DNA from: Desulfatitalea tepidiphila | GTDB taxonomy: Bacteria; Desulfobacterota; Desulfobacteria; Desulfobacterales; Desulfosarcinaceae | Assembly (NCBI RefSeq): GCF_001293685.1 | Contig: NZ_BCAG01000005.1 | Location: forward strand, 310,001-374,000 | Direction: 5' to 3' | Length of the DNA: 64,000 bases | In this document: positions 1 through 64,000 of the stretch, one piece after another | Layout of the letters: the number at the start of each line of letters is the position of its first letter | How positions within the stretch are numbered: the stretch's first letter is position 1 | Position numbers and translations under genes: made by a program | Notes under the pieces: model-generated | Database searches by the model: none | Told to the model about the DNA's origin: nothing | What the model saw: the letters and a program-made list of their open reading frames with translations, nothing else

Positions 1-276
1 ATCGAGAATGTCGCCGCCCGTGGCGGACACGGCGGCTTTCAGCTTCCGATGGGTCTCCTCGAGCACCCTTAGGGGAACCATGCCCCGACCGATGATCGAC
101 TGGTTGGTGATGACGATCAGACGGAAACCGGCTTGGCTCAACAGGCGCAAGGCCTCGAGGCTGCCCGGCAGGAATTGGAACTCGTCCCAGGTTTTGATGT
201 AGTCGGGCGAATCACGGTTGATCACGCCGTCGCGGTCCAGGAAAATCACCTTTTTGAGCTGTGCGGCGATCGCCAA
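1..276 (-). CDS. gmhB: D-glycero-D-manno-heptose 1,7-bisphosphate phosphatase, 3' end cut by window
   Basis: HAD-superfamily phosphatase of the histidinol-phosphatase/GmhB group, which removes the 7-phosphate of heptose bisphosphate during ADP-heptose synthesis for LPS inner core. Visible: HAD motif I FLDRDGVIN, near the N-terminus and preceded by AQLKKV, and motif II VITNQS about 45 residues later. Only about 92 codons lie in the window; the C-terminal half is beyond base 1. An AGGAGG sits directly against a TTG (274-276), just after the rlpA stop, so the exact start is uncertain. The next gene upstream on the same strand is the RlpA-like lipoprotein, 4 nt away, so the two are likely cotranscribed. 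Family assignment is good; exact substrate is inferred. Confidence 0.8.
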   Translation of the reverse strand, partial: MAIAAQLKKVIFLDRDGVINRDSPDYIKTWDEFQFLPGSLEALRLLSQAGFRLIVITNQSIIGRGMVPLRVLEETHRKLKAAVSATGGDILD

Positions 277-280
277 CCTC

Positions 281-1033
281 CTATTCCGCGACGATAAAGG
301 TTTCGGGGTATCCGTTTTGCCGCAACAGCTGTTCGTATTGCTCGGCCTCGGCCAGTTCGGTGCTCAGGCCCACCCGGACCCGGTAGAAGGTGCGCACGCC
401 ATCGTCATAGGGCACCATGTGGGCGTTTTTGTAAATCTGGTCCAGCCGCTGAACCAGCCGTTCGGCGTTGGTCCGCTCAGCAAATGCCCCCACCTGAAAG
501 GTGAAATTGCCGGAATAGTAGTCCATGGGCCGATAGGCGGTGGCTTGCCCCGAAGCCGATGATTCGACCGGCGCGCCCAGAGCCACGATCTTGACCGGCG
601 CGGTTCCCGGCCCCACCACCCCGAGCTCGCTCGCGGCCGCATAGGAGAGATCGATGATGCGCCCGCGCACGAACGGCCCCCGGTCGTTGATGCGCACATC
701 CAGGGTGCGATTGTTGTTCAGGTTGTGCACGCGAACGAAGGTGCCCAGGGGAAGGGTCTTGTGCGCCGCCGTCATGGCGTGCATGTCGTAGATCTCGCCG
801 TTGGATGTCTTGCGGCCATGAAACTCGTGGCCGTACCAGGAGGCCACCCCCTCCTGCTCGAATCCGCGGGCATGGGAAAGCGGCTGGTACCATTCCCCGT
901 AGACCCGATAAGGCTTGGGCTGGCCGGGCACCTCCGTCGGACGTCTCTGGGACGGCGACGGCAAAGTGGAACACGCCTGCAGCCCCAGAGGCACTATCAA
1001 CGCCAGGATTAAAACGGCACGTCGCAATTGCAT
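281..1033 (-). CDS. rlpA: RlpA-like septal lytic transglycosylase lipoprotein with SPOR domain
   Basis: Predicted outer-membrane lipoprotein that cleaves naked (denuded) glycan strands at the division septum. The chosen ATG gives 250 residues beginning with a lipoprotein signal peptide whose lipobox LQAC puts the lipidated Cys at residue 21. A longer reading to base 1099 would bury this signal behind 22 residues. A double-psi beta-barrel follows (about 60-150) with SWYG, a catalytic-type His in AAHKTLPLG and Asp in NDRGPFV. The C-terminal 75 or so residues are a SPOR domain (FQVGAFAERTNAERL...), which in this family binds denuded septal peptidoglycan. gmhB follows after 4 nt. Confidence 0.88.
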   Translation of the reverse strand: MQLRRAVLILALIVPLGLQACSTLPSPSQRRPTEVPGQPKPYRVYGEWYQPLSHARGFEQEGVASWYGHEFHGRKTSNGEIYDMHAMTAAHKTLPLGTFVRVHNLNNNRTLDVRINDRGPFVRGRIIDLSYAAASELGVVGPGTAPVKIVALGAPVESSASGQATAYRPMDYYSGNFTFQVGAFAERTNAERLVQRLDQIYKNAHMVPYDDGVRTFYRVRVGLSTELAEAEQYEQLLRQNGYPETFIVAE

Positions 1034-1148
1034 GTGAAATGGCGAATACACCTTACCCCATTCGACGTCACGCCGCTCAAAGCAACTCAAATCGTCCAAT
1101 CGCTATCATTCCTTCACTTAAAACTTTACACTTAAAACTGTCTTCGTG

Positions 1149-3497
1149 TCATTCTTCCAAAGCGATCTTCAGCACATCCATCATTTTCGACACAAAATGG
1201 AAGGTGATGTCGTTTTTCACCTTCTCCGGTATATCGATCAGGTCTTTCTCGTTCTCCTTGCACATGATGATCGTCTTGATGCCCGCGCGGTGCGCGGCCA
1301 GCACCTTTTCCTTGATGCCGCCCACCTGCAGCACCTGGCCGCGCAAGGTGATCTCCCCGGTCATGGCCAGGTCCTTGCGGATCTTCCTGTTGGTCAGCAG
1401 AGAGACCAGGGCCGTCAGCATGGTGACGCCGGCCGAGGGGCCGTCCTTGGGAATCGCACCGGCCGGCACATGGATGTGGATGTCATGGCTGTCGAAAAAA
1501 TCATCGTCGATCTTCAGCTCCTTGGCACGGGAACGGATGAAGCTCAGTGCGGCCGTGGCCGACTCTTTCATGACATCCCCCAACTGGCCGGTCAGCGTGA
1601 GGCCCTTCTTGCCTTTCATGGCCGTAGCCTCGATAAAGAGCAGGTCGCCGCCGACCGGCGTCCAGGCCAGCCCCATGGCCACGCCGGGGGTACTCATGCG
1701 TGCCTTGACCTCGGAGGTGAATTTTACCGGCCCGAGGTATTCGGCCAGATCCGACGCCTTGATCGATGCTTTCTTGATGCTGTCCTCGGCCACCTTCGTG
1801 GCCACGCCCCGGCAGACCGTGCCGATTTCGCGCTCGAGGTTGCGCAGCCCCGCCTCCCGGGTGTATCCGGAGATGATGTTGCGGATCGCCCCCACGGCAA
1901 AGGTGATCTGGTTGGCTTTGAGCCCGTTCTCCTTGCGCTGGCGCGGGACCAGATAACGCTGGGCGATGTTGATCTTTTCATCCTCTGTGTAACCGACCAG
2001 CTGGATGACCTCCATGCGGTCGCGCAAGGCCGAAGGAATGGTATCGAGCACATTGGCCGTGCAGATGAACATCACCTTGGACAGATCGAAGGGCACGTCC
2101 AGGTAATGATCCGAAAAGGAGAAATTCTGTTCCGGATCGAGCACCTCGAGCAGTGCCGAAGAGGGATCGCCGCGAAAGTCGCTGCCCACCTTGTCGATTT
2201 CATCGAGCATGAAGATGGGGTTGTTGGAACCCACGCGCCGCAACCCTTGGATGATCCGCCCGGGCAGGGCGCCCACATAGGTGCGCCGATGCCCTCGGAT
2301 TTCCGCCTCGTCGCGCACGCCGCCCAGGGAGATGCGATGAAACTTGCGCCCCAGGGCTCTGGCTATGGATGCTCCCAGAGAGGTCTTGCCTGTGCCCGGG
2401 GGGCCGGCGAAGCAGAGAATCGGGCCCTTTGAGTCCGGCTTGAGCTTGCGCACCGCCAGATATTCGATGATGCGCCGCTTGGGTTTTTCCAGGCCATAGT
2501 GATCGTCGTCCAGCACCTTGCGCGCCTTTTTGATATCCAGATTGTCTACGGTGCTCGTGTTCCAGGGCAACTCGGTGAGCCAATCCAGGTAAGTGGAAGA
2601 GACGGTATACTCGGCCGATGAGGGATGCATCTTGGCCAGACGGTCCAGTTCACGTTCCGCCTCTTTGACGGCGACCTCCGGCAGGCCGCGTTCGTGAATC
2701 TTGGTGCGGTATTCCTCGATCTCCACGCCAGTCTCTTCGGTTTCCCCCAGCTCTTCCTTGATGGCCTTGAGTTGCTGGCGCAGGTAATATTCGCGCTGGC
2801 GCTTGTCCATGTCGCCCTTGACCTGGGACTGGATCTTGTTTCCCAATTCCAGAATGTTCAGCTGGTGATTGACCAGCTTGGTCACCAGCTTGAGACGCCG
2901 GGTGGCGTCCTGCAGTTCTAAAACCCGCTGTTTTTCGTCGGCGGTGGCATTGATGGTCGAGGCGATCATGTCGGCCAATGTGCCCGGCTCTTTGATGGTG
3001 TTGGCCATCTGGGCGATTTCGGCCGGCAGACCCGGCGAGAGCTCCACGATGCGGGCGAACTGTTTCACCACGTTGGCCATGAGCGCCTGGGATTCATCGT
3101 CCTGGTGCTCGATGTCGTCGAAGTGCTCCACCTCGGCCTGCAGATAGACCTTTTCTTTGATATAGGATTTGATCCGGAAACGGCTCAGACCCTGCACCAG
3201 CATCTGGGCGCGGTTGTCTTCGGTCTTGGCCATTTTCAGAATCAAGGCACTGCATCCGATCCCGGCCAGGTCCTCCTCGCTATCGGGACGGGCATTTTCC
3301 TTCTTGGCGGAGACGACCAATCCGATGATCCGGTCGCGCGACATGGCCTCATCCACCAATTTGATCGATTCCCCCTGCATCACCACCAGCGGCAATACCA
3401 TCTTTGGAAACAAGGCGGCATCGTAAAGTGGCAATATGGGCAAAGTTGTAGGTAGGTTATCTGCGCTATAATCAACGGGTGGCTTATTGTCGGCCAT
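1149..3497 (-). CDS. lon: ATP-dependent Lon protease
   Basis: Cytoplasmic AAA+ serine protease that degrades misfolded and regulatory proteins. 782 residues, normal for LonA: N-terminal substrate-binding domain ([15 protein letters not shown]...), coiled middle region, AAA module with Walker A GPPGTGKT, and a protease domain with the Ser in PKDGPSAG (about 688) and the paired Lys in GGIKEK (about 731). The start at 3497 follows a strong AAGGAGG with 5-nt spacing; an in-frame ATG 14 codons upstream has a weaker site. It lies 113 nt downstream of a small heat-shock gene on the same strand and close to a second one, so this is a proteostasis cluster. Confidence 0.97.
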
Positions 3498-3610
3498 CAA
3501 AACCTCCTTATCGTCGGCGTGGGGTGCGCGTGCTTTCATAAGTTCACCTGCTTTCCGCTGGACATGGACCGAACCTGCCGGCCCGCCTTGCTATTGACGA
3601 TTCGTTGCGA

Positions 3611-4063
3611 TCATCCATCGCTGATCGGAATCTTATGCGTCTTGTTCGTTTGAAGCTTGAGCATGCGCACGTTCAAAAAACCGTTGGAGAAATGCGAAGA
3701 AACGACTTCGGTATCCACCGGGGAAGGCAGGTGCAGGATGCGTTCGAATTTTCCATAACGAATTTCGGCGAGGCGATAGGCCCCGTCGGCCGGTTTGGTC
3801 AACTCCTTGCGCCGACCCGAGATGCGCACCGCCTTGCTGTTCACTTCCACCTCGAGGTCCTCTTTTTCCACACCGGCCAATTCCGCCCAGATAAAGACCT
3901 CTTTACCGGTTTCGTAGATATCCACCTGGGGTACCCAACCACAGTCTTTGCAGGCGAACATGGGACCCACCGAGCGGGTCCTGAAGATATCCTGCAACGT
4001 CCTTTCAAGCTGTGACCCGATGCGGTTGAACTCATCACCAAATCGGATTTTGACATAGTCCAT
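3611..4063 (-). CDS. Hsp20/alpha-crystallin small heat-shock protein with CxxC motif
   Basis: ATP-independent holdase chaperone, 150 residues. The alpha-crystallin domain runs from about residue 45 (WVPQVDIYETGKEVFIWAEL) to near the C-terminus. It includes the A-x-x-x-G-like region FSNGFLNVRMLK and ends with IPI, the usual C-terminal IxI dimer-docking motif. A Cys pair (CKDC, about residues 38-41) lies just before the domain, which is not usual for the family and could give redox or metal sensitivity; that is inference. It is divergent from another Hsp20 gene at 4349 and upstream of lon. Confidence 0.93.
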   Translation of the reverse strand: MDYVKIRFGDEFNRIGSQLERTLQDIFRTRSVGPMFACKDCGWVPQVDIYETGKEVFIWAELAGVEKEDLEVEVNSKAVRISGRRKELTKPADGAYRLAEIRYGKFERILHLPSPVDTEVVSSHFSNGFLNVRMLKLQTNKTHKIPISDG

Positions 4064-4274
4064 GGTTGACTCCTTCCGTGAACGGTGCGGGTGTCGGTCG
4101 CGCCCTGCAGCGCGTTCACACGCCCTGGCTGGAAACCGCGACCTGGTTGCTGAGGACTTAAAACGCTTGTACGTTTAGACAATCGACGAAAACGACCGTA
4201 AAATAACATCGCCGCGCTGCTTTGTAAAGGTAATCCCCCGAAATGACCGGTAGTTGCGCTGCCTCAGGGTCGTG

Positions 4275-4302
4275 TTGACAACCGGATCGAGGTGATTAAA
4301 AT
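4275..4302 (+). promoter_or_regulatory. Predicted sigma-70 type promoter for the second Hsp20 gene
   Basis: Perfect TTGACA at 4275-4280, 16-nt spacer, TAAAAT at 4297-4302, leaving a leader of about 40 nt before the SD (AAGGAGGTG) and ATG at 4349. No CIRCE-type inverted repeat was seen in the 285-nt divergent region. Confidence 0.6.
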
Positions 4303-4348
4303 GGGCACATGTTCAAGCAATTGGCGATACACACAAGGAGGTGGGGTC

Positions 4349-4795
4349 ATGACGGTGATACGGTGGGATCCTTTCAGAAACATGTCCGCATTACAAGATC
4401 GCATCAATCGGCTTTTCGAGGATGCCTTTCCCCAAAAGACCGATCAGGAAGACCTGTCGGTCTGCGCCTGGCGGCCATTGGTGGATATTTTTGAAACCGA
4501 CGATGGCGTTGCGATCCAGGTGGACCTGCCGGGCGTCAAAAAAGACGATGTGACCGTGGAGGTCAAGAACAACCTGCTCACCATCCAAGGCCTGAGGCAG
4601 GTCGAACCCACCGTCAGCGAGGAAAAATATTATCGCCGTGAAAGGACGTGCGGCACCTTCCTTCGTTCTTTCAACTTGCGCTATCCGGTCGCGCCGGAGA
4701 ACATCAAGGCGTCGTTCAAAAGCGGTGTGCTGACCATTCACATCCCCAAGCCCGAAGAAGAAAAATCAAAGAAAATCAACGTCAGTATCGATTAA
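4349..4795 (+). CDS. Hsp20/alpha-crystallin small heat-shock protein
   Basis: 148-residue holdase chaperone of the common bacterial HspA/IbpA type. It starts MTVIRWDPFRNM, a typical N-terminus for the family, has the alpha-crystallin core (ETDDGVAIQVDLPGVKKDDV) and the signature FKSGVLTIHIPK close to the end. The start was chosen because AAGGAGGTG precedes 4349; an upstream in-frame ATG at 4292 lies inside the predicted promoter region. Divergent partner of the Hsp20 gene at 3611-4063. An 11-bp hairpin follows 35 nt after the stop. Confidence 0.93.
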   Translation: MTVIRWDPFRNMSALQDRINRLFEDAFPQKTDQEDLSVCAWRPLVDIFETDDGVAIQVDLPGVKKDDVTVEVKNNLLTIQGLRQVEPTVSEEKYYRRERTCGTFLRSFNLRYPVAPENIKASFKSGVLTIHIPKPEEEKSKKINVSID

Positions 4796-4828
4796 TCGCC
4801 CGGTCGTGCAATCACCTGATCGTCCGCG

Positions 4829-4862
4829 GCCGGGCACCTCTCCTCCAATGAAGGTGCCCGGC
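4829..4862 (+). terminator. Hairpin after hsp20, possible terminator without a T-run
   Basis: Perfect 11-bp stem GCCGGGCACCT / AGGTGCCCGGC with a 12-nt loop, 34 nt after the hsp20 stop. No T-tract follows on the plus strand, so intrinsic termination is uncertain; it may act as an mRNA 3' stabiliser. Confidence 0.4.
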
Positions 4863-4960
4863 GGTCAAGGTGGCGCCCGTCCTGCACACCGCCCGGTATG
4901 ATGACCTGCTTCGCATAAAATCCCCATCCATTAAGCGTCCCTGGTGCCGGTGATCCGCTG

Positions 4961-6187
4961 TTGCACTTTCAACTCGCTTTGCTTATCATGCGCCCCATGG
5001 AAAAACACGCAAACGGCCGCGGCATACTGGCCTCTCAATACTTTTTATACTTCGGCACCATGGGCATGCACCTGCCCTTTTTCAATCTCTATTGTTACCA
5101 GCTCGGTTTCAGCGGCTTTCAAATCGGAACCCTTTCGGGCATGCGATCGGTGACCTTGATCGTCTTCTCGCTCTTCTGGAGCGTTCTGGCCGACCGCCTC
5201 CACGCCCGGCGCCGGATCTACATCGGGTGCAACTTCATCAGCGCCGCCGCCTGGGGTCTCTTTCTCATGACCACCGATTTCTGGTGGATGCTGGCCATCA
5301 CGGTCCTCTACGGGATCTTCTACGCCCCCCTCATCGCCTTCCTCGAAGCGTTCGCCATGGAGGTGCTGGGCCGCAACAAGCAGCGTTACGGCCGAATGCG
5401 AATGTGGGGATCGATCGCCTTCATCATCATCGTCCTGATCCTCGGCAGGATCATCGACGAATATGGCGTCAAAATCATTCTCGCCTTGATCCTGGCCGGC
5501 TCCTGGCTGCAAGCCCTGGTCGCCCTGGGATTTCCGAAAACCAGGGCGGAGCGCCCGCACCCCGGGGGAGGCAACTGGCGTCACCTGCTCAACCATCAGG
5601 TGGGCGTTTTTCTGGCATGCGCCTTTTTGATGCTGCTCAGCCACGGGGCATACTACAATTTTTTCTCCATCCACCTGGCCGAATTGAATTACGACAGCTT
5701 CTTCATCGGCGTGGCCTGGGCGGTCGCGGTGGCCGCCGAGATTCTGGCCATGCTATTCTCCGAACGCCTTTTCAGACGGTTTCGCTACGAAACGGTGCTG
5801 CTCGTCTCTTTCGCCGCGGCGGTCATCCGCTGGTTCGGGTTGTGGGAAGCCGAATCCATGGTCGCCATTCTGGCCCTGCAACTGCTCCATGCCGTCACCT
5901 ACGGCGCCTTTCACATGGCCAGCGTGCTGCATATCGACTCGCTCGCGCCCGATGATGCGAAGACGTTGGGCCAGGCGGTCAACAATGCCGTCACTTACGG
6001 CCTCGGCCTGATGGCGGGATTCTTTCTCAGTGGGGCCTTGTACAAGACCCTCGGCGCCCAGGGCCTCTTTGCGCTCAGCGGGGTGGCCGCTCTGGTGGGT
6101 GGTTTGATTTTCGCAGCGTACGAAAGGTTCCGAAGCCGTCATCCCGATGGAGGAGAGCTTAAGATTCCGGACAGCCGCCGGTCATGA
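4961..6187 (+). CDS. MFS permease, MFS_1_like (LacY/HcaT-type) group
   Basis: Inner-membrane transporter of 396-408 residues with about 12 hydrophobic segments. The order and spacing recall the MFS_1_like family (phenylpropionate/nucleoside/lactose-permease relatives): N-terminal YFLYFGTMGMHLPFF, the loop ADRLHARRRIY between helices 2 and 3, and the GRMRMWGSIAF motif in helix 5. The substrate cannot be told from sequence. The start is uncertain: ATGs at 4961, 4988 and 4997 all lack a clear SD; the last gives MEKHANGRGILASQYFL, closest to the family N-terminus. It converges with the acyltransferase gene at 6266. Confidence 0.8.
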   Translation: MHFQLALLIMRPMEKHANGRGILASQYFLYFGTMGMHLPFFNLYCYQLGFSGFQIGTLSGMRSVTLIVFSLFWSVLADRLHARRRIYIGCNFISAAAWGLFLMTTDFWWMLAITVLYGIFYAPLIAFLEAFAMEVLGRNKQRYGRMRMWGSIAFIIIVLILGRIIDEYGVKIILALILAGSWLQALVALGFPKTRAERPHPGGGNWRHLLNHQVGVFLACAFLMLLSHGAYYNFFSIHLAELNYDSFFIGVAWAVAVAAEILAMLFSERLFRRFRYETVLLVSFAAAVIRWFGLWEAESMVAILALQLLHAVTYGAFHMASVLHIDSLAPDDAKTLGQAVNNAVTYGLGLMAGFFLSGALYKTLGAQGLFALSGVAALVGGLIFAAYERFRSRHPDGGELKIPDSRRS

Positions 6188-6265
6188 TTTTCAACCAGGC
6201 TTCTCTTCGCGCCCATGGCGCAGGATGCGAAATGATCCGGGAAGAGTAGTCCTTCGCCGGCGGCG

Positions 6266-6988
6266 TCATCCATCCCGCCGGGGGAACACCAGGTGTCGCA
6301 GCCAGCCGAAAAAGGTGTTGCCTTTGAGAACGGCCTGCTCCCATTTGACAAACTCGCGTGCCAGCCGGGCCGGATCGGCGTACCAGTCCTGGCGTGTTTT
6401 GAACGTTTCGTTTGGGTCGAGTGTTTTGACCACCCGGGCCGGATTGCCCGCCGCCACGCTGTTGGGGGGGATGGAGGAAACCACGATGGCGCCGGCCCCG
6501 ACGATGCTGTTTTCGCCGATCGTCACGCCCTTGCAGACGATGGCGCTGTCGCCGATCCAGACGTTCCTGCACAACCGCACCGGCTGGGCTGGACCCACCG
6601 TGACGCGGTCATAGATGCCGTGCCAGTCGCTGTCCGTCAGATAGGCGCCGCTGGCCAGCATGCAGTTGTCCTCGATGATGATCTCCTGGGCGGCACTGAT
6701 CCGCACGCCCGGGCAGATCAGCACATAATCGCCGATGCGGATGTGCCCCTGTTTGTCGTAGCTTTCCGGCCAGACCGACAGCCGCACCTTTCGATCGGCC
6801 GTAGCGATGAAGGTCGAATAGGCCCCCACGTCAATCGGCCCGCCGAACAGCTGCACATGCCACGGTCCGAGAAAAGCGAATCCCTTGCCCAGCGAATTGA
6901 ATTGAGGTTCCAGAAAATGGTGGGTGTAGAATTTCTGAAACTTCAACCACCCCTTTTTCAGGGCATATGGTCGATAATCTTTACGCAC
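6266..6988 (-). CDS. Hexapeptide-repeat (LbH) O-acyltransferase
   Basis: 240-residue left-handed beta-helix acyltransferase of the maltose/galactoside acetyltransferase group. Imperfect hexapeptide turns run from about residue 80 to 200 (IRIGDYVLICPGVRI, IIIEDNCMLASGAYL, WIGDSAIVCKGVTIGENSIVGAGAIV) and end with the conserved VAAGNPARVVK. The catalytic His of this group may be the one in DSDWHG. A GTG start is used (GTGCGTAAAGAT). It begins 5 nt after the stop of the toroid-fold gene, so the pair is probably one operon; a role in modifying a glycan or lipid is inferred, and the acceptor is unknown. Confidence 0.82.
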   Translation of the reverse strand: MRKDYRPYALKKGWLKFQKFYTHHFLEPQFNSLGKGFAFLGPWHVQLFGGPIDVGAYSTFIATADRKVRLSVWPESYDKQGHIRIGDYVLICPGVRISAAQEIIIEDNCMLASGAYLTDSDWHGIYDRVTVGPAQPVRLCRNVWIGDSAIVCKGVTIGENSIVGAGAIVVSSIPPNSVAAGNPARVVKTLDPNETFKTRQDWYADPARLAREFVKWEQAVLKGNTFFGWLRHLVFPRRDG

Positions 6989-6993
6989 GGCAA

Positions 6994-8034
6994 CTAAACA
7001 TCCATATCGCGCCAGTGGTCATGAGAGAAGATGTCTGCACCGGGGGTCAAACGATACAGTGCGTCCGCGGCCATGATGACCACCGCATTGGTCCAGGAGA
7101 TCTTCTCTTCGGGCCATATCACCATGTCGGGGAAGGTGAACCCGCACCAGAAGGTGCCGTCGTCGAAGGTGTGGTCGCAAATCCAGCGGAACAGGATGTC
7201 GGCCTGTTGATGATTGCCCATGGCCTCGAGGGCCAACACCAGTTCACAGGTTTCGGCGATGGTCACCCAGGGACGGTCGGAGACGCAACGCACCCCTAAA
7301 TCCTGGACCACGAACTTCTTCCAGTATTTGTCGACGCGCTGCTGGGCAGCCGGACCGGTCACCACACCGCTGAGAATTGGATAGAACCAGTCCATGGAAA
7401 ACCGGGCCTTGGTGGTGTTGAATCGATGGGGCTTTTCCTTCAGGCACTGGAGAAGTAAAGCGAGGGCCTTACGCCACCGGGGTTGATCGACATCCACCAG
7501 GCGGGCCAGGGCCAGCGCTGATTTGAGGCTGAAGCAAATAGAACTGCATCCGGTGACCAGCGCCATGCGATCGACCCGTCCCTCGGGGCTGATCGCCCAA
7601 TAGATCTCGCCGGAAGGCATCTGGTAGTGCAGCACGAAGTCGATGGCCCGTCGGACCGTGGGCCACATCCGGCGCACGAAGTCGAGGTCCGCGGTGCACA
7701 GATAGTAATGGTAGACACCCACCGCGACATACGCGGCATGGTTCGTCTCGCGGGTGCGATCCGAGGGCCGGCCGTTGGTGTAGGCGGCGTACCAGCTCCC
7801 ATCGGGCATCTGAGTGTTGCGCAGCCAATCGAAGGCCCGGCGCGAGGCGTCCAGGGCGCCGCAGATGGTCAGCCCCATGGCCGATTCCACGTGATCCCAG
7901 GGATCGACTTTGTCTCCGATCGACCATGGAATGGCGCCATCGGGTTGCTGCAGCTGCAGGATGAGATCCAGGGGGGCGGAGAGATCGACGGCCAGGTCCC
8001 GCTGTTCGGCAACGTTGTGAAAGCGTGGTGTCAC
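6994..8034 (-). CDS. Alpha/alpha-toroid protein (prenyltransferase/glycosidase-like), function unknown
   Basis: About 346 residues with repeated helix-pair motifs of the six-hairpin or squalene-cyclase-like toroid: LQQPDGAIPW, NTQMPDGSWYAAY, YQMPSGEIYWA, FDDGTFWCGF. The repeated Q-x-P-D/S-G-x-x-W turns match prenyltransferase/squalene-oxidase repeats, but the protein has no DXDD cyclase motif that I can see, and an endoglycosidase-like role is equally possible. I chose the GTG at 8034, preceded by AAGGAG; the frame is open to an ATG at 8154 that would add 40 residues without an SD. It lies directly upstream of the acyltransferase gene. Confidence 0.65.
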   Translation of the reverse strand: MTPRFHNVAEQRDLAVDLSAPLDLILQLQQPDGAIPWSIGDKVDPWDHVESAMGLTICGALDASRRAFDWLRNTQMPDGSWYAAYTNGRPSDRTRETNHAAYVAVGVYHYYLCTADLDFVRRMWPTVRRAIDFVLHYQMPSGEIYWAISPEGRVDRMALVTGCSSICFSLKSALALARLVDVDQPRWRKALALLLQCLKEKPHRFNTTKARFSMDWFYPILSGVVTGPAAQQRVDKYWKKFVVQDLGVRCVSDRPWVTIAETCELVLALEAMGNHQQADILFRWICDHTFDDGTFWCGFTFPDMVIWPEEKISWTNAVVIMAADALYRLTPGADIFSHDHWRDMDV

Positions 8035-8301
8035 TAAAGGAGCTCTCCTTGATAATGGAATCGGTCCAGTGATGGGATACCTTCCATCAAACGATGGGCA
8101 ACATACTGGAAAGACGGCACCCAACACAAGGCAAAAGTGCGCTATATGTTTCATAATTTATGAGACAAAGGAAGGAGATGTCTCAATTCAGTGACAAAGA
8201 TGGATCACTTGACAAGGTCGGGCGATCTTTCTAACTTAGCCAAGCCATCATCCACCAGGCTGCGGAACCGCAGCGTCACGGCACTTGACACAAGGAGCAT
8301 C

Positions 8302-9282
8302 ATGATCGTGGAAGAGTTGACCCGCCGCATCGAAGCGCAACATGCCTTGATCCATCAGATCCGCAATGAAATCGGCAAGGTCCTCATCGGCCAGCAGGCC
8401 TTGATCGAAGGTCTGCTGATCGGTCTGTTCACCAAGGGGCACATCCTCATCGAAGGGGTGCCCGGGTTGGCCAAGACCAGCGCGGTCAAGGCCCTGGCCG
8501 ATACGGTGCAGGCAGATTTCAAGCGCATCCAGTTCACCCCGGACCTGCTGCCGGCCGACCTGATCGGCACCGAGGTCTATCGCCCCAAAACCGGCGATTT
8601 CGTGATAAAAAAGGGCCCGTTGTTCAATAACATCATCCTGGCCGACGAAATCAACCGCGCGCCGTCCAAGGTGCAATCGGCGCTGCTCGAAGCCATGCAG
8701 GAGCGCCAGGTGACCATCGGGGAGACCACCTTCAAGCTGGCCGATCCGTTCCTCGTGCTGGCCACTCAAAATCCCATCGAACAGGAGGGCACCTATCCCC
8801 TGCCCGAGGCCCAGGTGGACCGGTTCATGCTCAAGCTGCTCATCGACTACCCGAACCCGGCCGAGGAGAAACAGATCATGCAGCGGGTGGGCTTCGAATC
8901 GCCGGCTCAGGTATCGGCCGTGCTCACGCCCGACCAGATCGAGGGCATCCGCCAATTGATTCTTGCCGTTTACATGGATGACAAACTGCGCGACTACATC
9001 GTGGCCCTGGTATTTGCCACCCGCCGACCCGAACGGCTCGGCATCGATATCCAGTCCTATATCCAGTACGGCGCCTCTCCGCGGGCCACCATTTTCCTCA
9101 GCATGGCCGCCCGCGCCTACGCCTTTCTGCACGGCCGCGCCTATGTCACCCCCCAGGATGTCAAAACCATCGCCCCGTCGGTGCTCCGGCACCGCATCAT
9201 ACCGACCTACGAGGCCGAAGCCGAGGACATCACCACCGACCAGATCATCGCCCGCATCTTCGAGGCCGTGCCGGTACCGTAA
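8302..9282 (+). CDS. MoxR-family AAA+ ATPase
   Basis: 326-residue AAA+ chaperone-like ATPase. Walker A EGVPGLAKT and Walker B ILADEINRAP are clear, followed by LEAMQERQVTIG and the sensor-1 Asn region ATQNPIEQEGTYPLPEAQ, all typical of MoxR. The start at 8302 follows AAGGAGCATC; an open frame extends to 8191 but carries no family sequence. MoxR ATPases act with von Willebrand factor A proteins, and the next six genes are a DUF58/Bat set read in the same direction, so it is the motor of that operon. Confidence 0.95.
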   Translation: MIVEELTRRIEAQHALIHQIRNEIGKVLIGQQALIEGLLIGLFTKGHILIEGVPGLAKTSAVKALADTVQADFKRIQFTPDLLPADLIGTEVYRPKTGDFVIKKGPLFNNIILADEINRAPSKVQSALLEAMQERQVTIGETTFKLADPFLVLATQNPIEQEGTYPLPEAQVDRFMLKLLIDYPNPAEEKQIMQRVGFESPAQVSAVLTPDQIEGIRQLILAVYMDDKLRDYIVALVFATRRPERLGIDIQSYIQYGASPRATIFLSMAARAYAFLHGRAYVTPQDVKTIAPSVLRHRIIPTYEAEAEDITTDQIIARIFEAVPVP

Positions 9283-9341
9283 GGCCGAGCGGCGAGAACC
9301 CCGGACGCACGACACCGGACCCACAACAACGGATCGACGAC

Positions 9342-10232
9342 ATGGTGCCAGCCGACATCATCCAAAAGATCAAGAAGGTTCACATCCGCACCGGGCGGAC
9401 GGTCAATACCCTCATGGCCGGCCAGTACAAATCGGCCTTTCGCGGCGCGGGCATCGAATTCGAGGAGGTGCGCGAATACGCGCCCGGAGACGACGTCAAG
9501 AGCATCGACTGGAAAGTGTCGGCCCGGCTCGGGCGGCCGTTCGTCAAGCGTTACCGCGAAGAACGGGAGATGATCGTCATGCTGCTGGTGGATCTGAGCG
9601 CCTCGGGCCGCTTTGGCACCCAGGCGGCCCCCAAGCAGGCGGTCGCAGCCGAAACGGCGGCCATCCTCGCGTTCAACGCCATCCGCAACAACGACAAAGT
9701 GGGGGCAATTCTCTTCACCGACCAGGTGGAGCGCTACATACCGCCACAAAAGGGCAGCGGCCATGTTTGGCGGGTGATCAAGGAGATCTTCACCCACACG
9801 CCGCAACACGTCGGCACCGACATCTCTGGTGCCGTCGGCTTTCTGGGCCGCGTCTGCCGCAAGCGTTCGGTGGCCTTCGTCATCTCCGACTTTCTGCTCA
9901 CCGGCGGCAACGCCGTAGTGGATCGGCAGATGCGCTCGGTCAACCGCCGGCATGAGTTGATCCATATCCTGATCAGCGATCCGGGCGAATTCACCCTGCC
10001 GGAAGGCGGTATCGTGACGGTGAGAGAACTGGAGAGCGGCCGCCTGGTGCGCCTGGACGCTTCCCACGGCCCCACCCGCCGCAGATACGAGGAGCGGCGC
10101 ACAGAGGCTCATCGACACGTCAAAAACGAATTCAAGGCCGCCAACATGGATTGCATCGACATCAGCACTGCGGCATCGACCGCCGATGTGCTGGCCCGCT
10201 ATTTCCGTGTACGGGAAAGACGCCGGCGATGA
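9342..10232 (+). CDS. DUF58 (VWA-like) protein of the MoxR/Bat operon
   Basis: 296 residues. Contains the DUF58 signature GIEFEEVREYAPGDDVKSID followed by WKVSARLGRPFVKRYREERE, then a VWA-like core with the degenerate metal site DLSASG. Cytoplasmic, no signal peptide. It follows moxR by 59 nt and overlaps the next gene by ATGA, which implies translational coupling. Its role in the operon is not known in detail; it is thought to be a partner of MoxR. Confidence 0.92.
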   Translation: MVPADIIQKIKKVHIRTGRTVNTLMAGQYKSAFRGAGIEFEEVREYAPGDDVKSIDWKVSARLGRPFVKRYREEREMIVMLLVDLSASGRFGTQAAPKQAVAAETAAILAFNAIRNNDKVGAILFTDQVERYIPPQKGSGHVWRVIKEIFTHTPQHVGTDISGAVGFLGRVCRKRSVAFVISDFLLTGGNAVVDRQMRSVNRRHELIHILISDPGEFTLPEGGIVTVRELESGRLVRLDASHGPTRRRYEERRTEAHRHVKNEFKAANMDCIDISTAASTADVLARYFRVRERRRR

Positions 10233-10756
10233 AGGATATTTACGACATCAAACCCGCCCTGGAGATGGGGCCGGATTGGCGCTGGTGGGTCTGGGGCCTG
10301 GTGGCGCTCGGCGCGGCGGCGGCCGTTCTGCTGGCATGGTGGTGGTGGCGACTCCGCCGGAAAGCCGATGGAGCGCCGGACTCGGCACCGGCCATCCCTC
10401 CGGAAGAGGAGGCCCTGGCCGAATTGGAACGGCTCGCGGCCGAAATCGGCCTCGGCGGCAAGCTGTTCTATTTCAGACTCTCGGCCATCTTGCGCCGCTA
10501 CGTGGCACGGCGGTTCACCCTGCCGGCCGAGGAGATGACCCTCGAAGAGCTGCTGCCCGGCGTGGACCGGCTACCGGTGGACCGGGAACTGCGCGAGGAG
10601 TTCAAGGCGCTGTGCCGACGCTGCGAGCCGATAAAGTTTGCCGACGCGCCGGCGCGGGAAGATGACATGGCACGGGACCTGGTGTTTGCCGGGGAGTTCG
10701 TGAAGCGCACCACGCCGGCAGCCGTGGAAGCGGCATCGAACGGGAAAGATGGGTAG
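10229..10756 (+). CDS. DUF4381-like membrane protein of the Bat operon
   Basis: 175 residues with one N-terminal membrane segment (WVWGLVALGAAAAVLLAWWWW, roughly 20-40) followed by a helical cytoplasmic region with FYFRLSAILRRYVARRF and LEELLPGVDRLPVDRELREEF, typical of the small DUF4381 proteins between DUF58 and batA. It starts inside the stop of the DUF58 gene (ATGA), and its own stop overlaps batA. Family name by resemblance and position. Confidence 0.82.
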   Translation: MKDIYDIKPALEMGPDWRWWVWGLVALGAAAAVLLAWWWWRLRRKADGAPDSAPAIPPEEEALAELERLAAEIGLGGKLFYFRLSAILRRYVARRFTLPAEEMTLEELLPGVDRLPVDRELREEFKALCRRCEPIKFADAPAREDDMARDLVFAGEFVKRTTPAAVEAASNGKDG

Positions 10757-11759
10757 AACGACCATGTTCCGTTTCGCAACCCCTTATGCATTGCTCCTGA
10801 TCATCCTGATCCCCCTGGTGGCCGCATATCGCCGCAGGCACCCGGCACCGGCCCTGGGGCATTCGGGTGTGGATCCGGTGGGCGACCTGCCGCCCAGCGC
10901 CGGCCTGTGGGTGCATCGCCTGCTGCCCCTGCTCTTTTATCTGGTCCTGCTCCTGCTGATCACCGCCCTGGCCCGCCCCCAGTACGGCATCGAGCGCGCC
11001 ACGGTCAGTGAAACGGGCATCAATATCATCCTGGCTGTTGACCTGTCCGAGAGTATGGCCGCCCTCGACTTCAAACAGGAGGGCCGCATCGTCAACCGCC
11101 TGGAAGCCGTCAAGCGCGTGGTCAACGATTTCATCGCCCGCCGACACGGCGATCGCATCGGCCTGGTGGTGTTCGGCAGCCAGGCCTATACCCAGCTGCC
11201 GCTGACCCGCGACTACCAGACGATCGCCGCTATGCTCGATCGGCTGGAGATCGGGGCGGCCGGCCGCGCCACGGCCGTGGGCGATGCCATCGGTATCTCC
11301 ATCAAGCGGCTGGCCGATATCGAAAGCCGCACCCACATCATCATCCTGCTCACCGACGGCCGAAGCAACAGCGGCGAGCTGATGCCGCAGACCGCGGCCG
11401 ATATCGCGCGCCAGAAGGAGATCAAAATCTACACCATCGGTGTCGGCGGCGAGGGGCGGGCGCCCTTTCTGGTCGACGATCCCATCTTCGGGCAGCGCTA
11501 CGTCTATCAGAACGTGGATCTGGACGAGGAGACGCTCGTACAGATCGCCGACGCCACCGGCGGCGCCTACTTTCGGGCCCAGGATACGGCGGCACTGGAA
11601 AAAATCTACGCCACCATCGACGCCCTGGAAAAGAGCGAGGCCAAGGTGGCGCGCTTCGCCGAACACAACGAGCTGTACCGCTATCTGCTCGTCCCGGCAT
11701 TGGCTTTGCTGGCACTGTGGATTGTGCTAAAAAATACGCGGTATCTGGATATTCCGTAA
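10749..11759 (+). CDS. batA: BatA-type membrane-anchored VWA protein
   Basis: 336 residues: two N-terminal membrane segments (about 9-25 and 57-77), a VWA domain from about 90 with a complete MIDAS (DLSES, T in the middle region, LLTDGRSNSG), and a C-terminal membrane helix (YLLVPALALLALWIVL). The ATG at 10749 overlaps the previous stop; ATG 10764 is an alternative. BatA-E proteins were first linked to aerotolerance in Bacteroides; the present role is probably cell-envelope stress or metal-dependent protein assembly, which is inference. Confidence 0.92.
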   Translation: MGRTTMFRFATPYALLLIILIPLVAAYRRRHPAPALGHSGVDPVGDLPPSAGLWVHRLLPLLFYLVLLLLITALARPQYGIERATVSETGINIILAVDLSESMAALDFKQEGRIVNRLEAVKRVVNDFIARRHGDRIGLVVFGSQAYTQLPLTRDYQTIAAMLDRLEIGAAGRATAVGDAIGISIKRLADIESRTHIIILLTDGRSNSGELMPQTAADIARQKEIKIYTIGVGGEGRAPFLVDDPIFGQRYVYQNVDLDEETLVQIADATGGAYFRAQDTAALEKIYATIDALEKSEAKVARFAEHNELYRYLLVPALALLALWIVLKNTRYLDIP

Positions 11760-11775
11760 TCGGGCAAGTGACACG

Positions 11776-13563
11776 ATGACATTCATGCACATCGACATGC
11801 TGTTCCTGTTGTGGGCCATCCCTTTGCTGCTGCTGGTCTATGCCTATGGCTGGCGGCGACGCAAACGGATCATGGCGCGTTTCGGCGTCCCCGCCACGCT
11901 GCAGACGATCGCACCCCGGGGCATGGACCGGCGGCGTCGGCTGCAGGCCGGATTGATTGTAACGGCCGCGCTGCTGCTGATCATTGCCATGGCCGGCCCC
12001 CAGTATGGTTTTCGCTGGCAAAAGGTCGAACGCCGGGGTGTAGACCTGATCGTGGCCCTGGACTGTTCACGCAGCATGCTGGCCCAGGATATTCAACCCA
12101 CGCGGCTGGACCGGGCCAAGCGGGAAATCATCGATCTGCTGGCCATGCTGCGCGGCGACCGCGTGGGCCTGGTGGCCTTCGGCGGGACCGCCTTTCTGCA
12201 GTGCCCGCTCACCCTGGACTATGCCGCCTTCGACCTCTTCCTCGATGTCCTGACCCCCGACTACCTGCCCGTAGGCGGCACCGATCTGGGAGCGGCCATC
12301 CAGGCCGCGCTCGACGCCTTCGATCCCCAAGACCCGGCCGACAAGGCCGTTATCCTCATCACCGACGGCGAACACACGGGCCGGACCGATCCCCAGGCCG
12401 CGGCCCTGGCGGCCCAAAAGGCGGGCGTCAAGCTGTTCTGTATCGGCGTGGGCGCAGATTCGGGCGTCCCGGTACCGGCCGCCAAGGGCGGTTTCCAGAA
12501 AGATGCGGCCGGCAGCATCGTCATTTCCCGCCTGGACGAGGCGCTGCTCAGCCGCCTGGCCCTGGCCACCGGCGGCGCCTACGTCCGTTCGGTGGCGGGG
12601 GATATGGACCTGGATCGCATCTACCGCGAACAGATTCGCGGCACCATGGCCGACGCCGCGCTGGAAAGCGGACGCAAACAGGTGTGGGCCGACCGGTTCC
12701 AGTGGCCCCTCTCCCTGGCGTTGATCCTGCTGCTGGCCGCCTGGGCCATCCCCGAAGCCAGAACCGGGGCGGCCGCGCTGTGCGCCGCCTTGATCCTCCT
12801 CGGCCCAGCCCCCGGTCCGGCGGCAGCCGGTCCCCTGCAAAAGGGGTATGAGGCCTATCGGCAGGAACAATTCGATCAGGCCCTCGAACAGTTTCTGCAG
12901 GGGCAGGTCCATCGACCGGACGATCCCCGGGTGCTGTACAACATCGGTAATGCCTATTACAAAAGCGGCGATTACGATGCCGCCGAAGCCTATTACAACC
13001 GGGCCCTCTCCCAGGCCCCGCCGGAACTGCAGGCCAAGTTGCGCTACAACCTGGGCAACACGGCCTACCGCCGCCAGGCCCTGGAGGAGGCCGTCGCCCA
13101 TTACCAGGCCGCGCTGGCCGTCGATCCCAGCGACGAACAGGCCCGGGCCAACCTGGATTTCGTCCGCGAACAGATGAAACGGCAACCACCGCCAAAAGCG
13201 GACGGCGGTGAGGGCGCCGAAGAGAAACAGGAGAACCCGGCGGCCTCTTCCGGGCAGGACGGCGCACCGCCCCCCGAAAAACAGACTGGATCGGACGAAA
13301 CGACAACCCAGGGCAGCCCATCGTCCCGCGACCCGGACCAACAGCAGGATAAAGCACAACGAGGGCCCGAGGCGCCGGAATCTGGCGAGGCATCGCCCCA
13401 GGCAGATGCGCCAACCTCCCCCGGAAACGACCCGGCGGCCGAAGGCCGGGACCGACAATCCGGCGCCCCGGCCGCCGTCCAGATGCTCAACCGGCTCAAG
13501 GACGAACCCGGCCGGGCCATGATGCCCCGGTATCAACGGCGCCAGGTGGAAAAGGATTGGTGA
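11776..13563 (+). CDS. BatB-BatC fusion: VWA domain plus TPR repeats
   Basis: 595 residues joining two proteins that are separate in many Bat operons. N-terminal half: two membrane helices, then a VWA domain with MIDAS DCSRSM and ITDGEHTG and a further membrane segment (WPLSLALILLLAAWAI). C-terminal half: TPR units (YEAYRQEQFDQALEQF, VLYNIGNAYYKSGDYDAAEAYY, KLRYNLGNTAYRRQALEEAV), then about 120 residues of Gln/Pro/Glu/Ser-rich disordered sequence ending in a conserved-looking MLNRLKDEPG. The stop TGA shares a base with the batD ATG. Confidence 0.92.
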   Translation: MTFMHIDMLFLLWAIPLLLLVYAYGWRRRKRIMARFGVPATLQTIAPRGMDRRRRLQAGLIVTAALLLIIAMAGPQYGFRWQKVERRGVDLIVALDCSRSMLAQDIQPTRLDRAKREIIDLLAMLRGDRVGLVAFGGTAFLQCPLTLDYAAFDLFLDVLTPDYLPVGGTDLGAAIQAALDAFDPQDPADKAVILITDGEHTGRTDPQAAALAAQKAGVKLFCIGVGADSGVPVPAAKGGFQKDAAGSIVISRLDEALLSRLALATGGAYVRSVAGDMDLDRIYREQIRGTMADAALESGRKQVWADRFQWPLSLALILLLAAWAIPEARTGAAALCAALILLGPAPGPAAAGPLQKGYEAYRQEQFDQALEQFLQGQVHRPDDPRVLYNIGNAYYKSGDYDAAEAYYNRALSQAPPELQAKLRYNLGNTAYRRQALEEAVAHYQAALAVDPSDEQARANLDFVREQMKRQPPPKADGGEGAEEKQENPAASSGQDGAPPPEKQTGSDETTTQGSPSSRDPDQQQDKAQRGPEAPESGEASPQADAPTSPGNDPAAEGRDRQSGAPAAVQMLNRLKDEPGRAMMPRYQRRQVEKDW

Positions 13564-14993
13564 TGAACCGACGGCGATGGATCATAGGCCTGCTGTGGCT
13601 GTTGATATCGGTGGCCCCGGCCGTTGCCGCCGAACCGGCCGCCCGCGAGGTGTGGGTGACGGCGACCGTTTCCGACCCAGATCCATATGCAGGCCAGCAG
13701 ATCACCTACCGCTTCGCGCTCTATCAATCGGTCCGGGTGACCGACGCCACCCTCCAACCGCCGGCGTTCGACGGTTTTATAGCCAAGGAGATCGCAGACC
13801 GCGCGTCGCGGCGGGAAACCATCGACGGCCGGGAGTACGTGGTCACCGAGATCTATTATGTACTGGTGCCCCTTGCGCCCGGCGCGCACACCATCGGTGC
13901 GGCCACCCTCCAGTTGGGTATCGTGAGGCCGGACCGGCAGCGACGCCGTACCCCCTTCGACGACTTCTTCGACGATCCCTTTATTCTTCGCGGCCGCGTG
14001 GAGCCCCGGGTGCTGAAAAGCCAGCCCCTGGCCGTGACCGTCCGCCCCCTGCCCCCCTGGGACGGCCCGTTCCCGTTTTCGGGGCTGATCGGCGAGTTCG
14101 ACATGACGGCCGCCATCGACAACACCCGGCTCAAAGTGGGCGACTCCACGACACTGACCCTCTCCATCCAGGGCCGGGGCAACATCGCCGATGCGGCGCC
14201 CCCGCCGATCGCCATGCCGGAAACGATCAAGACCTACGCCGACGCACCCGACGAACAGATCGAACTGACCGCCGACGGTTACCAGGGGAAAAAGAGCTTC
14301 CGCACGGCGCTGGTGCCGGTGCAGGCCGGCGACGTCCCATTGCCCGGGGCGCAAATGGTCTATTTCGACGTGGTTCAGGAGACCTATCGCACCCTGACCG
14401 TGCCCCTGCCCGCCCTGTCCGTGGCGCCGGGCGAAGCCGCACCGGCCTTTCCCCCGGCCGCCGGCCCGGCGGCTGCGCAACCCGAAAAATCGGCGGTGAC
14501 CTTTACCGGCCGGGACATTCTGCCGCCCAAGGAGGGCCTGACCGCCCTGACGCCGCATCGTCCCCTCACCTGGCCCATGCTCCTGCTCGGTCTGCTGCTG
14601 CCGGCCGCGGGCTTCGGGGCCACGGTCCTGATCCAGCGTGCCCGGCGCATGGACCGCCACCCGGTCGCGCGCATGCGCAACCGGACACGCCAGGCCATGA
14701 AAACCGCCCGTGTCCAGATCGCCGCCGACGCCTCGGCCTTTTTGACCGCACTGTACCAGGCCCTCACCTCGGCCATCTTCGCACGCATCGGCCGGAGCGG
14801 CGAAGCCCTGGCATGGAAAGAGGCCGAAACGCTGCTGTGCGGCCACGGCGTGGATCCGGAATTGTCCCGGCAGGCGGCCGAACTGCTCACCCAAATCGAA
14901 TCGAGCAAATTCAGCGGCGCGCGGATATCCAGGGAGGAACGCGAGCGGCTGCTCGTCGGCACGCGCCAGATGATCCGGAGGCTGATCCCATGA
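13563..14993 (+). CDS. batD: BatD-like exported protein
   Basis: 476 residues: signal peptide (about 1-22, IIGLLWLLISVAPAVAA), long beta-rich periplasmic region with VWVTATVSDPDPYAGQQITY and Ig-like repeats, then one C-terminal membrane helix (about 343-365) and a short cytoplasmic tail with YQALTSAIFARIGRSG. This is the layout of BatD (oxygen tolerance) proteins. AAGGA lies 8 nt before the ATG, which overlaps the batB/C stop. The stop overlaps the next start (ATGA). Confidence 0.9.
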   Translation: MNRRRWIIGLLWLLISVAPAVAAEPAAREVWVTATVSDPDPYAGQQITYRFALYQSVRVTDATLQPPAFDGFIAKEIADRASRRETIDGREYVVTEIYYVLVPLAPGAHTIGAATLQLGIVRPDRQRRRTPFDDFFDDPFILRGRVEPRVLKSQPLAVTVRPLPPWDGPFPFSGLIGEFDMTAAIDNTRLKVGDSTTLTLSIQGRGNIADAAPPPIAMPETIKTYADAPDEQIELTADGYQGKKSFRTALVPVQAGDVPLPGAQMVYFDVVQETYRTLTVPLPALSVAPGEAAPAFPPAAGPAAAQPEKSAVTFTGRDILPPKEGLTALTPHRPLTWPMLLLGLLLPAAGFGATVLIQRARRMDRHPVARMRNRTRQAMKTARVQIAADASAFLTALYQALTSAIFARIGRSGEALAWKEAETLLCGHGVDPELSRQAAELLTQIESSKFSGARISREERERLLVGTRQMIRRLIP

Positions 14994-15757
14994 TCCGATC
15001 GATTCGCATCCTCGCCTGGGCGGCCGCCGCCCTGGCGCTGTGGTGGGCGACATCGGCCGCATCGCCCTTGGCCCGGCAGTTTCTGGCGGGCCTGGAAGCC
15101 TACCAGGCCGGACGGTACGAGCAGGCCATCGACCAGTGGGAAAAGATCGTCCGCAGCGGCGTCGCCAACCCGGAGCTCTTCTACAACCTGGGCAACGCCT
15201 GCCTGAAGGCCGACCGGCTGGGCCCGGCCATTCTCTGGTATGAGCGGGCCGCCCGGCTGCGGCCCAACGATCCGGACCTTCGGTTCAACCTCGATTATGC
15301 CCGATCCCTGACCCGGGACCGCACGGAAGATACGGCGATTTCCCTGGCCCGCATCCTCTTTTTCTGGAACTACCAGCTGAGCCGACGCGCCATCGCCGTC
15401 ACGGGACTGGCCGGCAACCTGATCTTCTGGCTGCTCATGATCGCCTGGCGGCTGACCCGGCGAAGAGGGTTTTTCCGGACCGCCCTTCTCGTGGCCGTCC
15501 CCGCCCTCGTCCTCATCCTGACCGCTGCGGCCAACCTCTACGACGACGGCCGGCGACGACAGGCCGTCATCCTGCCCGAAGCCGTATCGGTGCGTTCCGG
15601 CCACCAGCCGACCGATACCGAACTGTTCGTGCTGCATGCCGGTGCAAAGGTACGCGTGGTCAAGCAACAAAAAAATCATTATCAAATCCGTTATTCGGCC
15701 GATAAGATCGGATGGATTGAACAACAGGCGGTGGGCCTGATCGATACGATACAATAG
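14990..15757 (+). CDS. batE: BatE-like protein: TPR, two membrane helices and SH3-like domain
   Basis: 255 residues. Signal-like helix at the N-terminus, TPR pair (FLAGLEAYQAGRYEQAIDQW, PELFYNLGNACLKADRLGPA), two membrane helices (about 140-157 and 167-184), and a C-terminal bacterial SH3-like domain (VRSGHQPTDTELFVLHAGAKV...IGWIEQQAVGLI). This is the BatE architecture. It overlaps batD by ATGA and is the last gene of the operon. The real frame starts at 14990; a much longer open frame upstream in this phase (from 13577) is only the GC-rich shadow of batD. Confidence 0.9.
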   Translation: MIRSIRILAWAAAALALWWATSAASPLARQFLAGLEAYQAGRYEQAIDQWEKIVRSGVANPELFYNLGNACLKADRLGPAILWYERAARLRPNDPDLRFNLDYARSLTRDRTEDTAISLARILFFWNYQLSRRAIAVTGLAGNLIFWLLMIAWRLTRRRGFFRTALLVAVPALVLILTAAANLYDDGRRRQAVILPEAVSVRSGHQPTDTELFVLHAGAKVRVVKQQKNHYQIRYSADKIGWIEQQAVGLIDTIQ

Positions 15758-15799
15758 AGACGATTGCGTGATGACCTGAGCGGGACAGCGGCCGTGTAC

Positions 15800-16717
15800 A
15801 TGTTGAAACGAAAATGTCGGTTCTATCGCGATGCCTTCGGCATCGCCGCCCGCAACTTCGTGTGGGATGACTGTTTGACCGTCTCCGCCTCGATCTCGTT
15901 TGTCTTCCTGCTCTCGATCATTCCCTTTTCGGCGCTGTTCCTCTTTCTGCTCAACTTTTTCAAGGATCTCTTTCTGCCGGGCATGATGCCGGACAACATG
16001 GTGGACATCCTCGTGGAGGATATCACCCAGGTCATCCCCTTCGTCTCACGGAGCTGGATTCAAACCCACCTCATCGAATCGGTCGGCCTGGGCTCGTTCA
16101 CCACGATCAACCTGCTGATGCTGCCCATTGTCAGCGGCCTGTTGTTCAAATCCCTGGAAGAGGCGTTCCGCCGGATCTTTCACCTGGAGCGGCGCCATCT
16201 GCTCAAGGGACATATCGCCTATGCCGCCATGAGCATCTTTGCCATCCTGCTCTTTTTCATGGCCAACCTGATCTGGACCCTGGCCGCCGACACGGTCCGG
16301 CCGCTGCAGCAAGTCCTGGCGCAAGACCCCTACATCCACGATATTTACGCCACGGCCATCGACTACGTCACCTTCAACCAGTACAACATCGTTTCCGCCC
16401 TGATCCTGATCCTCTTTTTCCTCGCCACCGCCCGGCTGTTCCTGTCGACGCCCATCAAAATGCATCACCGCGTGGCCGCGGCCGCCCTCTTCGCCGGGTC
16501 ATGGATTCTGGCGCGCGTGGTCTTCGGCTTCTATATCCAGCACGTCACCCGAATCAACGTCCTGTTCGGGTCGCTCAGTTCGGTGTGCATCATTTTGCTC
16601 TGGGTGTTCTACTCGTCCCTTGCCTTGCTCTATTCCGTGGAATACATGTATGTACTGCATGGCGGCCCCTACAAGGTGTGGGACGACCGACCGCGTACCC
16701 GGCCATCGAGCCGCTAG
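15800..16717 (+). CDS. YihY/BrkB-family inner membrane protein
   Basis: 305 residues with about six hydrophobic segments and the family signature CLTVSASISFVFLLSIIPF near the N-terminus. The C-terminal part has the usual RVVFGFYIQHVTRINVLFGS then LLWVFYSSLALLYSVEYMYV. Formerly annotated RNase BN; the actual function is unknown (transport or envelope integrity). The start is uncertain: ATG 15800 gives MLKRKCRFYRDAF, whereas TTG 15764 or GTG 15794 are also possible. It follows batE by 42 nt and may be cotranscribed. Confidence 0.88.
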   Translation: MLKRKCRFYRDAFGIAARNFVWDDCLTVSASISFVFLLSIIPFSALFLFLLNFFKDLFLPGMMPDNMVDILVEDITQVIPFVSRSWIQTHLIESVGLGSFTTINLLMLPIVSGLLFKSLEEAFRRIFHLERRHLLKGHIAYAAMSIFAILLFFMANLIWTLAADTVRPLQQVLAQDPYIHDIYATAIDYVTFNQYNIVSALILILFFLATARLFLSTPIKMHHRVAAAALFAGSWILARVVFGFYIQHVTRINVLFGSLSSVCIILLWVFYSSLALLYSVEYMYVLHGGPYKVWDDRPRTRPSSR

Positions 16718-16749
16718 CGCATCAGAAATCCGAGAATCTCCAGAGGCCC

Positions 16750-17484
16750 ATGGCAACCATCAGCCCTAGCCGGCGCCGATCCTTTTACGAAGGCATGCGC
16801 GACACGCTGCCGCTGATCATCGGCGCCATTCCGTTCGGCATCATCTTCGGCACCCTGTCGGGCAGCGCCGGTCTTTGCGCAGCCGGCGCCCTGGGCATGT
16901 CCTTGTTCGTGTTCGCCGGGTCGGCCCAGTTCGTGGCCCTGGGCATGCTGGCCAACGGCGCGGCCTGGCCGTTGATCGCCCTCACCACCCTGGTGGTCAA
17001 TTTCCGCCACCTGCTCTACACCGCCACCCTGCTGCCCTACCTGCAGCGCCTGCCCCGCAGGTGGCAGGCCGCGCTGGCCTTCGGCCTGACCGACGAGACC
17101 TTTGCCGTGGCGGTGCGGCGCTGGCAGGCGCCAGGGACCCGACCGGACGACCACTGGTACCAGCTGGGCTCCATGCTCTTCATGTACGTCAATTGGAACC
17201 TGTGCACGATCGTGGGATTGGTGGCCGGGCGGCTCCTGGCCGGTATCGCCGACTGGGGGCTCGATTTCGCCATGCTGGCGGCCTTCATCGGCATGCTGAT
17301 CCCCTACCTGAAGGACCGCCCCAATTACGCGGCCATGCTGGCGGCCGGGGCGAGCGCCATCGTCTTTCAAGGCCTGCCGCATAAATTGGGATTGCTGGCC
17401 GCTTCGCTGATCGGGGTGGGGGCCGGCCTGCTGGCCGAACGGTGGGCTTCGACCACGGATGACACCCCGAGCCCGGAGGCGTGA
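16750..17484 (+). CDS. azlC: AzlC-family branched-chain amino acid exporter subunit
   Basis: 244 residues, five or six hydrophobic segments. Signature sequences of AzlC are present: PLIIGAIPFGIIFGTLSGSA, FAGSAQFVALGML, LVVNFRHLLYTATLLPYL and GLTDETFAV. AzlC works with the small AzlD partner, here the next gene starting 2 nt after this stop. Predicted function is export of branched-chain amino acids or related compounds across the inner membrane. Confidence 0.93.
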   Translation: MATISPSRRRSFYEGMRDTLPLIIGAIPFGIIFGTLSGSAGLCAAGALGMSLFVFAGSAQFVALGMLANGAAWPLIALTTLVVNFRHLLYTATLLPYLQRLPRRWQAALAFGLTDETFAVAVRRWQAPGTRPDDHWYQLGSMLFMYVNWNLCTIVGLVAGRLLAGIADWGLDFAMLAAFIGMLIPYLKDRPNYAAMLAAGASAIVFQGLPHKLGLLAASLIGVGAGLLAERWASTTDDTPSPEA

Positions 17485-17485
17485 C

Positions 17486-17818
17486 GTGGAGACGTTCTAT
17501 CTGGTTGGCGCCATGGCGCTGGTCACTTTTCTCATCCGCTACCTGCTGCTGCCGCTTTCGGGACGCGTCGAGTTGTCCGACGGTCTTCGGCGGGCGCTGC
17601 GTTACGTGCCGCCGGCCGTTCTCACGGCCATCGTGGTACCCTTCGCCCTGTTCCCCGACGGCCAGAACCTGCAATTTTCCCTTGCCAATCCCTATCTGGT
17701 CGGCGCCGGCGCGACCCTCGCCATCGGCTGGCTGAGCCGGCACCTGCTGCTCACCATCGTGGGCGGCATGGCCTGTTTCTGGGCATGGCGGGCCGTGCTG
17801 GCCATGGGCTGGATTTAG
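17486..17818 (+). CDS. azlD: AzlD-family small membrane subunit
   Basis: 110 residues with four hydrophobic helices; typical AzlD features are GAMALVTFLIRYLLLPL, the YVPPAVLTAIVVPF core and RHLLLTIVGGMACFW. A GTG start is preceded by GGAGG at 6-nt spacing, right after azlC. The stop overlaps by a few bases the stop of the convergent acyl-CoA synthetase gene. Confidence 0.92.
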   Translation: METFYLVGAMALVTFLIRYLLLPLSGRVELSDGLRRALRYVPPAVLTAIVVPFALFPDGQNLQFSLANPYLVGAGATLAIGWLSRHLLLTIVGGMACFWAWRAVLAMGWI

Positions 17819-20073
17819 GCGCCCGCCTGAAACCGGTGATAAGCCGCCACCTTGGACAGGGCCGTCACGGCCCTGTCCAGCCCGTGGTAAAACGGCACGC
17901 CGGCGTCGCGAAAGATCTTTTCCAGTCGCATCCGCGTCTGTTGAATCGCCGCCTGGGGCTGATACTGGCGCCACACCACCACCACGGGCTTGCCGCTGGT
18001 GTGCCGGCGCGCCTCCCCGGCGATGTAATGGCCGATGCGTTCGACATGCGCGCCCTGCTCCAAACCGAAGAGCCAGTCCAGGTGCAGGGAGATGACGAAC
18101 AGGTGCAGGTTCGGCTCGGCTGACAGGTGCCCGAGGGTGGGCCCGAGCAAATCGAGATTGGTCAGCAGGAGGTGGGCGTCGATGGGATTGCGGATCATGT
18201 TGCCGGCCGGCGGGATGATCTCCCTGAGCCGGGCCATAAGGGCCGGCGTCAGGGCCGGCATCTCCAGCCCCGCCTTGGCGCAGCTGTCGGCCGCCGCCAC
18301 GCCGATACCGCCGCCGGTGCCCAGGATCGCCAGGCCACGGCCCTGCCAGGGCGGCAGGTGGCGCAAGGCCAGGACCACATCGGCCATCTCCTCCAGGGAG
18401 TCGGCCTGGATGGCGCCGGTCTGCTTGAAAAAGGCCTGCCAGATCTTGACCCCGCCGGCCAGGGAGCCGGTGTGCGATGCCACGGTGCGGGCTCCGGATT
18501 CGGTCACGCCGCCTTTTACCATCACCACCGGCTTGTCCCGGTTGATCTCACGCACCTGCCCGAGCAGCCGGCGGCCGTTTTTAACCCCTTCCAGATACAT
18601 GGCGATGATGCGGGTGTCCGCGTCCCCGGCGAGGTAGGCCATAAAATCGGTGCTGTCCAGCACCACGGCATTGCCGTAACTGAACACCTTGCTGAAATGA
18701 AGGCCGTAGGTATCCGCCGCGTAATTGGTGAAATCCTGGGCATTGCCGCCGCTCTGGCTCACCATGGCCACCGGCCCGCTGGGCGCAGGGGCCGATACCC
18801 AGGTGACCAGGCGCGAGGCCGGCACATAGAGTCCCATGCAGTTGGGGCCGATGAGATTCAGACCGCCGTCTACGGCGATCTGCTGCACCTCGGCCTGCAG
18901 GCGGATGCCCTCGGGTTCATCGGTCTCCTTGAATCCCGAAGAGAAGATGTGGACGTTCCGGCAGTCCGCGGCGATGCAATCCTTCAGGGCCGCCGGCACG
19001 GCCGGGGCCGGCACGGAGATCACCACCAGGTCCACGGGTTCGGGCAAAGCGGTCAGTGTGGGATAGGCCTTGATGCCTTCGATTTCGTCGGCCCGGGGAT
19101 TGATGGGATAGAGCCGCCCCTCGAAGCCGAAATTGCGGATACAGCGGTAAATGCCGGGAAATCCTCCGATCTGGGTGCGCGCCACACCCACCACGGCAAT
19201 GGATCGGGGATGGGCCATCACCTCCAGGGCGGCATTGAGACGGGCGACCCGCTCCTCGACTTCCGGTGCATCGAGGGCCGGAGCGGCGGTGTCCGGGTCG
19301 GCCAGGACCACCAGGGCATCCACCGCCGTGACCGTGCCGTCGGCGGAGACGATCAGCGGATTGATGTCCGCCTCCGCGATTTGCGGATACTCCAGCCCGA
19401 GCCTGGAAAGTCCCGTCAGGGCGGCGGCCAGCGCCGTCCGGTCGGCAGCCGCCTCGCCCCGGAAATCCCCCAGGAGCGCGCGCGCGGCCAGCTCGTCCAT
19501 CATGGCCAGGGCCTGCCGTTCATCGATGGGCGCGATGCGAAACACCACATCGCCGAGCGCCTCGGCAAACACGCCGCCCAGGCCGAACATCACCACGGGC
19601 CCGAATTGGGGATCGCGGGTCAACCCGGCGACGAACTCGCGCCGGCCGGCGATCATGGGCTGTACGAGGCACCCCTCCCAGGCGTCCCCGGCGGCAGCTT
19701 TGATGTCGTCAAAGGCGGCCCTGAGCTGATCCGGCGTCTGCAGATTGATCTTGACGAGACCCAATTCGGTCTTGTGGGTCAGTTTGCTGCCCAGCCCTTT
19801 CAGCACCACAGGGTACCCCACGGATTGGGCGGCGGAAACGAGCTGGGTGTCACTGGTGACGATCACCTCCGGCACCACGGGAATTCCGTAATGGCCGAGG
19901 ATCTGTTTGGATTCCGCCTCATCGAGAGAGCGTCGGTTTTCGTTACGGCAACGGGCAATCCATTCTGAAGGTTCCAAAGCATCTGCCTTTCGAGGATTCG
20001 GTCGCCCCTGACGTCCCCTGCCGATGAAACGGCGCGCACAACCAGCAGGAGAGATGACCGGCAATTGATCCAA
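17815..20073 (-). CDS. ADP-forming acyl/acetyl-CoA synthetase, ATP-grasp-first domain order
   Basis: 752 residues carrying all domains of NDP-forming acyl-CoA synthetase, which couples acyl-CoA hydrolysis to ATP synthesis. The order is inverted compared with single-chain archaeal enzymes: ATP-grasp (beta) module at about 40-270 (YPVVLKGLGSKLTHKTELGLV), then CoA-binding (HPRSIAVVGVARTQIGGFPG, about 285) and the succinyl-CoA-ligase-like domains, with phosphorylatable His in VASHTGSLAGG. No GNAT domain is visible, unlike PatZ. The start is uncertain: homology seems to begin near residue 35 (LEPSEWIARC, a TTG codon). Likely role: energy conservation from acyl-CoA in fermentation or fatty/aromatic acid breakdown. 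Confidence 0.87.
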   Translation of the reverse strand: MDQLPVISPAGCARRFIGRGRQGRPNPRKADALEPSEWIARCRNENRRSLDEAESKQILGHYGIPVVPEVIVTSDTQLVSAAQSVGYPVVLKGLGSKLTHKTELGLVKINLQTPDQLRAAFDDIKAAAGDAWEGCLVQPMIAGRREFVAGLTRDPQFGPVVMFGLGGVFAEALGDVVFRIAPIDERQALAMMDELAARALLGDFRGEAAADRTALAAALTGLSRLGLEYPQIAEADINPLIVSADGTVTAVDALVVLADPDTAAPALDAPEVEERVARLNAALEVMAHPRSIAVVGVARTQIGGFPGIYRCIRNFGFEGRLYPINPRADEIEGIKAYPTLTALPEPVDLVVISVPAPAVPAALKDCIAADCRNVHIFSSGFKETDEPEGIRLQAEVQQIAVDGGLNLIGPNCMGLYVPASRLVTWVSAPAPSGPVAMVSQSGGNAQDFTNYAADTYGLHFSKVFSYGNAVVLDSTDFMAYLAGDADTRIIAMYLEGVKNGRRLLGQVREINRDKPVVMVKGGVTESGARTVASHTGSLAGGVKIWQAFFKQTGAIQADSLEEMADVVLALRHLPPWQGRGLAILGTGGGIGVAAADSCAKAGLEMPALTPALMARLREIIPPAGNMIRNPIDAHLLLTNLDLLGPTLGHLSAEPNLHLFVISLHLDWLFGLEQGAHVERIGHYIAGEARRHTSGKPVVVVWRQYQPQAAIQQTRMRLEKIFRDAGVPFYHGLDRAVTALSKVAAYHRFQAGA

Positions 20074-20214
20074 CGGGTGGTTTGAACCGGTTGCAGGGTT
20101 ATCTTTTGAACGGTGTTCAGTGGATAGAATTTACCAGTTCGGCAGGAGGGCGTCAACGCATAAAAACGAACGTTCGTTCTATTGCAGCGCCGCCGTCACG
20201 CATCGGCGCCCCGT

Positions 20215-20487
20215 TCAACGGGAGCCCTGGCGTTTCAGAACGAGTTTTTTCAAAAAGGCGCTGATGCGCCTTCCGATGGGTCGGGTAATCACATAGACAT
20301 TGCCGGCCACCATCACATGCACGATGGCCGATCCCGCCGCGCCCACATCCGGCGTCAGGATCCGGGGGGTGACGATCACCGCGGTGATGAAGGCAATGAG
20401 GATCTGCCACGTGTCCGGCAGAAAAATCAGGTAAAAAAACAGGTATCCGGGTGTCAACGGTCTCTTTTGCAAGGCGTTCGCTCTCAT
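20215..20487 (-). CDS. Small integral membrane protein, unknown
   Basis: 90 residues with two hydrophobic stretches (PGYLFFYLIFLPDTWQILIA and VGAAGSAIVHVMVAGNVYVI) and a basic C-terminus (KKLVLKRQGSR). No family recognised. No convincing SD precedes the ATG. Chosen over the overlapping 146-residue frame at 20153-20593, which is polar, His/Pro/Arg-rich and looks like an out-of-phase shadow. Same strand as the acyl-CoA synthetase downstream. Confidence 0.5.
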   Translation of the reverse strand: MRANALQKRPLTPGYLFFYLIFLPDTWQILIAFITAVIVTPRILTPDVGAAGSAIVHVMVAGNVYVITRPIGRRISAFLKKLVLKRQGSR

Positions 20488-20653
20488 TCAAGGCGGATCT
20501 GCGATCCACCTGCACGGTTCGTGTCGATCTGTGTCCGCAGCGATCATATCCGGCCTCACACTTGCCGGGCGGTTCGGGCACTATAGAAGGCAACCCAAAC
20601 GGAGATCAACCCCTATTTTTGACCCGACCGCCATCTCCGGCCGGCCTGTTTCG

Positions 20654-20986
20654 TCAGGCGATAAATTTCCCCAGATCACTGTGCTGCAGCTTGATTTCAT
20701 GGATCAGACGATCATAGCGCAGCATCCTGATCATCGAGCGGATGATCAGGTAGGCGCTGAAAGCGACCAGGGCTGCGCACAGCGCGCCCAGAGGGATGAG
20801 CAAATGCAGGACGTGAAGCACATCGTAATATTTCGACGTGGCAATCAACACACTCATCACCGACAGCGGAAGGGCCAGAACGGCTATACCTGTGCGCATG
20901 ACCGCCAGAGAGGTGCGCTTTTCAGCCAGAACGAGCTGCACTTCGTTGATGATGATCGCATTCTGTTCGTCTGTTTCGCTGTTCAT
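20654..20986 (-). CDS. DUF202-like small membrane protein
   Basis: 110 residues. The N-terminal segment VLAEKRTSLAVMRTGIAVLA matches the DUF202/YidH pattern (L-A-x-E-R-T-x-L-A-x-x-R-T), followed by two membrane helices (about 29-50 and 60-85) and a charged C-terminal helix. Function unknown. It lies 58 nt downstream of the SMR transporter gene on the same strand. Confidence 0.65.
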   Translation of the reverse strand: MNSETDEQNAIIINEVQLVLAEKRTSLAVMRTGIAVLALPLSVMSVLIATSKYYDVLHVLHLLIPLGALCAALVAFSAYLIIRSMIRMLRYDRLIHEIKLQHSDLGKFIA

Positions 20987-21044
20987 ATCTGCTATAATCG
21001 CAAAAAAGTCAGAAATCCCCCTTTTACCGTCATCCCGCTTACCA

Positions 21045-21365
21045 TCACCCCGGTGTAGCCATCTTCAGCCCGACGATCCCCGCAATGATCAACCCAACGC
21101 TGATCAGCCGGGCGGCATTTGCAGCTTCACCCAGCAGAACGATCCCCAGCAAGACGGTTCCGACAGCGCCCACGCCGACCCAAACAGCATAGGCGGTGCC
21201 CACCGGCAGCGACTTCATGGCCAGGCCCAGCAACCAGAGACTGATCATCATCGCCACGACGGTCCAGACCGTGGGCCACAGCCGGGTAAATCCGTCGGTG
21301 TACTTCAACCCGATCGCCCAGCCGGTCTCAAACAGTCCCGCAACAACCAGAATGACCCAAGCCAT
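21045..21365 (-). CDS. sugE: SMR-family transporter, SugE/Gdx type
   Basis: 106 residues, four membrane helices, Glu in the first helix ([16 protein letters not shown]) as required for proton-coupled antiport. The pattern ETGWA...KYTDGFT and [19 protein letters not shown] fits SugE/Gdx (guanidinium exporters) rather than EmrE. AAAGGA precedes the ATG. A good sigma-70 promoter lies about 50 nt upstream, leaving no room for a guanidine riboswitch. Confidence 0.9.
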
Positions 21366-21419
21366 ATGTTTCCTTTAGATGAATTCACTTTGATTGCATT
21401 TTGATCGTCAGCAGCCTGC

Positions 21420-21448
21420 AAATTATCGCCACAGTTTTGTTATGTCAA
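21420..21448 (-). promoter_or_regulatory. Predicted sigma-70 promoter of sugE
   Basis: On the minus strand, consensus TTGACA at 21448-21443, 17-nt spacer, TAATTT at 21425-21420; a leader of about 48 nt leads to the SugE ATG. Confidence 0.6.
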
Positions 21449-21651
21449 TGTAATAACTGATTTTTTTAATACCCAAACCCCATTTACAGGATCGTGTCTG
21501 CTACGTTTTTCGCTGCAGACGCTACAGCCTTCGCGTTGATTAGGCCTAAGTTGAGCGAAACAATAGCTTCGACTATTTCCATGGCCGCATGCATCTGAGC
21601 GAATTTGCCGAAAATCAGATCTTGTTTTGGTTCGTTAGGGAAAGGCGACTA

Positions 21652-21868
21652 GGCCCGGGTGGGGCAGGTTGCCAGGGCCACTTGAGCCATGCGGTTTAGT
21701 GTCGCTTTAATGCAAACGGCGGACAAGCGGCCCAGACTGTTTGAGCGCAGCGAGTTTCTGGGCCGCCCGCCGTGCATTTTAGCGACACTTGACCGCTTGG
21801 CGTGTGGCATCGGCCACCTGTCCCACCCGGGCCGGGTTTAATGCAAAGGCATAACATTCAGTCAGAAT
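21652..21868 (+). repeat. Long copy A of a structured intergenic repeat family
   Basis: Lies in the 620-nt gap between divergent sugE and the SPOR gene. Outer stem GGCCCGGGTGGGGCAGGT (21652-21669) pairs with 21816-21833 with one G-U. Inner stems: AGTGTCGCT (21698-21706) with AGCGACACT (21781-21789); AATGCA with TGCATT; ACGGCGG with CCGCCGT; GCGGCCCAGA (21727-21736) with TCTGGGCCGC (21757-21766), closing a 20-nt loop. The 3' tail GGGTTTAATG...CATTCAGTCAGAAT ends near 21868. A 70-nt core is identical to copy B at 28.7 kb. No ORF is credible here. Confidence 0.85.
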
Positions 21869-21988
21869 TGCCGCCACCCGCAATATGGGTTTTACATCGC
21901 TTTGAAAAGGGGTATATTCTGCGGTTGCGATACCGCAAGTCCAAAAATAGTCGTTTCTTTTATTTGCCAAGCGTGGAGGTTAGCTGCG

Positions 21989-22870
21989 TTGAAGAGAAAA
22001 ACGATACCCCAAGAGATAAGAGGCACCATCCCATGGGGATGGTTGATTGGCCTGGCCCTCTTGATCGTGGCGGCCGGGGTCACGTTGCTGCTGCTGCCCA
22101 AGCCGACGCCCCACACGGCGCCCCCACCCATCGTGACGGCCAAGATACCGCAAGTGCCGGAGACCCGGCCGCAGCCCGCGACCGATGAGGAGGCAGGAGA
22201 TTCGGCCCAGGGCACAGCGGCCGGCGACATAACCAAGGAGAGCACCGCACCCGAGGCCGTTCAGGACGACGCCTTCCCGGACGCCGACGGTTCGGCAGCA
22301 TCGGCCAGAGAGAGCGATGCCGGCGCCGATTCGGCCGAGTCGAATGTAAAAGACGAGGCAAAGCCGCCACTGGCCGCCGTCGCCCCATCGACACCCTCGA
22401 CCCCTTCAAAACCTGAAACATCGCCGGCTACACCGGCCTCATCCGAGAGCGCCGCACAGACCGAAGGCGCAACGGCGGCCGAAGAGCCCACCCCGTCCCG
22501 GGAGCGCCCGCCGGCATCGGCCGACGATTCCACCTCGGCCGGCGAGGAGAACGAAGCTGAACCAGCAGCGGCCGCCCCTGCCGAAACAGACGAAAAGGCG
22601 CCGGTTCCGACCCAAGTATCCACTTTCCAAGGATATACCATCCAAGTGGGGGCTTATCGGAACAAGGAGAATGCCGACGCCAAAATGGCCGACCTGCAAC
22701 AGCGGGGCTATCCGGCCTATCTGTTTGAAGTGACCGATGCACGCCGGCGTTCGTTTTATATGGTGCGGTTCGGGCAGTTCGACGGCCACCAGGAGGCCTC
22801 CGAAACGCTGGCCGATTTCAAGGAAAAGGAAAATATGCAGGCCGTCATCGTCCGCGCCGGCTCGATGTAG
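21989..22870 (+). CDS. SPOR-domain membrane protein
   Basis: 293 residues: short basic N-terminus, one membrane helix (about 16-38, WGWLIGLALLIVAAGVTLLLL), a 170-residue Ala/Pro/Glu/Ser-rich linker, and a C-terminal SPOR domain (about 215-290, GYTIQVGAYRNKENADAKMA ... RSFYMVRFGQF). This is the layout of FtsN/DedD-like bitopic division proteins that bind denuded septal glycan. A TTG start at 21989 is chosen because GGAGG lies 9 nt upstream; earlier in-frame codons (from 21902) would put an odd Cys-rich stretch before the anchor. Confidence 0.82.
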   Translation: MKRKTIPQEIRGTIPWGWLIGLALLIVAAGVTLLLLPKPTPHTAPPPIVTAKIPQVPETRPQPATDEEAGDSAQGTAAGDITKESTAPEAVQDDAFPDADGSAASARESDAGADSAESNVKDEAKPPLAAVAPSTPSTPSKPETSPATPASSESAAQTEGATAAEEPTPSRERPPASADDSTSAGEENEAEPAAAAPAETDEKAPVPTQVSTFQGYTIQVGAYRNKENADAKMADLQQRGYPAYLFEVTDARRRSFYMVRFGQFDGHQEASETLADFKEKENMQAVIVRAGSM

Positions 22871-22911
22871 CCTCGAGGGATCCTATTGGCCGGGCAGGGT
22901 TTGGCGCGGCC

Positions 22912-23874
22912 TCAGAGCACGATGCGCCAGCAGCGGTGAATGTGCTTGCGTTTGTGAAGGTAGTCTTCGGGTATGGTGCGGCCGGTGATCTCCTCGACCT
23001 CGGCCGCATTCAACAACGCCAGTTGATCGGTAAAACTCTGGTGGTTGGTAGAAAAAAGAATCGTGCCACCCGGCCGCACGAGGGCCGCGACATCGGTCAG
23101 CAACCGCAGGTGATCCGCGACGATGTCGAAGGATTCGCCTTCCTTCTCGATCGTGTAAAAAGAGGGGGGATCGACCACCGCCAGGTTAAAGCGCTGGGAT
23201 TTGCCCCTTGCCGCCGATAGAAACTCGAAGGCGTGGGCCTGGATCAGCCGGTTCTCCTTTTCCGGCACCTCGTTGAGCGCAAAATTCCGGCGGGCCCATT
23301 GAATGGCGCTCTTGGATCGATCCACGGACACGGTCGAACGGGCGCCGCCACGGGCCGCATAGCAGGAGAAGGTGCCGGTGTAACAAAACAGGTTCAGAAA
23401 TTCCTTGCCGGCGGCCATCTCGCGAACCATCTGACGCGTGTTGCGATGGTCGCCGAACAGCCCGGTATCCACGTAATCCCAGGGATTGACGATAAATTTG
23501 AAGTCTCGTTCCGAAACGGTGATCGTGCGGTCGGTGTGGTCTATACGCTCGTATCGCCGTCCTTCGGCTTTGCCGTAGTAGCGCGCCTTCAGGTGGATGT
23601 TTTCGGGCGGCACGCCCAGGGCCTCGCCGACGGCCGCCCCCATCAGCGGCAACCATTCCGGTGTGGACTGCTTGCGGGTGTACTCGCCGATCACCAGATG
23701 CCCGGCATACCAGTCCACCACCGCCCGGATCTCGGGAATGTCCCAGTCGTAAAGCCTGAAAACCTCGATGTGCTCCCGTTCGAAACGCTTGCGCAGGTGG
23801 CGATAGCGTTTTTTGACCTTGTTGGCCAGCATTTCGGCCTGCTGTCCATAGTGTTCCTGCTGCGCTTCTGCCAT
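22912..23874 (-). CDS. RlmK-like class I rRNA methyltransferase
   Basis: 320 residues resembling the C-terminal half of the fused RlmKL enzyme (23S rRNA m7G2069 methyltransferase) without the RlmL/THUMP half. Visible: NRxKKRYRHLRKRF-like N-terminus, VNPWDYVDTGLFGDHRNTR, SAM-binding motif NLFCYTGTFSCYAARGGA, acidic VDRSKSAIQWARRNFALN, and DPPSF (the NPPxF/DPPxF catalytic motif). Ends in HRCWRIVL. Standalone RlmK proteins are common outside enterobacteria. Exact target position is inferred from the family. Confidence 0.85.
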   Translation of the reverse strand: MAEAQQEHYGQQAEMLANKVKKRYRHLRKRFEREHIEVFRLYDWDIPEIRAVVDWYAGHLVIGEYTRKQSTPEWLPLMGAAVGEALGVPPENIHLKARYYGKAEGRRYERIDHTDRTITVSERDFKFIVNPWDYVDTGLFGDHRNTRQMVREMAAGKEFLNLFCYTGTFSCYAARGGARSTVSVDRSKSAIQWARRNFALNEVPEKENRLIQAHAFEFLSAARGKSQRFNLAVVDPPSFYTIEKEGESFDIVADHLRLLTDVAALVRPGGTILFSTNHQSFTDQLALLNAAEVEEITGRTIPEDYLHKRKHIHRCWRIVL

Positions 23875-23898
23875 GGGTCCGCCGTGGTTCGGTGTGGA

Positions 23899-24840
23899 TT
23901 AAATCGACTCGACGTACTGTATCATCTTTTTGCGCTCGGTTGAATCGGGTATTCGGCCGAAATTGGCGCCCATGTTGTCCTTCATGTGACGGGTTTTGGA
24001 TGTGGCCGGTATGATGCAGGTGACCGCCGGATGGGCCAGGATGAATTTCAGGAAAAACTGGCCCCAGCTGCGGGCATCGAATTCACCGGCCCATTCGGGC
24101 ACCGCCTGTCCCTTGACCCTGACGAAGAGCCCGCCGCGCTGATACGGACGGTTGATCAGGGTGGCGATCCCCCGGTCGGCCGCCAGCGGCAACAGCCGTT
24201 CCTCGGGGACGCGGTCTTCGATGTTGTAGGAAAACTGAACGAAATCGATCCGTTCGGTTCGCATGATCTCTTCCAGCTCCCGGTGATCGCGGCCGTGCGA
24301 GGTGGTAACGCCGATGTAACGGATTTTCCCCTCGGAGCGCCATTGACGCAAGGTCTCCAGGTGGGTCCGCCAATCGCGCAGATTGTGAATCTGCATCAGG
24401 TCCATCACTTCGACGCCCATCAACCGCATGGATTGCCGCATCTGGTCTTCGCCGGCCTGGCGGCCGTCGGTCCACACCTTGGTGGCGGCAAAAAGGCCAT
24501 CCGCGTTCAAGTGACTCAACAAGCGGCCCACCACCCTCTCCGCCGAACCATACATTGGCGATGAATCGATGACCGTGCCGCCCTGTTGGAAAAAGATCGA
24601 GAGTACGTCGGCCAGCCGCTCTATCTCGTCCGGATGGCTGCCCGCATTGAAGGTGCGCGAGGTGCCCATGCCGATGACCGGAATCCGTTCGCCACTGGAC
24701 GGTATGGCGCGTTCAAGGGGTTCGGGAACCATCGCCAGGATATCCCTCGGGGTAAACGCCACGCCGAGGGTCATCAATCCCAATGAGCCCATAAAGGCGC
24801 GGCGACTCAGTCTGATCGGCTTTGTAATCGTTGTCGTCAT
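23899..24840 (-). CDS. Tat-exported aldo/keto reductase
   Basis: 313 residues with a twin-arginine signal (SRRAFMGSLG, about 12-21, followed by a hydrophobic stretch). The AKR barrel keeps the catalytic tetrad-type residues: Asp and Tyr in IDSSPMYGSAERVVG, Lys in LFAATKVWTDG, His in MDLMQIHNLRDW. GGGAGG precedes the ATG at 24840; the frame is open to 24972 without an SD. It follows the ATP/ADP-carrier-like permease by 13 nt. A periplasmic reductase would probably carry its cofactor through Tat; substrate unknown. Confidence 0.88.
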   Translation of the reverse strand: MTTTITKPIRLSRRAFMGSLGLMTLGVAFTPRDILAMVPEPLERAIPSSGERIPVIGMGTSRTFNAGSHPDEIERLADVLSIFFQQGGTVIDSSPMYGSAERVVGRLLSHLNADGLFAATKVWTDGRQAGEDQMRQSMRLMGVEVMDLMQIHNLRDWRTHLETLRQWRSEGKIRYIGVTTSHGRDHRELEEIMRTERIDFVQFSYNIEDRVPEERLLPLAADRGIATLINRPYQRGGLFVRVKGQAVPEWAGEFDARSWGQFFLKFILAHPAVTCIIPATSKTRHMKDNMGANFGRIPDSTERKKMIQYVESI

Positions 24841-24853
24841 AACATCCTCCCTT

Positions 24854-26197
24854 CTAAATCGGGTTTCGCGCCCGACCACCAAGTTCGTCCGCCGCAAGTT
24901 CGGCCTGTCGACGGCCCAGGCGATAGGAGACCCAGGCCCAAAGGCAGGCCATGGGAACGGCGAGAAAGGCAATGGCCGACAGCGTCAATCCGATGCTTTG
25001 CATGGCGGCATAGAGCCAGGCACTCAAGGCGTCTCCGCCGCGATACACCACGGTGTCGATGAAATTCTTGGCCTTGTACTTCTCTTCCTTGGTCAGTACG
25101 ACATAAAGCATTTCACGGCCCGGCCGCGTGATGGCGTAGTTGCCGGCCCGGCGCAGCACCTGGACGAGCACCAGCACGCCGAGCAGCGGCGCAAACCCCA
25201 TGACCAGGAAACCGGCACCGAGCAGTACCGGGATCAGGGCCAGGGCCCGCCCGAGTCCCAGGCGATCGATGATGCGGCCGGTCAAAAAGAGTTGAAGGGT
25301 CAGGGTCAGCGCATTGACCGCGAAATCGATGCCGGCGAACAGAGCGGTGCGGACGGCCGGATCATCGAACCGATCCCGGATGATGTGCGCCTGTTGAAAA
25401 TAGAGAAAGGTCGCCAGCGAAGAGAAGAGAAAGATCATCAAGCAGATGCCGGACAGATAGGTGGAAGTGAAGACCAGCCGTATGCCGGCCAGCACCCCGC
25501 CGCCGATGGCCGCATCTTTGGCTGAATCGTTTCCAGAATCAATGAATCGGTCCGCTTCCCCGGGGTCATGGGCATTGCCGCGGCCGGCCCCGAAGGAACC
25601 ATCGCCCTTCTTGTCCTTCGCATGGCGCCAGGCCACCAGGCGCTGGACGCACAGGGCCGCCACCGTCAAAAAGAGGGCCGAGACCAGAAGCAGGTTCGTC
25701 GGGCCAGTGCGGATCACCAGCATCGCTGTAAGGGCCGGGCCGGTCAGCGCACCGGCCGTGCCGCCGGCGGCGATGACGCCGAAAAGGCGTTTTGCCTGCT
25801 CGGTATTGAAGATATCGGTCATGAAACTCCAGAACACCGAGACGATGAACAGGTTGAAGACGCTGGTCCATATGAAGAAGATGCGGGCCACATGGACATC
25901 GGTCAGCGCCGACTTGAAGAGAACGAAGAAAACGAGAAGATTGGAAATAAAAAAACCGTAGACAAAGATCAGGAACCGGTGGGGTGCGTATCGGCGGGTG
26001 ATCCAGCCGAACAGGGGGACCGCCGCAAGCATGGCGGCAAACGTCCCGCTGAAGAGCCACTGCAGTTTATCCACCCCGCCGGCGATGCCCATCTCGTCTC
26101 TCATGGGTCGGATGATGTAATAGCCGCATAACAGAGAAAAAAAGTAAAGGAATGACCAGATCAGCGCCGCCGCCTCGCCCTGTTTCAGGGCCATCAT
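24854..26197 (-). CDS. ATP/ADP-carrier-like MFS transporter (NTP/NDP antiporter family)
   Basis: 447 residues with 11-12 membrane helices. The start region LKRMMALKQGEAAALIWSFL followed by YFFSLLCGYYIIRPMRDEMG is characteristic of free-living relatives of the Tlc nucleotide carriers. It also has SVFWSFMTDIFNTEQAKRLF and REMLYVVLTKEEKYKAKNFI. Whether it moves nucleotides is unknown. The frame is open to 26410, but that would run through the intrinsic terminator at 26367-26397, so a start at ATG 26197 (or the CTG four codons earlier, 10 nt after a GGAGG) is preferred. The Tat aldo/keto reductase follows in the same operon. Confidence 0.82.
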   Translation of the reverse strand: MMALKQGEAAALIWSFLYFFSLLCGYYIIRPMRDEMGIAGGVDKLQWLFSGTFAAMLAAVPLFGWITRRYAPHRFLIFVYGFFISNLLVFFVLFKSALTDVHVARIFFIWTSVFNLFIVSVFWSFMTDIFNTEQAKRLFGVIAAGGTAGALTGPALTAMLVIRTGPTNLLLVSALFLTVAALCVQRLVAWRHAKDKKGDGSFGAGRGNAHDPGEADRFIDSGNDSAKDAAIGGGVLAGIRLVFTSTYLSGICLMIFLFSSLATFLYFQQAHIIRDRFDDPAVRTALFAGIDFAVNALTLTLQLFLTGRIIDRLGLGRALALIPVLLGAGFLVMGFAPLLGVLVLVQVLRRAGNYAITRPGREMLYVVLTKEEKYKAKNFIDTVVYRGGDALSAWLYAAMQSIGLTLSAIAFLAVPMACLWAWVSYRLGRRQAELAADELGGRARNPI

Positions 26198-26366
26198 CCG
26201 TTTCAGCCACGGGATGCCTCCGGACGTGCGCCACCCACTCGATTCAGCGGCAAGGATCGATTTTGGTGTCGGATTGTGGCTCAGACCGCTGGTTATCCAG
26301 TCGGCAATCGCCCTGTTTTCTGTCTGTTTTGAAGCTGCGGCTTTTCTCCCGGTGGGCGTAGGGAAG

Positions 26367-26397
26367 AAAAAAGTGGCGGAGAGCGAATCTCCGCCAC
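26367..26397 (-). terminator. Rho-independent terminator of the small-peptide operon
   Basis: Minus-strand hairpin with a perfect 10-bp stem GTGGCGGAGA / TCTCCGCCAC and a TTCGC loop, followed directly by TTTTTT. It lies 41 nt after the stop of the 64-residue small protein and separates it from the transporter gene. Confidence 0.9.
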
Positions 26398-26437
26398 GAT
26401 GGATGATCACTTTAGAATGTCATGGACGACCGACGCA

Positions 26438-26632
26438 TCAGATACGGCCGCCGAGGCCCCCCGGTGGGTCATTTCGTCTGAATGTCCAGGAAGGACTCTT
26501 TTCGGCCGGTGAACTGTAGGCCATGTTCGATTTATTGATGGTGCGCTGCCGTTCCTGCTCGCCTTCGAAAACACGGTCCCGGCATTCACCCCTGCACTTT
26601 CCACTGGTATCTCTCGATGGCATCTTTTTCAT
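26438..26632 (-). CDS. Small basic protein with CxxxC motif, unknown
   Basis: 64 residues beginning MKKMPSRDTSGKCRGECRDR, strongly basic and polar, ending in PPGGLGGRI. It has a single CxxxC (residues 13 and 17). The start is supported by AAAAGGAG with 8-nt spacing. It lies 99 nt downstream of the six-Cys peptide gene, is on the same strand, and is followed by a strong terminator, so the two form a closed operon. A 65-residue frame (26407-26604) overlaps it but lacks an SD. No family recognised. Confidence 0.65.
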   Translation of the reverse strand: MKKMPSRDTSGKCRGECRDRVFEGEQERQRTINKSNMAYSSPAEKSPSWTFRRNDPPGGLGGRI

Positions 26633-26731
26633 GTTGGATCTCCTTTTATACCTGTCGCCGCCGCCTCGATTCGATGGGCGCCTGTTCGGCGCGGGCGATA
26701 CCCGCCGCCGCAGGACCGATCAGATCGGCGG

Positions 26732-26875
26732 TCAGCTGCATTCGTTGAAACAATTGCGCTCGCGGGTTTTGCATATGGCTGCGCCGCCTTCCTCCTCGAC
26801 GCAGCGCACCCACTCCAATGCGCACACCTCTTCACAGCGCATATCTTCGGGGATGTCATAGGTTGATGAACTCAT
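26732..26875 (-). CDS. 47-residue six-cysteine peptide, predicted helical hairpin
   Basis: Acidic 47-residue peptide, starting MSSSTYDIPEDMRCEEVC, with Cys at 14, 18, 25, 35, 42 and 46, i.e. C-x3-C-x6-C-x9-C-x6-C-x3-C, a mirror-symmetric spacing. The two Cys-rich stretches look like amphipathic helices separated by EEEGGA, so nested pairs (14-46, 18-42, 25-35) would lock an antiparallel helical hairpin, as in alpha-hairpinins or CHCH proteins. AGGAGG lies 5 nt before the ATG. No signal peptide. Too short for the usual ORF cutoffs. Function unknown: disulfide peptide, metal-binding peptide or natural-product precursor are possible. Confidence 0.8.
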   Translation of the reverse strand: MSSSTYDIPEDMRCEEVCALEWVRCVEEEGGAAICKTRERNCFNECS

Positions 26876-27090
26876 GGTGCCTCCTCTCTGAATCTGATCG
26901 TCGGACCATCATGCGCCTGTCACGCCTTGCAACGCACGGCAGCGACGCGACGCCGCATCGTTTCGCCTGAAAAAGAATCACGCGGGACCGGCCTGGGGGA
27001 CCTGGATGGAAAAAGCGGAAGTCAGAACGGGGAACGTGGTGCCGGTGTTCAGGGCGGCCCCTTTTCAGGCGCCGTGTCGTCTTTAGAAAA

Positions 27091-27118
27091 ACTCTAGTGG
27101 TTCGGCGGTATTTGTCAA
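27091..27118 (-). promoter_or_regulatory. Predicted sigma-70 promoter of the small-peptide operon
   Basis: Minus strand: TTGACA at 27118-27113, 16-nt spacer, TAGAGT at 27096-27091. Initiation near 27084 would give an untranslated leader of about 209 nt. Confidence 0.55.
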
Positions 27119-27138
27119 GCCGGGCAACCCCACTCCCC

Positions 27139-27168
27139 TTGCCAGCCCGGACGCAGATGCGCTATAGG
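27139..27168 (+). promoter_or_regulatory. Possible sigma-70 promoter of the metallo-hydrolase gene
   Basis: TTGCCA at 27139-27144, 18-nt spacer, TATAGG at 27163-27168, about 50 nt upstream of the AAGGAGG-TTG start at 27222. Confidence 0.35.
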
Positions 27169-27221
27169 CATTGAAAAACCACCGGGAAAATCCAACTCCC
27201 GGCGCGGACAAGGAGGCACCC

Positions 27222-27887
27222 TTGCAACTGGACAAGCAACTGCACGCATTCATATGGCGCTCCATGTCGGTCAACAACTGCAACACCTATCTGATCGACC
27301 GATCCAGGCGCATCCTCATCGATCCGGGCCACAGCGCCTATTTCGACCATGTGGAGAGCGGACTGCGGGAACTGGGCCTGACCGTTGCCGATATCGACGT
27401 GGTCCTGTGCACCCATGCCCATCCGGATCACATCGAGGCCGTGCAGCTGTTCAAAGAGGCCGGCGCCCTGTTCGGGCTGCACGCGGCGGACTGGGAACTG
27501 GTCCGCCAGATGGCACCGCATCTCCAGGCAGCCGGCGGCTTCTCGCTCGACGCCCTGACGCCCGACCTGCTGCTCCAGGAGGGCGAGTTGAACATCGGCG
27601 ATACCCAGTTGATGGTCTATCACACCCCCGGTCATTCGCCCGGCTCGGTCTGTTTTTATTGGCCTCTCGGGAAAGTCCTGGTGACCGGGGATCTGGTGTT
27701 CAAGGCAGGGGTCGGACGGACGGATCTGCCGGGCGGCGACGGCCGGCAGTTGAAACACAGCATCCAGAGGATGGCGGGTCTTGAGGTGGACCATTTCCTG
27801 CCCGGACACGGCGACACGATCTCCGGCGCGCAGGAGGTCCAACGCAATTTTCAGCGCCTTGACAGCGCCTACCTGAGCTATCTATAG
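27222..27887 (+). CDS. MBL-fold metallo-hydrolase (glyoxalase II-like)
   Basis: 221 residues. The metal site is complete: THAHPDH (64-70), His in HTPGHSPGS, Asp in VTGDLVF and His in FLPGHGD. The overall pattern resembles the glyoxalase II/persulfide dioxygenase-like group; substrate not assignable. A TTG start at 27222 is preceded by AAGGAGG at 5-nt spacing; the frame is open further upstream without an RBS. Its 3' end overlaps by 6 nt the end of the convergent gene at 27882. Confidence 0.9.
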   Translation: MQLDKQLHAFIWRSMSVNNCNTYLIDRSRRILIDPGHSAYFDHVESGLRELGLTVADIDVVLCTHAHPDHIEAVQLFKEAGALFGLHAADWELVRQMAPHLQAAGGFSLDALTPDLLLQEGELNIGDTQLMVYHTPGHSPGSVCFYWPLGKVLVTGDLVFKAGVGRTDLPGGDGRQLKHSIQRMAGLEVDHFLPGHGDTISGAQEVQRNFQRLDSAYLSYL

Positions 27888-28406
27888 CCGCTGTTTCTCC
27901 TGTTCCAGCTTCATGGTGAACAATTCCTGCATGGTGGCGGCTTCGTCCCGCCACTTGGGGTCGCTCTCCAGGTTGGGGGTGACCGCAGATCCCCAAACCT
28001 CCCGCTGCGTCTTCAAAAATCCAGCGAGATCCCGGCGGCGGTCATCCGCCCGCTGGGTCATTTCGGCCTGATAATCCCTGGCCAGGACCCTCAATGGCTC
28101 GATATTGCAGCCGAATACCCGTTCGAGCACGTCGAGCAGCGGCGCATGGAGCGTTTCCAGGTGCAGACGATCGAGAACCACGTGGCGAAGCACACCCGCA
28201 TCGCCGAGATCATGTTTGCGGGCGACATCGGCCAGCCCCTCCTGCAACGCTTCGAGCGTCAACTCCTGATCCAGATGCTTCTGCAACAGGCCGTTGAAGA
28301 TCTTCTGAGCCTCCTCGAGCCTTGCAGCGCGCTTCTCTTCGGCGCTGAAGGTCAGGTTACGGGTCTTTTCCATTACCAGATCCAACGTGCTTTTGATCTC
28401 GGCCAC
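27882..28406 (-). CDS. Conserved-looking helical protein, unknown
   Basis: 174 residues, almost wholly helical and charged (EEKRAARLEEAQKIFNGLLQ, DDRRRDLAGFLKTQREVWG), with one Cys and no membrane segment or signal. It starts MAEIKSTLDLVMEKTRNLTF. I do not recognise a family; the sequence composition and GC-phase look coding, and the stop lies against the convergent metallo-hydrolase gene. Confidence 0.65.
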   Translation of the reverse strand: MAEIKSTLDLVMEKTRNLTFSAEEKRAARLEEAQKIFNGLLQKHLDQELTLEALQEGLADVARKHDLGDAGVLRHVVLDRLHLETLHAPLLDVLERVFGCNIEPLRVLARDYQAEMTQRADDRRRDLAGFLKTQREVWGSAVTPNLESDPKWRDEAATMQELFTMKLEQEKQRL

Positions 28407-28585
28407 AGCGTCACCCTCGATGCCATTTTTGTCGTTTAAAAATTTTTTTTACAGTATTGTATTTAATTCACCAGCGACTGTCGGTCGCAAATCGAGCTTT
28501 TGAACTGTTATCACAAACGCTTAAAGAACACCACCCGATCCGGCACGCGTTTTGAACATCTGTCAGAATCCCTGAATCGTCTGGA

Positions 28586-28886
28586 GGAATTCTAACTGAA
28601 TGAGATTGACCTTGAAAGGCGCGCCTTACAAAATTTTTTTAATAAAAAAATCGCATGGCAACGGAGATGGCAGGCGTGTGTGGGGCAGGTGGCCAGGGCC
28701 ACGTGAGCCTGCGGTCTTAGAGCCAGTTAAATGCAAACGGCGGACAAGCGGCCCAGACTGTTTGAGCGCAGCGAGTTTCTGGGCCGCCCGCCGTGCATTT
28801 TACTGGCTCTTGACCGCTTGGCGTGTGGCATCGGCCAGCTGTTCCACACACGCTGGGTTCAAAGAACAGCATTCAGATAGAATCCC
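28586..28886 (+). repeat. Long copy B of the structured repeat family, with terminal inverted repeats
   Basis: About 301 bp in the divergent gap before surE. Ends are inverted: GGAATTCTAACTGAATG (28586-28602) against CATTCAGATAGAATCCC (28870-28886). Within it, outer stem GCGTGTGTGGGGCAG (28674-28688) pairs with 28839-28853 with two G-U pairs; AGAGCCAGT (28719-28727) pairs with ACTGGCTCT (28802-28810); the central palindrome (28729-28800) is identical to copy A. A 19-bp direct repeat AGAATCCCTGAATCGTCTG occurs at 28565-28583 and 28879-28897. Confidence 0.85.
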
Positions 28887-29002
28887 TGAATCGTCTGCAC
28901 CCTGGTTGCATTCATGGGACGTCATGTTTTATAAAGAATTTTAGTAGATGCGGCGTTCCATCGCCGTTTCCTTTTTTTGATCAACCCGGGAACGGAGTGA
29001 CA

Positions 29003-29689
29003 TTGCGAATCGTTCTAACCAATGACGACGGCTACGGCGAACCGGGGCTGGAAACCCTGAGCGACGTGATCCGGCCCATGGGCCGGCCGATGGTCGTGGC
29101 GCCTTCCGCCCCCCAATCCGGGCTGGGCCACCAGGTCAACATGAAAACGCCGATCCGGGTGACGCGGGGCCGGCGGGAGGGGCATTACGTGGTTCACGGG
29201 GCGCCGGCCGATTGCACCCGGCTGGCCCTGAAGGCGCTGGTACCGGATGCAGACTGGGTCCTGGCCGGCATCAATCCCGGGGCCAACCTGGGCTCGGACG
29301 TCTACCAGTCCGGCACCATCGCCGCAGTCCGCGAAGCCGCCATTCTGGGCGTCAGAGCCATCGCCATCTCCCAGTACATCGCGCCCGGCTGGACCGTGGA
29401 CTGGCCGGCGGCAGCCCGACAACTGGCCGAGATCCTGCCCATGGTCATGGGTGAGGCCCTCAGGCAGGGCCAATTCTGGAACATAAACCTGCCCAGCCCC
29501 ATCACCATGGATTCCACGGTCGCACACGGATTCGGCCCGCTGGATAAAAACCCGCACAAGTACCGTTACCGCCAGGAGGGCGACGCCTACCACTACGAAG
29601 GCATCATCCACGACCGGCCGCGAACACCGGGCAGCGACGTGGATATCTGTTTCGGCGGCCGGATTTCGATCACACGCATGGAGATATGA
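29003..29689 (+). CDS. surE: 5'/3'-nucleotidase SurE
   Basis: 228-residue survival protein SurE, a metal-dependent nucleoside monophosphate phosphatase. Signature: N-terminal LTNDDGYGEPGLE (metal-binding DD), APSAPQSGLGHQV, APADCTRLALKAL, and GINPGANLGSDVYQSGTIAA. The TTG at 29003 follows GGAG by 5 nt and gives the family N-terminus LRIVLTNDD; the open frame upstream runs through repeat copy B and should not be translated. The Nudix gene follows after 3 nt. Confidence 0.93.
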   Translation: MRIVLTNDDGYGEPGLETLSDVIRPMGRPMVVAPSAPQSGLGHQVNMKTPIRVTRGRREGHYVVHGAPADCTRLALKALVPDADWVLAGINPGANLGSDVYQSGTIAAVREAAILGVRAIAISQYIAPGWTVDWPAAARQLAEILPMVMGEALRQGQFWNINLPSPITMDSTVAHGFGPLDKNPHKYRYRQEGDAYHYEGIIHDRPRTPGSDVDICFGGRISITRMEI

Positions 29690-29692
29690 CCG

Positions 29693-30277
29693 ATGAATTT
29701 CTGCCCCTACTGCGGCGCCCCACTGGTGCTCCAAATCCCCGAAGGGGACGACCGGCCAAGATACCGCTGCAGTGCCTGCGGCCGCGTTCATTATGAAAAT
29801 CCCAAGGTCGTGGTGGGCTGCATCCCCCTATGGGAGGACAAGATCCTGCTTTGCCGGCGGAACATCGAACCGCAGAAGGGATTGTGGACATTGCCGGCCG
29901 GCTACCTGGAAAACGGCGAAACGGTAAAAGAGGGCGCCATTCGTGAAACGCTGGAGGAGTCCGGGGCCGTGGTCAATTCACTGCACACCTATCTGCTCCT
30001 CGATATCGTTCACATCTGTCAGATCTACTTGATGTTTCTGGGGCAATTGGAATCCCCCAATTTCCATCCTACCCACGAAAGCTCGGAGGTGGCCCTGTTC
30101 GCCGAAAAGGACGTGCCCTGGGATGCCGTCGCTTTCCGCGCCATCGAAAAGACGCTGCGTTGCTACTTCCAGGACCGTGCCGAAGGCCGTTTCCCTTTCC
30201 GCAACCGGCAAATCCATCGCAGTTCCCACGACGCTTCCTACGCCAAATACGATACCGACCCACCGGGTCGGCGCTAA
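29693..30277 (+). CDS. Nudix hydrolase with N-terminal zinc ribbon
   Basis: 194 residues. Zinc ribbon CPYC...CSAC (residues 4-7 and 24-27), then a Nudix box GYLENGETVKEGAIRETLEE followed by SG (G-x5-E-x7-RE-x2-EE-x-G complete). The zinc ribbon plus early Nudix box resembles NudC-like/ADP-ribose or NADH pyrophosphatase proteins, but the length is closer to short Nudix enzymes; substrate unknown. Cotranscribed with surE, both acting on nucleotides, and ends 5 nt from the convergent selenoprotein gene. Confidence 0.88.
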   Translation: MNFCPYCGAPLVLQIPEGDDRPRYRCSACGRVHYENPKVVVGCIPLWEDKILLCRRNIEPQKGLWTLPAGYLENGETVKEGAIRETLEESGAVVNSLHTYLLLDIVHICQIYLMFLGQLESPNFHPTHESSEVALFAEKDVPWDAVAFRAIEKTLRCYFQDRAEGRFPFRNRQIHRSSHDASYAKYDTDPPGRR

Positions 30278-30282
30278 ACCCC

Positions 30283-30489
30283 TCAGGAACGGCCGCCGAA
30301 ACCGACGGTCACATCCCCGTCCTGCACGATGACCGGCACCTTGCGTTGCCCCTTGGAGAGCTTGAGCATCTCTTCCATCTTGCCGGTATCCAGCTTCACA
30401 TCGACATAGTCGTGATCCTTGAACGCCTCACGGGCTTGAGACGTGTAGGGTCACCCGGCCTTTCCGTAAATGACGACCTTTCCCGCCAT
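30283..30489 (-). CDS. Glutaredoxin-like selenoprotein (UXX-star type) with in-frame UGA
   Basis: 68 residues if UGA (30451-30453) is read as selenocysteine at position 13. Reading: VVIYGKAG-U-PYTSQAREAF, where U-P-Y-T takes the place of the glutaredoxin CPYC active site. A thioredoxin-fold beta strand with the usual cis-Pro region (KVPVIVQDGDVTVGF) follows, then a TGA stop. AGGAGG lies 6 nt before the ATG. Without recoding only a 12-codon frame exists, and the downstream frame is well conserved in style. A 7-bp stem-loop (30424-30443) starts 7 nt after the UGA, where a bacterial SECIS is expected. I believe this is the UXX-star selenoprotein family. Confidence 0.88.
30424..30443 (-). promoter_or_regulatory. 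Candidate bacterial SECIS stem-loop
   Basis: Minus strand CGTCTCA (30443-30437) pairs with TGAGGCG (30430-30424), one G-U, six-nt loop AGCCCG; begins 7 nt downstream of the in-frame UGA. Position fits a SelB-binding element; the loop sequence itself is not a textbook match. Confidence 0.55.
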
Positions 30490-30542
30490 GATGCACCTCC
30501 TGATGTTGGATTTGGTTTTCGCATTGCTTAAGCTGAGTCGCT

Positions 30543-31082
30543 TCATCTCGACACGTCAAGCTTTAACCGGGTCGGCACGTCGGGCAGATCTTGCAGGTCC
30601 TGAATCAATTCATCCAGGTTGATGAGGTAGCCCAATGCCTCGGCGCCGGCCTGAAGGTTCTGCCGGGCTTTTTCCGCCAGGCCGCGGGCCGCATCGGGTT
30701 TGCCGCGAAAGTAATGGACAAAGGCCCCGGCGGCCTGGATCCATCCCTTCAGGGCGGTGTGTTCGGGCTCCCTGGCCTTTGGCCAGATGGTCTCCAGCAG
30801 TTCGTGCAGTTCGAACAGCAGGCCGGCGTTCCACAGGAGGACCGCCTGGTGTCTGGGGTCGGTGTACCCGCTCTTGTCGATGTCGTCGAGCATCTTGAGG
30901 TAAGCCGCCTGACGCTCTTTTAGATAGTTGTCATAGACCGGCGCCAGATCCTGGGCCTGCCATCGGCCGACCTCCAAGGAGAGGGCGTCCGGGGTTTCCC
31001 CGGTCAACTGGGCGACGAAAGCCGTGGAGAGGTAGTTGCGCAGATCCCTCGCGAGACGGTCGCCGAACGGATCAAAATCCAT
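30543..31082 (-). CDS. DUF309 domain protein
   Basis: 179 residues. The DUF309 signature is clear in the C-terminal half: LLFELHELLETIWPKAREPE followed by ALKGWIQAAGAFVHYFRGKP. The N-terminal half (MDFDPFGDRLARDLRNYLST) is family-specific and unassigned. Function unknown. It lies between the acyl-CoA ligase (35 nt upstream) and the selenoprotein (53 nt downstream), same strand. Confidence 0.87.
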   Translation of the reverse strand: MDFDPFGDRLARDLRNYLSTAFVAQLTGETPDALSLEVGRWQAQDLAPVYDNYLKERQAAYLKMLDDIDKSGYTDPRHQAVLLWNAGLLFELHELLETIWPKAREPEHTALKGWIQAAGAFVHYFRGKPDAARGLAEKARQNLQAGAEALGYLINLDELIQDLQDLPDVPTRLKLDVSR

Positions 31083-31117
31083 CTGAGTACTCCTTCATGT
31101 GACCTTGCAAGGGAGGA

Positions 31118-32728
31118 TCACAGCCCCATGCTCTTGAGCTGATGCTTTAAAATCTTGCCGGTGGGATTTCTCGGAAAGGCGTCCATGAAATCCACCCTTT
31201 CTGGAATTTTGTATTTGGCCAGCTTGTCCTTGAGATAGGCGCGTACATCGTCGGCGCTCATGCTGCCGGGCTCCTTGAGGATGATGCAGGCCCGCACCCG
31301 TTCGCCCAGGGCCGGGTCGGGCATGCCGACCACGGCCACTTCGGCCACCTTAGGATGATGTTCCAAGGGGATCTCGATCTCCCTCGGATAGATGTTTTCA
31401 CCGCCGCGGTTGATCATCTCCTTGATGCGGCCCGAGATGAAGAGATAGCCTTCCTCGTCCATGTATCCCATGTCGCCGGTATGCAGCCAGCCCTCTTTCA
31501 GGCTTTCGGCCGTGGCTTCGGGTTTGTTCAGGTAGCCGAGCATGATCGCATCGCCGCGCACGCAGATCTCGCCCTTTTCGCCGTAAGGCAGGATACGGTT
31601 TTCGGCGTCCATGATCTCGATCTCCAGGCCTGGGAAGGGGGTGCCGATGGTGCCGGGTTTGGGCGGCAGGCTGGTGCTGGTGGACGAGACGCCGCACGCC
31701 TCGGTCAGGCCGTAACCGTCGATGACCTCCACACTGAACTTCTCCTTGAAGGCCTGGACCAGGTTGACGGGCATGGGGGCGGCCCCGGAGTAGGCCAGAC
31801 GAAGCTTCAGCCGGTCGTAATCGATGGTGGCCGGGTCCGCCGCCCGGTAGATATAGTCGTACATGGCCGGCACCCCCTGCACCGTGGTGATGCCGTAGCG
31901 CAGGATCGACGGCCAGAAGTCGCTGGGCGAAAAGCTCTTGCGGATACACAACGACGATCCTATGTAGATCGTGGGATAGCTCCACACGCACAGGGGATTG
32001 GTGTGAAACATAGGCAGGATGATCATCATCACGTCCCCGGGCCGGCTCACGCCCAGGACGGCCTTGCCTTTGCAAATGGACAGCTCGTTGCGGTTGGAGA
32101 GCAGGATACCCTTGGGCATGCCGGTGGTGCCCGACGAGTAGAGCAGCATGACCGGATGGTCCGGCCCGGTGGGGACCAGGCATTCGTCGGCCGGGTGTTT
32201 TGCCAGGACCTGGGCCAGGGTGCATGCGGCGATATCGGCCTGGTGGACAATCTCGGTCACCACCTCGACGACGACCGGCCGATGCGCGGCCATCTCGACG
32301 CCCCTTGCGAATTCGTCCATGAAGTCGCTGCCCACGAAAGCGACCTTGGGCCTGGAGTCGTCGAGCACATAGGCGATCTCCGGACCCTTGAGCATGTAGT
32401 TGATGGCGCCGGCCACGGCCCCCAATTTCTGGGTGCCGAACATGGTGTAGTAGATCTCCGGCGAGTTGAGCACCATGGTGGAGACGATGTCGCCCTGGCC
32501 GACCCCTTTGTCCTTGAGGAAGTTAGCCACCCGGTTGGCCCGCCGGTTGACCTGGGCGTAAGTCACCATCTCGTCATAGAAGTACACCATCGGAATATCG
32601 GGCGATTCGGCGGCGCGCACCGCCACCATTTCGGCGATACCGTCGAATTCGATGCGCCGGCCCGCCAGGACGTCCAGCTTTTCCAGCGGCACCAACGTGC
32701 GTTGATAGCGTTTGCTTCGATCAATCAT
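31118..32728 (-). CDS. Long-chain acyl-CoA ligase (AMP-forming)
   Basis: 536-residue ANL-superfamily enzyme that activates carboxylic acids through an acyl-adenylate. Motifs in order: P-loop LLYSSGTTGMPKGIL, YGLTEACG, HTGDMGYMDEEGYL, GRIKEMINRGGENIYP (linker) and catalytic Lys in NPTGKILKHQL. The start at 32728 follows AAGGGAG at 6-nt spacing and gives MIDRSKRYQRTL; the frame stays open upstream into the flippase gene. Acyl chain specificity cannot be read. It follows the flippase gene by 35 nt. Confidence 0.93.
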   Translation of the reverse strand: MIDRSKRYQRTLVPLEKLDVLAGRRIEFDGIAEMVAVRAAESPDIPMVYFYDEMVTYAQVNRRANRVANFLKDKGVGQGDIVSTMVLNSPEIYYTMFGTQKLGAVAGAINYMLKGPEIAYVLDDSRPKVAFVGSDFMDEFARGVEMAAHRPVVVEVVTEIVHQADIAACTLAQVLAKHPADECLVPTGPDHPVMLLYSSGTTGMPKGILLSNRNELSICKGKAVLGVSRPGDVMMIILPMFHTNPLCVWSYPTIYIGSSLCIRKSFSPSDFWPSILRYGITTVQGVPAMYDYIYRAADPATIDYDRLKLRLAYSGAAPMPVNLVQAFKEKFSVEVIDGYGLTEACGVSSTSTSLPPKPGTIGTPFPGLEIEIMDAENRILPYGEKGEICVRGDAIMLGYLNKPEATAESLKEGWLHTGDMGYMDEEGYLFISGRIKEMINRGGENIYPREIEIPLEHHPKVAEVAVVGMPDPALGERVRACIILKEPGSMSADDVRAYLKDKLAKYKIPERVDFMDAFPRNPTGKILKHQLKSMGL

Positions 32729-32763
32729 GAAGATCTCCCTTCCCATGCGAACAGCAAAACCGT

Positions 32764-34050
32764 TCAGCGATAGAAACGTTCCGAACACACCAGGTAGAGC
32801 AGCGATCCAAGGGCGGCGGCCAGCAGCGCGACCCCGCCGGACAAGATGCCCAGGCGGCTCACCAGAAAAAGCAATATCATAGCGTTGAGCGACAGGAAGG
32901 TCAATTGGGAGCCGAGGGCCACCAGGGACGCGCCGGCGCCCTTGCTCGACAGATACCAGGCCTTTACCTGCACATGAAACTGAACGGCACTGAACAGAAC
33001 CAGGCAAACGAACAACGGTCCCGACAGCGGATAACCATACAACCACATGGCGAATCGACCAACGATGACGGAGATGACCATGGTGACCGGATATTGCAGC
33101 AGGCTGAGCCGCCCCACGCTGCGCCGCCATCCGCCGCTGTCATCCCGACAAAAGAGGGGAAAAAGATAGGTGAGCACAATAGCCAGCAGGGCGCTGACGA
33201 TACCGAAGGTGGCCATGAAGTGGGCCTGGTACAATCCCACGCTCTCCGGACCGAGGCGCATGTGGAGGATGATGCGGTCCAGGCTGTAGGTCGACAGGGT
33301 CACCAGGCCGGTGAGCAGCATGAACCCGCCGTGACGCAAGATCGGTTGGATGTGGGTCAGCACCGCGCCCAGGCGGACGGCCCTGGCCATGAAGCCGGCC
33401 GCACCCAGGCCGGCCAGCGCATAGGCGGCCCAGAACGCGATGAGCACGGGGAAAAGGCCGGCGCGATCTCCCCAGACCAGGGCAAGCACAACGACCAGGA
33501 GACTCACGGATAGGATCATCTCGATGGCCAGGTAGGTTCGCCACGCCTGGAAAGCCTGGGCGATCTGTCGGGCCAGAACCCACCAGGCGTAAAGCAACGT
33601 GGTGGCGATGGTCCAGTGCACGAGACGCAGGTCGAGGCTCAACCAGATAACCAGGCAGCGGCGCAGGGCGATCAACACACCGCACACCAGAACACACACG
33701 ACGAGCGAAACGATCAGCAGGGAATTGAGCGCGGCCAGACGGGCCTTGAATTCGGTTTCCTGGGCGGCGATGCGCGTGAAGGCCAATCCCCAGCCGCCGA
33801 CGATGGGAACGGCGAAATAGCCGGCAAGCAGCAGCACCACGGTCAGCTGGCCGTAACCGGCCGGGCCCAGGACCCTCCCCACGAAAACCTGGGCGCCCGC
33901 CGAGACGAGTTTGACAGCCACCATGCCGATGCCGAAGAGCAGGAATCGCTCTATATGCCCCAAAACCGCCTCCGGAGCAGGTTCACGAAAAACCAGATGC
34001 CCCAGGTGGGAGAGGGCCTGGCGCACCGCGCGGGTGATCGAGTGGGGCAT
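32764..34050 (-). CDS. Polysaccharide flippase-like membrane protein (MATE/MVF fold)
   Basis: 428 residues, about 12 membrane helices, with FVGRVLGPAGYGQLTVVLLL near the start, a typical motif of Wzx/MurJ-like lipid-linked oligosaccharide flippases, and TLSTYSLDRIILHMRLGPES. It starts 56 nt after asnB on the same strand; asnB-type enzymes frequently occur in polysaccharide clusters, so a role in surface glycan export is plausible. No glycosyltransferases are adjacent. Confidence 0.82.
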   Translation of the reverse strand: MPHSITRAVRQALSHLGHLVFREPAPEAVLGHIERFLLFGIGMVAVKLVSAGAQVFVGRVLGPAGYGQLTVVLLLAGYFAVPIVGGWGLAFTRIAAQETEFKARLAALNSLLIVSLVVCVLVCGVLIALRRCLVIWLSLDLRLVHWTIATTLLYAWWVLARQIAQAFQAWRTYLAIEMILSVSLLVVVLALVWGDRAGLFPVLIAFWAAYALAGLGAAGFMARAVRLGAVLTHIQPILRHGGFMLLTGLVTLSTYSLDRIILHMRLGPESVGLYQAHFMATFGIVSALLAIVLTYLFPLFCRDDSGGWRRSVGRLSLLQYPVTMVISVIVGRFAMWLYGYPLSGPLFVCLVLFSAVQFHVQVKAWYLSSKGAGASLVALGSQLTFLSLNAMILLFLVSRLGILSGGVALLAAALGSLLYLVCSERFYR

Positions 34051-34106
34051 CGGTGTCGGAAGCCGCCTTTCTTACGGCCTGATGGTCCGCAAAGCGCCGC
34101 CGCGCA

Positions 34107-36095
34107 TCATATCCCGGCCTGTCGTTCGATCACGGTATGGGCCAGGGCTTCGTCCGGGTAGTTCGGAAAATAGCGGATGAAGTGATGATCGAGCAGTTGG
34201 GTCGACAAGATGGCCACCAGTGCCATATTCTCCCGCTCGCTGGCCAGACGCCCATCCTGCTGCCGGCACTTGGCCGTCAGGCGCTGGACTTTTTGCGCAT
34301 CGAAATACCCGGCCGTCTTGATGCCGTTTTCCGACAGCAGGTCGGTGACGTACTCGGGCGGATCGTCGCCCATGAAACACCGGCTGATGGGCGCGCGATA
34401 GGGTTGCTTGGCCCGGTCGATGAGTTCGGCCGGTACCTGCTGCCGGGCGATCTGCTTGAGCAGGTACTTCTCGGTCAAGCCGTTGAGACGCAGCTTGGCC
34501 GGCATCCGGGCGGCCAGTTCGACCACGCGGTGGTCGAGAAACGGAAAGCGGCCCTCCACCGAATGGGCCATGGCCATGCGGTCGCCCTGGGAAGAAAGCA
34601 GGTAGTTGGACAGAAACAACGTGCTTTCCAAGTATTGGGCCTTGGATAGCGGCGACCAGCGGTCGAAACCTTCGGGCAGGCGGTCGGTGATGCGCCCCAC
34701 GAAGGCGGAGAGCTCTTTTGACTGTTCGGGCAGCCGGCCGGGCATGAAAAAGCTTTTCAACTGGCTGGTGTTGAGCCAGCGCACCATGTGGGAATAGACC
34801 GGGGATGCCACGTCGGTCAGATTCTTTTTGAAAAATCCGAAGAGAAAGGCGTTGGGCTGGCCGGTGTCGGCATTGAAAATGTAGGGATAGAGCTTGCGGA
34901 GCAAATGGGGCCGGCAGGCCGAATCCGGGTGGCGCGCCCAGAAGCGGCGGATCTTGGCCTCCTTGAAGATGTTGTAGCCGCCGAAAATCTCGTCGGCCCC
35001 TTCACCGGTGAGCACCACCTTGAAGTCACTCTGCCGCACCAGCCCGGCGAGCATCATGAGCGGCGCCGGCGCGGTGCGGATCATGGGCACCTCGGCGTGC
35101 CATACCACCTGGGGAAACAGCTGGCCGATATCCCGATCCGAACACTGGATGGCACGATGCCGGGTCTGAATGGCCGACAGGGCCGTCTGTTGAAAGCGCG
35201 ATTCATCGAAGCGGGCGTCGGCGAACTGCACGGAAAAGGTGTTGAGGGTGTTGTTGAAGTTGTTGCGCACCAGGGTGCTGATGTAGGTGGAATCGATTCC
35301 GCCGCTCAGGTAGGCGCCCACGGGCACATCGGCCCGCAGCCGGATGCGGGCCGCGTCGAGCAGCAGCGCCCTCATCTCTTCGGCCCACTCCGCCTCGGGT
35401 CGCGCATCGGGATGGGCATCGTCAAAGCGCAACTGCCAGTAGCGCCGGATGTTCAGGCCGTCGGCATCGAACAGGGCCAGATGGCCCGGCGGCAACTGAT
35501 ACACCTCGTCGAAAGCGGTGAGGGGATCCACCGGGGTCCAACAGGTGAAGACGTCCGACAGGGTCTGGGGGTCGAGACGGCGCGGGGTGCGGGGATCGGC
35601 CAACAACGCCTTGATTTCCGAGGCGAATATCAGGCGGTCGCCCTGCTGGTGGTAAAACAGCGGCCGGATGCCCATGCGATCGCGGCCGAGCAGCAAGGTT
35701 CGTCGGCGCTGGTCCCACAGGGCGATGGCAAACTGGCCGTTGAGATGGGTAAAAAGATCCGCGCCGTATGCTTCGTAGAGATGGACGATGGTTTCCGTAT
35801 CGCTCTGGGTGTAGAATTGGTGCCCCTTTTTGACCAGCTCGGCGCGCAGCTCGGGATAATTGAAGATCTCACCGTTGAAGATCACCCAGACGGTTCGATC
35901 CTCGTTATGAATCGGCTGGTACCCGCCGCTCAGGTCGATGATGCTCAGGCGCGCATGCCCCAGGCCGATATCGTCGGCCAGGTAGAGCCCGGTGGCGTCG
36001 GGCCCCCGATGGGACATGGCGCGCAGCATGCGATCGAGCAGGGGCACCCGATCTTCGCGCGCGCTAAAATTGACGATGCCGGCAATGCCACACAT
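34107..36095 (-). CDS. asnB: Asparagine synthase (glutamine-hydrolysing)
   Basis: 662 residues, usual length. Ntn glutaminase domain with catalytic Cys2 (MCGIAGIVNF), RGPDATG, NGEIFNYPELRAEL and SDTETIVHLYE; ATP-pyrophosphatase domain with the PPi loop SGGIDST and VVLTGEGADEIFGGYN. It converts aspartate to asparagine with glutamine nitrogen, or amidates another carboxylate in a glycan pathway. SD AGAGG precedes the ATG. It lies between glnA (separated by repeat copy D) and a flippase gene. Confidence 0.95.
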   Translation of the reverse strand: MCGIAGIVNFSAREDRVPLLDRMLRAMSHRGPDATGLYLADDIGLGHARLSIIDLSGGYQPIHNEDRTVWVIFNGEIFNYPELRAELVKKGHQFYTQSDTETIVHLYEAYGADLFTHLNGQFAIALWDQRRRTLLLGRDRMGIRPLFYHQQGDRLIFASEIKALLADPRTPRRLDPQTLSDVFTCWTPVDPLTAFDEVYQLPPGHLALFDADGLNIRRYWQLRFDDAHPDARPEAEWAEEMRALLLDAARIRLRADVPVGAYLSGGIDSTYISTLVRNNFNNTLNTFSVQFADARFDESRFQQTALSAIQTRHRAIQCSDRDIGQLFPQVVWHAEVPMIRTAPAPLMMLAGLVRQSDFKVVLTGEGADEIFGGYNIFKEAKIRRFWARHPDSACRPHLLRKLYPYIFNADTGQPNAFLFGFFKKNLTDVASPVYSHMVRWLNTSQLKSFFMPGRLPEQSKELSAFVGRITDRLPEGFDRWSPLSKAQYLESTLFLSNYLLSSQGDRMAMAHSVEGRFPFLDHRVVELAARMPAKLRLNGLTEKYLLKQIARQQVPAELIDRAKQPYRAPISRCFMGDDPPEYVTDLLSENGIKTAGYFDAQKVQRLTAKCRQQDGRLASERENMALVAILSTQLLDHHFIRYFPNYPDEALAHTVIERQAGI

Positions 36096-36197
36096 GAATC
36101 ACCTCTGGACGATGTCGATCACAACCCCCATTTGAGTAACAATTACAGGGTAAGGTGCCATTTTTCCCAGTCAAACGCAACATGGGAATGGGAAGAA

Positions 36198-36286
36198 CAG
36201 GGACTCTAACTGAATGCGATTCATTAAACTCGGCGCGGGAGGGGCAGGCGGCCGATGCCACACACCCCGCCCACGCCTGCCGAGAT
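36198..36286 (-). repeat. Short copy D of the structured repeat family
   Basis: Reverse-orientation copy between asnB and glnA. It carries the shared end GGGACTCTAACTGAATGCG followed by ATTCATTAAAC and CGGCGCGGG, almost identical to copy C, and the distal arm CCACACACCCC...CACGCCTGCC. The central palindrome of the long copies is absent. Arms GGCGTGGGCGGGG and CCCCTCCCGCGCC still pair with two mismatches. Confidence 0.75.
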
Positions 36287-36358
36287 GAAATACTTTCAGT
36301 CCGAAATGCAGTGGCAACCGGAGCCGTCGAAGCGTTTCGGGGTCTCCGAAGTGAAAGA

Positions 36359-36384
36359 CCGGGCCGGCACGAAGCCGGACCCGG
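36359..36384 (-). terminator. Hairpin downstream of glnA
   Basis: Minus strand CCGGGTCCGGC / GCCGGCCCGG, a 10-bp stem with one bulged T and a TTCGT loop, followed by the T-poor CTTTC. Possible weak terminator. Confidence 0.4.
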
Positions 36385-36427
36385 CCAGGAATTGCACAGG
36401 TGCCCACCGAAACTATCGGCGGCGGTA

Positions 36428-37840
36428 CTATATGTCGAAGTAGAGGGCGAACTCGTGGGGATGCGGCCGCAGTTTGACCGGGTTGACCTCTTTCTCGGTC
36501 TTGTACTTGACCCACATGTCCAGAGCGTCCTCGGTGAAGACGTCGCCCTTGGTCAGGAACTCCTTGTCCTCGGCCAGGGACTGCAGGGCCTCTTCCAGGG
36601 AGCCGGGGGCGTTGGGAATCAAGGCCAGTTCCTCGGGCGGCAGGCCGTAGATGTCCTTGTCCAGCGGATCGCCCGGATCGATCTTGTTCTCGATGCCGTC
36701 GATCACCGCCATCAGCAGGGCCGAGAAGGCCAGGTAGCCGTTGCACGAGGGATCCGGGGTGCGGAACTCGAGGCGTTTGGCCTTGGGCGAAGCAGAGTAC
36801 ATGGGGATGCGCACGGCCGCGCTGCGGTTGCGGCTGGAGTAGGCCAGGTTCACCGGTGCCTCGAAGCCGGGCACGAGCCGTTTGTAGGAGTTGGTGGTCG
36901 GATTGCTGAAAGCGCAGATCGCTCGGGCGTGTTTGAGGATGCCGCCGATCGCGTGCAGGCCCATCTCGCTCAACCCGGCATACTTGTCGCCGGCGAACAG
37001 GGGGTTTCCGTCCCTCCAGATGCTGATGTGGGTGTGCATGCCGGTGCCGTTGTCCTCGAAGAGCGGCTTGGGCATGAAGGTGACCGTGTGGCCGTTGCGA
37101 TAGGCGACGTTCTTGAGCACATACTTGAACCACTGCAGCTGGTCGGCCATCTGCAGCAGGGGCTTGAAGCGCATGTCGATTTCGCACTGGCCGGCGGTGG
37201 CCACCTCGTGATGCTGGGCCTCGATGTCGATGCCCAGATCGATCAGGGTCAGGGCCATTTCGGCACGCAGATCCTGGAACTTGTCCATAGGCGGCACCGG
37301 GAAGTAGCCCTCTTTCTGGCGCGGCTTGTAGCCCAGGTTGGGGCACTCGTCGCGGCCGGTATTCCAGACGCCCTCGATGGAATCTATTTCGTAGAAGGCG
37401 TGGTTGCGTCCCGAATCGAAACGAATGTCATCGAAGATGAAGAATTCGGCTTCCGGACCGATGAAGGCGGTGTCTCCGATGCCGCTGCTCTTCAGATACG
37501 CCTCGGCCTTGGCGGCGATGTGGCGCGGATCACGGCTGTAAGGCTCACGGGTGATAGGATCGGCGATATTGCAGATCATCACCAGGGTCGGATCCTTGAA
37601 AAAAGGGTCCATCTTGGCGGTTTCCGGCACCGGGATCACCAGCATATCGCTGGCGTTGATCGGCTGCCAGCCGCGAATACTGGAACCGTCGAAGCCGAAG
37701 CCCTCTTCGAAGCTGCCTTCGTCCAGTTGCGAAGACGGCACCGAAAAATGCTGCCACAACCCGGGGAAATCCATAAAGCGCATATCGATCATCTTCGCGC
37801 CGGTGTCCTTGACCATCTTAAGTACGTCTTTGGGTGTCAT
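36428..37840 (-). CDS. glnA: Glutamine synthetase type I
   Basis: 470 residues, normal GSI length. Visible: DxGS-type N-terminus with [17 protein letters not shown] motif [15 protein letters not shown]/metal site [18 protein letters not shown], and [10 protein letters not shown] near the active site. The adenylylation Tyr lies in [11 protein letters not shown], matching GlnE present in this window. AAAGGAG precedes ATG 37840; an upstream in-frame ATG (37855) is less likely. The order amt-glnB-glnA on the same strand suggests joint expression. Cytoplasmic ammonia assimilation. Confidence 0.97.
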
Positions 37841-37974
37841 GATTGCTCCTTTCACATCACATTCAAGTCGTTATCCAATTAAAAACGGTTCGTTCCTCGG
37901 CCGCTGAAACACTTCTGATTGCCGCTGATATCGGCCCCGCGGCGGCATCCACGGGTTTTGCTTCGATGCCCGAC

Positions 37975-38322
<348 letters not shown>

Positions 38323-38355
38323 CTATGATAATCCGTTGTTCGGCGCCGCAGCCGG

Positions 38356-39648
38356 TCACTGAATCTCGAAACCGCGCTCACCGTGAAATGCGCCATCCAG
38401 ACCCACAATCTCACTTTCGGGGTCGATCCTCAAGGGGCCTGTGACCAGCCGCGTCAGACCGATCACGATCAAGGTGGCCACGGCCGAATAGGCGGCCGTG
38501 CCGATGATCGAAAGGAATTGGATCCACAGCTGCCTGGGGTTGCCGTAGATCAATCCAGTTCCCAGGGTGTTGACCGACGGGTTGGCGAAGATGCCGGTGG
38601 CCAGCGCACCCCAGATGCCGCATATGCCGTGCACGCCGAAGGCATCCAGCGAATCGTCATAACCGAACCGACGCTTGAGTTTGGCGACGAACACGAACCC
38701 CAGCACACCGGCCCCGATGCCGATGATCAAGGCCGCGCCCAGACCTACGAAACCCGCCGCCGGGGTGATGCCCACCAATCCGGCCACGGCCCCCGAGGCC
38801 ATACCCAGCAGGGTCGGTTTCTTCTCCATGGACCACTCGGCGAGCATCCAGGCCAGGGCCCCCACGGCCGCGGACGTATTGGTAACCAGGAAAGCCGAAC
38901 CGGCCAGACCGTCGGCCGCCAGTTGGCTGCCGGCGTTGAATCCGAACCAGCCGAACCATAGCAGCGCCGCGCCCAGTGCGGTGAGGGTCACGCTGGAGGG
39001 AAACATGGCCTCTTTGCCGTAACCGATGCGCTTGCCCAGGACCAGGGCCAGCACCAGTCCGGCCACACCGGCGTTGATGTGCACCACCGTGCCGCCGGCG
39101 AAATCGAGAGCCCCCATTTTGGCCATCCAGCCGCCGCCCCAGGCCCAGTGGGCCACCGGGCAGTAGACCAGGGTGACCCATAACACGGAGAAGACGATCC
39201 AGGCGGAAAATCGCAGGCGGTCCACGATGGAGCCGATGACCAGGGCCAGGGTGATGCCGGCGAAGGTCATCTGGAACACGATGAAGACATATTGGGGAAT
39301 CGATCCGGACAGAGAGTCGACGCCGATGCCGGAGAGCAGAAAATAATCCCATCCGCCGACCATCCCGGCCTTGTCGGGGCCGAAGGCCAGGCTGTATCCC
39401 CACACCACCCACACCACACTGGCCAGGCAGTATGCCGCAAAGGTCATGGCATAGGTGTTGAGCAGATTTTTATAGCGGGACATCCCGCCGTAAAACAGGG
39501 CCAGACCGGCTGGGGTCATCATCATCACCAGTGCCGTGGAGACGATCATCCAGGCCGTGTTGCCGGTGTCCAACGCGTCGGATGCAAATGCGGGCGCCGC
39601 CGTGAAAAGCGTCAAGGGAACGAAAAACTGCAGCAATTTTGAAAACAT
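38356..39648 (-). CDS. amt: Ammonium transporter (Amt/Mep/Rh), first copy
   Basis: 430 residues: signal peptide (about 1-22) then 11 membrane helices. Both pore histidines appear present (CPVAHWAWGGG and FGVHGICG). Ends ERGFEIQ. Forms trimers gated by PII, whose gene follows. It starts 61 nt after the glnD stop. No sigma-54 promoter was seen upstream. Confidence 0.95.
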   Translation of the reverse strand: MFSKLLQFFVPLTLFTAAPAFASDALDTGNTAWMIVSTALVMMMTPAGLALFYGGMSRYKNLLNTYAMTFAAYCLASVVWVVWGYSLAFGPDKAGMVGGWDYFLLSGIGVDSLSGSIPQYVFIVFQMTFAGITLALVIGSIVDRLRFSAWIVFSVLWVTLVYCPVAHWAWGGGWMAKMGALDFAGGTVVHINAGVAGLVLALVLGKRIGYGKEAMFPSSVTLTALGAALLWFGWFGFNAGSQLAADGLAGSAFLVTNTSAAVGALAWMLAEWSMEKKPTLLGMASGAVAGLVGITPAAGFVGLGAALIIGIGAGVLGFVFVAKLKRRFGYDDSLDAFGVHGICGIWGALATGIFANPSVNTLGTGLIYGNPRQLWIQFLSIIGTAAYSAVATLIVIGLTRLVTGPLRIDPESEIVGLDGAFHGERGFEIQ

Positions 39649-39708
39649 GAGCCTACTCCTCCTTCAATCCTCGCCTGAGTCGTTCGGTTTGCACAATGTT
39701 CGCCGGCG

Positions 39709-42348
39709 CTATTGCAAGATCGCGCCGATGGTCTCGCGGATATGGGATTCCTCTTCGGGAGAATCCACCTTCTCGCCATCAAAACTGCGGACGTAAAAAA
39801 CATCAACCACCTGATCCACCTGGTTGGCGATCTTGGCCACCCAGATATCCAGCCGGCACCTGAAGATCGCGTCGGTGATGCGGTAGAGCAATCCTGGAAA
39901 ATCCCAGGCGATCACTTCGATAATGGTAAAGAAACTGGAGGTTTCGTTATCGATGATCACTTTCTGGGGGCGCTTCTTGGTCATCTCCTTGGCCTGAAGG
40001 GTGCGAAAGCCGCCCTGCTTGCTGGCCAGTTCGGAAGAGAGGTCCAGTTCGTCGTTCAAAGCCGCCAGCAGGTGACGTTCGGCGCGCTGCCAGCGCTCGT
40101 CCTCGAAAATCAGGTCCGGCGGAGCCTGCACATCGAAAATGTCCAGGGCCACGTTGTTGCGCCAGGTAAAGATCCGGAAATCCAGAATATTGATACTGTT
40201 CAGGGTCAACACGCCGGCCACACGCGACAGCAAGCCGGGCCGGTCCTTGGCGCACAGGGTGATAGTGCGCGTCTTGCCGTCGGCCGATTTGTCGATTCGC
40301 CACACGAAAGGATGCTCTCCGAGCCGGCCGAACAGCTCGATATGCTGCGGAATCTCCTGCGACGGGGTGTGCAGCAGGTAGCGCGGCGACATGAACTCCA
40401 TCAGCCGCAGGTTGTCCTCTCGCTCCTGGGCCGATCGGGAAGCGACGAGAATGCGCTCCTTCTTCTCCGCGATGATGCGAAGCGCTTTTTTGGAGACCAG
40501 CTCACCCTTTTCCATGACATTCAAGGTTCTCAAAAAGAGCGATCGCATCAACGAGGCAGTCCAGTCGTTCCAGGCCTTGGGGCCGGTGGCCATGGCATCG
40601 GCCACGCTGAGCAGGTAGAGCATTTTCAACCGCTCGGGCTTGACGATACGCCGCGCCACATAGAGCGCCGTCTCTTCGTCGTTGATATCCCTGCGGGTGG
40701 CGGTTTCAAAAAGAGTGAGATGCTCGCGCACCAGAAACGCGGCGGTTTCCACGTCGCTCTCCGCGATGCCCCGCTCAGTGAGCATGCGGGCCGCCATCTC
40801 GGCGCCCCGTTCTGAATGGCCGCCGGCTGCCTCGGCCTTGCCGATATCGTGCAGCAGGGTCGCCCACAGCAACGCTTTTTTGTGCCGGATCTCCTGGTAA
40901 ATTTTGGGTCCCAGGGGATCGCCCGATCCGTCTCCCCTGGCCGTGACGATGTGTTTGAGGTGGCGGACGCTGAGCAGCAGGTGACGGGCCACCGGATAGA
41001 GATGGTATTGATCGAATTGAATCCGGTTGGTCACCCCCTTGAACTCGGGGATGAAGTGCGCCAGAAAGCCGGTTTCCAGCATATCGTTAAGGACATTGAA
41101 GCCGGACACGGGACGGGCCAGCACCCGTTCGAACGCCTCCACCACTTCAGGGGAATGCCGGAACCCGGGTTCATCGACCATGTGGCCGAACTCCTTGATC
41201 AGACGGCGGGCTTCAGCGCTCAAGGGGGCCTTGTGCACCGCGCTCTCGACAAAAATGTAGATCAACAGCAGCGGATTTTTTAAAATTGCCTCGGGCGACA
41301 CGAAGTTGAGCAGCCCCCGGTTGAATTTGAGACCCGGAACGAGCGTGTCCTTGAGGGCCTTGTTCTTGCGTTTGAGACGCTTGCGCTGGTCCAACTCATA
41401 GATGAACATCCGGTAGCACTGCTTGATGAACTCCATGTGTCCGTGAAGGTCGCCCATCAACATCTCCACCGGCAGGTGACCGTTCACCGGGGCCACATTC
41501 ATCACCTCGGCCAGCCGGGTCTGGTGCTCCAGGTGAAGTTGGTCGAGCTTGCGCCCCATGAACAGGTGAAGCTGGTTGCGCACCGACCAGACGAAGGAGA
41601 GCGAGCGCTGCAGCTCGGTATATTCGTCGTTGGAGAGGTATCCGTAATACTCCAGGTCCCGGGACGACTTCGCATCCGACTGAATGCGGGCCACCCAGAG
41701 CATGGTGTGGTAGTCGCGCAGACCGCCCTGTCCCTCCTTGAGATTGGGCTCAAGCAGATAGGCGCTGTCGCCGAAACGCTCGTGGCGCCGCTGGTTGGAT
41801 TCCACCAGCGCGGTAATCAGCTTGGACGGGTTGACGCTGATCAACTTGTGGCGCAGTCGTTCCATCAAGCGGTGAAACAGCGGGGACATGCCGCAGATGA
41901 AACGGCCGTCCAGCAGCGCGGTCAGCACCTCGAGATCCTGGCGCGCCAGCTGGATGCACTCTTTGATCGACCGGGTGGCATGCCCCACCTCGAGGCCCAT
42001 GTCCCAGAGCGGATAGATGATCTCCTGCACCAGGGCCTCAGCCTCGGCCGGCACCTTGTTCTCGAAGAGAAAAAGCAGGTCGATATCCGAATAGACGCAT
42101 TGTTCGCCGCGACCGTACCCACCCAGGGCGATCAATGCGTATGGGTTGGTCATGATGCCCATTTGGGGCCCCACGGCACTCTGGGCAAAACTGGATCGAA
42201 AGTACTCGTCCACCGCCGCGGCAAGGGATTCGAGAAACTCCCGGGCATCGACGGTTTTCACGGTCTCGAGCAATTGCGCGCGGCGCGCTTGAAATGCCCG
42301 GGTCGGTTCATTGACTGCTTTCGTATCGGGTAACGGTATCGTTGCCAT
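39709..42348 (-). CDS. glnD: Bifunctional uridylyltransferase/uridylyl-removing enzyme
   Basis: 879 residues, normal for GlnD, the glutamine sensor that uridylylates PII. Nucleotidyltransferase domain with GGYGRGEQCVYSDIDLLF (GS-x10-DxD type), HD domain with LLHDIGKAEAAGGHSERGA, and two C-terminal ACT domains (about 690-770 and 800-879: TLCAKDRPGLLSRVAGVL and VIAWDFPGLLYRITDAI). AAAGGA precedes ATG 42348; the frame continues upstream to 42441 without support. Upstream sequence is AT-rich with TATAAT on the minus strand at 42481-42476. Confidence 0.95.
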   Translation of the reverse strand: MATIPLPDTKAVNEPTRAFQARRAQLLETVKTVDAREFLESLAAAVDEYFRSSFAQSAVGPQMGIMTNPYALIALGGYGRGEQCVYSDIDLLFLFENKVPAEAEALVQEIIYPLWDMGLEVGHATRSIKECIQLARQDLEVLTALLDGRFICGMSPLFHRLMERLRHKLISVNPSKLITALVESNQRRHERFGDSAYLLEPNLKEGQGGLRDYHTMLWVARIQSDAKSSRDLEYYGYLSNDEYTELQRSLSFVWSVRNQLHLFMGRKLDQLHLEHQTRLAEVMNVAPVNGHLPVEMLMGDLHGHMEFIKQCYRMFIYELDQRKRLKRKNKALKDTLVPGLKFNRGLLNFVSPEAILKNPLLLIYIFVESAVHKAPLSAEARRLIKEFGHMVDEPGFRHSPEVVEAFERVLARPVSGFNVLNDMLETGFLAHFIPEFKGVTNRIQFDQYHLYPVARHLLLSVRHLKHIVTARGDGSGDPLGPKIYQEIRHKKALLWATLLHDIGKAEAAGGHSERGAEMAARMLTERGIAESDVETAAFLVREHLTLFETATRRDINDEETALYVARRIVKPERLKMLYLLSVADAMATGPKAWNDWTASLMRSLFLRTLNVMEKGELVSKKALRIIAEKKERILVASRSAQEREDNLRLMEFMSPRYLLHTPSQEIPQHIELFGRLGEHPFVWRIDKSADGKTRTITLCAKDRPGLLSRVAGVLTLNSINILDFRIFTWRNNVALDIFDVQAPPDLIFEDERWQRAERHLLAALNDELDLSSELASKQGGFRTLQAKEMTKKRPQKVIIDNETSSFFTIIEVIAWDFPGLLYRITDAIFRCRLDIWVAKIANQVDQVVDVFYVRSFDGEKVDSPEEESHIRETIGAILQ

Positions 42349-42709
42349 GGGGTTCCTTTGGGCCGGCTGTCGGGCGGCATGCCCAGACCTCAACCAGCGG
42401 CGCTTTAGATATGAGTTAAACGCAACAGGTGTGCCAGACATTTAAAGGTGAATTTTTACCAATATATACAAATAGATTATAAAATAGAACGATTTTTTTA
42501 TTTCATATTGGTACTTACATTTTTGTACGATGTTATTCCATAATAAATACAATCTTGTCACAAATTCCACCCGGGGTCCCGACCCGCGATCGGTACCCCA
42601 TGGCCTTCCGGCAAAAAAATCGGCCGGAGGGGGCCCGCGCCACCTTCCGGCCTTGAAAATGGGTCACACATGAATCCGAACGGTCAGGGTCATGCCACCG
42701 CCCGGCCAT
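42349..42709. other. glnD-amt intergenic region
   Basis: 361 nt, no gene. Contains the amt terminator (42612-42652) and an AT-rich block (about 42445-42560) with an inverted repeat TACCAATAT (42457-42465) / ATATTGGTA (42505-42513) around a minus-strand TATAAT, probably the glnD promoter region. Confidence 0.55.
42612..42652 (-). terminator. Rho-independent terminator after the glnK-amt operon
   Basis: Minus strand GGCCGGA (42652-42646) pairs with TCCGGCC (42628-42622), extended by partly pairing GC-rich sequence, then GATTTTTTT (T-run 42619-42613). It lies about 57 nt after the amt stop. Confidence 0.8.
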
Positions 42710-44113
42710 CTACTCCTGGTTGACCGGAATCCCGACCCGCACGGCGCCGGGGGTCATCGGTCCACCGCCCAACGGGGCGATACCGCCATGGGTGGAGGCC
42801 ACGCCGAAGTCAGGATAGGCCACGCCGCCATGCTCGGTCAAATCCAATCCCTCCAGCTCCTCTTCCGGGGAGACACGCAACCCCACAATTTTGTCGATCA
42901 ACTTGAACATGGTGAAAGCCAACGTAAAGGTCCACACGAAGCAGGCGGCCATACCCAGCAACTGCACGCCGATGATGGCCATGCTCGTGCCGCCCATGTT
43001 GAACAGGCCGGCGGCCAGCGTGCCCCAGGCCCCGCAGACACCGTGCACCGAAACCGCGCCCACCGGATCATCCACCCGGATACGATCGAAGAAGACCACA
43101 GAGAGCACCACCAGGACACCGGCCACGGCGCCGATGATGATCGAACTGCCGGGCGATACGTTGGCACATCCAGCCGTGATACCCACCAATCCGGCCAGGG
43201 CGCCGTTCAGACTCATGCCCACTTCCGGTTTGCCGAACTTGATCCACGAGGTAAACATGGCCATGATACAGCCGGCGGCAGCAGCCAGGTTGGTGTTGAC
43301 GAAGATCATGGCAATGCTCTTGTCCGCCGTTGTGGTGGAGCCGGGGTTGAAACCGAACCAGCCCAGCCAGAGGATGAAGACGCCGAGAGCCGCCAGGGTC
43401 ATGCTGTGCCCCATGATCGGCTTGATCGATCCGTCTTTTCCGTACTTGCCCATACGGGGTCCCAGAACGAGGGCGCCGGCCAGGGCCGCCCAGCCACCCA
43501 CGGAGTGCACCACCGTCGACCCGGCGAAATCGATGAAACCCAAACCTTCCAGCCAGCCGCCGCCATTGAACAGACCGCCCCAGGCCCAACTGCCGAAGAT
43601 GGGATAGATCACGGCACTGACGATGGCGCTGTAGACCAGGTAGCCGACAAATTTGGTCCTTTCGGCCATGGCGCCGGAGACGATCGTGGCGGCCGTGGCC
43701 GCGAAAACCACCTGGAACATCCAGAAGGCCAGGACCCACGGATCGCCATCCGGTGAAAAATCACTGAAAAAGAACCCCGATGTGCCGAACCATCCGGTTT
43801 TGGTGGCGCCGAACATCAGGCCGAAACCGACGGCCCAGAAAGCGATGCTGCCCATTGAGAAGTCCATGAGGTTCTTCATCATGATGTTGATGGCGTTCTT
43901 GGCCCGGGTAAACCCCGTTTCGACCATGGCGAAACCGGCCTGCATGAAAAACACCAGACACGCCGCTACAAGGGTCCACATGTAGTTGGCATGGGTCTGC
44001 ACCAGATCGATAGCCTCCTTGTTGCTCATCGGCGTGGGCTCGTCAGCCCAGGCGCCGGCCAGACCGCCAAGCAAAAAGATCAACCCCAGTCCTATGATTC
44101 GCATTGATTTCAT
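42710..44113 (-). CDS. amt: Ammonium transporter (Amt), second copy, first pore His replaced
   Basis: 467 residues: signal peptide (IIGLGLIFLLGGLAGAWA), 11 membrane helices, and a longer C-terminal tail than the first copy. The second pore His is present (VSVHGVCGAWG), but where AmtB has PVAHMVWGGG this protein reads PIFGSWAWGG, so the first of the twin histidines aligns with Ser. That could alter conduction or make the protein a sensor; inference. AAAGGAG lies 9 nt before ATG 44113. Downstream of its PII gene and the sigma-54 promoter. Confidence 0.93.
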   Translation of the reverse strand: MKSMRIIGLGLIFLLGGLAGAWADEPTPMSNKEAIDLVQTHANYMWTLVAACLVFFMQAGFAMVETGFTRAKNAINIMMKNLMDFSMGSIAFWAVGFGLMFGATKTGWFGTSGFFFSDFSPDGDPWVLAFWMFQVVFAATAATIVSGAMAERTKFVGYLVYSAIVSAVIYPIFGSWAWGGLFNGGGWLEGLGFIDFAGSTVVHSVGGWAALAGALVLGPRMGKYGKDGSIKPIMGHSMTLAALGVFILWLGWFGFNPGSTTTADKSIAMIFVNTNLAAAAGCIMAMFTSWIKFGKPEVGMSLNGALAGLVGITAGCANVSPGSSIIIGAVAGVLVVLSVVFFDRIRVDDPVGAVSVHGVCGAWGTLAAGLFNMGGTSMAIIGVQLLGMAACFVWTFTLAFTMFKLIDKIVGLRVSPEEELEGLDLTEHGGVAYPDFGVASTHGGIAPLGGGPMTPGAVRVGIPVNQE

Positions 44114-44215
44114 CTTTCCCGCTCCTTTCGATATGTCCACATTTCGAATAAAATGGCATCCTTTGAATTATTGCCGATTCAACAGAGCAGATCTCTGGAT
44201 GGTCATTAAATAGGG

Positions 44216-44734
<519 letters not shown>

Positions 44735-44853
44735 TTAATACAAATTTGTAATTTGTGCGGCGCCATCCTCTCGCGGCATGACGCTCCGCCGACGGAGGCG
44801 ATCCCGCCCCCGACATATCCTTAGGAAATACTCAAAAGGGGGTGGCTTACTTA

Positions 44854-44995
44854 GTGTCCATCCACAAATGTCCAATTTGCCCGATATCTGCGTTGCGCAA
44901 AAAATTTAATCCTCGGAATATCACCTAATATGCCTGCGGTTAAATTTTTCGTGCGCCTTGATCTCGACCCAATTTGCCTATTTGCGGACGGACAC
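44854..44995. mobile_element. MITE-like palindromic element with target duplication at the glnE stop
   Basis: 142 bp with terminal inverted repeats GTGTCCATCCACAAAT / ATTTGCGGACGGACAC and partial complementarity over most of its length (for example CGATATC against GATCTCG, GCGCAAAAAATTTAA against TTAAATTTTTCGTGCGC). It is flanked by TACTTA on both sides (44848-44853 and 44996-45001). The right duplication includes the TAA stop of glnE on the minus strand. No transposase inside. Confidence 0.75.
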
Positions 44996-44998
44996 TAC

Positions 44999-47962
44999 TT
45001 AGGAAAAGGTGATTTCCGGAGGAGAGAGAAAGCGGTTCCAGACCCCGATAATGAAACGGCGCGACCGCTCGAACCGATCCCGGCCGACCCTGGCCGATTG
45101 CTGCCGCAGATTGAGCCGGTGGGCCGTGGCCCTGTATATAAGGTAGGCGCGACGCAATCGAAAGGCCGTCTCGCCGTCCAGAATGCCCGCCTCGTTGAGC
45201 GCCTGGAGCAACCGCACGTTATCTGTCCAGCGGATGATCTCGGGGTGGCGGTGGGCGTTGGCCAATATGAGATACTGCACCAGAAACTCGATATCGATGA
45301 TGCCCCCCGGGTCCTGTTTGATATCGAACTCGGTGGGTTTCCAGTCACGCTGCTCGCGGCGCAGACGCGCCCGCATATCGGACACCTCGTGCCTGAGTTG
45401 TTCCGGGTCCCTGGGTCGCGTCAGGATATCCCGACGGATGACCTCGAAGTGCTCCCGCAGGGCCTGATCGCCGGAAATGAAGCGGGCGCGGATGAGCGCC
45501 TGGTGCTCCCAGGTCCAGGCATCGTCACTCTGGTAGGCGGCAAACCCGTTGATATGACTGACCAGCATGCCTGAATCGCCGCTGGGCCGCAAACGCATGT
45601 CGGCATCGTACAACGTCCCCGCGCCGGTGTGGGTGGTGAACATGTGCAGCACGCGCTGACCCAGCCGGGTGAAGAACTGTGCATTGTCCAGCGTTCGTTC
45701 CTTGCCCTGGGTTTCGCCCGGCTCGGCGGCATGAAGAAAGACCAGGTCCAGATCCGACCCATAACCAAGCTCCAGGCCGCCCAGCTTCCCGTAAGCGACC
45801 ACCGCGAAGCCACGTTCGCAACGGCCCTGTTCGATATGGCAGACCGGTTGCCCATACCTGGCCTTCAGCCGCTCGAAGCACAGATGCACCACTTGGTCGA
45901 CCACCACCTCGGCGATGTCCGACAGATGATCGCTCACCTTCATCAAGGGCAGCACATGCATGATGTCCGAGGCAGCCACGCGCAGCACGTTGACCTGCTT
46001 GAAGACGCGCAGCACCTCCATCTGGTATTCCAGGTCCTCGGCATCCACACCGGCCAGCCGCTGCCGCAGTTCCTGCTCGAGTTCGGCCCGGCGCGGGGGC
46101 CGGTAAAGGGTCCTGGCGTCGAGCAGTTCGTCGAGTAAAACCGGATGGCGCCCGAGAAACGAAGCGATCCAGGGGCTGGCACCGGCCAGATCGACCAGAT
46201 GGGTGATGGCCAAGGGGTTTTCATTGAGCAGGGCCAAATAGGAAGTGCGGCGTTGAATGCTCCGAATCAGTTCCAGCACCCGACCCAGCACCAGGTCGGG
46301 TTGTTCGGCCTGCCCCACCGCCTGAAGCACCATGGGCAGCAGCCGATTCAGCCGTTCTTGCCCCACCCGGCTCAGCGTCTGAAGCACGCGATCCTGCTTC
46401 AAGTCCTGGAGATGCCGGAGCGCCGCCTTGGGGTCTTGGTATCCCAGCCGGACAAGCAGTTCGACCCCTTGAGATTCATCGCCCACCCCCTGCCACAGGG
46501 CGGACAATTTTGCCAGGTCTTCTCTCCCAGGGTCTGCGGCGGCATGCTCCGCGCCGTTGGATGCCAGCAATTCGTTGAAATGGGCGTGAACCCGATGGCG
46601 ATGGCGGTCGAGCGCCGACTTGAACGCCTCCCAATCCGCAAATCCCATGGCGGCCGCCAGGCGCACTTTTCCCGCGTTATCAGTCGGAAGGGCATGCACC
46701 TGCTGATCGGCCCACTGCTGCAGCCGATTTTCCACCTTGCGCAGAAACAGGTAGGCACTGTCCATCACCTCTGCAACCGATTCGGGGATATACTGTTTGC
46801 CAACCAGAACGGTCAGCACCTTTCGGATCGGACGAATCTGCAGGGGCAACTCGACACCCCCGCGAATCAACTGAAACATCTGGCCGAAGAATTCGATCTC
46901 CCGGATTCCGCCCGGTCCCAGCTTGATGTTGTCCTGGAGCCCCTTGCTTCGCACCTCCATGGCGATGCGCCCCTTCATGTCGCGCAGACTGTCGAAGGCC
47001 CCGTAGTCCAGGTAACGCCGGAAGACAAAAGGCTTGAGTCGTTCGAGCAGGCGCCGGCCGGCGGCCTGATCGCCGGCCACCACGCGCGCCTTGATCATCG
47101 CGTACCGCTCCCACTCACGCCCTTGCCCCTGATAATAATCCTCCAGGCGATCGAAGGTCATGGCCAACGGTCCCGACTCACCATAGGGCCGCAAACGGGT
47201 GTCCACCCGGAAAACGAAGCCGTCTGCGGTGGCGGCGCCGATGGCCTGGATCAGCGCCCGGCACAGACGGGTAAAAAACGCTTCGTGGGTGTCGCTGCCC
47301 TTATCGCCCCCTGCGGTCCGCCCCTCCGAAGCGTAGGCGAACATCAGGTCCACATCAGACGAAAAATTCAGTTCGTTGGCCCCCAGCTTGCCCAGACCGA
47401 TCACCACCAGTTGAACGGGCCGTCCGTCCTGGTCACAGGGCGCTCCCCAATGCGCACACTCATGGCGATACAGAGCCGCCAGGGCAGCACCCACGGTGGC
47501 GTCGGCCAATGTCGAAAGGTCGGCCATGGTCTCCTCCAGCTCGGACCAGCCGCAGATATCACGCAAAGCGATGCGCACCATCTCGCGCCGACGGAAACCG
47601 CGCAGAAACTGCATGAGCGCATCCCTGGAGACGGCCGGCGATGCCACCGGCAGGACCTCACCCGCGTCGGACAGTGCAAGCGGCTGCGAAAAACGCTGTT
47701 GCCACATGCGTTCCAGACGTGCCTGCATGCCATGGGGACCGTAAACGGCATGCAGATCGCCGCTGGAAACCAAGTCGGGCAACAATAGAGGGTTGCGTAT
47801 GAGCTGTTTGGTGATAAAATCAGAAAAAGTCAGCGCCTCCGCGACGACCCTGTTCGTTTCCGCCCAAACGGACGGATCGATCCCATCTCGTGTCATGGCT
47901 TCCAATACGGCGTTCCATCTCGATGCGGTGTCGGCCTTCAGTTCAGACGGCAGGAGAAACAT
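44999..47962 (-). CDS. glnE: Bifunctional glutamine synthetase adenylyltransferase/deadenylase
   Basis: 987 residues, normal GlnE length. It has two nucleotidyltransferase domains with internal homology: N-terminal deadenylase with LGKLGANELNFSSDVDLMFA and C-terminal adenylylase with GKLGGLELGYGSDLDLVFLH (each G-G/A...S-D-x-D). The linker helical bundle and RFRLSGDS-type region lie between them. It controls GlnA by modifying its Tyr in response to PII. SD AAGGA precedes ATG 47962. The stop codon TAA lies in the target duplication of the MITE-like element. Confidence 0.95.
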   Translation of the reverse strand: MFLLPSELKADTASRWNAVLEAMTRDGIDPSVWAETNRVVAEALTFSDFITKQLIRNPLLLPDLVSSGDLHAVYGPHGMQARLERMWQQRFSQPLALSDAGEVLPVASPAVSRDALMQFLRGFRRREMVRIALRDICGWSELEETMADLSTLADATVGAALAALYRHECAHWGAPCDQDGRPVQLVVIGLGKLGANELNFSSDVDLMFAYASEGRTAGGDKGSDTHEAFFTRLCRALIQAIGAATADGFVFRVDTRLRPYGESGPLAMTFDRLEDYYQGQGREWERYAMIKARVVAGDQAAGRRLLERLKPFVFRRYLDYGAFDSLRDMKGRIAMEVRSKGLQDNIKLGPGGIREIEFFGQMFQLIRGGVELPLQIRPIRKVLTVLVGKQYIPESVAEVMDSAYLFLRKVENRLQQWADQQVHALPTDNAGKVRLAAAMGFADWEAFKSALDRHRHRVHAHFNELLASNGAEHAAADPGREDLAKLSALWQGVGDESQGVELLVRLGYQDPKAALRHLQDLKQDRVLQTLSRVGQERLNRLLPMVLQAVGQAEQPDLVLGRVLELIRSIQRRTSYLALLNENPLAITHLVDLAGASPWIASFLGRHPVLLDELLDARTLYRPPRRAELEQELRQRLAGVDAEDLEYQMEVLRVFKQVNVLRVAASDIMHVLPLMKVSDHLSDIAEVVVDQVVHLCFERLKARYGQPVCHIEQGRCERGFAVVAYGKLGGLELGYGSDLDLVFLHAAEPGETQGKERTLDNAQFFTRLGQRVLHMFTTHTGAGTLYDADMRLRPSGDSGMLVSHINGFAAYQSDDAWTWEHQALIRARFISGDQALREHFEVIRRDILTRPRDPEQLRHEVSDMRARLRREQRDWKPTEFDIKQDPGGIIDIEFLVQYLILANAHRHPEIIRWTDNVRLLQALNEAGILDGETAFRLRRAYLIYRATAHRLNLRQQSARVGRDRFERSRRFIIGVWNRFLSPPEITFS

Positions 47963-48299
47963 GGAGGTCCTTTTTGACGTATTCTGTGGGTGATAGCTCT
48001 GTCAAAGGTCGTTGCCGGACGGTGTCGTCATCAATGGCATGTTTTATGAATAAACTGCCCGTGCGTGCAGACGATTGCTATCTTTGATATCAGAAAACAG
48101 AAGACAGGCCAAGAGATCGGACCAGCAGCGAATTATTTCACGATTCGGTCGACTTGGAAGCTAGGGCCAGACGCCCTGAAAGCCGGTAAAAAAGGGCACC
48201 GTCGAGGCCGTTCACAGCAAAAAACAAGACATTTTTGTCGTTTTTCAGTCCAAAAAATTACATAAATGTTGTTATGCGACCAGGAAGGAAAGGTAGACC
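47963..48299. other. Divergent glnE-glutamate synthase intergenic region
   Basis: 337 nt without a credible gene. AT-rich near the glutamate synthase side, with a small inverted repeat GACATTTTTGTC around 48225-48240. No clear sigma-70 or sigma-54 promoter could be fixed by eye. Confidence 0.5.
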
Positions 48300-49430
48300 A
48301 TGTGTCGTTTATTTGCCATCACCAGCAAGACCCCATTGTCGCCCATGATCGCCATGGAGGCCATGGATGTGATGCGCGAAGGGCATGACGGCTCGGGGGT
48401 CGGCCTCTTTTTACGGGACCTGGCCGGTCCCTTCGAGGAGATGAAAGACGCCCCGATCCTGTCGGGGATCTTCACCGATGCCGGCATCAAACGCCTGGAC
48501 CGCTACATGATGGATCTGGGTTTCATGACCAAATACAAAATCTCGATCAAGGTGCCCAAGGTCAAACTGCCCGGCACACCCAAGCGCGATGTCTACTTGA
48601 TTCGAGCCTATGAATATCCTGAAGAGTGGGAAGCGCTACCCAAACAGGAGGTCGACAACCGCCTGGTGAGCATCCGCCTCCAGTTGCGGGCCATGGGCGA
48701 GGAGGAGCAGGATATGATCGTCTTCTCCTTCTGGCCCGATGTGATCATGATCAAGGAGATCGGCGATCCCATGCAGGTGGCCCGGCACTTGAATTTCGGC
48801 CGCCAGGAGCTCAATGCCCGCGTGATCATGGCCCAGGGGCGCCAGAACACCAACTACGCCATCAACCTGTACGCCTGCCATCCGTTTTTCATCCAGGGGT
48901 ATGCCACGATGACCAACGGCGAAAACACGGCTTTCGTGCCCATCCGGGAGTATCTCCTGTCGCGACAGGTCCTCGGCTACACCGGCTATCAGTCGGACTC
49001 CGAGGTCTTCACCCACATCCTGCACTACACGATCCACCACCTGGGGCTGGGGTTGGAGACCTACAAGCACATCATCACCCCGTTGCAGAACGAAGCCCTG
49101 GAAAAGCATCCCAGCGGCGCGTTCCTAAAGCAGCTCAAACACAGCTGCCGCCAGTTGACCATCGACGGCCCCAACTGCGTCATCGGCTGTCTGCCCGACC
49201 ATTCGCTCTTCATGGTCCAGGACCGCAAGAAGCTTCGCCCCGGTGTGGTAGGCGGAAAACCCGGCTGCTGGGCCTTTTCATCTGAAATCTGCGGCCTGGA
49301 TGCCGCCATCCCGGACCGAGACAAAAGCAAGGACTTCCAACCCATGCATCTGGACACGACCATCGTCGGTCCGGATCGCCAGGAGATCGCCATATGCTCC
49401 CAGACCGACCCATTACCCCTTCCACGCTGA
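48300..49430 (+). CDS. Glutamate synthase glutaminase subunit (split GltB, class II amidotransferase)
   Basis: 376 residues. Ntn amidotransferase with catalytic Cys2 (MCRLFAITSK), REGHDGSGVGLFL, and the asparagine/aspartate region GENTAFVPIREYLL. This part releases ammonia from glutamine and passes it to the FMN subunit encoded next. In archaea and many anaerobes the long GltB is split this way. AGGAAGG precedes the ATG; the next gene starts 37 nt inside this one. Confidence 0.9.
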   Translation: MCRLFAITSKTPLSPMIAMEAMDVMREGHDGSGVGLFLRDLAGPFEEMKDAPILSGIFTDAGIKRLDRYMMDLGFMTKYKISIKVPKVKLPGTPKRDVYLIRAYEYPEEWEALPKQEVDNRLVSIRLQLRAMGEEEQDMIVFSFWPDVIMIKEIGDPMQVARHLNFGRQELNARVIMAQGRQNTNYAINLYACHPFFIQGYATMTNGENTAFVPIREYLLSRQVLGYTGYQSDSEVFTHILHYTIHHLGLGLETYKHIITPLQNEALEKHPSGAFLKQLKHSCRQLTIDGPNCVIGCLPDHSLFMVQDRKKLRPGVVGGKPGCWAFSSEICGLDAAIPDRDKSKDFQPMHLDTTIVGPDRQEIAICSQTDPLPLPR

Positions 49431-51028
49431 GCGTCAAGGACCTGCTCTGGCAGGTTCTGTGGGACAAAGACAAATGCACGCTGTGCGGCCGCTGCACGGC
49501 CGTGTGCCCGGTCAACGCCATCGAACTGGGTGTATTTCGCAAACGCGAGTTCACGGCGTCGCTGGAACCGGAGCGGCCATCTACCAACGTATACAAGGTC
49601 TATCACGGCATCCGCCAGAAGACCGATCCGGCCTACGCCTGTGTGGGCTGCGCCATGTGCAACCAGGTGTGCCCCAATGATGCCATCATTCCCATACGTT
49701 CGGACGAGGCCGACAAACTGCGTTTCCACATCAACCGGGGCGGCCAGCCGCGCAGCCGGGGCGGCCGGCGCAACGTGCCCGGCGGGTTGCTGGATCAGAT
49801 CAAATTCATCCGCATCTCCATGCTGACCGATCCGGCCCTCGACGCCGGCCGGCACGAATTCGAGCTGCGCACACTGCTGGGGCGCATGCTGCCGCCCGAG
49901 GACAACATCCGGTTCTACAAGGAAAACGGTTGGATACCCCCGGTGCGCGAAATCTATCCGCTGATCATCGGCAGCATGTCCTTCGGAGCCCTGTCGCCCA
50001 ACATGTGGGAAGGACTTCAACTCGGCGTGGCCTACCTCAACGAAGAGTTGGGCATGCCCGTGCGCATGTGCACGGGCGAAGGCGGATGTCCTCCCCGCCT
50101 GCTGCGCAGCCGCTTCCTGAAATACACGATCCTGCAGATCGCCAGCGGCTACTTCGGGTGGGACGAAATCATCCACGCCCTGCCCGACATGCAGGAGGAC
50201 CCGTGCGCCGTCGAGATCAAATATGGCCAGGGCGCCAAACCGGGCGACGGCGGGCTGCTCATGTGGCACAAGGTGAATAAATTGATCGCCGCCATCCGGG
50301 GCGTGCCGGTGGGAGTCAGTCTGCCCAGCCCGCCGACCCACCAGACCAAATACTCCATCGAAGAGGCTGTGGCCAAGATGATCCAGTCCATGTACATGAC
50401 CTGGGGCTTCCGCGTGCCGGTATATCCCAAGATATCGGGCACCTCGACGGCCATGGCAGTGCTCAACAACCTGACCCGCAACCCCTATGCGGCCGGCCTG
50501 GCCATCGACGGTGAAGACGGCGGTACGGGGGCGGCCTACAACGTCTCCATGAACCACATGGGACACCCCATCGCCACCAACATCCGGGACGCCTACTTCA
50601 ATCTAGCCAAGCTGGGCAAACAGAACGAGATTCCCCTGTTCGCCGGCGGTGGGGTGGGCAAGAACGGCAACCTGGCGGCCAACGCCGCGGCCCTGATCAT
50701 GCTGGGCGCCAGCGGTGTTCAGATCGGCAAATACATCATGCAGGCGGCGGCCGGCTGTTTGGGATCGGAAAGCGACCGCTGCAACATTTGCAACATCGGC
50801 CGCTGCCCCAAGGGCATCACCTCCCAGGACCCGAGACTGTACCGCCGCCTGGATGTGGACATGGTGGCCGAACGGGTGGTGGATGCCTTTTTAGCCTTCG
50901 ACATGGAGCTGAAAAAGATCGTGGCGCCCCTGGGCCGCTCGACCACCCTGCCCATAGGCATGTCCGATGCCCTGGGCATCGGCGACCATCATGCGGCCGA
51001 ACGGCTGGGGATCAAGTATGTCGTTTAA
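49394..51028 (+). CDS. Glutamate synthase FMN subunit with N-terminal ferredoxin domain
   Basis: 544 residues: two 4Fe-4S binding motifs at the N-terminus (CTLCGRCTAVCP, about 30-41; CVGCAMCNQVCP, about 76-87), then the FMN/(beta/alpha)8 glutamate synthase domain with GSMSFGALSPNMWEG, TGEGGCP, IKYGQGAKPGDGG and DGEDGGTGAAYNVSM. The 3Fe-4S Cys set is CNICNIGRCPKG. The ATG at 49394 has AGGAG 8 nt upstream, so the 37-nt overlap with the glutaminase gene looks real and would couple translation. Confidence 0.94.
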   Translation: MLPDRPITPSTLSVKDLLWQVLWDKDKCTLCGRCTAVCPVNAIELGVFRKREFTASLEPERPSTNVYKVYHGIRQKTDPAYACVGCAMCNQVCPNDAIIPIRSDEADKLRFHINRGGQPRSRGGRRNVPGGLLDQIKFIRISMLTDPALDAGRHEFELRTLLGRMLPPEDNIRFYKENGWIPPVREIYPLIIGSMSFGALSPNMWEGLQLGVAYLNEELGMPVRMCTGEGGCPPRLLRSRFLKYTILQIASGYFGWDEIIHALPDMQEDPCAVEIKYGQGAKPGDGGLLMWHKVNKLIAAIRGVPVGVSLPSPPTHQTKYSIEEAVAKMIQSMYMTWGFRVPVYPKISGTSTAMAVLNNLTRNPYAAGLAIDGEDGGTGAAYNVSMNHMGHPIATNIRDAYFNLAKLGKQNEIPLFAGGGVGKNGNLAANAAALIMLGASGVQIGKYIMQAAAGCLGSESDRCNICNIGRCPKGITSQDPRLYRRLDVDMVAERVVDAFLAFDMELKKIVAPLGRSTTLPIGMSDALGIGDHHAAERLGIKYVV

Positions 51029-51212
51029 TCGGGATCGGGCCTGCCATTTATCGAAATCCCAACTGGCGGGCACGCGTCAGAAAATGGGAAAAAGTTTAAA
51101 GTTGGAAGTTTGAAGTTTAAAGCGAAGCAAAGCGTCATTCAAAAATAGACCACCTACCACCACTTAAAACTTAACACTTTAAACTTAAAACTGATTTCAC
51201 AGGATTTTCACA
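51029..51212. repeat. AT-rich inverted GTTTAAAG/CTTAAAAC repeat region
   Basis: Gap of 184 nt between two glutamate synthase genes. It carries AAGTTTAAAGTT...GAAGTTTAAAG (about 51094-51123) and, in inverse sense, CACTTAAAACTTAACACTT plus TAAACTTAAAACTG (about 51160-51193). A near-identical CACTTAAAACTTTACACTT occurs at about 1116-1134 between rlpA and lon. Confidence 0.6.
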
Positions 51213-53555
51213 ATGAACACCACCCTCAAAAACTATCATATCATCCCCGGCCGCGACGCCAACGGCAACCGCATCGAATCGCGGGTGTTGGAAGAGAACA
51301 TCCAGGCGGCCGTTGCCCAGGGACAGACCCGTTTGCGAGTGGACGCCTACGGCCAGCATGGGATCGGCGGCCGCTTGTGGCGGGCCGGGGACCAGAAGGT
51401 GCACGTCCACATCGAAGGGCCGGCCGGTCAGCGGGTCGGCTCGATGGGATCGGCCAACACCCGCATCGACGTCATGGGGCCTGCCTCGGATGATGTGGGA
51501 TGGCTCAATGCCGGGGCCGAAATCGTGGTCCACGGCAATGCCGGCAACGGCGTGGCCAATGCCATGGCCCAGGGCAAAGTCTATGTAGCCGGCAATATCG
51601 GCGCGCGCGGCATGACCATGACCAAGCAGAACCCACGTTTCGAGCCCCCGGAGTTGTGGGTCCTGGGCTCGGTGGGGGACTACTTCGGAGAATTCATGGC
51701 CGGCGGCGTCGCGGTCGTTTGCGGCCACAACGCCCAGAATCCCAAAAACGTGCTGGGCTACCGGCCGTTGGTGGGCATGGTGGGGGGCAAGGTCTTCTTT
51801 CGGGGACCCCACATGGGCTTCAGCCAGACCGACGCCCGGCTCGCCCCCATCGATGCCGAGGAGTGGCAATGGCTCGTGCAGGGGCTGCGGCGGTTTCTCG
51901 AAGCCATCGGGCAGCATGAATTCTTATACACCCTGATGTCGGAAAAGGACCGGTGGCAGTGCCTCAAGGCCCGCACGCCCCAGGAACGCATCGCCCGGAC
52001 CAAACGCCCCATGCAGGCCTTCCACAAGGAGGTGTGGGACAAGGAACTGGGCAAAGGCGGATTGGTGGGCGACCTCACCAGCCTGGACCGCAACCCCATT
52101 CCGCTGACCACCCGGGGCGATCTGCGACGCTTCGTTCCGGTGTGGGAAAACTATAAATACAAGGCCCCCTGCGAAGCCAGCTGCCCCACCGGTATACCGG
52201 TGCAGGAGCGCTGGCGGCTGGTGCGTGAAGGGCGGATCGACGAGGCGGTTGACATGGCCCTGGCCTATACCCCCTTTCCAGCCACGGTGTGCGGCTATCT
52301 GTGCCCCCACCTGTGCATGCAGTCGTGCACCAAAAACGCCGCCTTCATGACTCCGGTGGACGTGACCCAGTTGGGCAAGGCCAGCGTGGCCGCCCGGACG
52401 CCCGAATTGCCGCCCTTGTCGGGCAAACGCGTGGCCGTGGTCGGCGGCGGACCGGCGGGCCTCTCGGTGGCCTGGCAGTTGCGCCTCAAGGGGCACGAAG
52501 CGGTGGTCTACGACACAGCCGCAAGGCTCGGCGGCAAAATCAGCGCGTCGATTCCCGACAGCCGGATTCCCAGGGATGTGCTGGAGAAAGAGATCGACCG
52601 CATGGCCGAGATCATTCCCCACGTCCATCTGCAGCAGCGCCTGAGAAAAGCGGACACCGATCAACTGATCGCCGATTACGATTTTGTCGTTATCGCCGCC
52701 GGCGCCCAGAAGCCGCGCACGCTGCCCATTCCGGGCAACGAACGGCTGACCACGGCACTCGATTTCCTCCAGGCGGCCAAGAAAGGCAAGGCGCGGGCAG
52801 GCAAGCGGGTGGTGATCATCGGAGCCGGCAACGTGGGGTGCGATGTGGCCACTGAAGCAGCCCGCCTGGGCGCCGAACAGATCCTGCTCCTCGATGTTCA
52901 GGAGCCGGCCTCGTTCGGCAAGGAGCGCGAGGAGGCCGAACGGGTCGGGGCCAAATTCCGCTGGCCGGTCTTCACCAGGGCCATCACCAGGAAGGGGGTC
53001 GAACTGGATACCGGCGAAGTGATTCCGGCGGACTCGGTCTTCATCTCCATCGGCGATGCACCGGACCTGGAATTTCTGCCTGACGACATTGCCGTCGAGC
53101 GCGGTTTCGTCAAGGTCGACGAGAATTATCAGACCTCCCATCGCAAGGTCTTTGCCATCGGTGATGTGGTGCGTCCGGGGCTGTTGACCGATGCCATCGG
53201 CGCCGGCCGCCGGGCGGCGCGGATCATCGATGATGTGGCGGCCGGCCGAAGACCGACCGCCGATCCGCGCACGGTGATCGATGCCCAGCGGGTCAGCCTG
53301 GAATATTATGACCCGCGCGTCGTCACCTACGAGAACATGGACCACTGTGGCAGCCAATGCGCCTCGTGCGGCCAATGCCGGGATTGCGGCATCTGCGTGG
53401 CCGTCTGCCCGGAAAGCGCCATCAGCCGGGTTCAGACCCCGGACGGCAAATTCGAATACACGGTGGCCGCCGATCGATGCATCGGATGCGGCTTCTGCGC
53501 CGGGGCCTGTCCATGCGGCATATGGAATCTGATCGAAAATGCGCCCCTGGAGTAG
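51213..53555 (+). CDS. Glutamate synthase GXGXG domain fused to FAD/NADPH oxidoreductase with ferredoxin tail
   Basis: 780 residues combining the GXGXG beta-helix domain of GltB (about 1-230, with GSMGSANTRIDVMG, GNAGNGVANAMAQGKVYVAG) and a GltD-like small subunit. The latter has N-terminal Fe-S cysteines (CEASCPTGIP, CGYLCPHLC), FAD motif VVGGGPAGLSVAWQL, NADPH motif IIGAGNVGCDVA and FAIGDVVRPG. A C-terminal ferredoxin domain holds two more clusters (CASCGQCRDCGICVAVCP, CIGCGFCAGACPCG). Third gene of the glutamate synthase set; electrons go from NAD(P)H or ferredoxin to the FMN subunit. Confidence 0.92.
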   Translation: MNTTLKNYHIIPGRDANGNRIESRVLEENIQAAVAQGQTRLRVDAYGQHGIGGRLWRAGDQKVHVHIEGPAGQRVGSMGSANTRIDVMGPASDDVGWLNAGAEIVVHGNAGNGVANAMAQGKVYVAGNIGARGMTMTKQNPRFEPPELWVLGSVGDYFGEFMAGGVAVVCGHNAQNPKNVLGYRPLVGMVGGKVFFRGPHMGFSQTDARLAPIDAEEWQWLVQGLRRFLEAIGQHEFLYTLMSEKDRWQCLKARTPQERIARTKRPMQAFHKEVWDKELGKGGLVGDLTSLDRNPIPLTTRGDLRRFVPVWENYKYKAPCEASCPTGIPVQERWRLVREGRIDEAVDMALAYTPFPATVCGYLCPHLCMQSCTKNAAFMTPVDVTQLGKASVAARTPELPPLSGKRVAVVGGGPAGLSVAWQLRLKGHEAVVYDTAARLGGKISASIPDSRIPRDVLEKEIDRMAEIIPHVHLQQRLRKADTDQLIADYDFVVIAAGAQKPRTLPIPGNERLTTALDFLQAAKKGKARAGKRVVIIGAGNVGCDVATEAARLGAEQILLLDVQEPASFGKEREEAERVGAKFRWPVFTRAITRKGVELDTGEVIPADSVFISIGDAPDLEFLPDDIAVERGFVKVDENYQTSHRKVFAIGDVVRPGLLTDAIGAGRRAARIIDDVAAGRRPTADPRTVIDAQRVSLEYYDPRVVTYENMDHCGSQCASCGQCRDCGICVAVCPESAISRVQTPDGKFEYTVAADRCIGCGFCAGACPCGIWNLIENAPLE

Positions 53556-53684
53556 CACGCGGTCCCCATCCTGATAAAAGGAGGCTCTCGGGTTGCGCCT
53601 TTGCCGTCCGGATGCATATCTTGAGTTGCTTTTTGAGGCCCGAATAGGTTATTGGGCGCAGTTCAAAAAAAGGGTTTGAGGCAT

Positions 53685-54854
53685 ATGAGAGCGATTTTGG
53701 CATTGGAAGACGGCCGCACCTTCGATTGCCGTTCGTTCACCGGTCCCGGTGAAACCGGCGGAGAAGTGGTCTTCAATACCGCCATGAGCGGCTACCAGGA
53801 GGTGTTGACCGATCCCTCCTACAGCGGCCAACTGGTCACCATGACCTATCCGCTGATCGGCAATTACGGTGTCAACCCGGAGGATATGGAATCCGACCGG
53901 GTGCAGGTGGCGGGCTTTATCGTCCGCGAGTATCAATCCGCATACAGCAACTACCGGGCCAACGCCAGCCTGGCCGATTATCTGACCCAAAACGGCGTGT
54001 TGGGGGTCGAGGCCCTCGACACCCGCGCCCTGACCCGCCATATCCGCAACACCGGGGCCATGCGGGCGGTGATCTCCACCGATGTGTCGGACCGGGAGGC
54101 CCTGGTGGCAAAAGCCCGTGCATTGCCCAGCATGGCGGGGCTCGACCTGGCCGGCACGGTCACAGGGAAGCATCCCTATCGATGGACCGACGGCCGGCCC
54201 ACCCCCATCGACGCCCGGCACGACCCTCTGGACGAGCGCATCTGGCGTCTCCGTAACACACGGCGGTCCGTGGTGGCCATCGATTTCGGCATCAAGTACA
54301 ATATCCTGCGCTGCCTGGCGACCCACGATCTGGAGATCGTGGTGGTGCCCGCCTTTACCGACGCGGAAACCATCCAGGCCATGGCGCCGGACGGCATTTT
54401 TCTTTCCAATGGCCCGGGCGATCCGGAACCGGTGGCTTACGGCATCCGAACCGCCCGGGCGCTCATGGGCTATCGCCCCATGTTCGGCATCTGCCTGGGC
54501 CACCAGATTCTCGGTCTGGCCGTGGGCGCCCGGACCTACAAGCTGAAGTTCGGGCATCGGGGCATCAACCATCCGGTCAAGAACCTGCTCACCGGCAAGG
54601 TGGAGATCACCTCCCAGAACCATGGATTCGCGGTCGACAGCCGAACCCTGGACCCGGACCTGATCGAGGTGACCCACATCAACTTGAACGACAACACGCT
54701 GGAAGGTTTCCGCCATCGGAGATTGCCCATGCTGGCCGTGCAGTACCATCCCGAAGCCTCTCCCGGACCTCACGATGCGCGCTACCTGTTCGCCGAATTC
54801 AGCCGCATGATCGAGCAGGTGCGGCAGATCCCAGCGGTGCCCCGAGTCAACTGA
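53685..54854 (+). CDS. carA: Carbamoyl-phosphate synthase small subunit
   Basis: 389 residues. N-terminal CPSase domain ([18 protein letters not shown]) and class I glutaminase with catalytic Cys in [10 protein letters not shown] and His/Glu in [13 protein letters not shown]. It delivers glutamine nitrogen to CarB for arginine and pyrimidine synthesis. The start at 53685 gives [10 protein letters not shown] and has GAGG just upstream; an in-frame codon at 53652 is not supported. carB follows after 27 nt. Confidence 0.96.
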
Positions 54855-54881
54855 AACCATAGGATCAATTAGCGACGCAAC

Positions 54882-58159
<3,278 letters not shown>

Positions 58160-58160
<1 letters not shown>

Positions 58161-59632
58161 TGTCATCCAAACTCGACATGCGATCATCTTGCCCGACCAA
58201 CGCCGAACCGCTGGACATCATGGAAGGGGACCATCCCCGGGAAGCGTGCGGCATTTTCGGCGTGTACGGACACCCGGAAGCGGCCAAACTCTGTTACTTC
58301 GGACTCTACGCCCTCCAGCACCGCGGCCAGGAGAGCGCGGGGATCTGTGCCGTGGACAACGGCGTGCTTAACGAACACCGTGACATGGGCCTGGTGTCCG
58401 ATGTCTTCGGCAAGGAACAATTCGACCAGTTGCCGGGTCCCAGCGCAATCGGACATGTGCGCTACTCCACTACGGGCAGCTCCATATTGGTCAATGCCCA
58501 ACCGTTTGTGGTGCGCCACCGCCACAAGACCTACGCCGTGGGCCACAACGGCAACATCGTCAACGCCCACGCCCTCAAGGAAGAACTGGAAAGGAGCGGC
58601 TCCATCTTTCAGTCCACCATGGACAGCGAAATTTTCCTGCACCTGCTGGTGCGCAACCTGCACCTGGGGTTCGACGAAGCCCTGCGCGCCTCGGCCGCGC
58701 GATTGGAGGGGGCCTTTTCCATGGTCGTGTTGACCAGCCGCGGGGAAGTGATCGGCCTCAGGGACCCCTATGGGTTTCGGCCCCTGTGCCTGGGCCGTCT
58801 CAACGGCCACTGGGTGCTCGCCTCCGAAACCTGCGCCCTGGACCTGGTGCAGGCCGAATTTGTGCGGGAGCTCGACCCCGGCGAGATCGTCATCATCGAT
58901 GAAAAGGGACCGCGCAGCCTCTATCTTCCCCAAGCACCGCGCCACGCGTTTTGTATTTTCGAGTTCATCTATTTCGCCCGCCCGGACAGCACGATAATGG
59001 GGCACAACGTCTATCAGATGCGCAAGGCCCATGGACGCCGGCTTGCCGAGGAGAGGCCGGTGACGGCCGATCTGGTCATGCCCTTTCCCGATTCAGGCAC
59101 CTATGCAGCCCTGGGCTACTCCGAAGCCTCGGGCATTCCGTTTGAAATGGGCATGATCCGCAATCACTACGTGGGACGCACCTTCATCCAGCCGACCCAG
59201 AGCATGCGCGACTTCGGGGTGAGGGTCAAACTCAACCCCATCAAAGAGCTGCTCAGGGGCAAGGATATCATCATCATCGAAGATTCCATCATCCGCGGTA
59301 CGACCGCCCGAACCCGCGTGCGGGCGTTGCGCGAGATGGGCGTCAAGAAAGTCCACCTGCGAGTGGCGGGACCGCCACACCGCTTCCCCTGCCATTACGG
59401 CATCGATTTTTCGACCAAGGGCGAGCTGATCGCCGCCCGCATGTCGGTTCAGGAATTGGAACAATATCTGGGCCTGGATTCCCTTCACTACCTGAGCCTG
59501 GAAGGCCTGCTCGCCGCCACGGGTGTCAAGGACCCGGGAGAGCATTTCTGCAAGGCCTGTTTCGACGGCTGCTATCCGGTCACCTTCGATACCGGTCTGT
59601 CCAAGAACTGCCTGGAACTCGACCAACCCTGA
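58160..59632 (+). CDS. purF: Amidophosphoribosyltransferase
   Basis: 490 residues, first enzyme of purine synthesis. The catalytic Cys lies at residue 30 (HPREACGIFGVYG), so a 29-residue propeptide must be removed, as in the Bacillus-type enzyme. PRPP-binding motif IIIEDSIIRGTTART. C-terminal cysteines CKACFDGCYP fit the 4Fe-4S ligands of this type. It starts in the carB stop (TGATG). Codes for the fourth glutamine amidotransferase in the block. Confidence 0.95.
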
Positions 59633-59670
59633 AGATCCCGGCCAACCAAATCAAATATTGTTGGTGTTTG

Positions 59671-59770
59671 AAAAAAAATCGCATGCCAAAGCAGATGGCA
59701 GGCGTATGTGGCCCTGGCCACCTGTTCCACCCGCGCCGGGTTTAATGAATCGCATTCTGTTAGAATCCCT
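59671..59770 (+). repeat. Short copy C of the structured repeat family
   Basis: Between purF and the cyclic-nucleotide-binding gene. The head AAAAAATCGCATGCCAAAGC and GATGGCAGGCGTATGTGG match the head of copy B, then the sequence jumps directly to GGCCACCTGTTCCACC-CGCGCCGGGTTTAATG and the shared end CATTCTGTTAGAATCCCT. The entire central palindrome is missing, as if excised. Confidence 0.8.
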
Positions 59771-59859
59771 GGCCAATTGACTTTGGGCTTGCCTTTTGGT
59801 GCAGCCGGGGTCTACAATGCATTTGGCGATTTTGTCACTACCGCCGCAGGAGCATATCG

Positions 59860-60432
59860 ATGATCGAATCCAAGTATCTCAAGGAGAATATCGAAAATAT
59901 CCAACGCCTGATGTCGATCCAGGCCTTGAAACATTTCGAAACCCGCAACCTGGGCAAGCTGTTGCGCCTGAGCAAAATCAGGCAATACGAAGATGGCGAG
60001 CAGATTATCCAGGAAGGGGACATGGACCCCTGGCTCTATTTTCTGCTCTCTGGAAAGATACGGATTACCAAAGAGGGAGAAGAGATCGGCGTTCTATCCC
60101 GAAAAGGCGAAATCTTTGGCGAGATGCGCATCATCGACGACCAAAGCCGATCGGCCTCCGTATACGCCGTCGGGCAAACCGTGTGCCTGGCCGTGGACAC
60201 CTCGGCCGGCAATCGGCTCACCACCTCGGATGAAAAAGAGGCCCGCCTCGACTTCCTTCTGCTGCTCTACCGCATTTTTGCGGAATACATCACCGTTCGC
60301 CTCCGGCTGACCAATGAAGAGCTGGTCAAGGCCAAACGGGATGCCAAAAAAGGCTTCACATCCGCAGAGATGCCTGTGGAAGACGATCCCCCGAAAACAA
60401 ACGATCATAAGCGTCACATCGAAAAGTTCTAA
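59860..60432 (+). CDS. Cyclic nucleotide-binding domain protein without HTH
   Basis: 190 residues. One cNMP-binding domain (about 35-125): GEQIIQEGDMDPWLYFLLSG, then KIRITKEGEEIGVLSRKGEIFGEMRIIDDQSRSASVYA with the phosphate-binding-cassette-like GEM...RSAS. After it comes a helix and a charged tail, but no winged helix, so it is not a Crp/Fnr transcription factor. It presumably gives cyclic-nucleotide control to a partner; the next gene (radical SAM) starts within its stop codon (TAATG). Confidence 0.87.
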   Translation: MIESKYLKENIENIQRLMSIQALKHFETRNLGKLLRLSKIRQYEDGEQIIQEGDMDPWLYFLLSGKIRITKEGEEIGVLSRKGEIFGEMRIIDDQSRSASVYAVGQTVCLAVDTSAGNRLTTSDEKEARLDFLLLLYRIFAEYITVRLRLTNEELVKAKRDAKKGFTSAEMPVEDDPPKTNDHKRHIEKF

Positions 60433-61433
60433 TGTCCCCGACCGTCCGCTTCGCCAGAAACGCCGCCAATGTCTTTTTTCATATCCTGACCCAGTGCAAT
60501 CTGAAGTGCCGCCACTGTTATATCAACCCCGGGCAGCACGGCCGGCAGACCCTCAGCCTGGACACGATCCGGTCCTGGCTCGAGACCCTGGCCCGACGCG
60601 CCCCTATGGCCGACCTGATTTTTTTGGGCGGGGAACCGACCCTGCACCCGGACCTGGCCGAAGCTATTCATGCCGCCCGCCGGCTGGGATACCGCTCGAT
60701 CACCATCGACACCAATGGATATCTCTTCCATGACATCCTGGACCGCATCACCCCTGAAGCGGTCAATTTTATCAGCTTCAGCCTGGACGGTGCATCTTCG
60801 GAGACCAACGATGCCATCCGCGGCAAGGGCTCGTTCGAGGCCTGCACGGCCGGCGTCCGCAATGCCATCCAGAAGGGATTCCAGACCAGCCTCATCTACA
60901 CGGTCAGCAGCCTCAACCTCCATGAACTCAGTTCCGTACCTCCCCTTTTACGCCAATTGAAGATCAATCGGTTTTTCATTCAAGTGATCGGCCTCCGGGG
61001 GCAATCGGCCACTTGCGCCGAGCGCCCCTTGGAAGATCTTCAGGTCACGCGCGACCAGTGGCAAGACCACGTCCTGCCCGTGGCCCGTCAAGTGGCGGAC
61101 CAAGGCATTCGCGTCACCTATCCAAAAGTTTTCCTGGAACCGGACGAGCCGTTCGAATGTGCCGGGCGCGTGGCCGATAACTATTTCATCTTTCCCAACG
61201 GCCGCGTCTATCGCTGCCCCCTGTGCGAAGATTACCCCTTGCACAGCCTCGCCTTCGAAAACGACCGGTTGATCGAAATGTCCCCCATCAACGAAGCGGA
61301 CCTCTTCAAACTCGACATTCCAGAGGGATGTGTCATGAACAAGCTGATCCAACCACACAACATCACCTACCTGCCGGACGGCTCGCCGGCCCATAAAATC
61401 GCCTGCTGCCTACTGAAAGAAGAATTAGTATAA
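60432..61433 (+). CDS. Radical SAM protein with C-terminal Cys cluster (SPASM/twitch-like)
   Basis: 333 residues. Radical SAM core with CNLKCRHC (CxxxCxxC, about 20-27), GGEP motif FLGGEPTLHPDL and SLDGASSE. The C-terminal region has extra cysteines (ECAGR, CPLCEDYPL, GCVMNK, ACC), which suggests an auxiliary Fe-S cluster as in SPASM/twitch enzymes that modify peptides or proteins. Translationally coupled with the cyclic nucleotide-binding protein upstream. Substrate unknown; no obvious short precursor peptide gene was found next to it. Confidence 0.87.
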   Translation: MSPTVRFARNAANVFFHILTQCNLKCRHCYINPGQHGRQTLSLDTIRSWLETLARRAPMADLIFLGGEPTLHPDLAEAIHAARRLGYRSITIDTNGYLFHDILDRITPEAVNFISFSLDGASSETNDAIRGKGSFEACTAGVRNAIQKGFQTSLIYTVSSLNLHELSSVPPLLRQLKINRFFIQVIGLRGQSATCAERPLEDLQVTRDQWQDHVLPVARQVADQGIRVTYPKVFLEPDEPFECAGRVADNYFIFPNGRVYRCPLCEDYPLHSLAFENDRLIEMSPINEADLFKLDIPEGCVMNKLIQPHNITYLPDGSPAHKIACCLLKEELV

Positions 61434-61505
61434 ACCACAAATAGTTATGCAAAGCATCGCCTGTTTTACAGTAATAAATCGGAACCTTGAATTCCCTTTT
61501 CCAAG

Positions 61506-61523
61506 AAACCGGAACGGTTTTTT
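61506..61523 (+). terminator. Weak intrinsic terminator candidate after the radical SAM gene
   Basis: Six-bp stem AAACCG / CGGTTT, loop GAA, then TTTCC; 73 nt after the stop. Short stem makes it a weak candidate. Confidence 0.35.
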
Positions 61524-61669
61524 CCTGTTTAATTCTCTTACTATTTCAAGGAATTAAAAACTAACCGCCGCGCAGGGAGCCGATTTTGACTGCGCACCTG
61601 AGCTTTCACAGGATCCCACCTGAATTTTATCTATCTGAAATATTAAACCATTCAGTATTTCTCCGATAT

Positions 61670-61685
61670 TGGCACAACGATTGCT
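61670..61685 (+). promoter_or_regulatory. Sigma-54 (-24/-12) promoter of the small exported protein
   Basis: TGGCACAACGATTGCT matches the consensus TGGCACGN4TTGCW with a single deviation; GG (61671-61672) and GC (61683-61684) are 10 nt apart. Initiation near 61696 leaves about 70 nt of leader to ATG 61765. Confidence 0.75.
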
Positions 61686-61764
61686 CATAAACCCGGAAAA
61701 TGCCTGAAGACGGCCCGAATTGGCCGATAAATATTCGAAACATCGTTAACTCAAGGAGATCCCT

Positions 61765-62052
61765 ATGAATCAAGCAAGACGCCACGGGTGTACAGCTGTA
61801 ATGGTAATCCTGACCCTGCTGGCCCTCTTCGTCGGCCAGGCGCTGGCTGGGGAAAAAACCCTGGTCGGTGAGATCAATGACAACTATCAACTGATCGTCG
61901 GAAACCAGACCTACGATATCGCCGATACGGCCGAAGGAAACGAACTGGCCGAAAACCACATCAGCGAAAAGGTGGAAGTCACTGGGACCGTAGAAGAAAG
62001 AGACGATATCAAAATCATCACCGTCATCTCTTACAAGGTCTTGAGCCAATAA
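61765..62052 (+). CDS. Small exported OB-fold-like protein, unknown
   Basis: 95 residues: signal peptide with cleavage predicted after GQALA (about 28), then a compact beta-rich domain (TLVGEINDNYQLIVGNQTYD ... VEVTGTVEERDDIKIITVIS), which looks like a small OB-type barrel of the kind found in periplasmic BOF-like proteins. AAGGAG precedes the ATG. It sits behind a sigma-54 promoter. Function unknown. Confidence 0.8.
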   Translation: MNQARRHGCTAVMVILTLLALFVGQALAGEKTLVGEINDNYQLIVGNQTYDIADTAEGNELAENHISEKVEVTGTVEERDDIKIITVISYKVLSQ

Positions 62053-62171
62053 CGAGACGATATTGCCGACACATCGACAAGTCTTCCCGATGCAGCCTGC
62101 AGGACCGATGGATTTGCTTCACGTGGTTGTCCTTCACGATAGTCACACCGCAGGCATTGAGGAGATGACCT

Positions 62172-62426
62172 ATGCCAAAGAAAAAGACGCCGGTATCCAA
62201 CGAGACGCTCGTCGGCATCATCACGCCGGTCGAGTGGGATGTTGATGATCGCATCACCGCCGTCGCCTTGAGCGCCACGGATGATGAGGCCTACCTGATC
62301 GAAAACGGAGACAAATTCATTGATCTGGTGCAAAAATGCATCGAAGCGAGCGGCCAGATCAAGCGTGATCGGAAAAGCAGCCGAAGTATCACCATCAAGC
62401 GGTTTAACATCATCGACAACCCTTAG
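62172..62426 (+). CDS. Small cytosolic protein, possibly OB-like paralogue
   Basis: 84 residues, start MPKKKTPVSNETLVGIITPV, no signal peptide. The layout (ETLVG...I, middle YLIENGDKFIDL, then VQKCIEASGQIKRDRKSSRS and ITIKRFNI) follows the same strand pattern as the exported protein just upstream, suggesting a cytosolic relative. GAGGAG lies 7 nt before the ATG. Function unknown. Confidence 0.7.
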   Translation: MPKKKTPVSNETLVGIITPVEWDVDDRITAVALSATDDEAYLIENGDKFIDLVQKCIEASGQIKRDRKSSRSITIKRFNIIDNP

Positions 62427-62502
62427 CGCCTGAACGGCCGGAATCAACGGCATAACGCGGCCCCAAGCGACATCCCCTTATCCGTCAAGAGGCAGTAGAC
62501 AC

Positions 62503-62874
62503 ATGGAAATATTGCTCCCCGAAGATAAGGCCTTTTTTAAGGAACTCCTGACCCGACAATTGGACGAGTTGCTCAATACGGCGGAAAAGACCGTCGGGTC
62601 CCTGGTTCTTTGCGATACGCAGGCCGCGGACCCTTTGGATCAAGCCTCCCTGGACAATGATCGCAATTACACACTTCGCATCCGGGACAGGGAGAGCCAC
62701 CTGATCAAAAAAATTAAAACCGCTTTGGCCAAACTCGAAGACGGATCGTTCGGCATCTGCGATCGATGCGGTGAAGAGATAACGATTGCGCGCCTGAAGG
62801 CGCGGCCGGTCACCTCGTATTGCATTCGCTGCAAGACGCAGATGGAGGCATTTGAAAAGGTTTCCGGTTTCTGA
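62503..62874 (+). CDS. DksA/TraR-family C4 zinc-finger protein
   Basis: 123 residues: N-terminal coiled helices and a C-terminal four-Cys zinc finger CDRCGEEITIARLKARP...YCIRC (about 85-110), the DksA/TraR signature. Shorter than E. coli DksA (151), with one tip acidic region (LASLDNDRNYTLRIRDRE-type) less certain. Members bind the RNA polymerase secondary channel and tune transcription with ppGpp; that role here is inferred. The HU gene follows after 56 nt. Confidence 0.9.
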   Translation: MEILLPEDKAFFKELLTRQLDELLNTAEKTVGSLVLCDTQAADPLDQASLDNDRNYTLRIRDRESHLIKKIKTALAKLEDGSFGICDRCGEEITIARLKARPVTSYCIRCKTQMEAFEKVSGF

Positions 62875-62930
62875 CAGCAGGCGGTACAACACCCAACGAC
62901 ACCCAAAATGGGAAGGAGCGGAGAAAAAGA

Positions 62931-63200
62931 ATGAACAAAAGCGATCTGATCAATGAAATGGCCAACGCCCTGGAGAGCAAGAAGGTGGCCGAGGCAACTT
63001 TGGAAAGTCTCCTCGATGCCATCACCCAGGGATTGAAAAAAAACGGTAAGGTGACCCTCACCGGCTTCGGCACGTTCAAGGTATCCAAGCGCAAAGCACG
63101 CACCGGCCGGAATCCGAGGACCGGTGAAGCGATTAAAATCAAGGCCCGTAAAGTCCCCCAATTTACGCCGGGAAAGAACTTGAAGACAGCGGTCGCCTGA
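62931..63200 (+). CDS. hup: HU-family DNA-binding protein
   Basis: 89 residues, standard HU length. Helical N-terminus MNKSDLINEMANALESKKVA, then GKVTLTGFGTFKVSKRKART and the DNA-arm sequence GRNPRTGEAIKIKARKVPQF ending in TPGKNLKTAV. Nucleoid-associated, DNA bending. GGAGCGGAG lies just upstream. A perfect hairpin lies 28 nt past the stop. Confidence 0.96.
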   Translation: MNKSDLINEMANALESKKVAEATLESLLDAITQGLKKNGKVTLTGFGTFKVSKRKARTGRNPRTGEAIKIKARKVPQFTPGKNLKTAVA

Positions 63201-63227
63201 CAGAACGCCAACAGTATGCCGTTAGTT

Positions 63228-63253
63228 CGAAGGCGGCTCTCGAGCCGCCTTCG
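63228..63253 (+). terminator. Strong hairpin between HU and thioesterase genes
   Basis: Perfect 11-bp stem CGAAGGCGGCT / AGCCGCCTTCG with CTCG loop in the convergent gap. No T-run follows on either strand, so it may be a 3'-end stabiliser or a weak bidirectional terminator. Confidence 0.5.
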
Positions 63254-63276
63254 GCATTGACGCCAAGGCGTCCGTA

Positions 63277-64000
63277 TTACAAGCGATACTGCGCAATCTG
63301 ACGACTGATGGCAATCAGCTCCCCGCCCTCATCCCAAACCTCGCCATCTTCCTCCAACAGCCCGCAGGTAATGAATCGGGTATGGAAGAAACACTTTAAC
63401 CATCGGGACGAGGGGATCTTGCGGATATTGACGGAGAGTTCGATGGTCGGCACCCATGCGCCCAACCCGAGACTGGCATACGCCGGCGGCGGAAAACAAT
63501 CGGCCGCCAGCAGCAGCGCCAAGGCGTCGTAGGGCCGGCCATCCCTGAACTGAATCCAACCCTTATGCTCGGATCGATCCGCCAACTGCCCGGTGGTCAT
63601 CCACCCGGCACAAGAGGGGTCCAATCGCACCTCCACCTGGTCGAAAAGTGTGAAATTGGGGATGGTGGGGATGGACACACATTGATCCAGCGGCGCCAGG
63701 GCCGGCACACCGGCCTCGTAGCGATCCACCCGGCACACCATCTGGTCATCCATGAACGTGGCGATCGCCGCCACCGCCACCCGGTCTTCCTGCAGCAGCC
63801 GCGCGCCGAAACGTTCGAACTGGGCTGTCTCGGATATCCGTTCCAACGAGAGCCGCACAGGTCCCGGAGCCGTTCTCTGGATATAGTTGGCCGTCACGAT
63901 GGCCATCCGCTTTTTGTTTCGCTTCTGCTCCATGGCCCTGGCCAGGAGCGCCATGAGATACCCACCGTTGGGAAGTCCGTTGATCGCCCAGTTGGGAGAA
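63277..64000 (-). CDS. Acyl-CoA thioesterase-like (4HBT_3/TesB-type) protein, 5' end cut by window
   Basis: At least 240 codons; the reading frame continues past base 64000. The visible N-terminal part reads SPNWAINGLPNGGYLMALLA, matching the W-x-x-x-x-x-x-GGY/F start of tandem hotdog acyl-CoA thioesterases. The C-terminal half has GWIQFRDGRPYDALALLLAA, PTIELSVNIRK and FITCGLLEEDGEVWDEGGELIAISRQ, the second hotdog. An internal ATG (63954) is inside the first domain and is not the true start. Confidence 0.85.
   Translation of the reverse strand, partial: SPNWAINGLPNGGYLMALLARAMEQKRNKKRMAIVTANYIQRTAPGPVRLSLERISETAQFERFGARLLQEDRVAVAAIATFMDDQMVCRVDRYEAGVPALAPLDQCVSIPTIPNFTLFDQVEVRLDPSCAGWMTTGQLADRSEHKGWIQFRDGRPYDALALLLAADCFPPPAYASLGLGAWVPTIELSVNIRKIPSSRWLKCFFHTRFITCGLLEEDGEVWDEGGELIAISRQIAQYRL

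Follow-up and report, generated by a model that had tools for sequence, protein, structure and literature searches.

The window analysed here, a stretch of 64,000 nucleotides from Desulfatitalea tepidiphila, carries two long copies of an intergenic repeat, A and B, each lying between divergent genes as called by our own gene caller, together with two internally deleted copies. The features, in window coordinates, are as follows.

28584-28888, + strand: copy B, a complete 305-bp element with terminal inverted repeats and an exact 9-bp target duplication
28575-28583, no strand: left target duplication of copy B, aatcgtctg
28889-28897, no strand: right target duplication of copy B, aatcgtctg
28584-28602, + strand: left terminal inverted repeat of copy B, GAGGAATTCTAACTGAATG
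28870-28888, - strand: right terminal inverted repeat of copy B (CATTCAGATAGAATCCCTG on the + strand)
28674-28853, + strand: body of copy B, a hairpin folding at -131.4 kcal/mol (z -10.7)
28758-28777, + strand: apical 20-nt loop of copy B, CTGTTTGAGCGCAGCGAGTT, which recurs in other genomes
21652-21873, + strand: copy A, a left-truncated element made up of the hairpin and the right end, its last 5 bases inferred from other copies
21652-21833, + strand: body of copy A, a hairpin folding at -142.5 kcal/mol (z -12.5)
21737-21756, + strand: apical loop of copy A, CTGTTTGAGCGCAGCGAGTT
36198-36273, - strand: internally deleted copy, whose ortholog in a relative retains more hairpin sequence
59672-59771, + strand: internally deleted copy without the apex

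In both long copies the loop is embedded in a core of some 70 nt that is identical between them, and none of the shuffled sequences folded as well as the hairpin of copy A or copy B. The outer stem of copy A pairs GGCCCGGGTGGGGCAGG (21652) with CCTGTCCCACCCGGGCC (21817), and that of copy B pairs GCGTGTGTGGGGCAG (28674) with CTGTTCCACACACGC (28839), two G·T pairs included. A first-pass annotation had placed the two copies here with their shared core, had described them as long hairpins between divergent genes whose inner and outer stems differ between the copies and remain paired, and had recognised no described class; all of this is borne out by our analysis. Specifically, the whole window gave no Rfam family at the gathering threshold, a permissive search of the hairpin loci gave sub-threshold matches only (for example MIR1437, 52.1 bits against 168), and the sole above-threshold Rfam match was a neighbouring tRNA in locus L145. 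The family sRNA-Xcc1, considered as a lead, was not among the Rfam matches. Searches of open-licence papers did not find the loop motif, the titles listed being unrelated, and those for LFERSEF, which we take to be a peptide reading of the loop, gave unrelated papers only.

About 107 loop sites are present in this Desulfatitalea-like genome, and an alignment of 100 copies reveals sharp element borders, with terminal inverted repeats CAGNRRTTCTAACTGAATG at both ends. Target duplications of 9 bp, matching at 8 or more of the 9 positions, flank 37 of the 70 two-ended copies (19 exactly), against a mean of 0.04 and a maximum of 1 when partners are shuffled; these 37 copies are 303-308 bp long, and the element has no transposase gene inside. 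No copy (0/100) lies inside a called ORF longer than 450 bp. An empty site was identified by comparing L121 with L069 of the relative UBA4791, where the duplications are alike at 7 of 9 positions. Two further candidates were discarded: the apparent empty site for copy B in G195 is an N gap, and L077 and L061 differ by 476 bp, which exceeds the element. The terminal repeats, target duplications and empty site therefore identify the repeat as a MITE-type transposon, the body of which is a hairpin of about 180 nt. This transposon nature had escaped the earlier reading, which was right about a structured repeat with covarying arms and drew its boundaries too narrowly for the transposable unit of 303-308 bp: the range given for copy B (28586-28886) almost coincides with the element, and that for copy A (21652-21868) is without the left arm. 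DDE_Tnp_1 (PF01609) offered no candidate for the autonomous partner, with the terminal repeat pair at 0 of its 19 loci, and no such partner was found in the families tested; at L121 and L122, where terminal repeat matches lie about 3 kb apart, the ORFs look host-like by eye.

Outer and inner stem types reassort between copies of the genome, with arms that mostly match and with mismatched mosaics also present. For this reason, the proposal that compensatory change means a selected fold is too strong within one genome. Arm covariation among the copies is genuine, yet it may stem from gene conversion or template switching: conversion of tracts, or a switch of template between the arms, would be enough, and the other half of the proposal, that the fold is copied as a unit, covers this. 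Quasipalindrome correction is an established mutation route, and in 3 of the 100 copies the hairpin has the reverse orientation with respect to the flanking sequence. Residual mismatches comprise 154 G·T against 68 A·C, an asymmetry that was rejected as proof of RNA after a single-site control failed to uphold it (p 0.19). Overall, covariation among the repeats of one genome is no proof of a functional RNA.

The constancy of the loop was examined by searching with the flanking stem and leaving the loop itself out of account, which found 83 sites in the own genome and 15 in the closest relative. Among the matches listed (50 from the own genome and 15 from the closest relative), 56 of 65 sites have the identical loop, including 41 of the 50 own-genome sites. 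The loop, described earlier as invariant, is thus near-constant and altered at some sites; the ortholog of copy A in G195 has a different loop, the same form as at 2 of the 50 listed own-genome sites.

Beyond these genomes, the loop CTGTTTGAGCGMAGCGAGTT was found on unrelated paired stems in other Desulfobacterota, plasmids and IMG/VR contigs, and also within elements with different terminal repeats. Related hairpins with other outer sequence occur in G126, G152, G194 and G010, where the terminal repeats of G126 (TGGTTATCCASTTCG) and G010 (CAACTTTCGACTTTCAT) are unrelated to the present ones and those of G152 are related. In some members GCGTTAAG/TAGC motifs recur at even spacing and the tail is GCCTTGA. 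Pairing at 8 or more of 9 positions was observed in 18 of 27 stem clusters, compared with 1.29 (maximum 6) for shuffled partners, and 48 distinct arm pairs gave a covariation score of 0.844 against 0.230 when shuffled (0/500) and at most 0.308 when slid. Because the loop was the search key, its invariance among distant matches is partly built in, which is not the case for the pairing. L321, L327, L328, L329, L332 and L334 were judged by eye to be probably coding and left out; four of them are among the 27 clusters, which leaves 23, and the paired hairpin is absent at these viral-contig matches as well as at L279 and L322. A model built from plasmid and IMG/VR matches only recovered both window copies at the apex only (40.6 bits, E 1.5e-5). 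Support outside Desulfobacterota differs record by record: among 11 plasmid loci, two copies from Butyrivibrio, that of Fusobacterium and a single copy each from Ilyobacter and Variovorax have more pairs across the loop than any of 100 shuffles, Parabacteroides and Aureibacter do not, such a hairpin was absent on folding at one Ilyobacter and an Agrobacterium plasmid site, and the Caballeronia and Cupriavidus loci had no motif near enough to fold. Phages yielded nothing beyond weak matches, some motif patterns had no viral match at all, and the A-form query had no match in E. coli genomes. It is these cross-genome data that argue for constraint, and they point to the loop more than to any stem sequence.

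The orientation of the loop strand was compared with that of co-directional genes, giving sense:antisense ratios of 35:11 (p 5e-4) in the own genome and of 27:7 (p 8e-4) across six further genome sets from the same order. With the strictest gene calls the bias weakens, at 33:18 (p 0.049) in the own genome and 21:10 (p 0.07) in the other sets, and annotated plasmid copies display no sense bias (2 sense, 2 antisense). A sigma-70-like match lies in the left arm of copy B (3 sites per 701 bp against 0.4 in shuffles); a sigma-70 promoter in the arms was rejected, as scoring of 100 copies with promoter base frequencies gave no enrichment over shuffles.

The reading we favour, with a probability of about 0.6, is that of a MITE with a conserved recognition module in the form of a hairpin loop, which would be recognised in single-stranded form. 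A presumed transposase, acting in trans on the terminal repeats, would insert the element of about 305 bp into intergenic DNA (the insertion itself is observed) and would thereby yield the 9-bp target duplications. The apex, a 20-nt loop on a stem of 8-10 bp, would be a module that hairpins of other bacteria also carry, on unrelated stems and with terminal repeats that are unrelated in part. The stems would vary freely, their arms staying complementary via arm-to-arm correction, whole-hairpin conversion or selection, while the loop would be kept because it is recognised single-stranded. As far as sequence can indicate, the presence of this loop tip on unrelated stems in distant bacteria suggests that something recognises the tip; given that the loop strand runs mostly sense to neighbouring co-directional genes, we consider recognition of a transcript somewhat likelier than that of single-stranded DNA. 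More tentatively, hairpins with the loop CTGTTTGAGCGMAGCGAGTT and stems that vary freely may form a pan-bacterial module, recognised by a widespread protein or RNA and repeatedly taken up by unrelated transposons, the 305-bp MITE included. Should the loop prove to be a recognition site common to the mobile hairpins of distant bacteria, a partner exists to be found, and natural stem variants already sketch its binding rule. With its 107 or so natural copies, the Desulfatitalea family offers a ready set for testing.

It is somewhat unlikely that the hairpin is passive, that is, part of an ordinary MITE whose arms are complementary only via template switching and gene conversion and whose loop is constant from young copies and horizontal spread, with no recognition of the loop. 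The reassorting stem types and mosaics, the established route of quasipalindrome correction, the three inverted hairpins and the altered loop of one ortholog all agree with such a history, but distant genomes carry the same 20-mer on paired stems that are unrelated, and an unconstrained loop should drift during complete stem turnover. Unlikely as well is a single-stranded DNA substrate, extruded in replication or transfer and recognised at its loop by an HUH-type or other strand-specific recombinase, as in TnpA-REP. Target duplications of 9 bp agree with DDE-type rather than IS200/IS605-type insertion; the loop was found near 0 of 34 Y1-transposase (PF01797) loci within flanks of at most some 1.5 kb, and among the 14 other genomes with the loop, several being incomplete, 6 lack a Y1 match. 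REP/RAYT palindromes bear at the foot a GTAG or CGTC tag, named in the title of PMC3733652, which on reading the sequence is absent from the hairpin feet of copies A and B, and a RAYT/IS200-like origin was rejected for want of a linked gene. What speaks for such a substrate is that the hairpin is strand-specific with a fixed loop, that plasmids and IMG/VR contigs carry copies, and that, according to PMC8266576, loop positions of the REP hairpin matter in two of the three TnpA-REP systems studied. An intrinsic terminator or mRNA 3'-end stabiliser spread by the MITE is very unlikely, despite the high stability of the hairpin and the T-rich tracts after several members outside Desulfatitalea, since only 9 of the 98 copies scored are flanked by convergent genes, against 43 by divergent ones, opposite to the tail-repeat-tail bias of the P. 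fluorescens repeats (PMC2718517), and copies A and B are without a T-run directly 3' of the hairpin on the loop strand.

Among known systems, quasipalindrome template-switch correction can likewise keep arms complementary without selection on RNA, but leaves a fixed loop on unrelated stems unexplained. The REP, BIME and REPIN repeats with their RAYT (TnpA-REP) are also dispersed intergenic palindromes with a strand-specific hairpin whose loop can matter, whereas the present element is much longer, has terminal inverted repeats and 9-bp duplications, lacks the GTAG tag at the hairpin foot and is unlinked to Y1 transposase genes. A likeness in form is also seen to bacterial MITEs such as Correia, QMITE and the P. 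fluorescens R0/R2 repeats, the latter proposed as MITEs (PMC2718517), which are short and without a transposase gene and have terminal inverted repeats, target duplications and many intergenic copies, with transcripts that fold (PMC10969869 and PMC2718517). Unlike these, the present element has a body that is almost entirely one hairpin of about 180 nt, is seldom placed between convergent genes, and carries a near-constant loop that is found also in elements with other terminal repeats.

The structured repeats proposed in the first-pass annotation are present in the window as copies A and B, with stems as it described them, both folding far better than shuffled sequences (z -12.5 for A and -10.7 for B), and gene calls likewise place both hairpins between divergent genes.

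Copies and fragments of the repeat in the window
21652-21873, copy A, left-truncated element, loop CTGTTTGAGCGCAGCGAGTT starting at 21737
28584-28888, copy B, complete 305-bp element, the same loop starting at 28758
36198-36273, minus strand, fragment without the apex
59672-59771, fragment without the apex

A relative's version of the short copy at 36198 retains more hairpin sequence. Copy B is flanked on each side by the 9-bp aatcgtctg, has single promoter-like sites around it, and is followed on the right by a gene that we take to be SurE nucleotidase-like. Directly outside the left target duplication (window 28564-28574, and L002) stands a second set of the element-terminal GAATC..TG letters, as if another element had previously inserted there. 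A separate palindrome, AACGAACGTTCGTT, was listed by the repeat finder at 20146-20197.

Throughout the 5.6-Mb genome of the window, the loop occurs at 107 sites (55 + 52) with at most two mismatches, and 100 distinct copies, chosen via the loop pattern, were assembled with their flanks. Their alignment reveals sharp borders and terminal inverted repeats (TIRs), CAGNRRTTCTAACTGAATG. Terminal 9-mers match at 8 or more of 9 positions in 37 of 70 two-ended copies and exactly in 19, against a mean of 0.04 and a maximum of 1 (at least 8 of 9) with shuffled partners. The relative UBA4791 holds an uninterrupted target (L069) at the site of copy L121, whose duplications agree at 7 of 9 places, and no called ORF longer than 450 bp contains any of the 100 copies. 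Taken together, the borders, TIRs, 9-bp duplications, empty site and intergenic placement give the appearance of a MITE, and the repeat is almost certainly such a short non-autonomous transposon. Two other empty-site candidates were rejected, L077 against L061 for a 476-bp difference and copy B in the nearest relative (G195) for an assembly gap. Minimal forms of ~58 bp from TIR to TIR (L124, L125) are apparently internal deletions. The enzyme was not found in the two transposase families searched: the TIR pair was absent from all 19 loci of the DDE_Tnp_1 type (PF01609) and the loop from all 34 of the Y1 type (PF01797). The transposon itself joins an already known kind, set apart by the shared loop module.

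Pairing within the genome is extensive, with Watson-Crick pairs in 6588 of 7269 pair cells over the 100 copies and G.T in a further 445, and several pairs occur as two Watson-Crick types (for example, G-C in 58 and C-G in 29). Outer stem types (GTGG, CCGG) combine freely with inner types (GTGCCGG, GAGCCAG), while left and right arms are mostly matched, mismatched mosaics being present. Such compensatory change had been taken to mean that the fold is selected or copied as a unit. Gene conversion over a tract with the loop in its middle would exchange both inner arms together, and template switching would mend one arm from the other; since either suffices, the covariation marks a hairpin inherited or corrected as a unit, and within-genome covariation alone does not show selection on the fold. 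The hairpin is flipped relative to its asymmetric flanks in three of the 100 copies (L076, L083, L102). Residual mismatches comprise 154 G.T versus 68 A.C, an excess not significant in a control on single-site changes (p = 0.19).

In a public genome collection from which the window's own records were possibly excluded, Desulfatitalea sp. UBA4791 alone has the exact 68-nt core, at 9 loci. Of 30 family members searched with a 311-bp query, 10 genomes gave matches, the window's included, all within the genus; beyond this genome and G195, most matches listed are short and loop-centred. Counting the window's genome, 19 of 194 genomes of the order carry the loop with one mismatch or none, and 5 of 297 of the phylum carry the exact 20-mer, with A or C at its variable place. 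At loci inspected in other genomes of the order and phylum, most stems differ yet pair, and element ends differ, being TGGTTATCCASTTCG in G126, CAACTTTCGACTTTCAT in G010 and a relative of the Desulfatitalea TIR in G152. By eye, several of these elements appear to be bordered by short direct repeats.

Exact plasmid matches of at least 20 nt were found in Butyrivibrio, Variovorax, Parabacteroides and Ilyobacter; by our own arithmetic, chance would yield any single 20-mer ~0.013 times in 7.3 Gb, both strands counted. Across 11 plasmid loci from 9 records, cross-loop pairs outnumber those of every one of 100 shuffles in the two Butyrivibrio copies, Fusobacterium, one Ilyobacter and one of two Variovorax copies, and do not in the two Parabacteroides copies and Aureibacter; no hairpin is formed by the second Ilyobacter copy or the Agrobacterium site, and the Caballeronia and Cupriavidus loci hold no motif close enough. 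Long hairpins also occur on several IMG/VR contigs. The Parabacteroides and Variovorax plasmids (L284, L283) carry two oppositely oriented loops ~0.4 kb apart, one of A and one of C form, and an IMG/VR copy (L330:361-400) has an extra palindrome, CCTGCCTGCCGGCATAGGCAGG, after the loop, absent in its near relative L324.

In a test permitting small register shifts, 18 of 27 stem clusters, one of which (L126, own genome) is a register-shifted form of another, pair at 8 or more of 9 places (shuffled mean 1.29, maximum 6); plasmid clusters of Variovorax, Fusobacterium and Aureibacter pass, and those of Butyrivibrio and Parabacteroides reach 7. Over 48 distinct arm pairs, a set with six viral loci removed by eye and with near relatives included, so that cells are not independent events, 79.6% of cells are paired versus 45.8% shuffled. 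These arm pairs have a covariation score of 0.844, which none of 500 shuffles reached; shuffling gives 0.230 and sliding no more than 0.308. A covariance model of 15 sequences, all plasmid or IMG/VR (viral hosts not known), scores both window copies at 40.6 bits, by the apex only. Shared motifs surround the loop in some distant members: GCGTTAAG precedes it by ~43 and 19 nt, while TAGC follows at ~10 and 31 nt and GCCTTGA at ~48 nt; other Desulfobacterota families are mostly without GCGTTAAG and GCCTTGA.

Because the loop served as search key, hairpins with other loops escape and its invariance among distant, cross-phylum hits is partly built in; the search key does not account for the paired stem that the loop predicts, nor for the presence of a single 20-mer on stems unrelated to each other. 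The invariance claimed for the loop is largely borne out by a loop-blind search of the window's genome and G195, where it is identical at 56 of 65 sites among the matches listed (83 + 15 total), although these copies are young, and it fails in the G195 ortholog of copy A (L265). There, and at C1:534520-534566 and C1:570983-571029 of the window's genome, an alternative loop, GTTTGA-CCCCGGCGCAGGCCGGGG-GAG, has a small hairpin in place of the loop middle, with a TTCGA variant in G195. The apex might be the tip of a passive hairpin, which we consider rather unlikely; we favour, with a probability of roughly 55%, that it is kept by recognition in single-stranded form, as RNA slightly ahead of single-stranded DNA.

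With genes called by our own codon-usage script and two of the 100 copies left out at locus edges, 98 scored copies lie in 43 divergent, 46 co-directional and 9 convergent gaps, and the window's own 27 gaps that reach 60 bp are 6, 18 and 3, respectively. Where neighbouring genes are co-directional, 35 copies have the loop strand in sense and 11 in antisense orientation (p = 5e-4), and the ratio is 27:7 in other genomes (p = 8e-4; five same-genus sets and one of another family, 10 edge cases dropped), a bias that the strictest gene calls weaken to 33:18 (p = 0.049) and 21:10 (p = 0.07). Annotated plasmids of other phyla provide few cases, two sense and two antisense, the remainder being divergent or convergent. 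No sigma-70 enrichment was found in the hairpin arms over the 100 copies. The repeats of P. fluorescens favour convergent gaps (PMC2718517), whereas only 9 of the 98 Desulfatitalea copies lie in such gaps.
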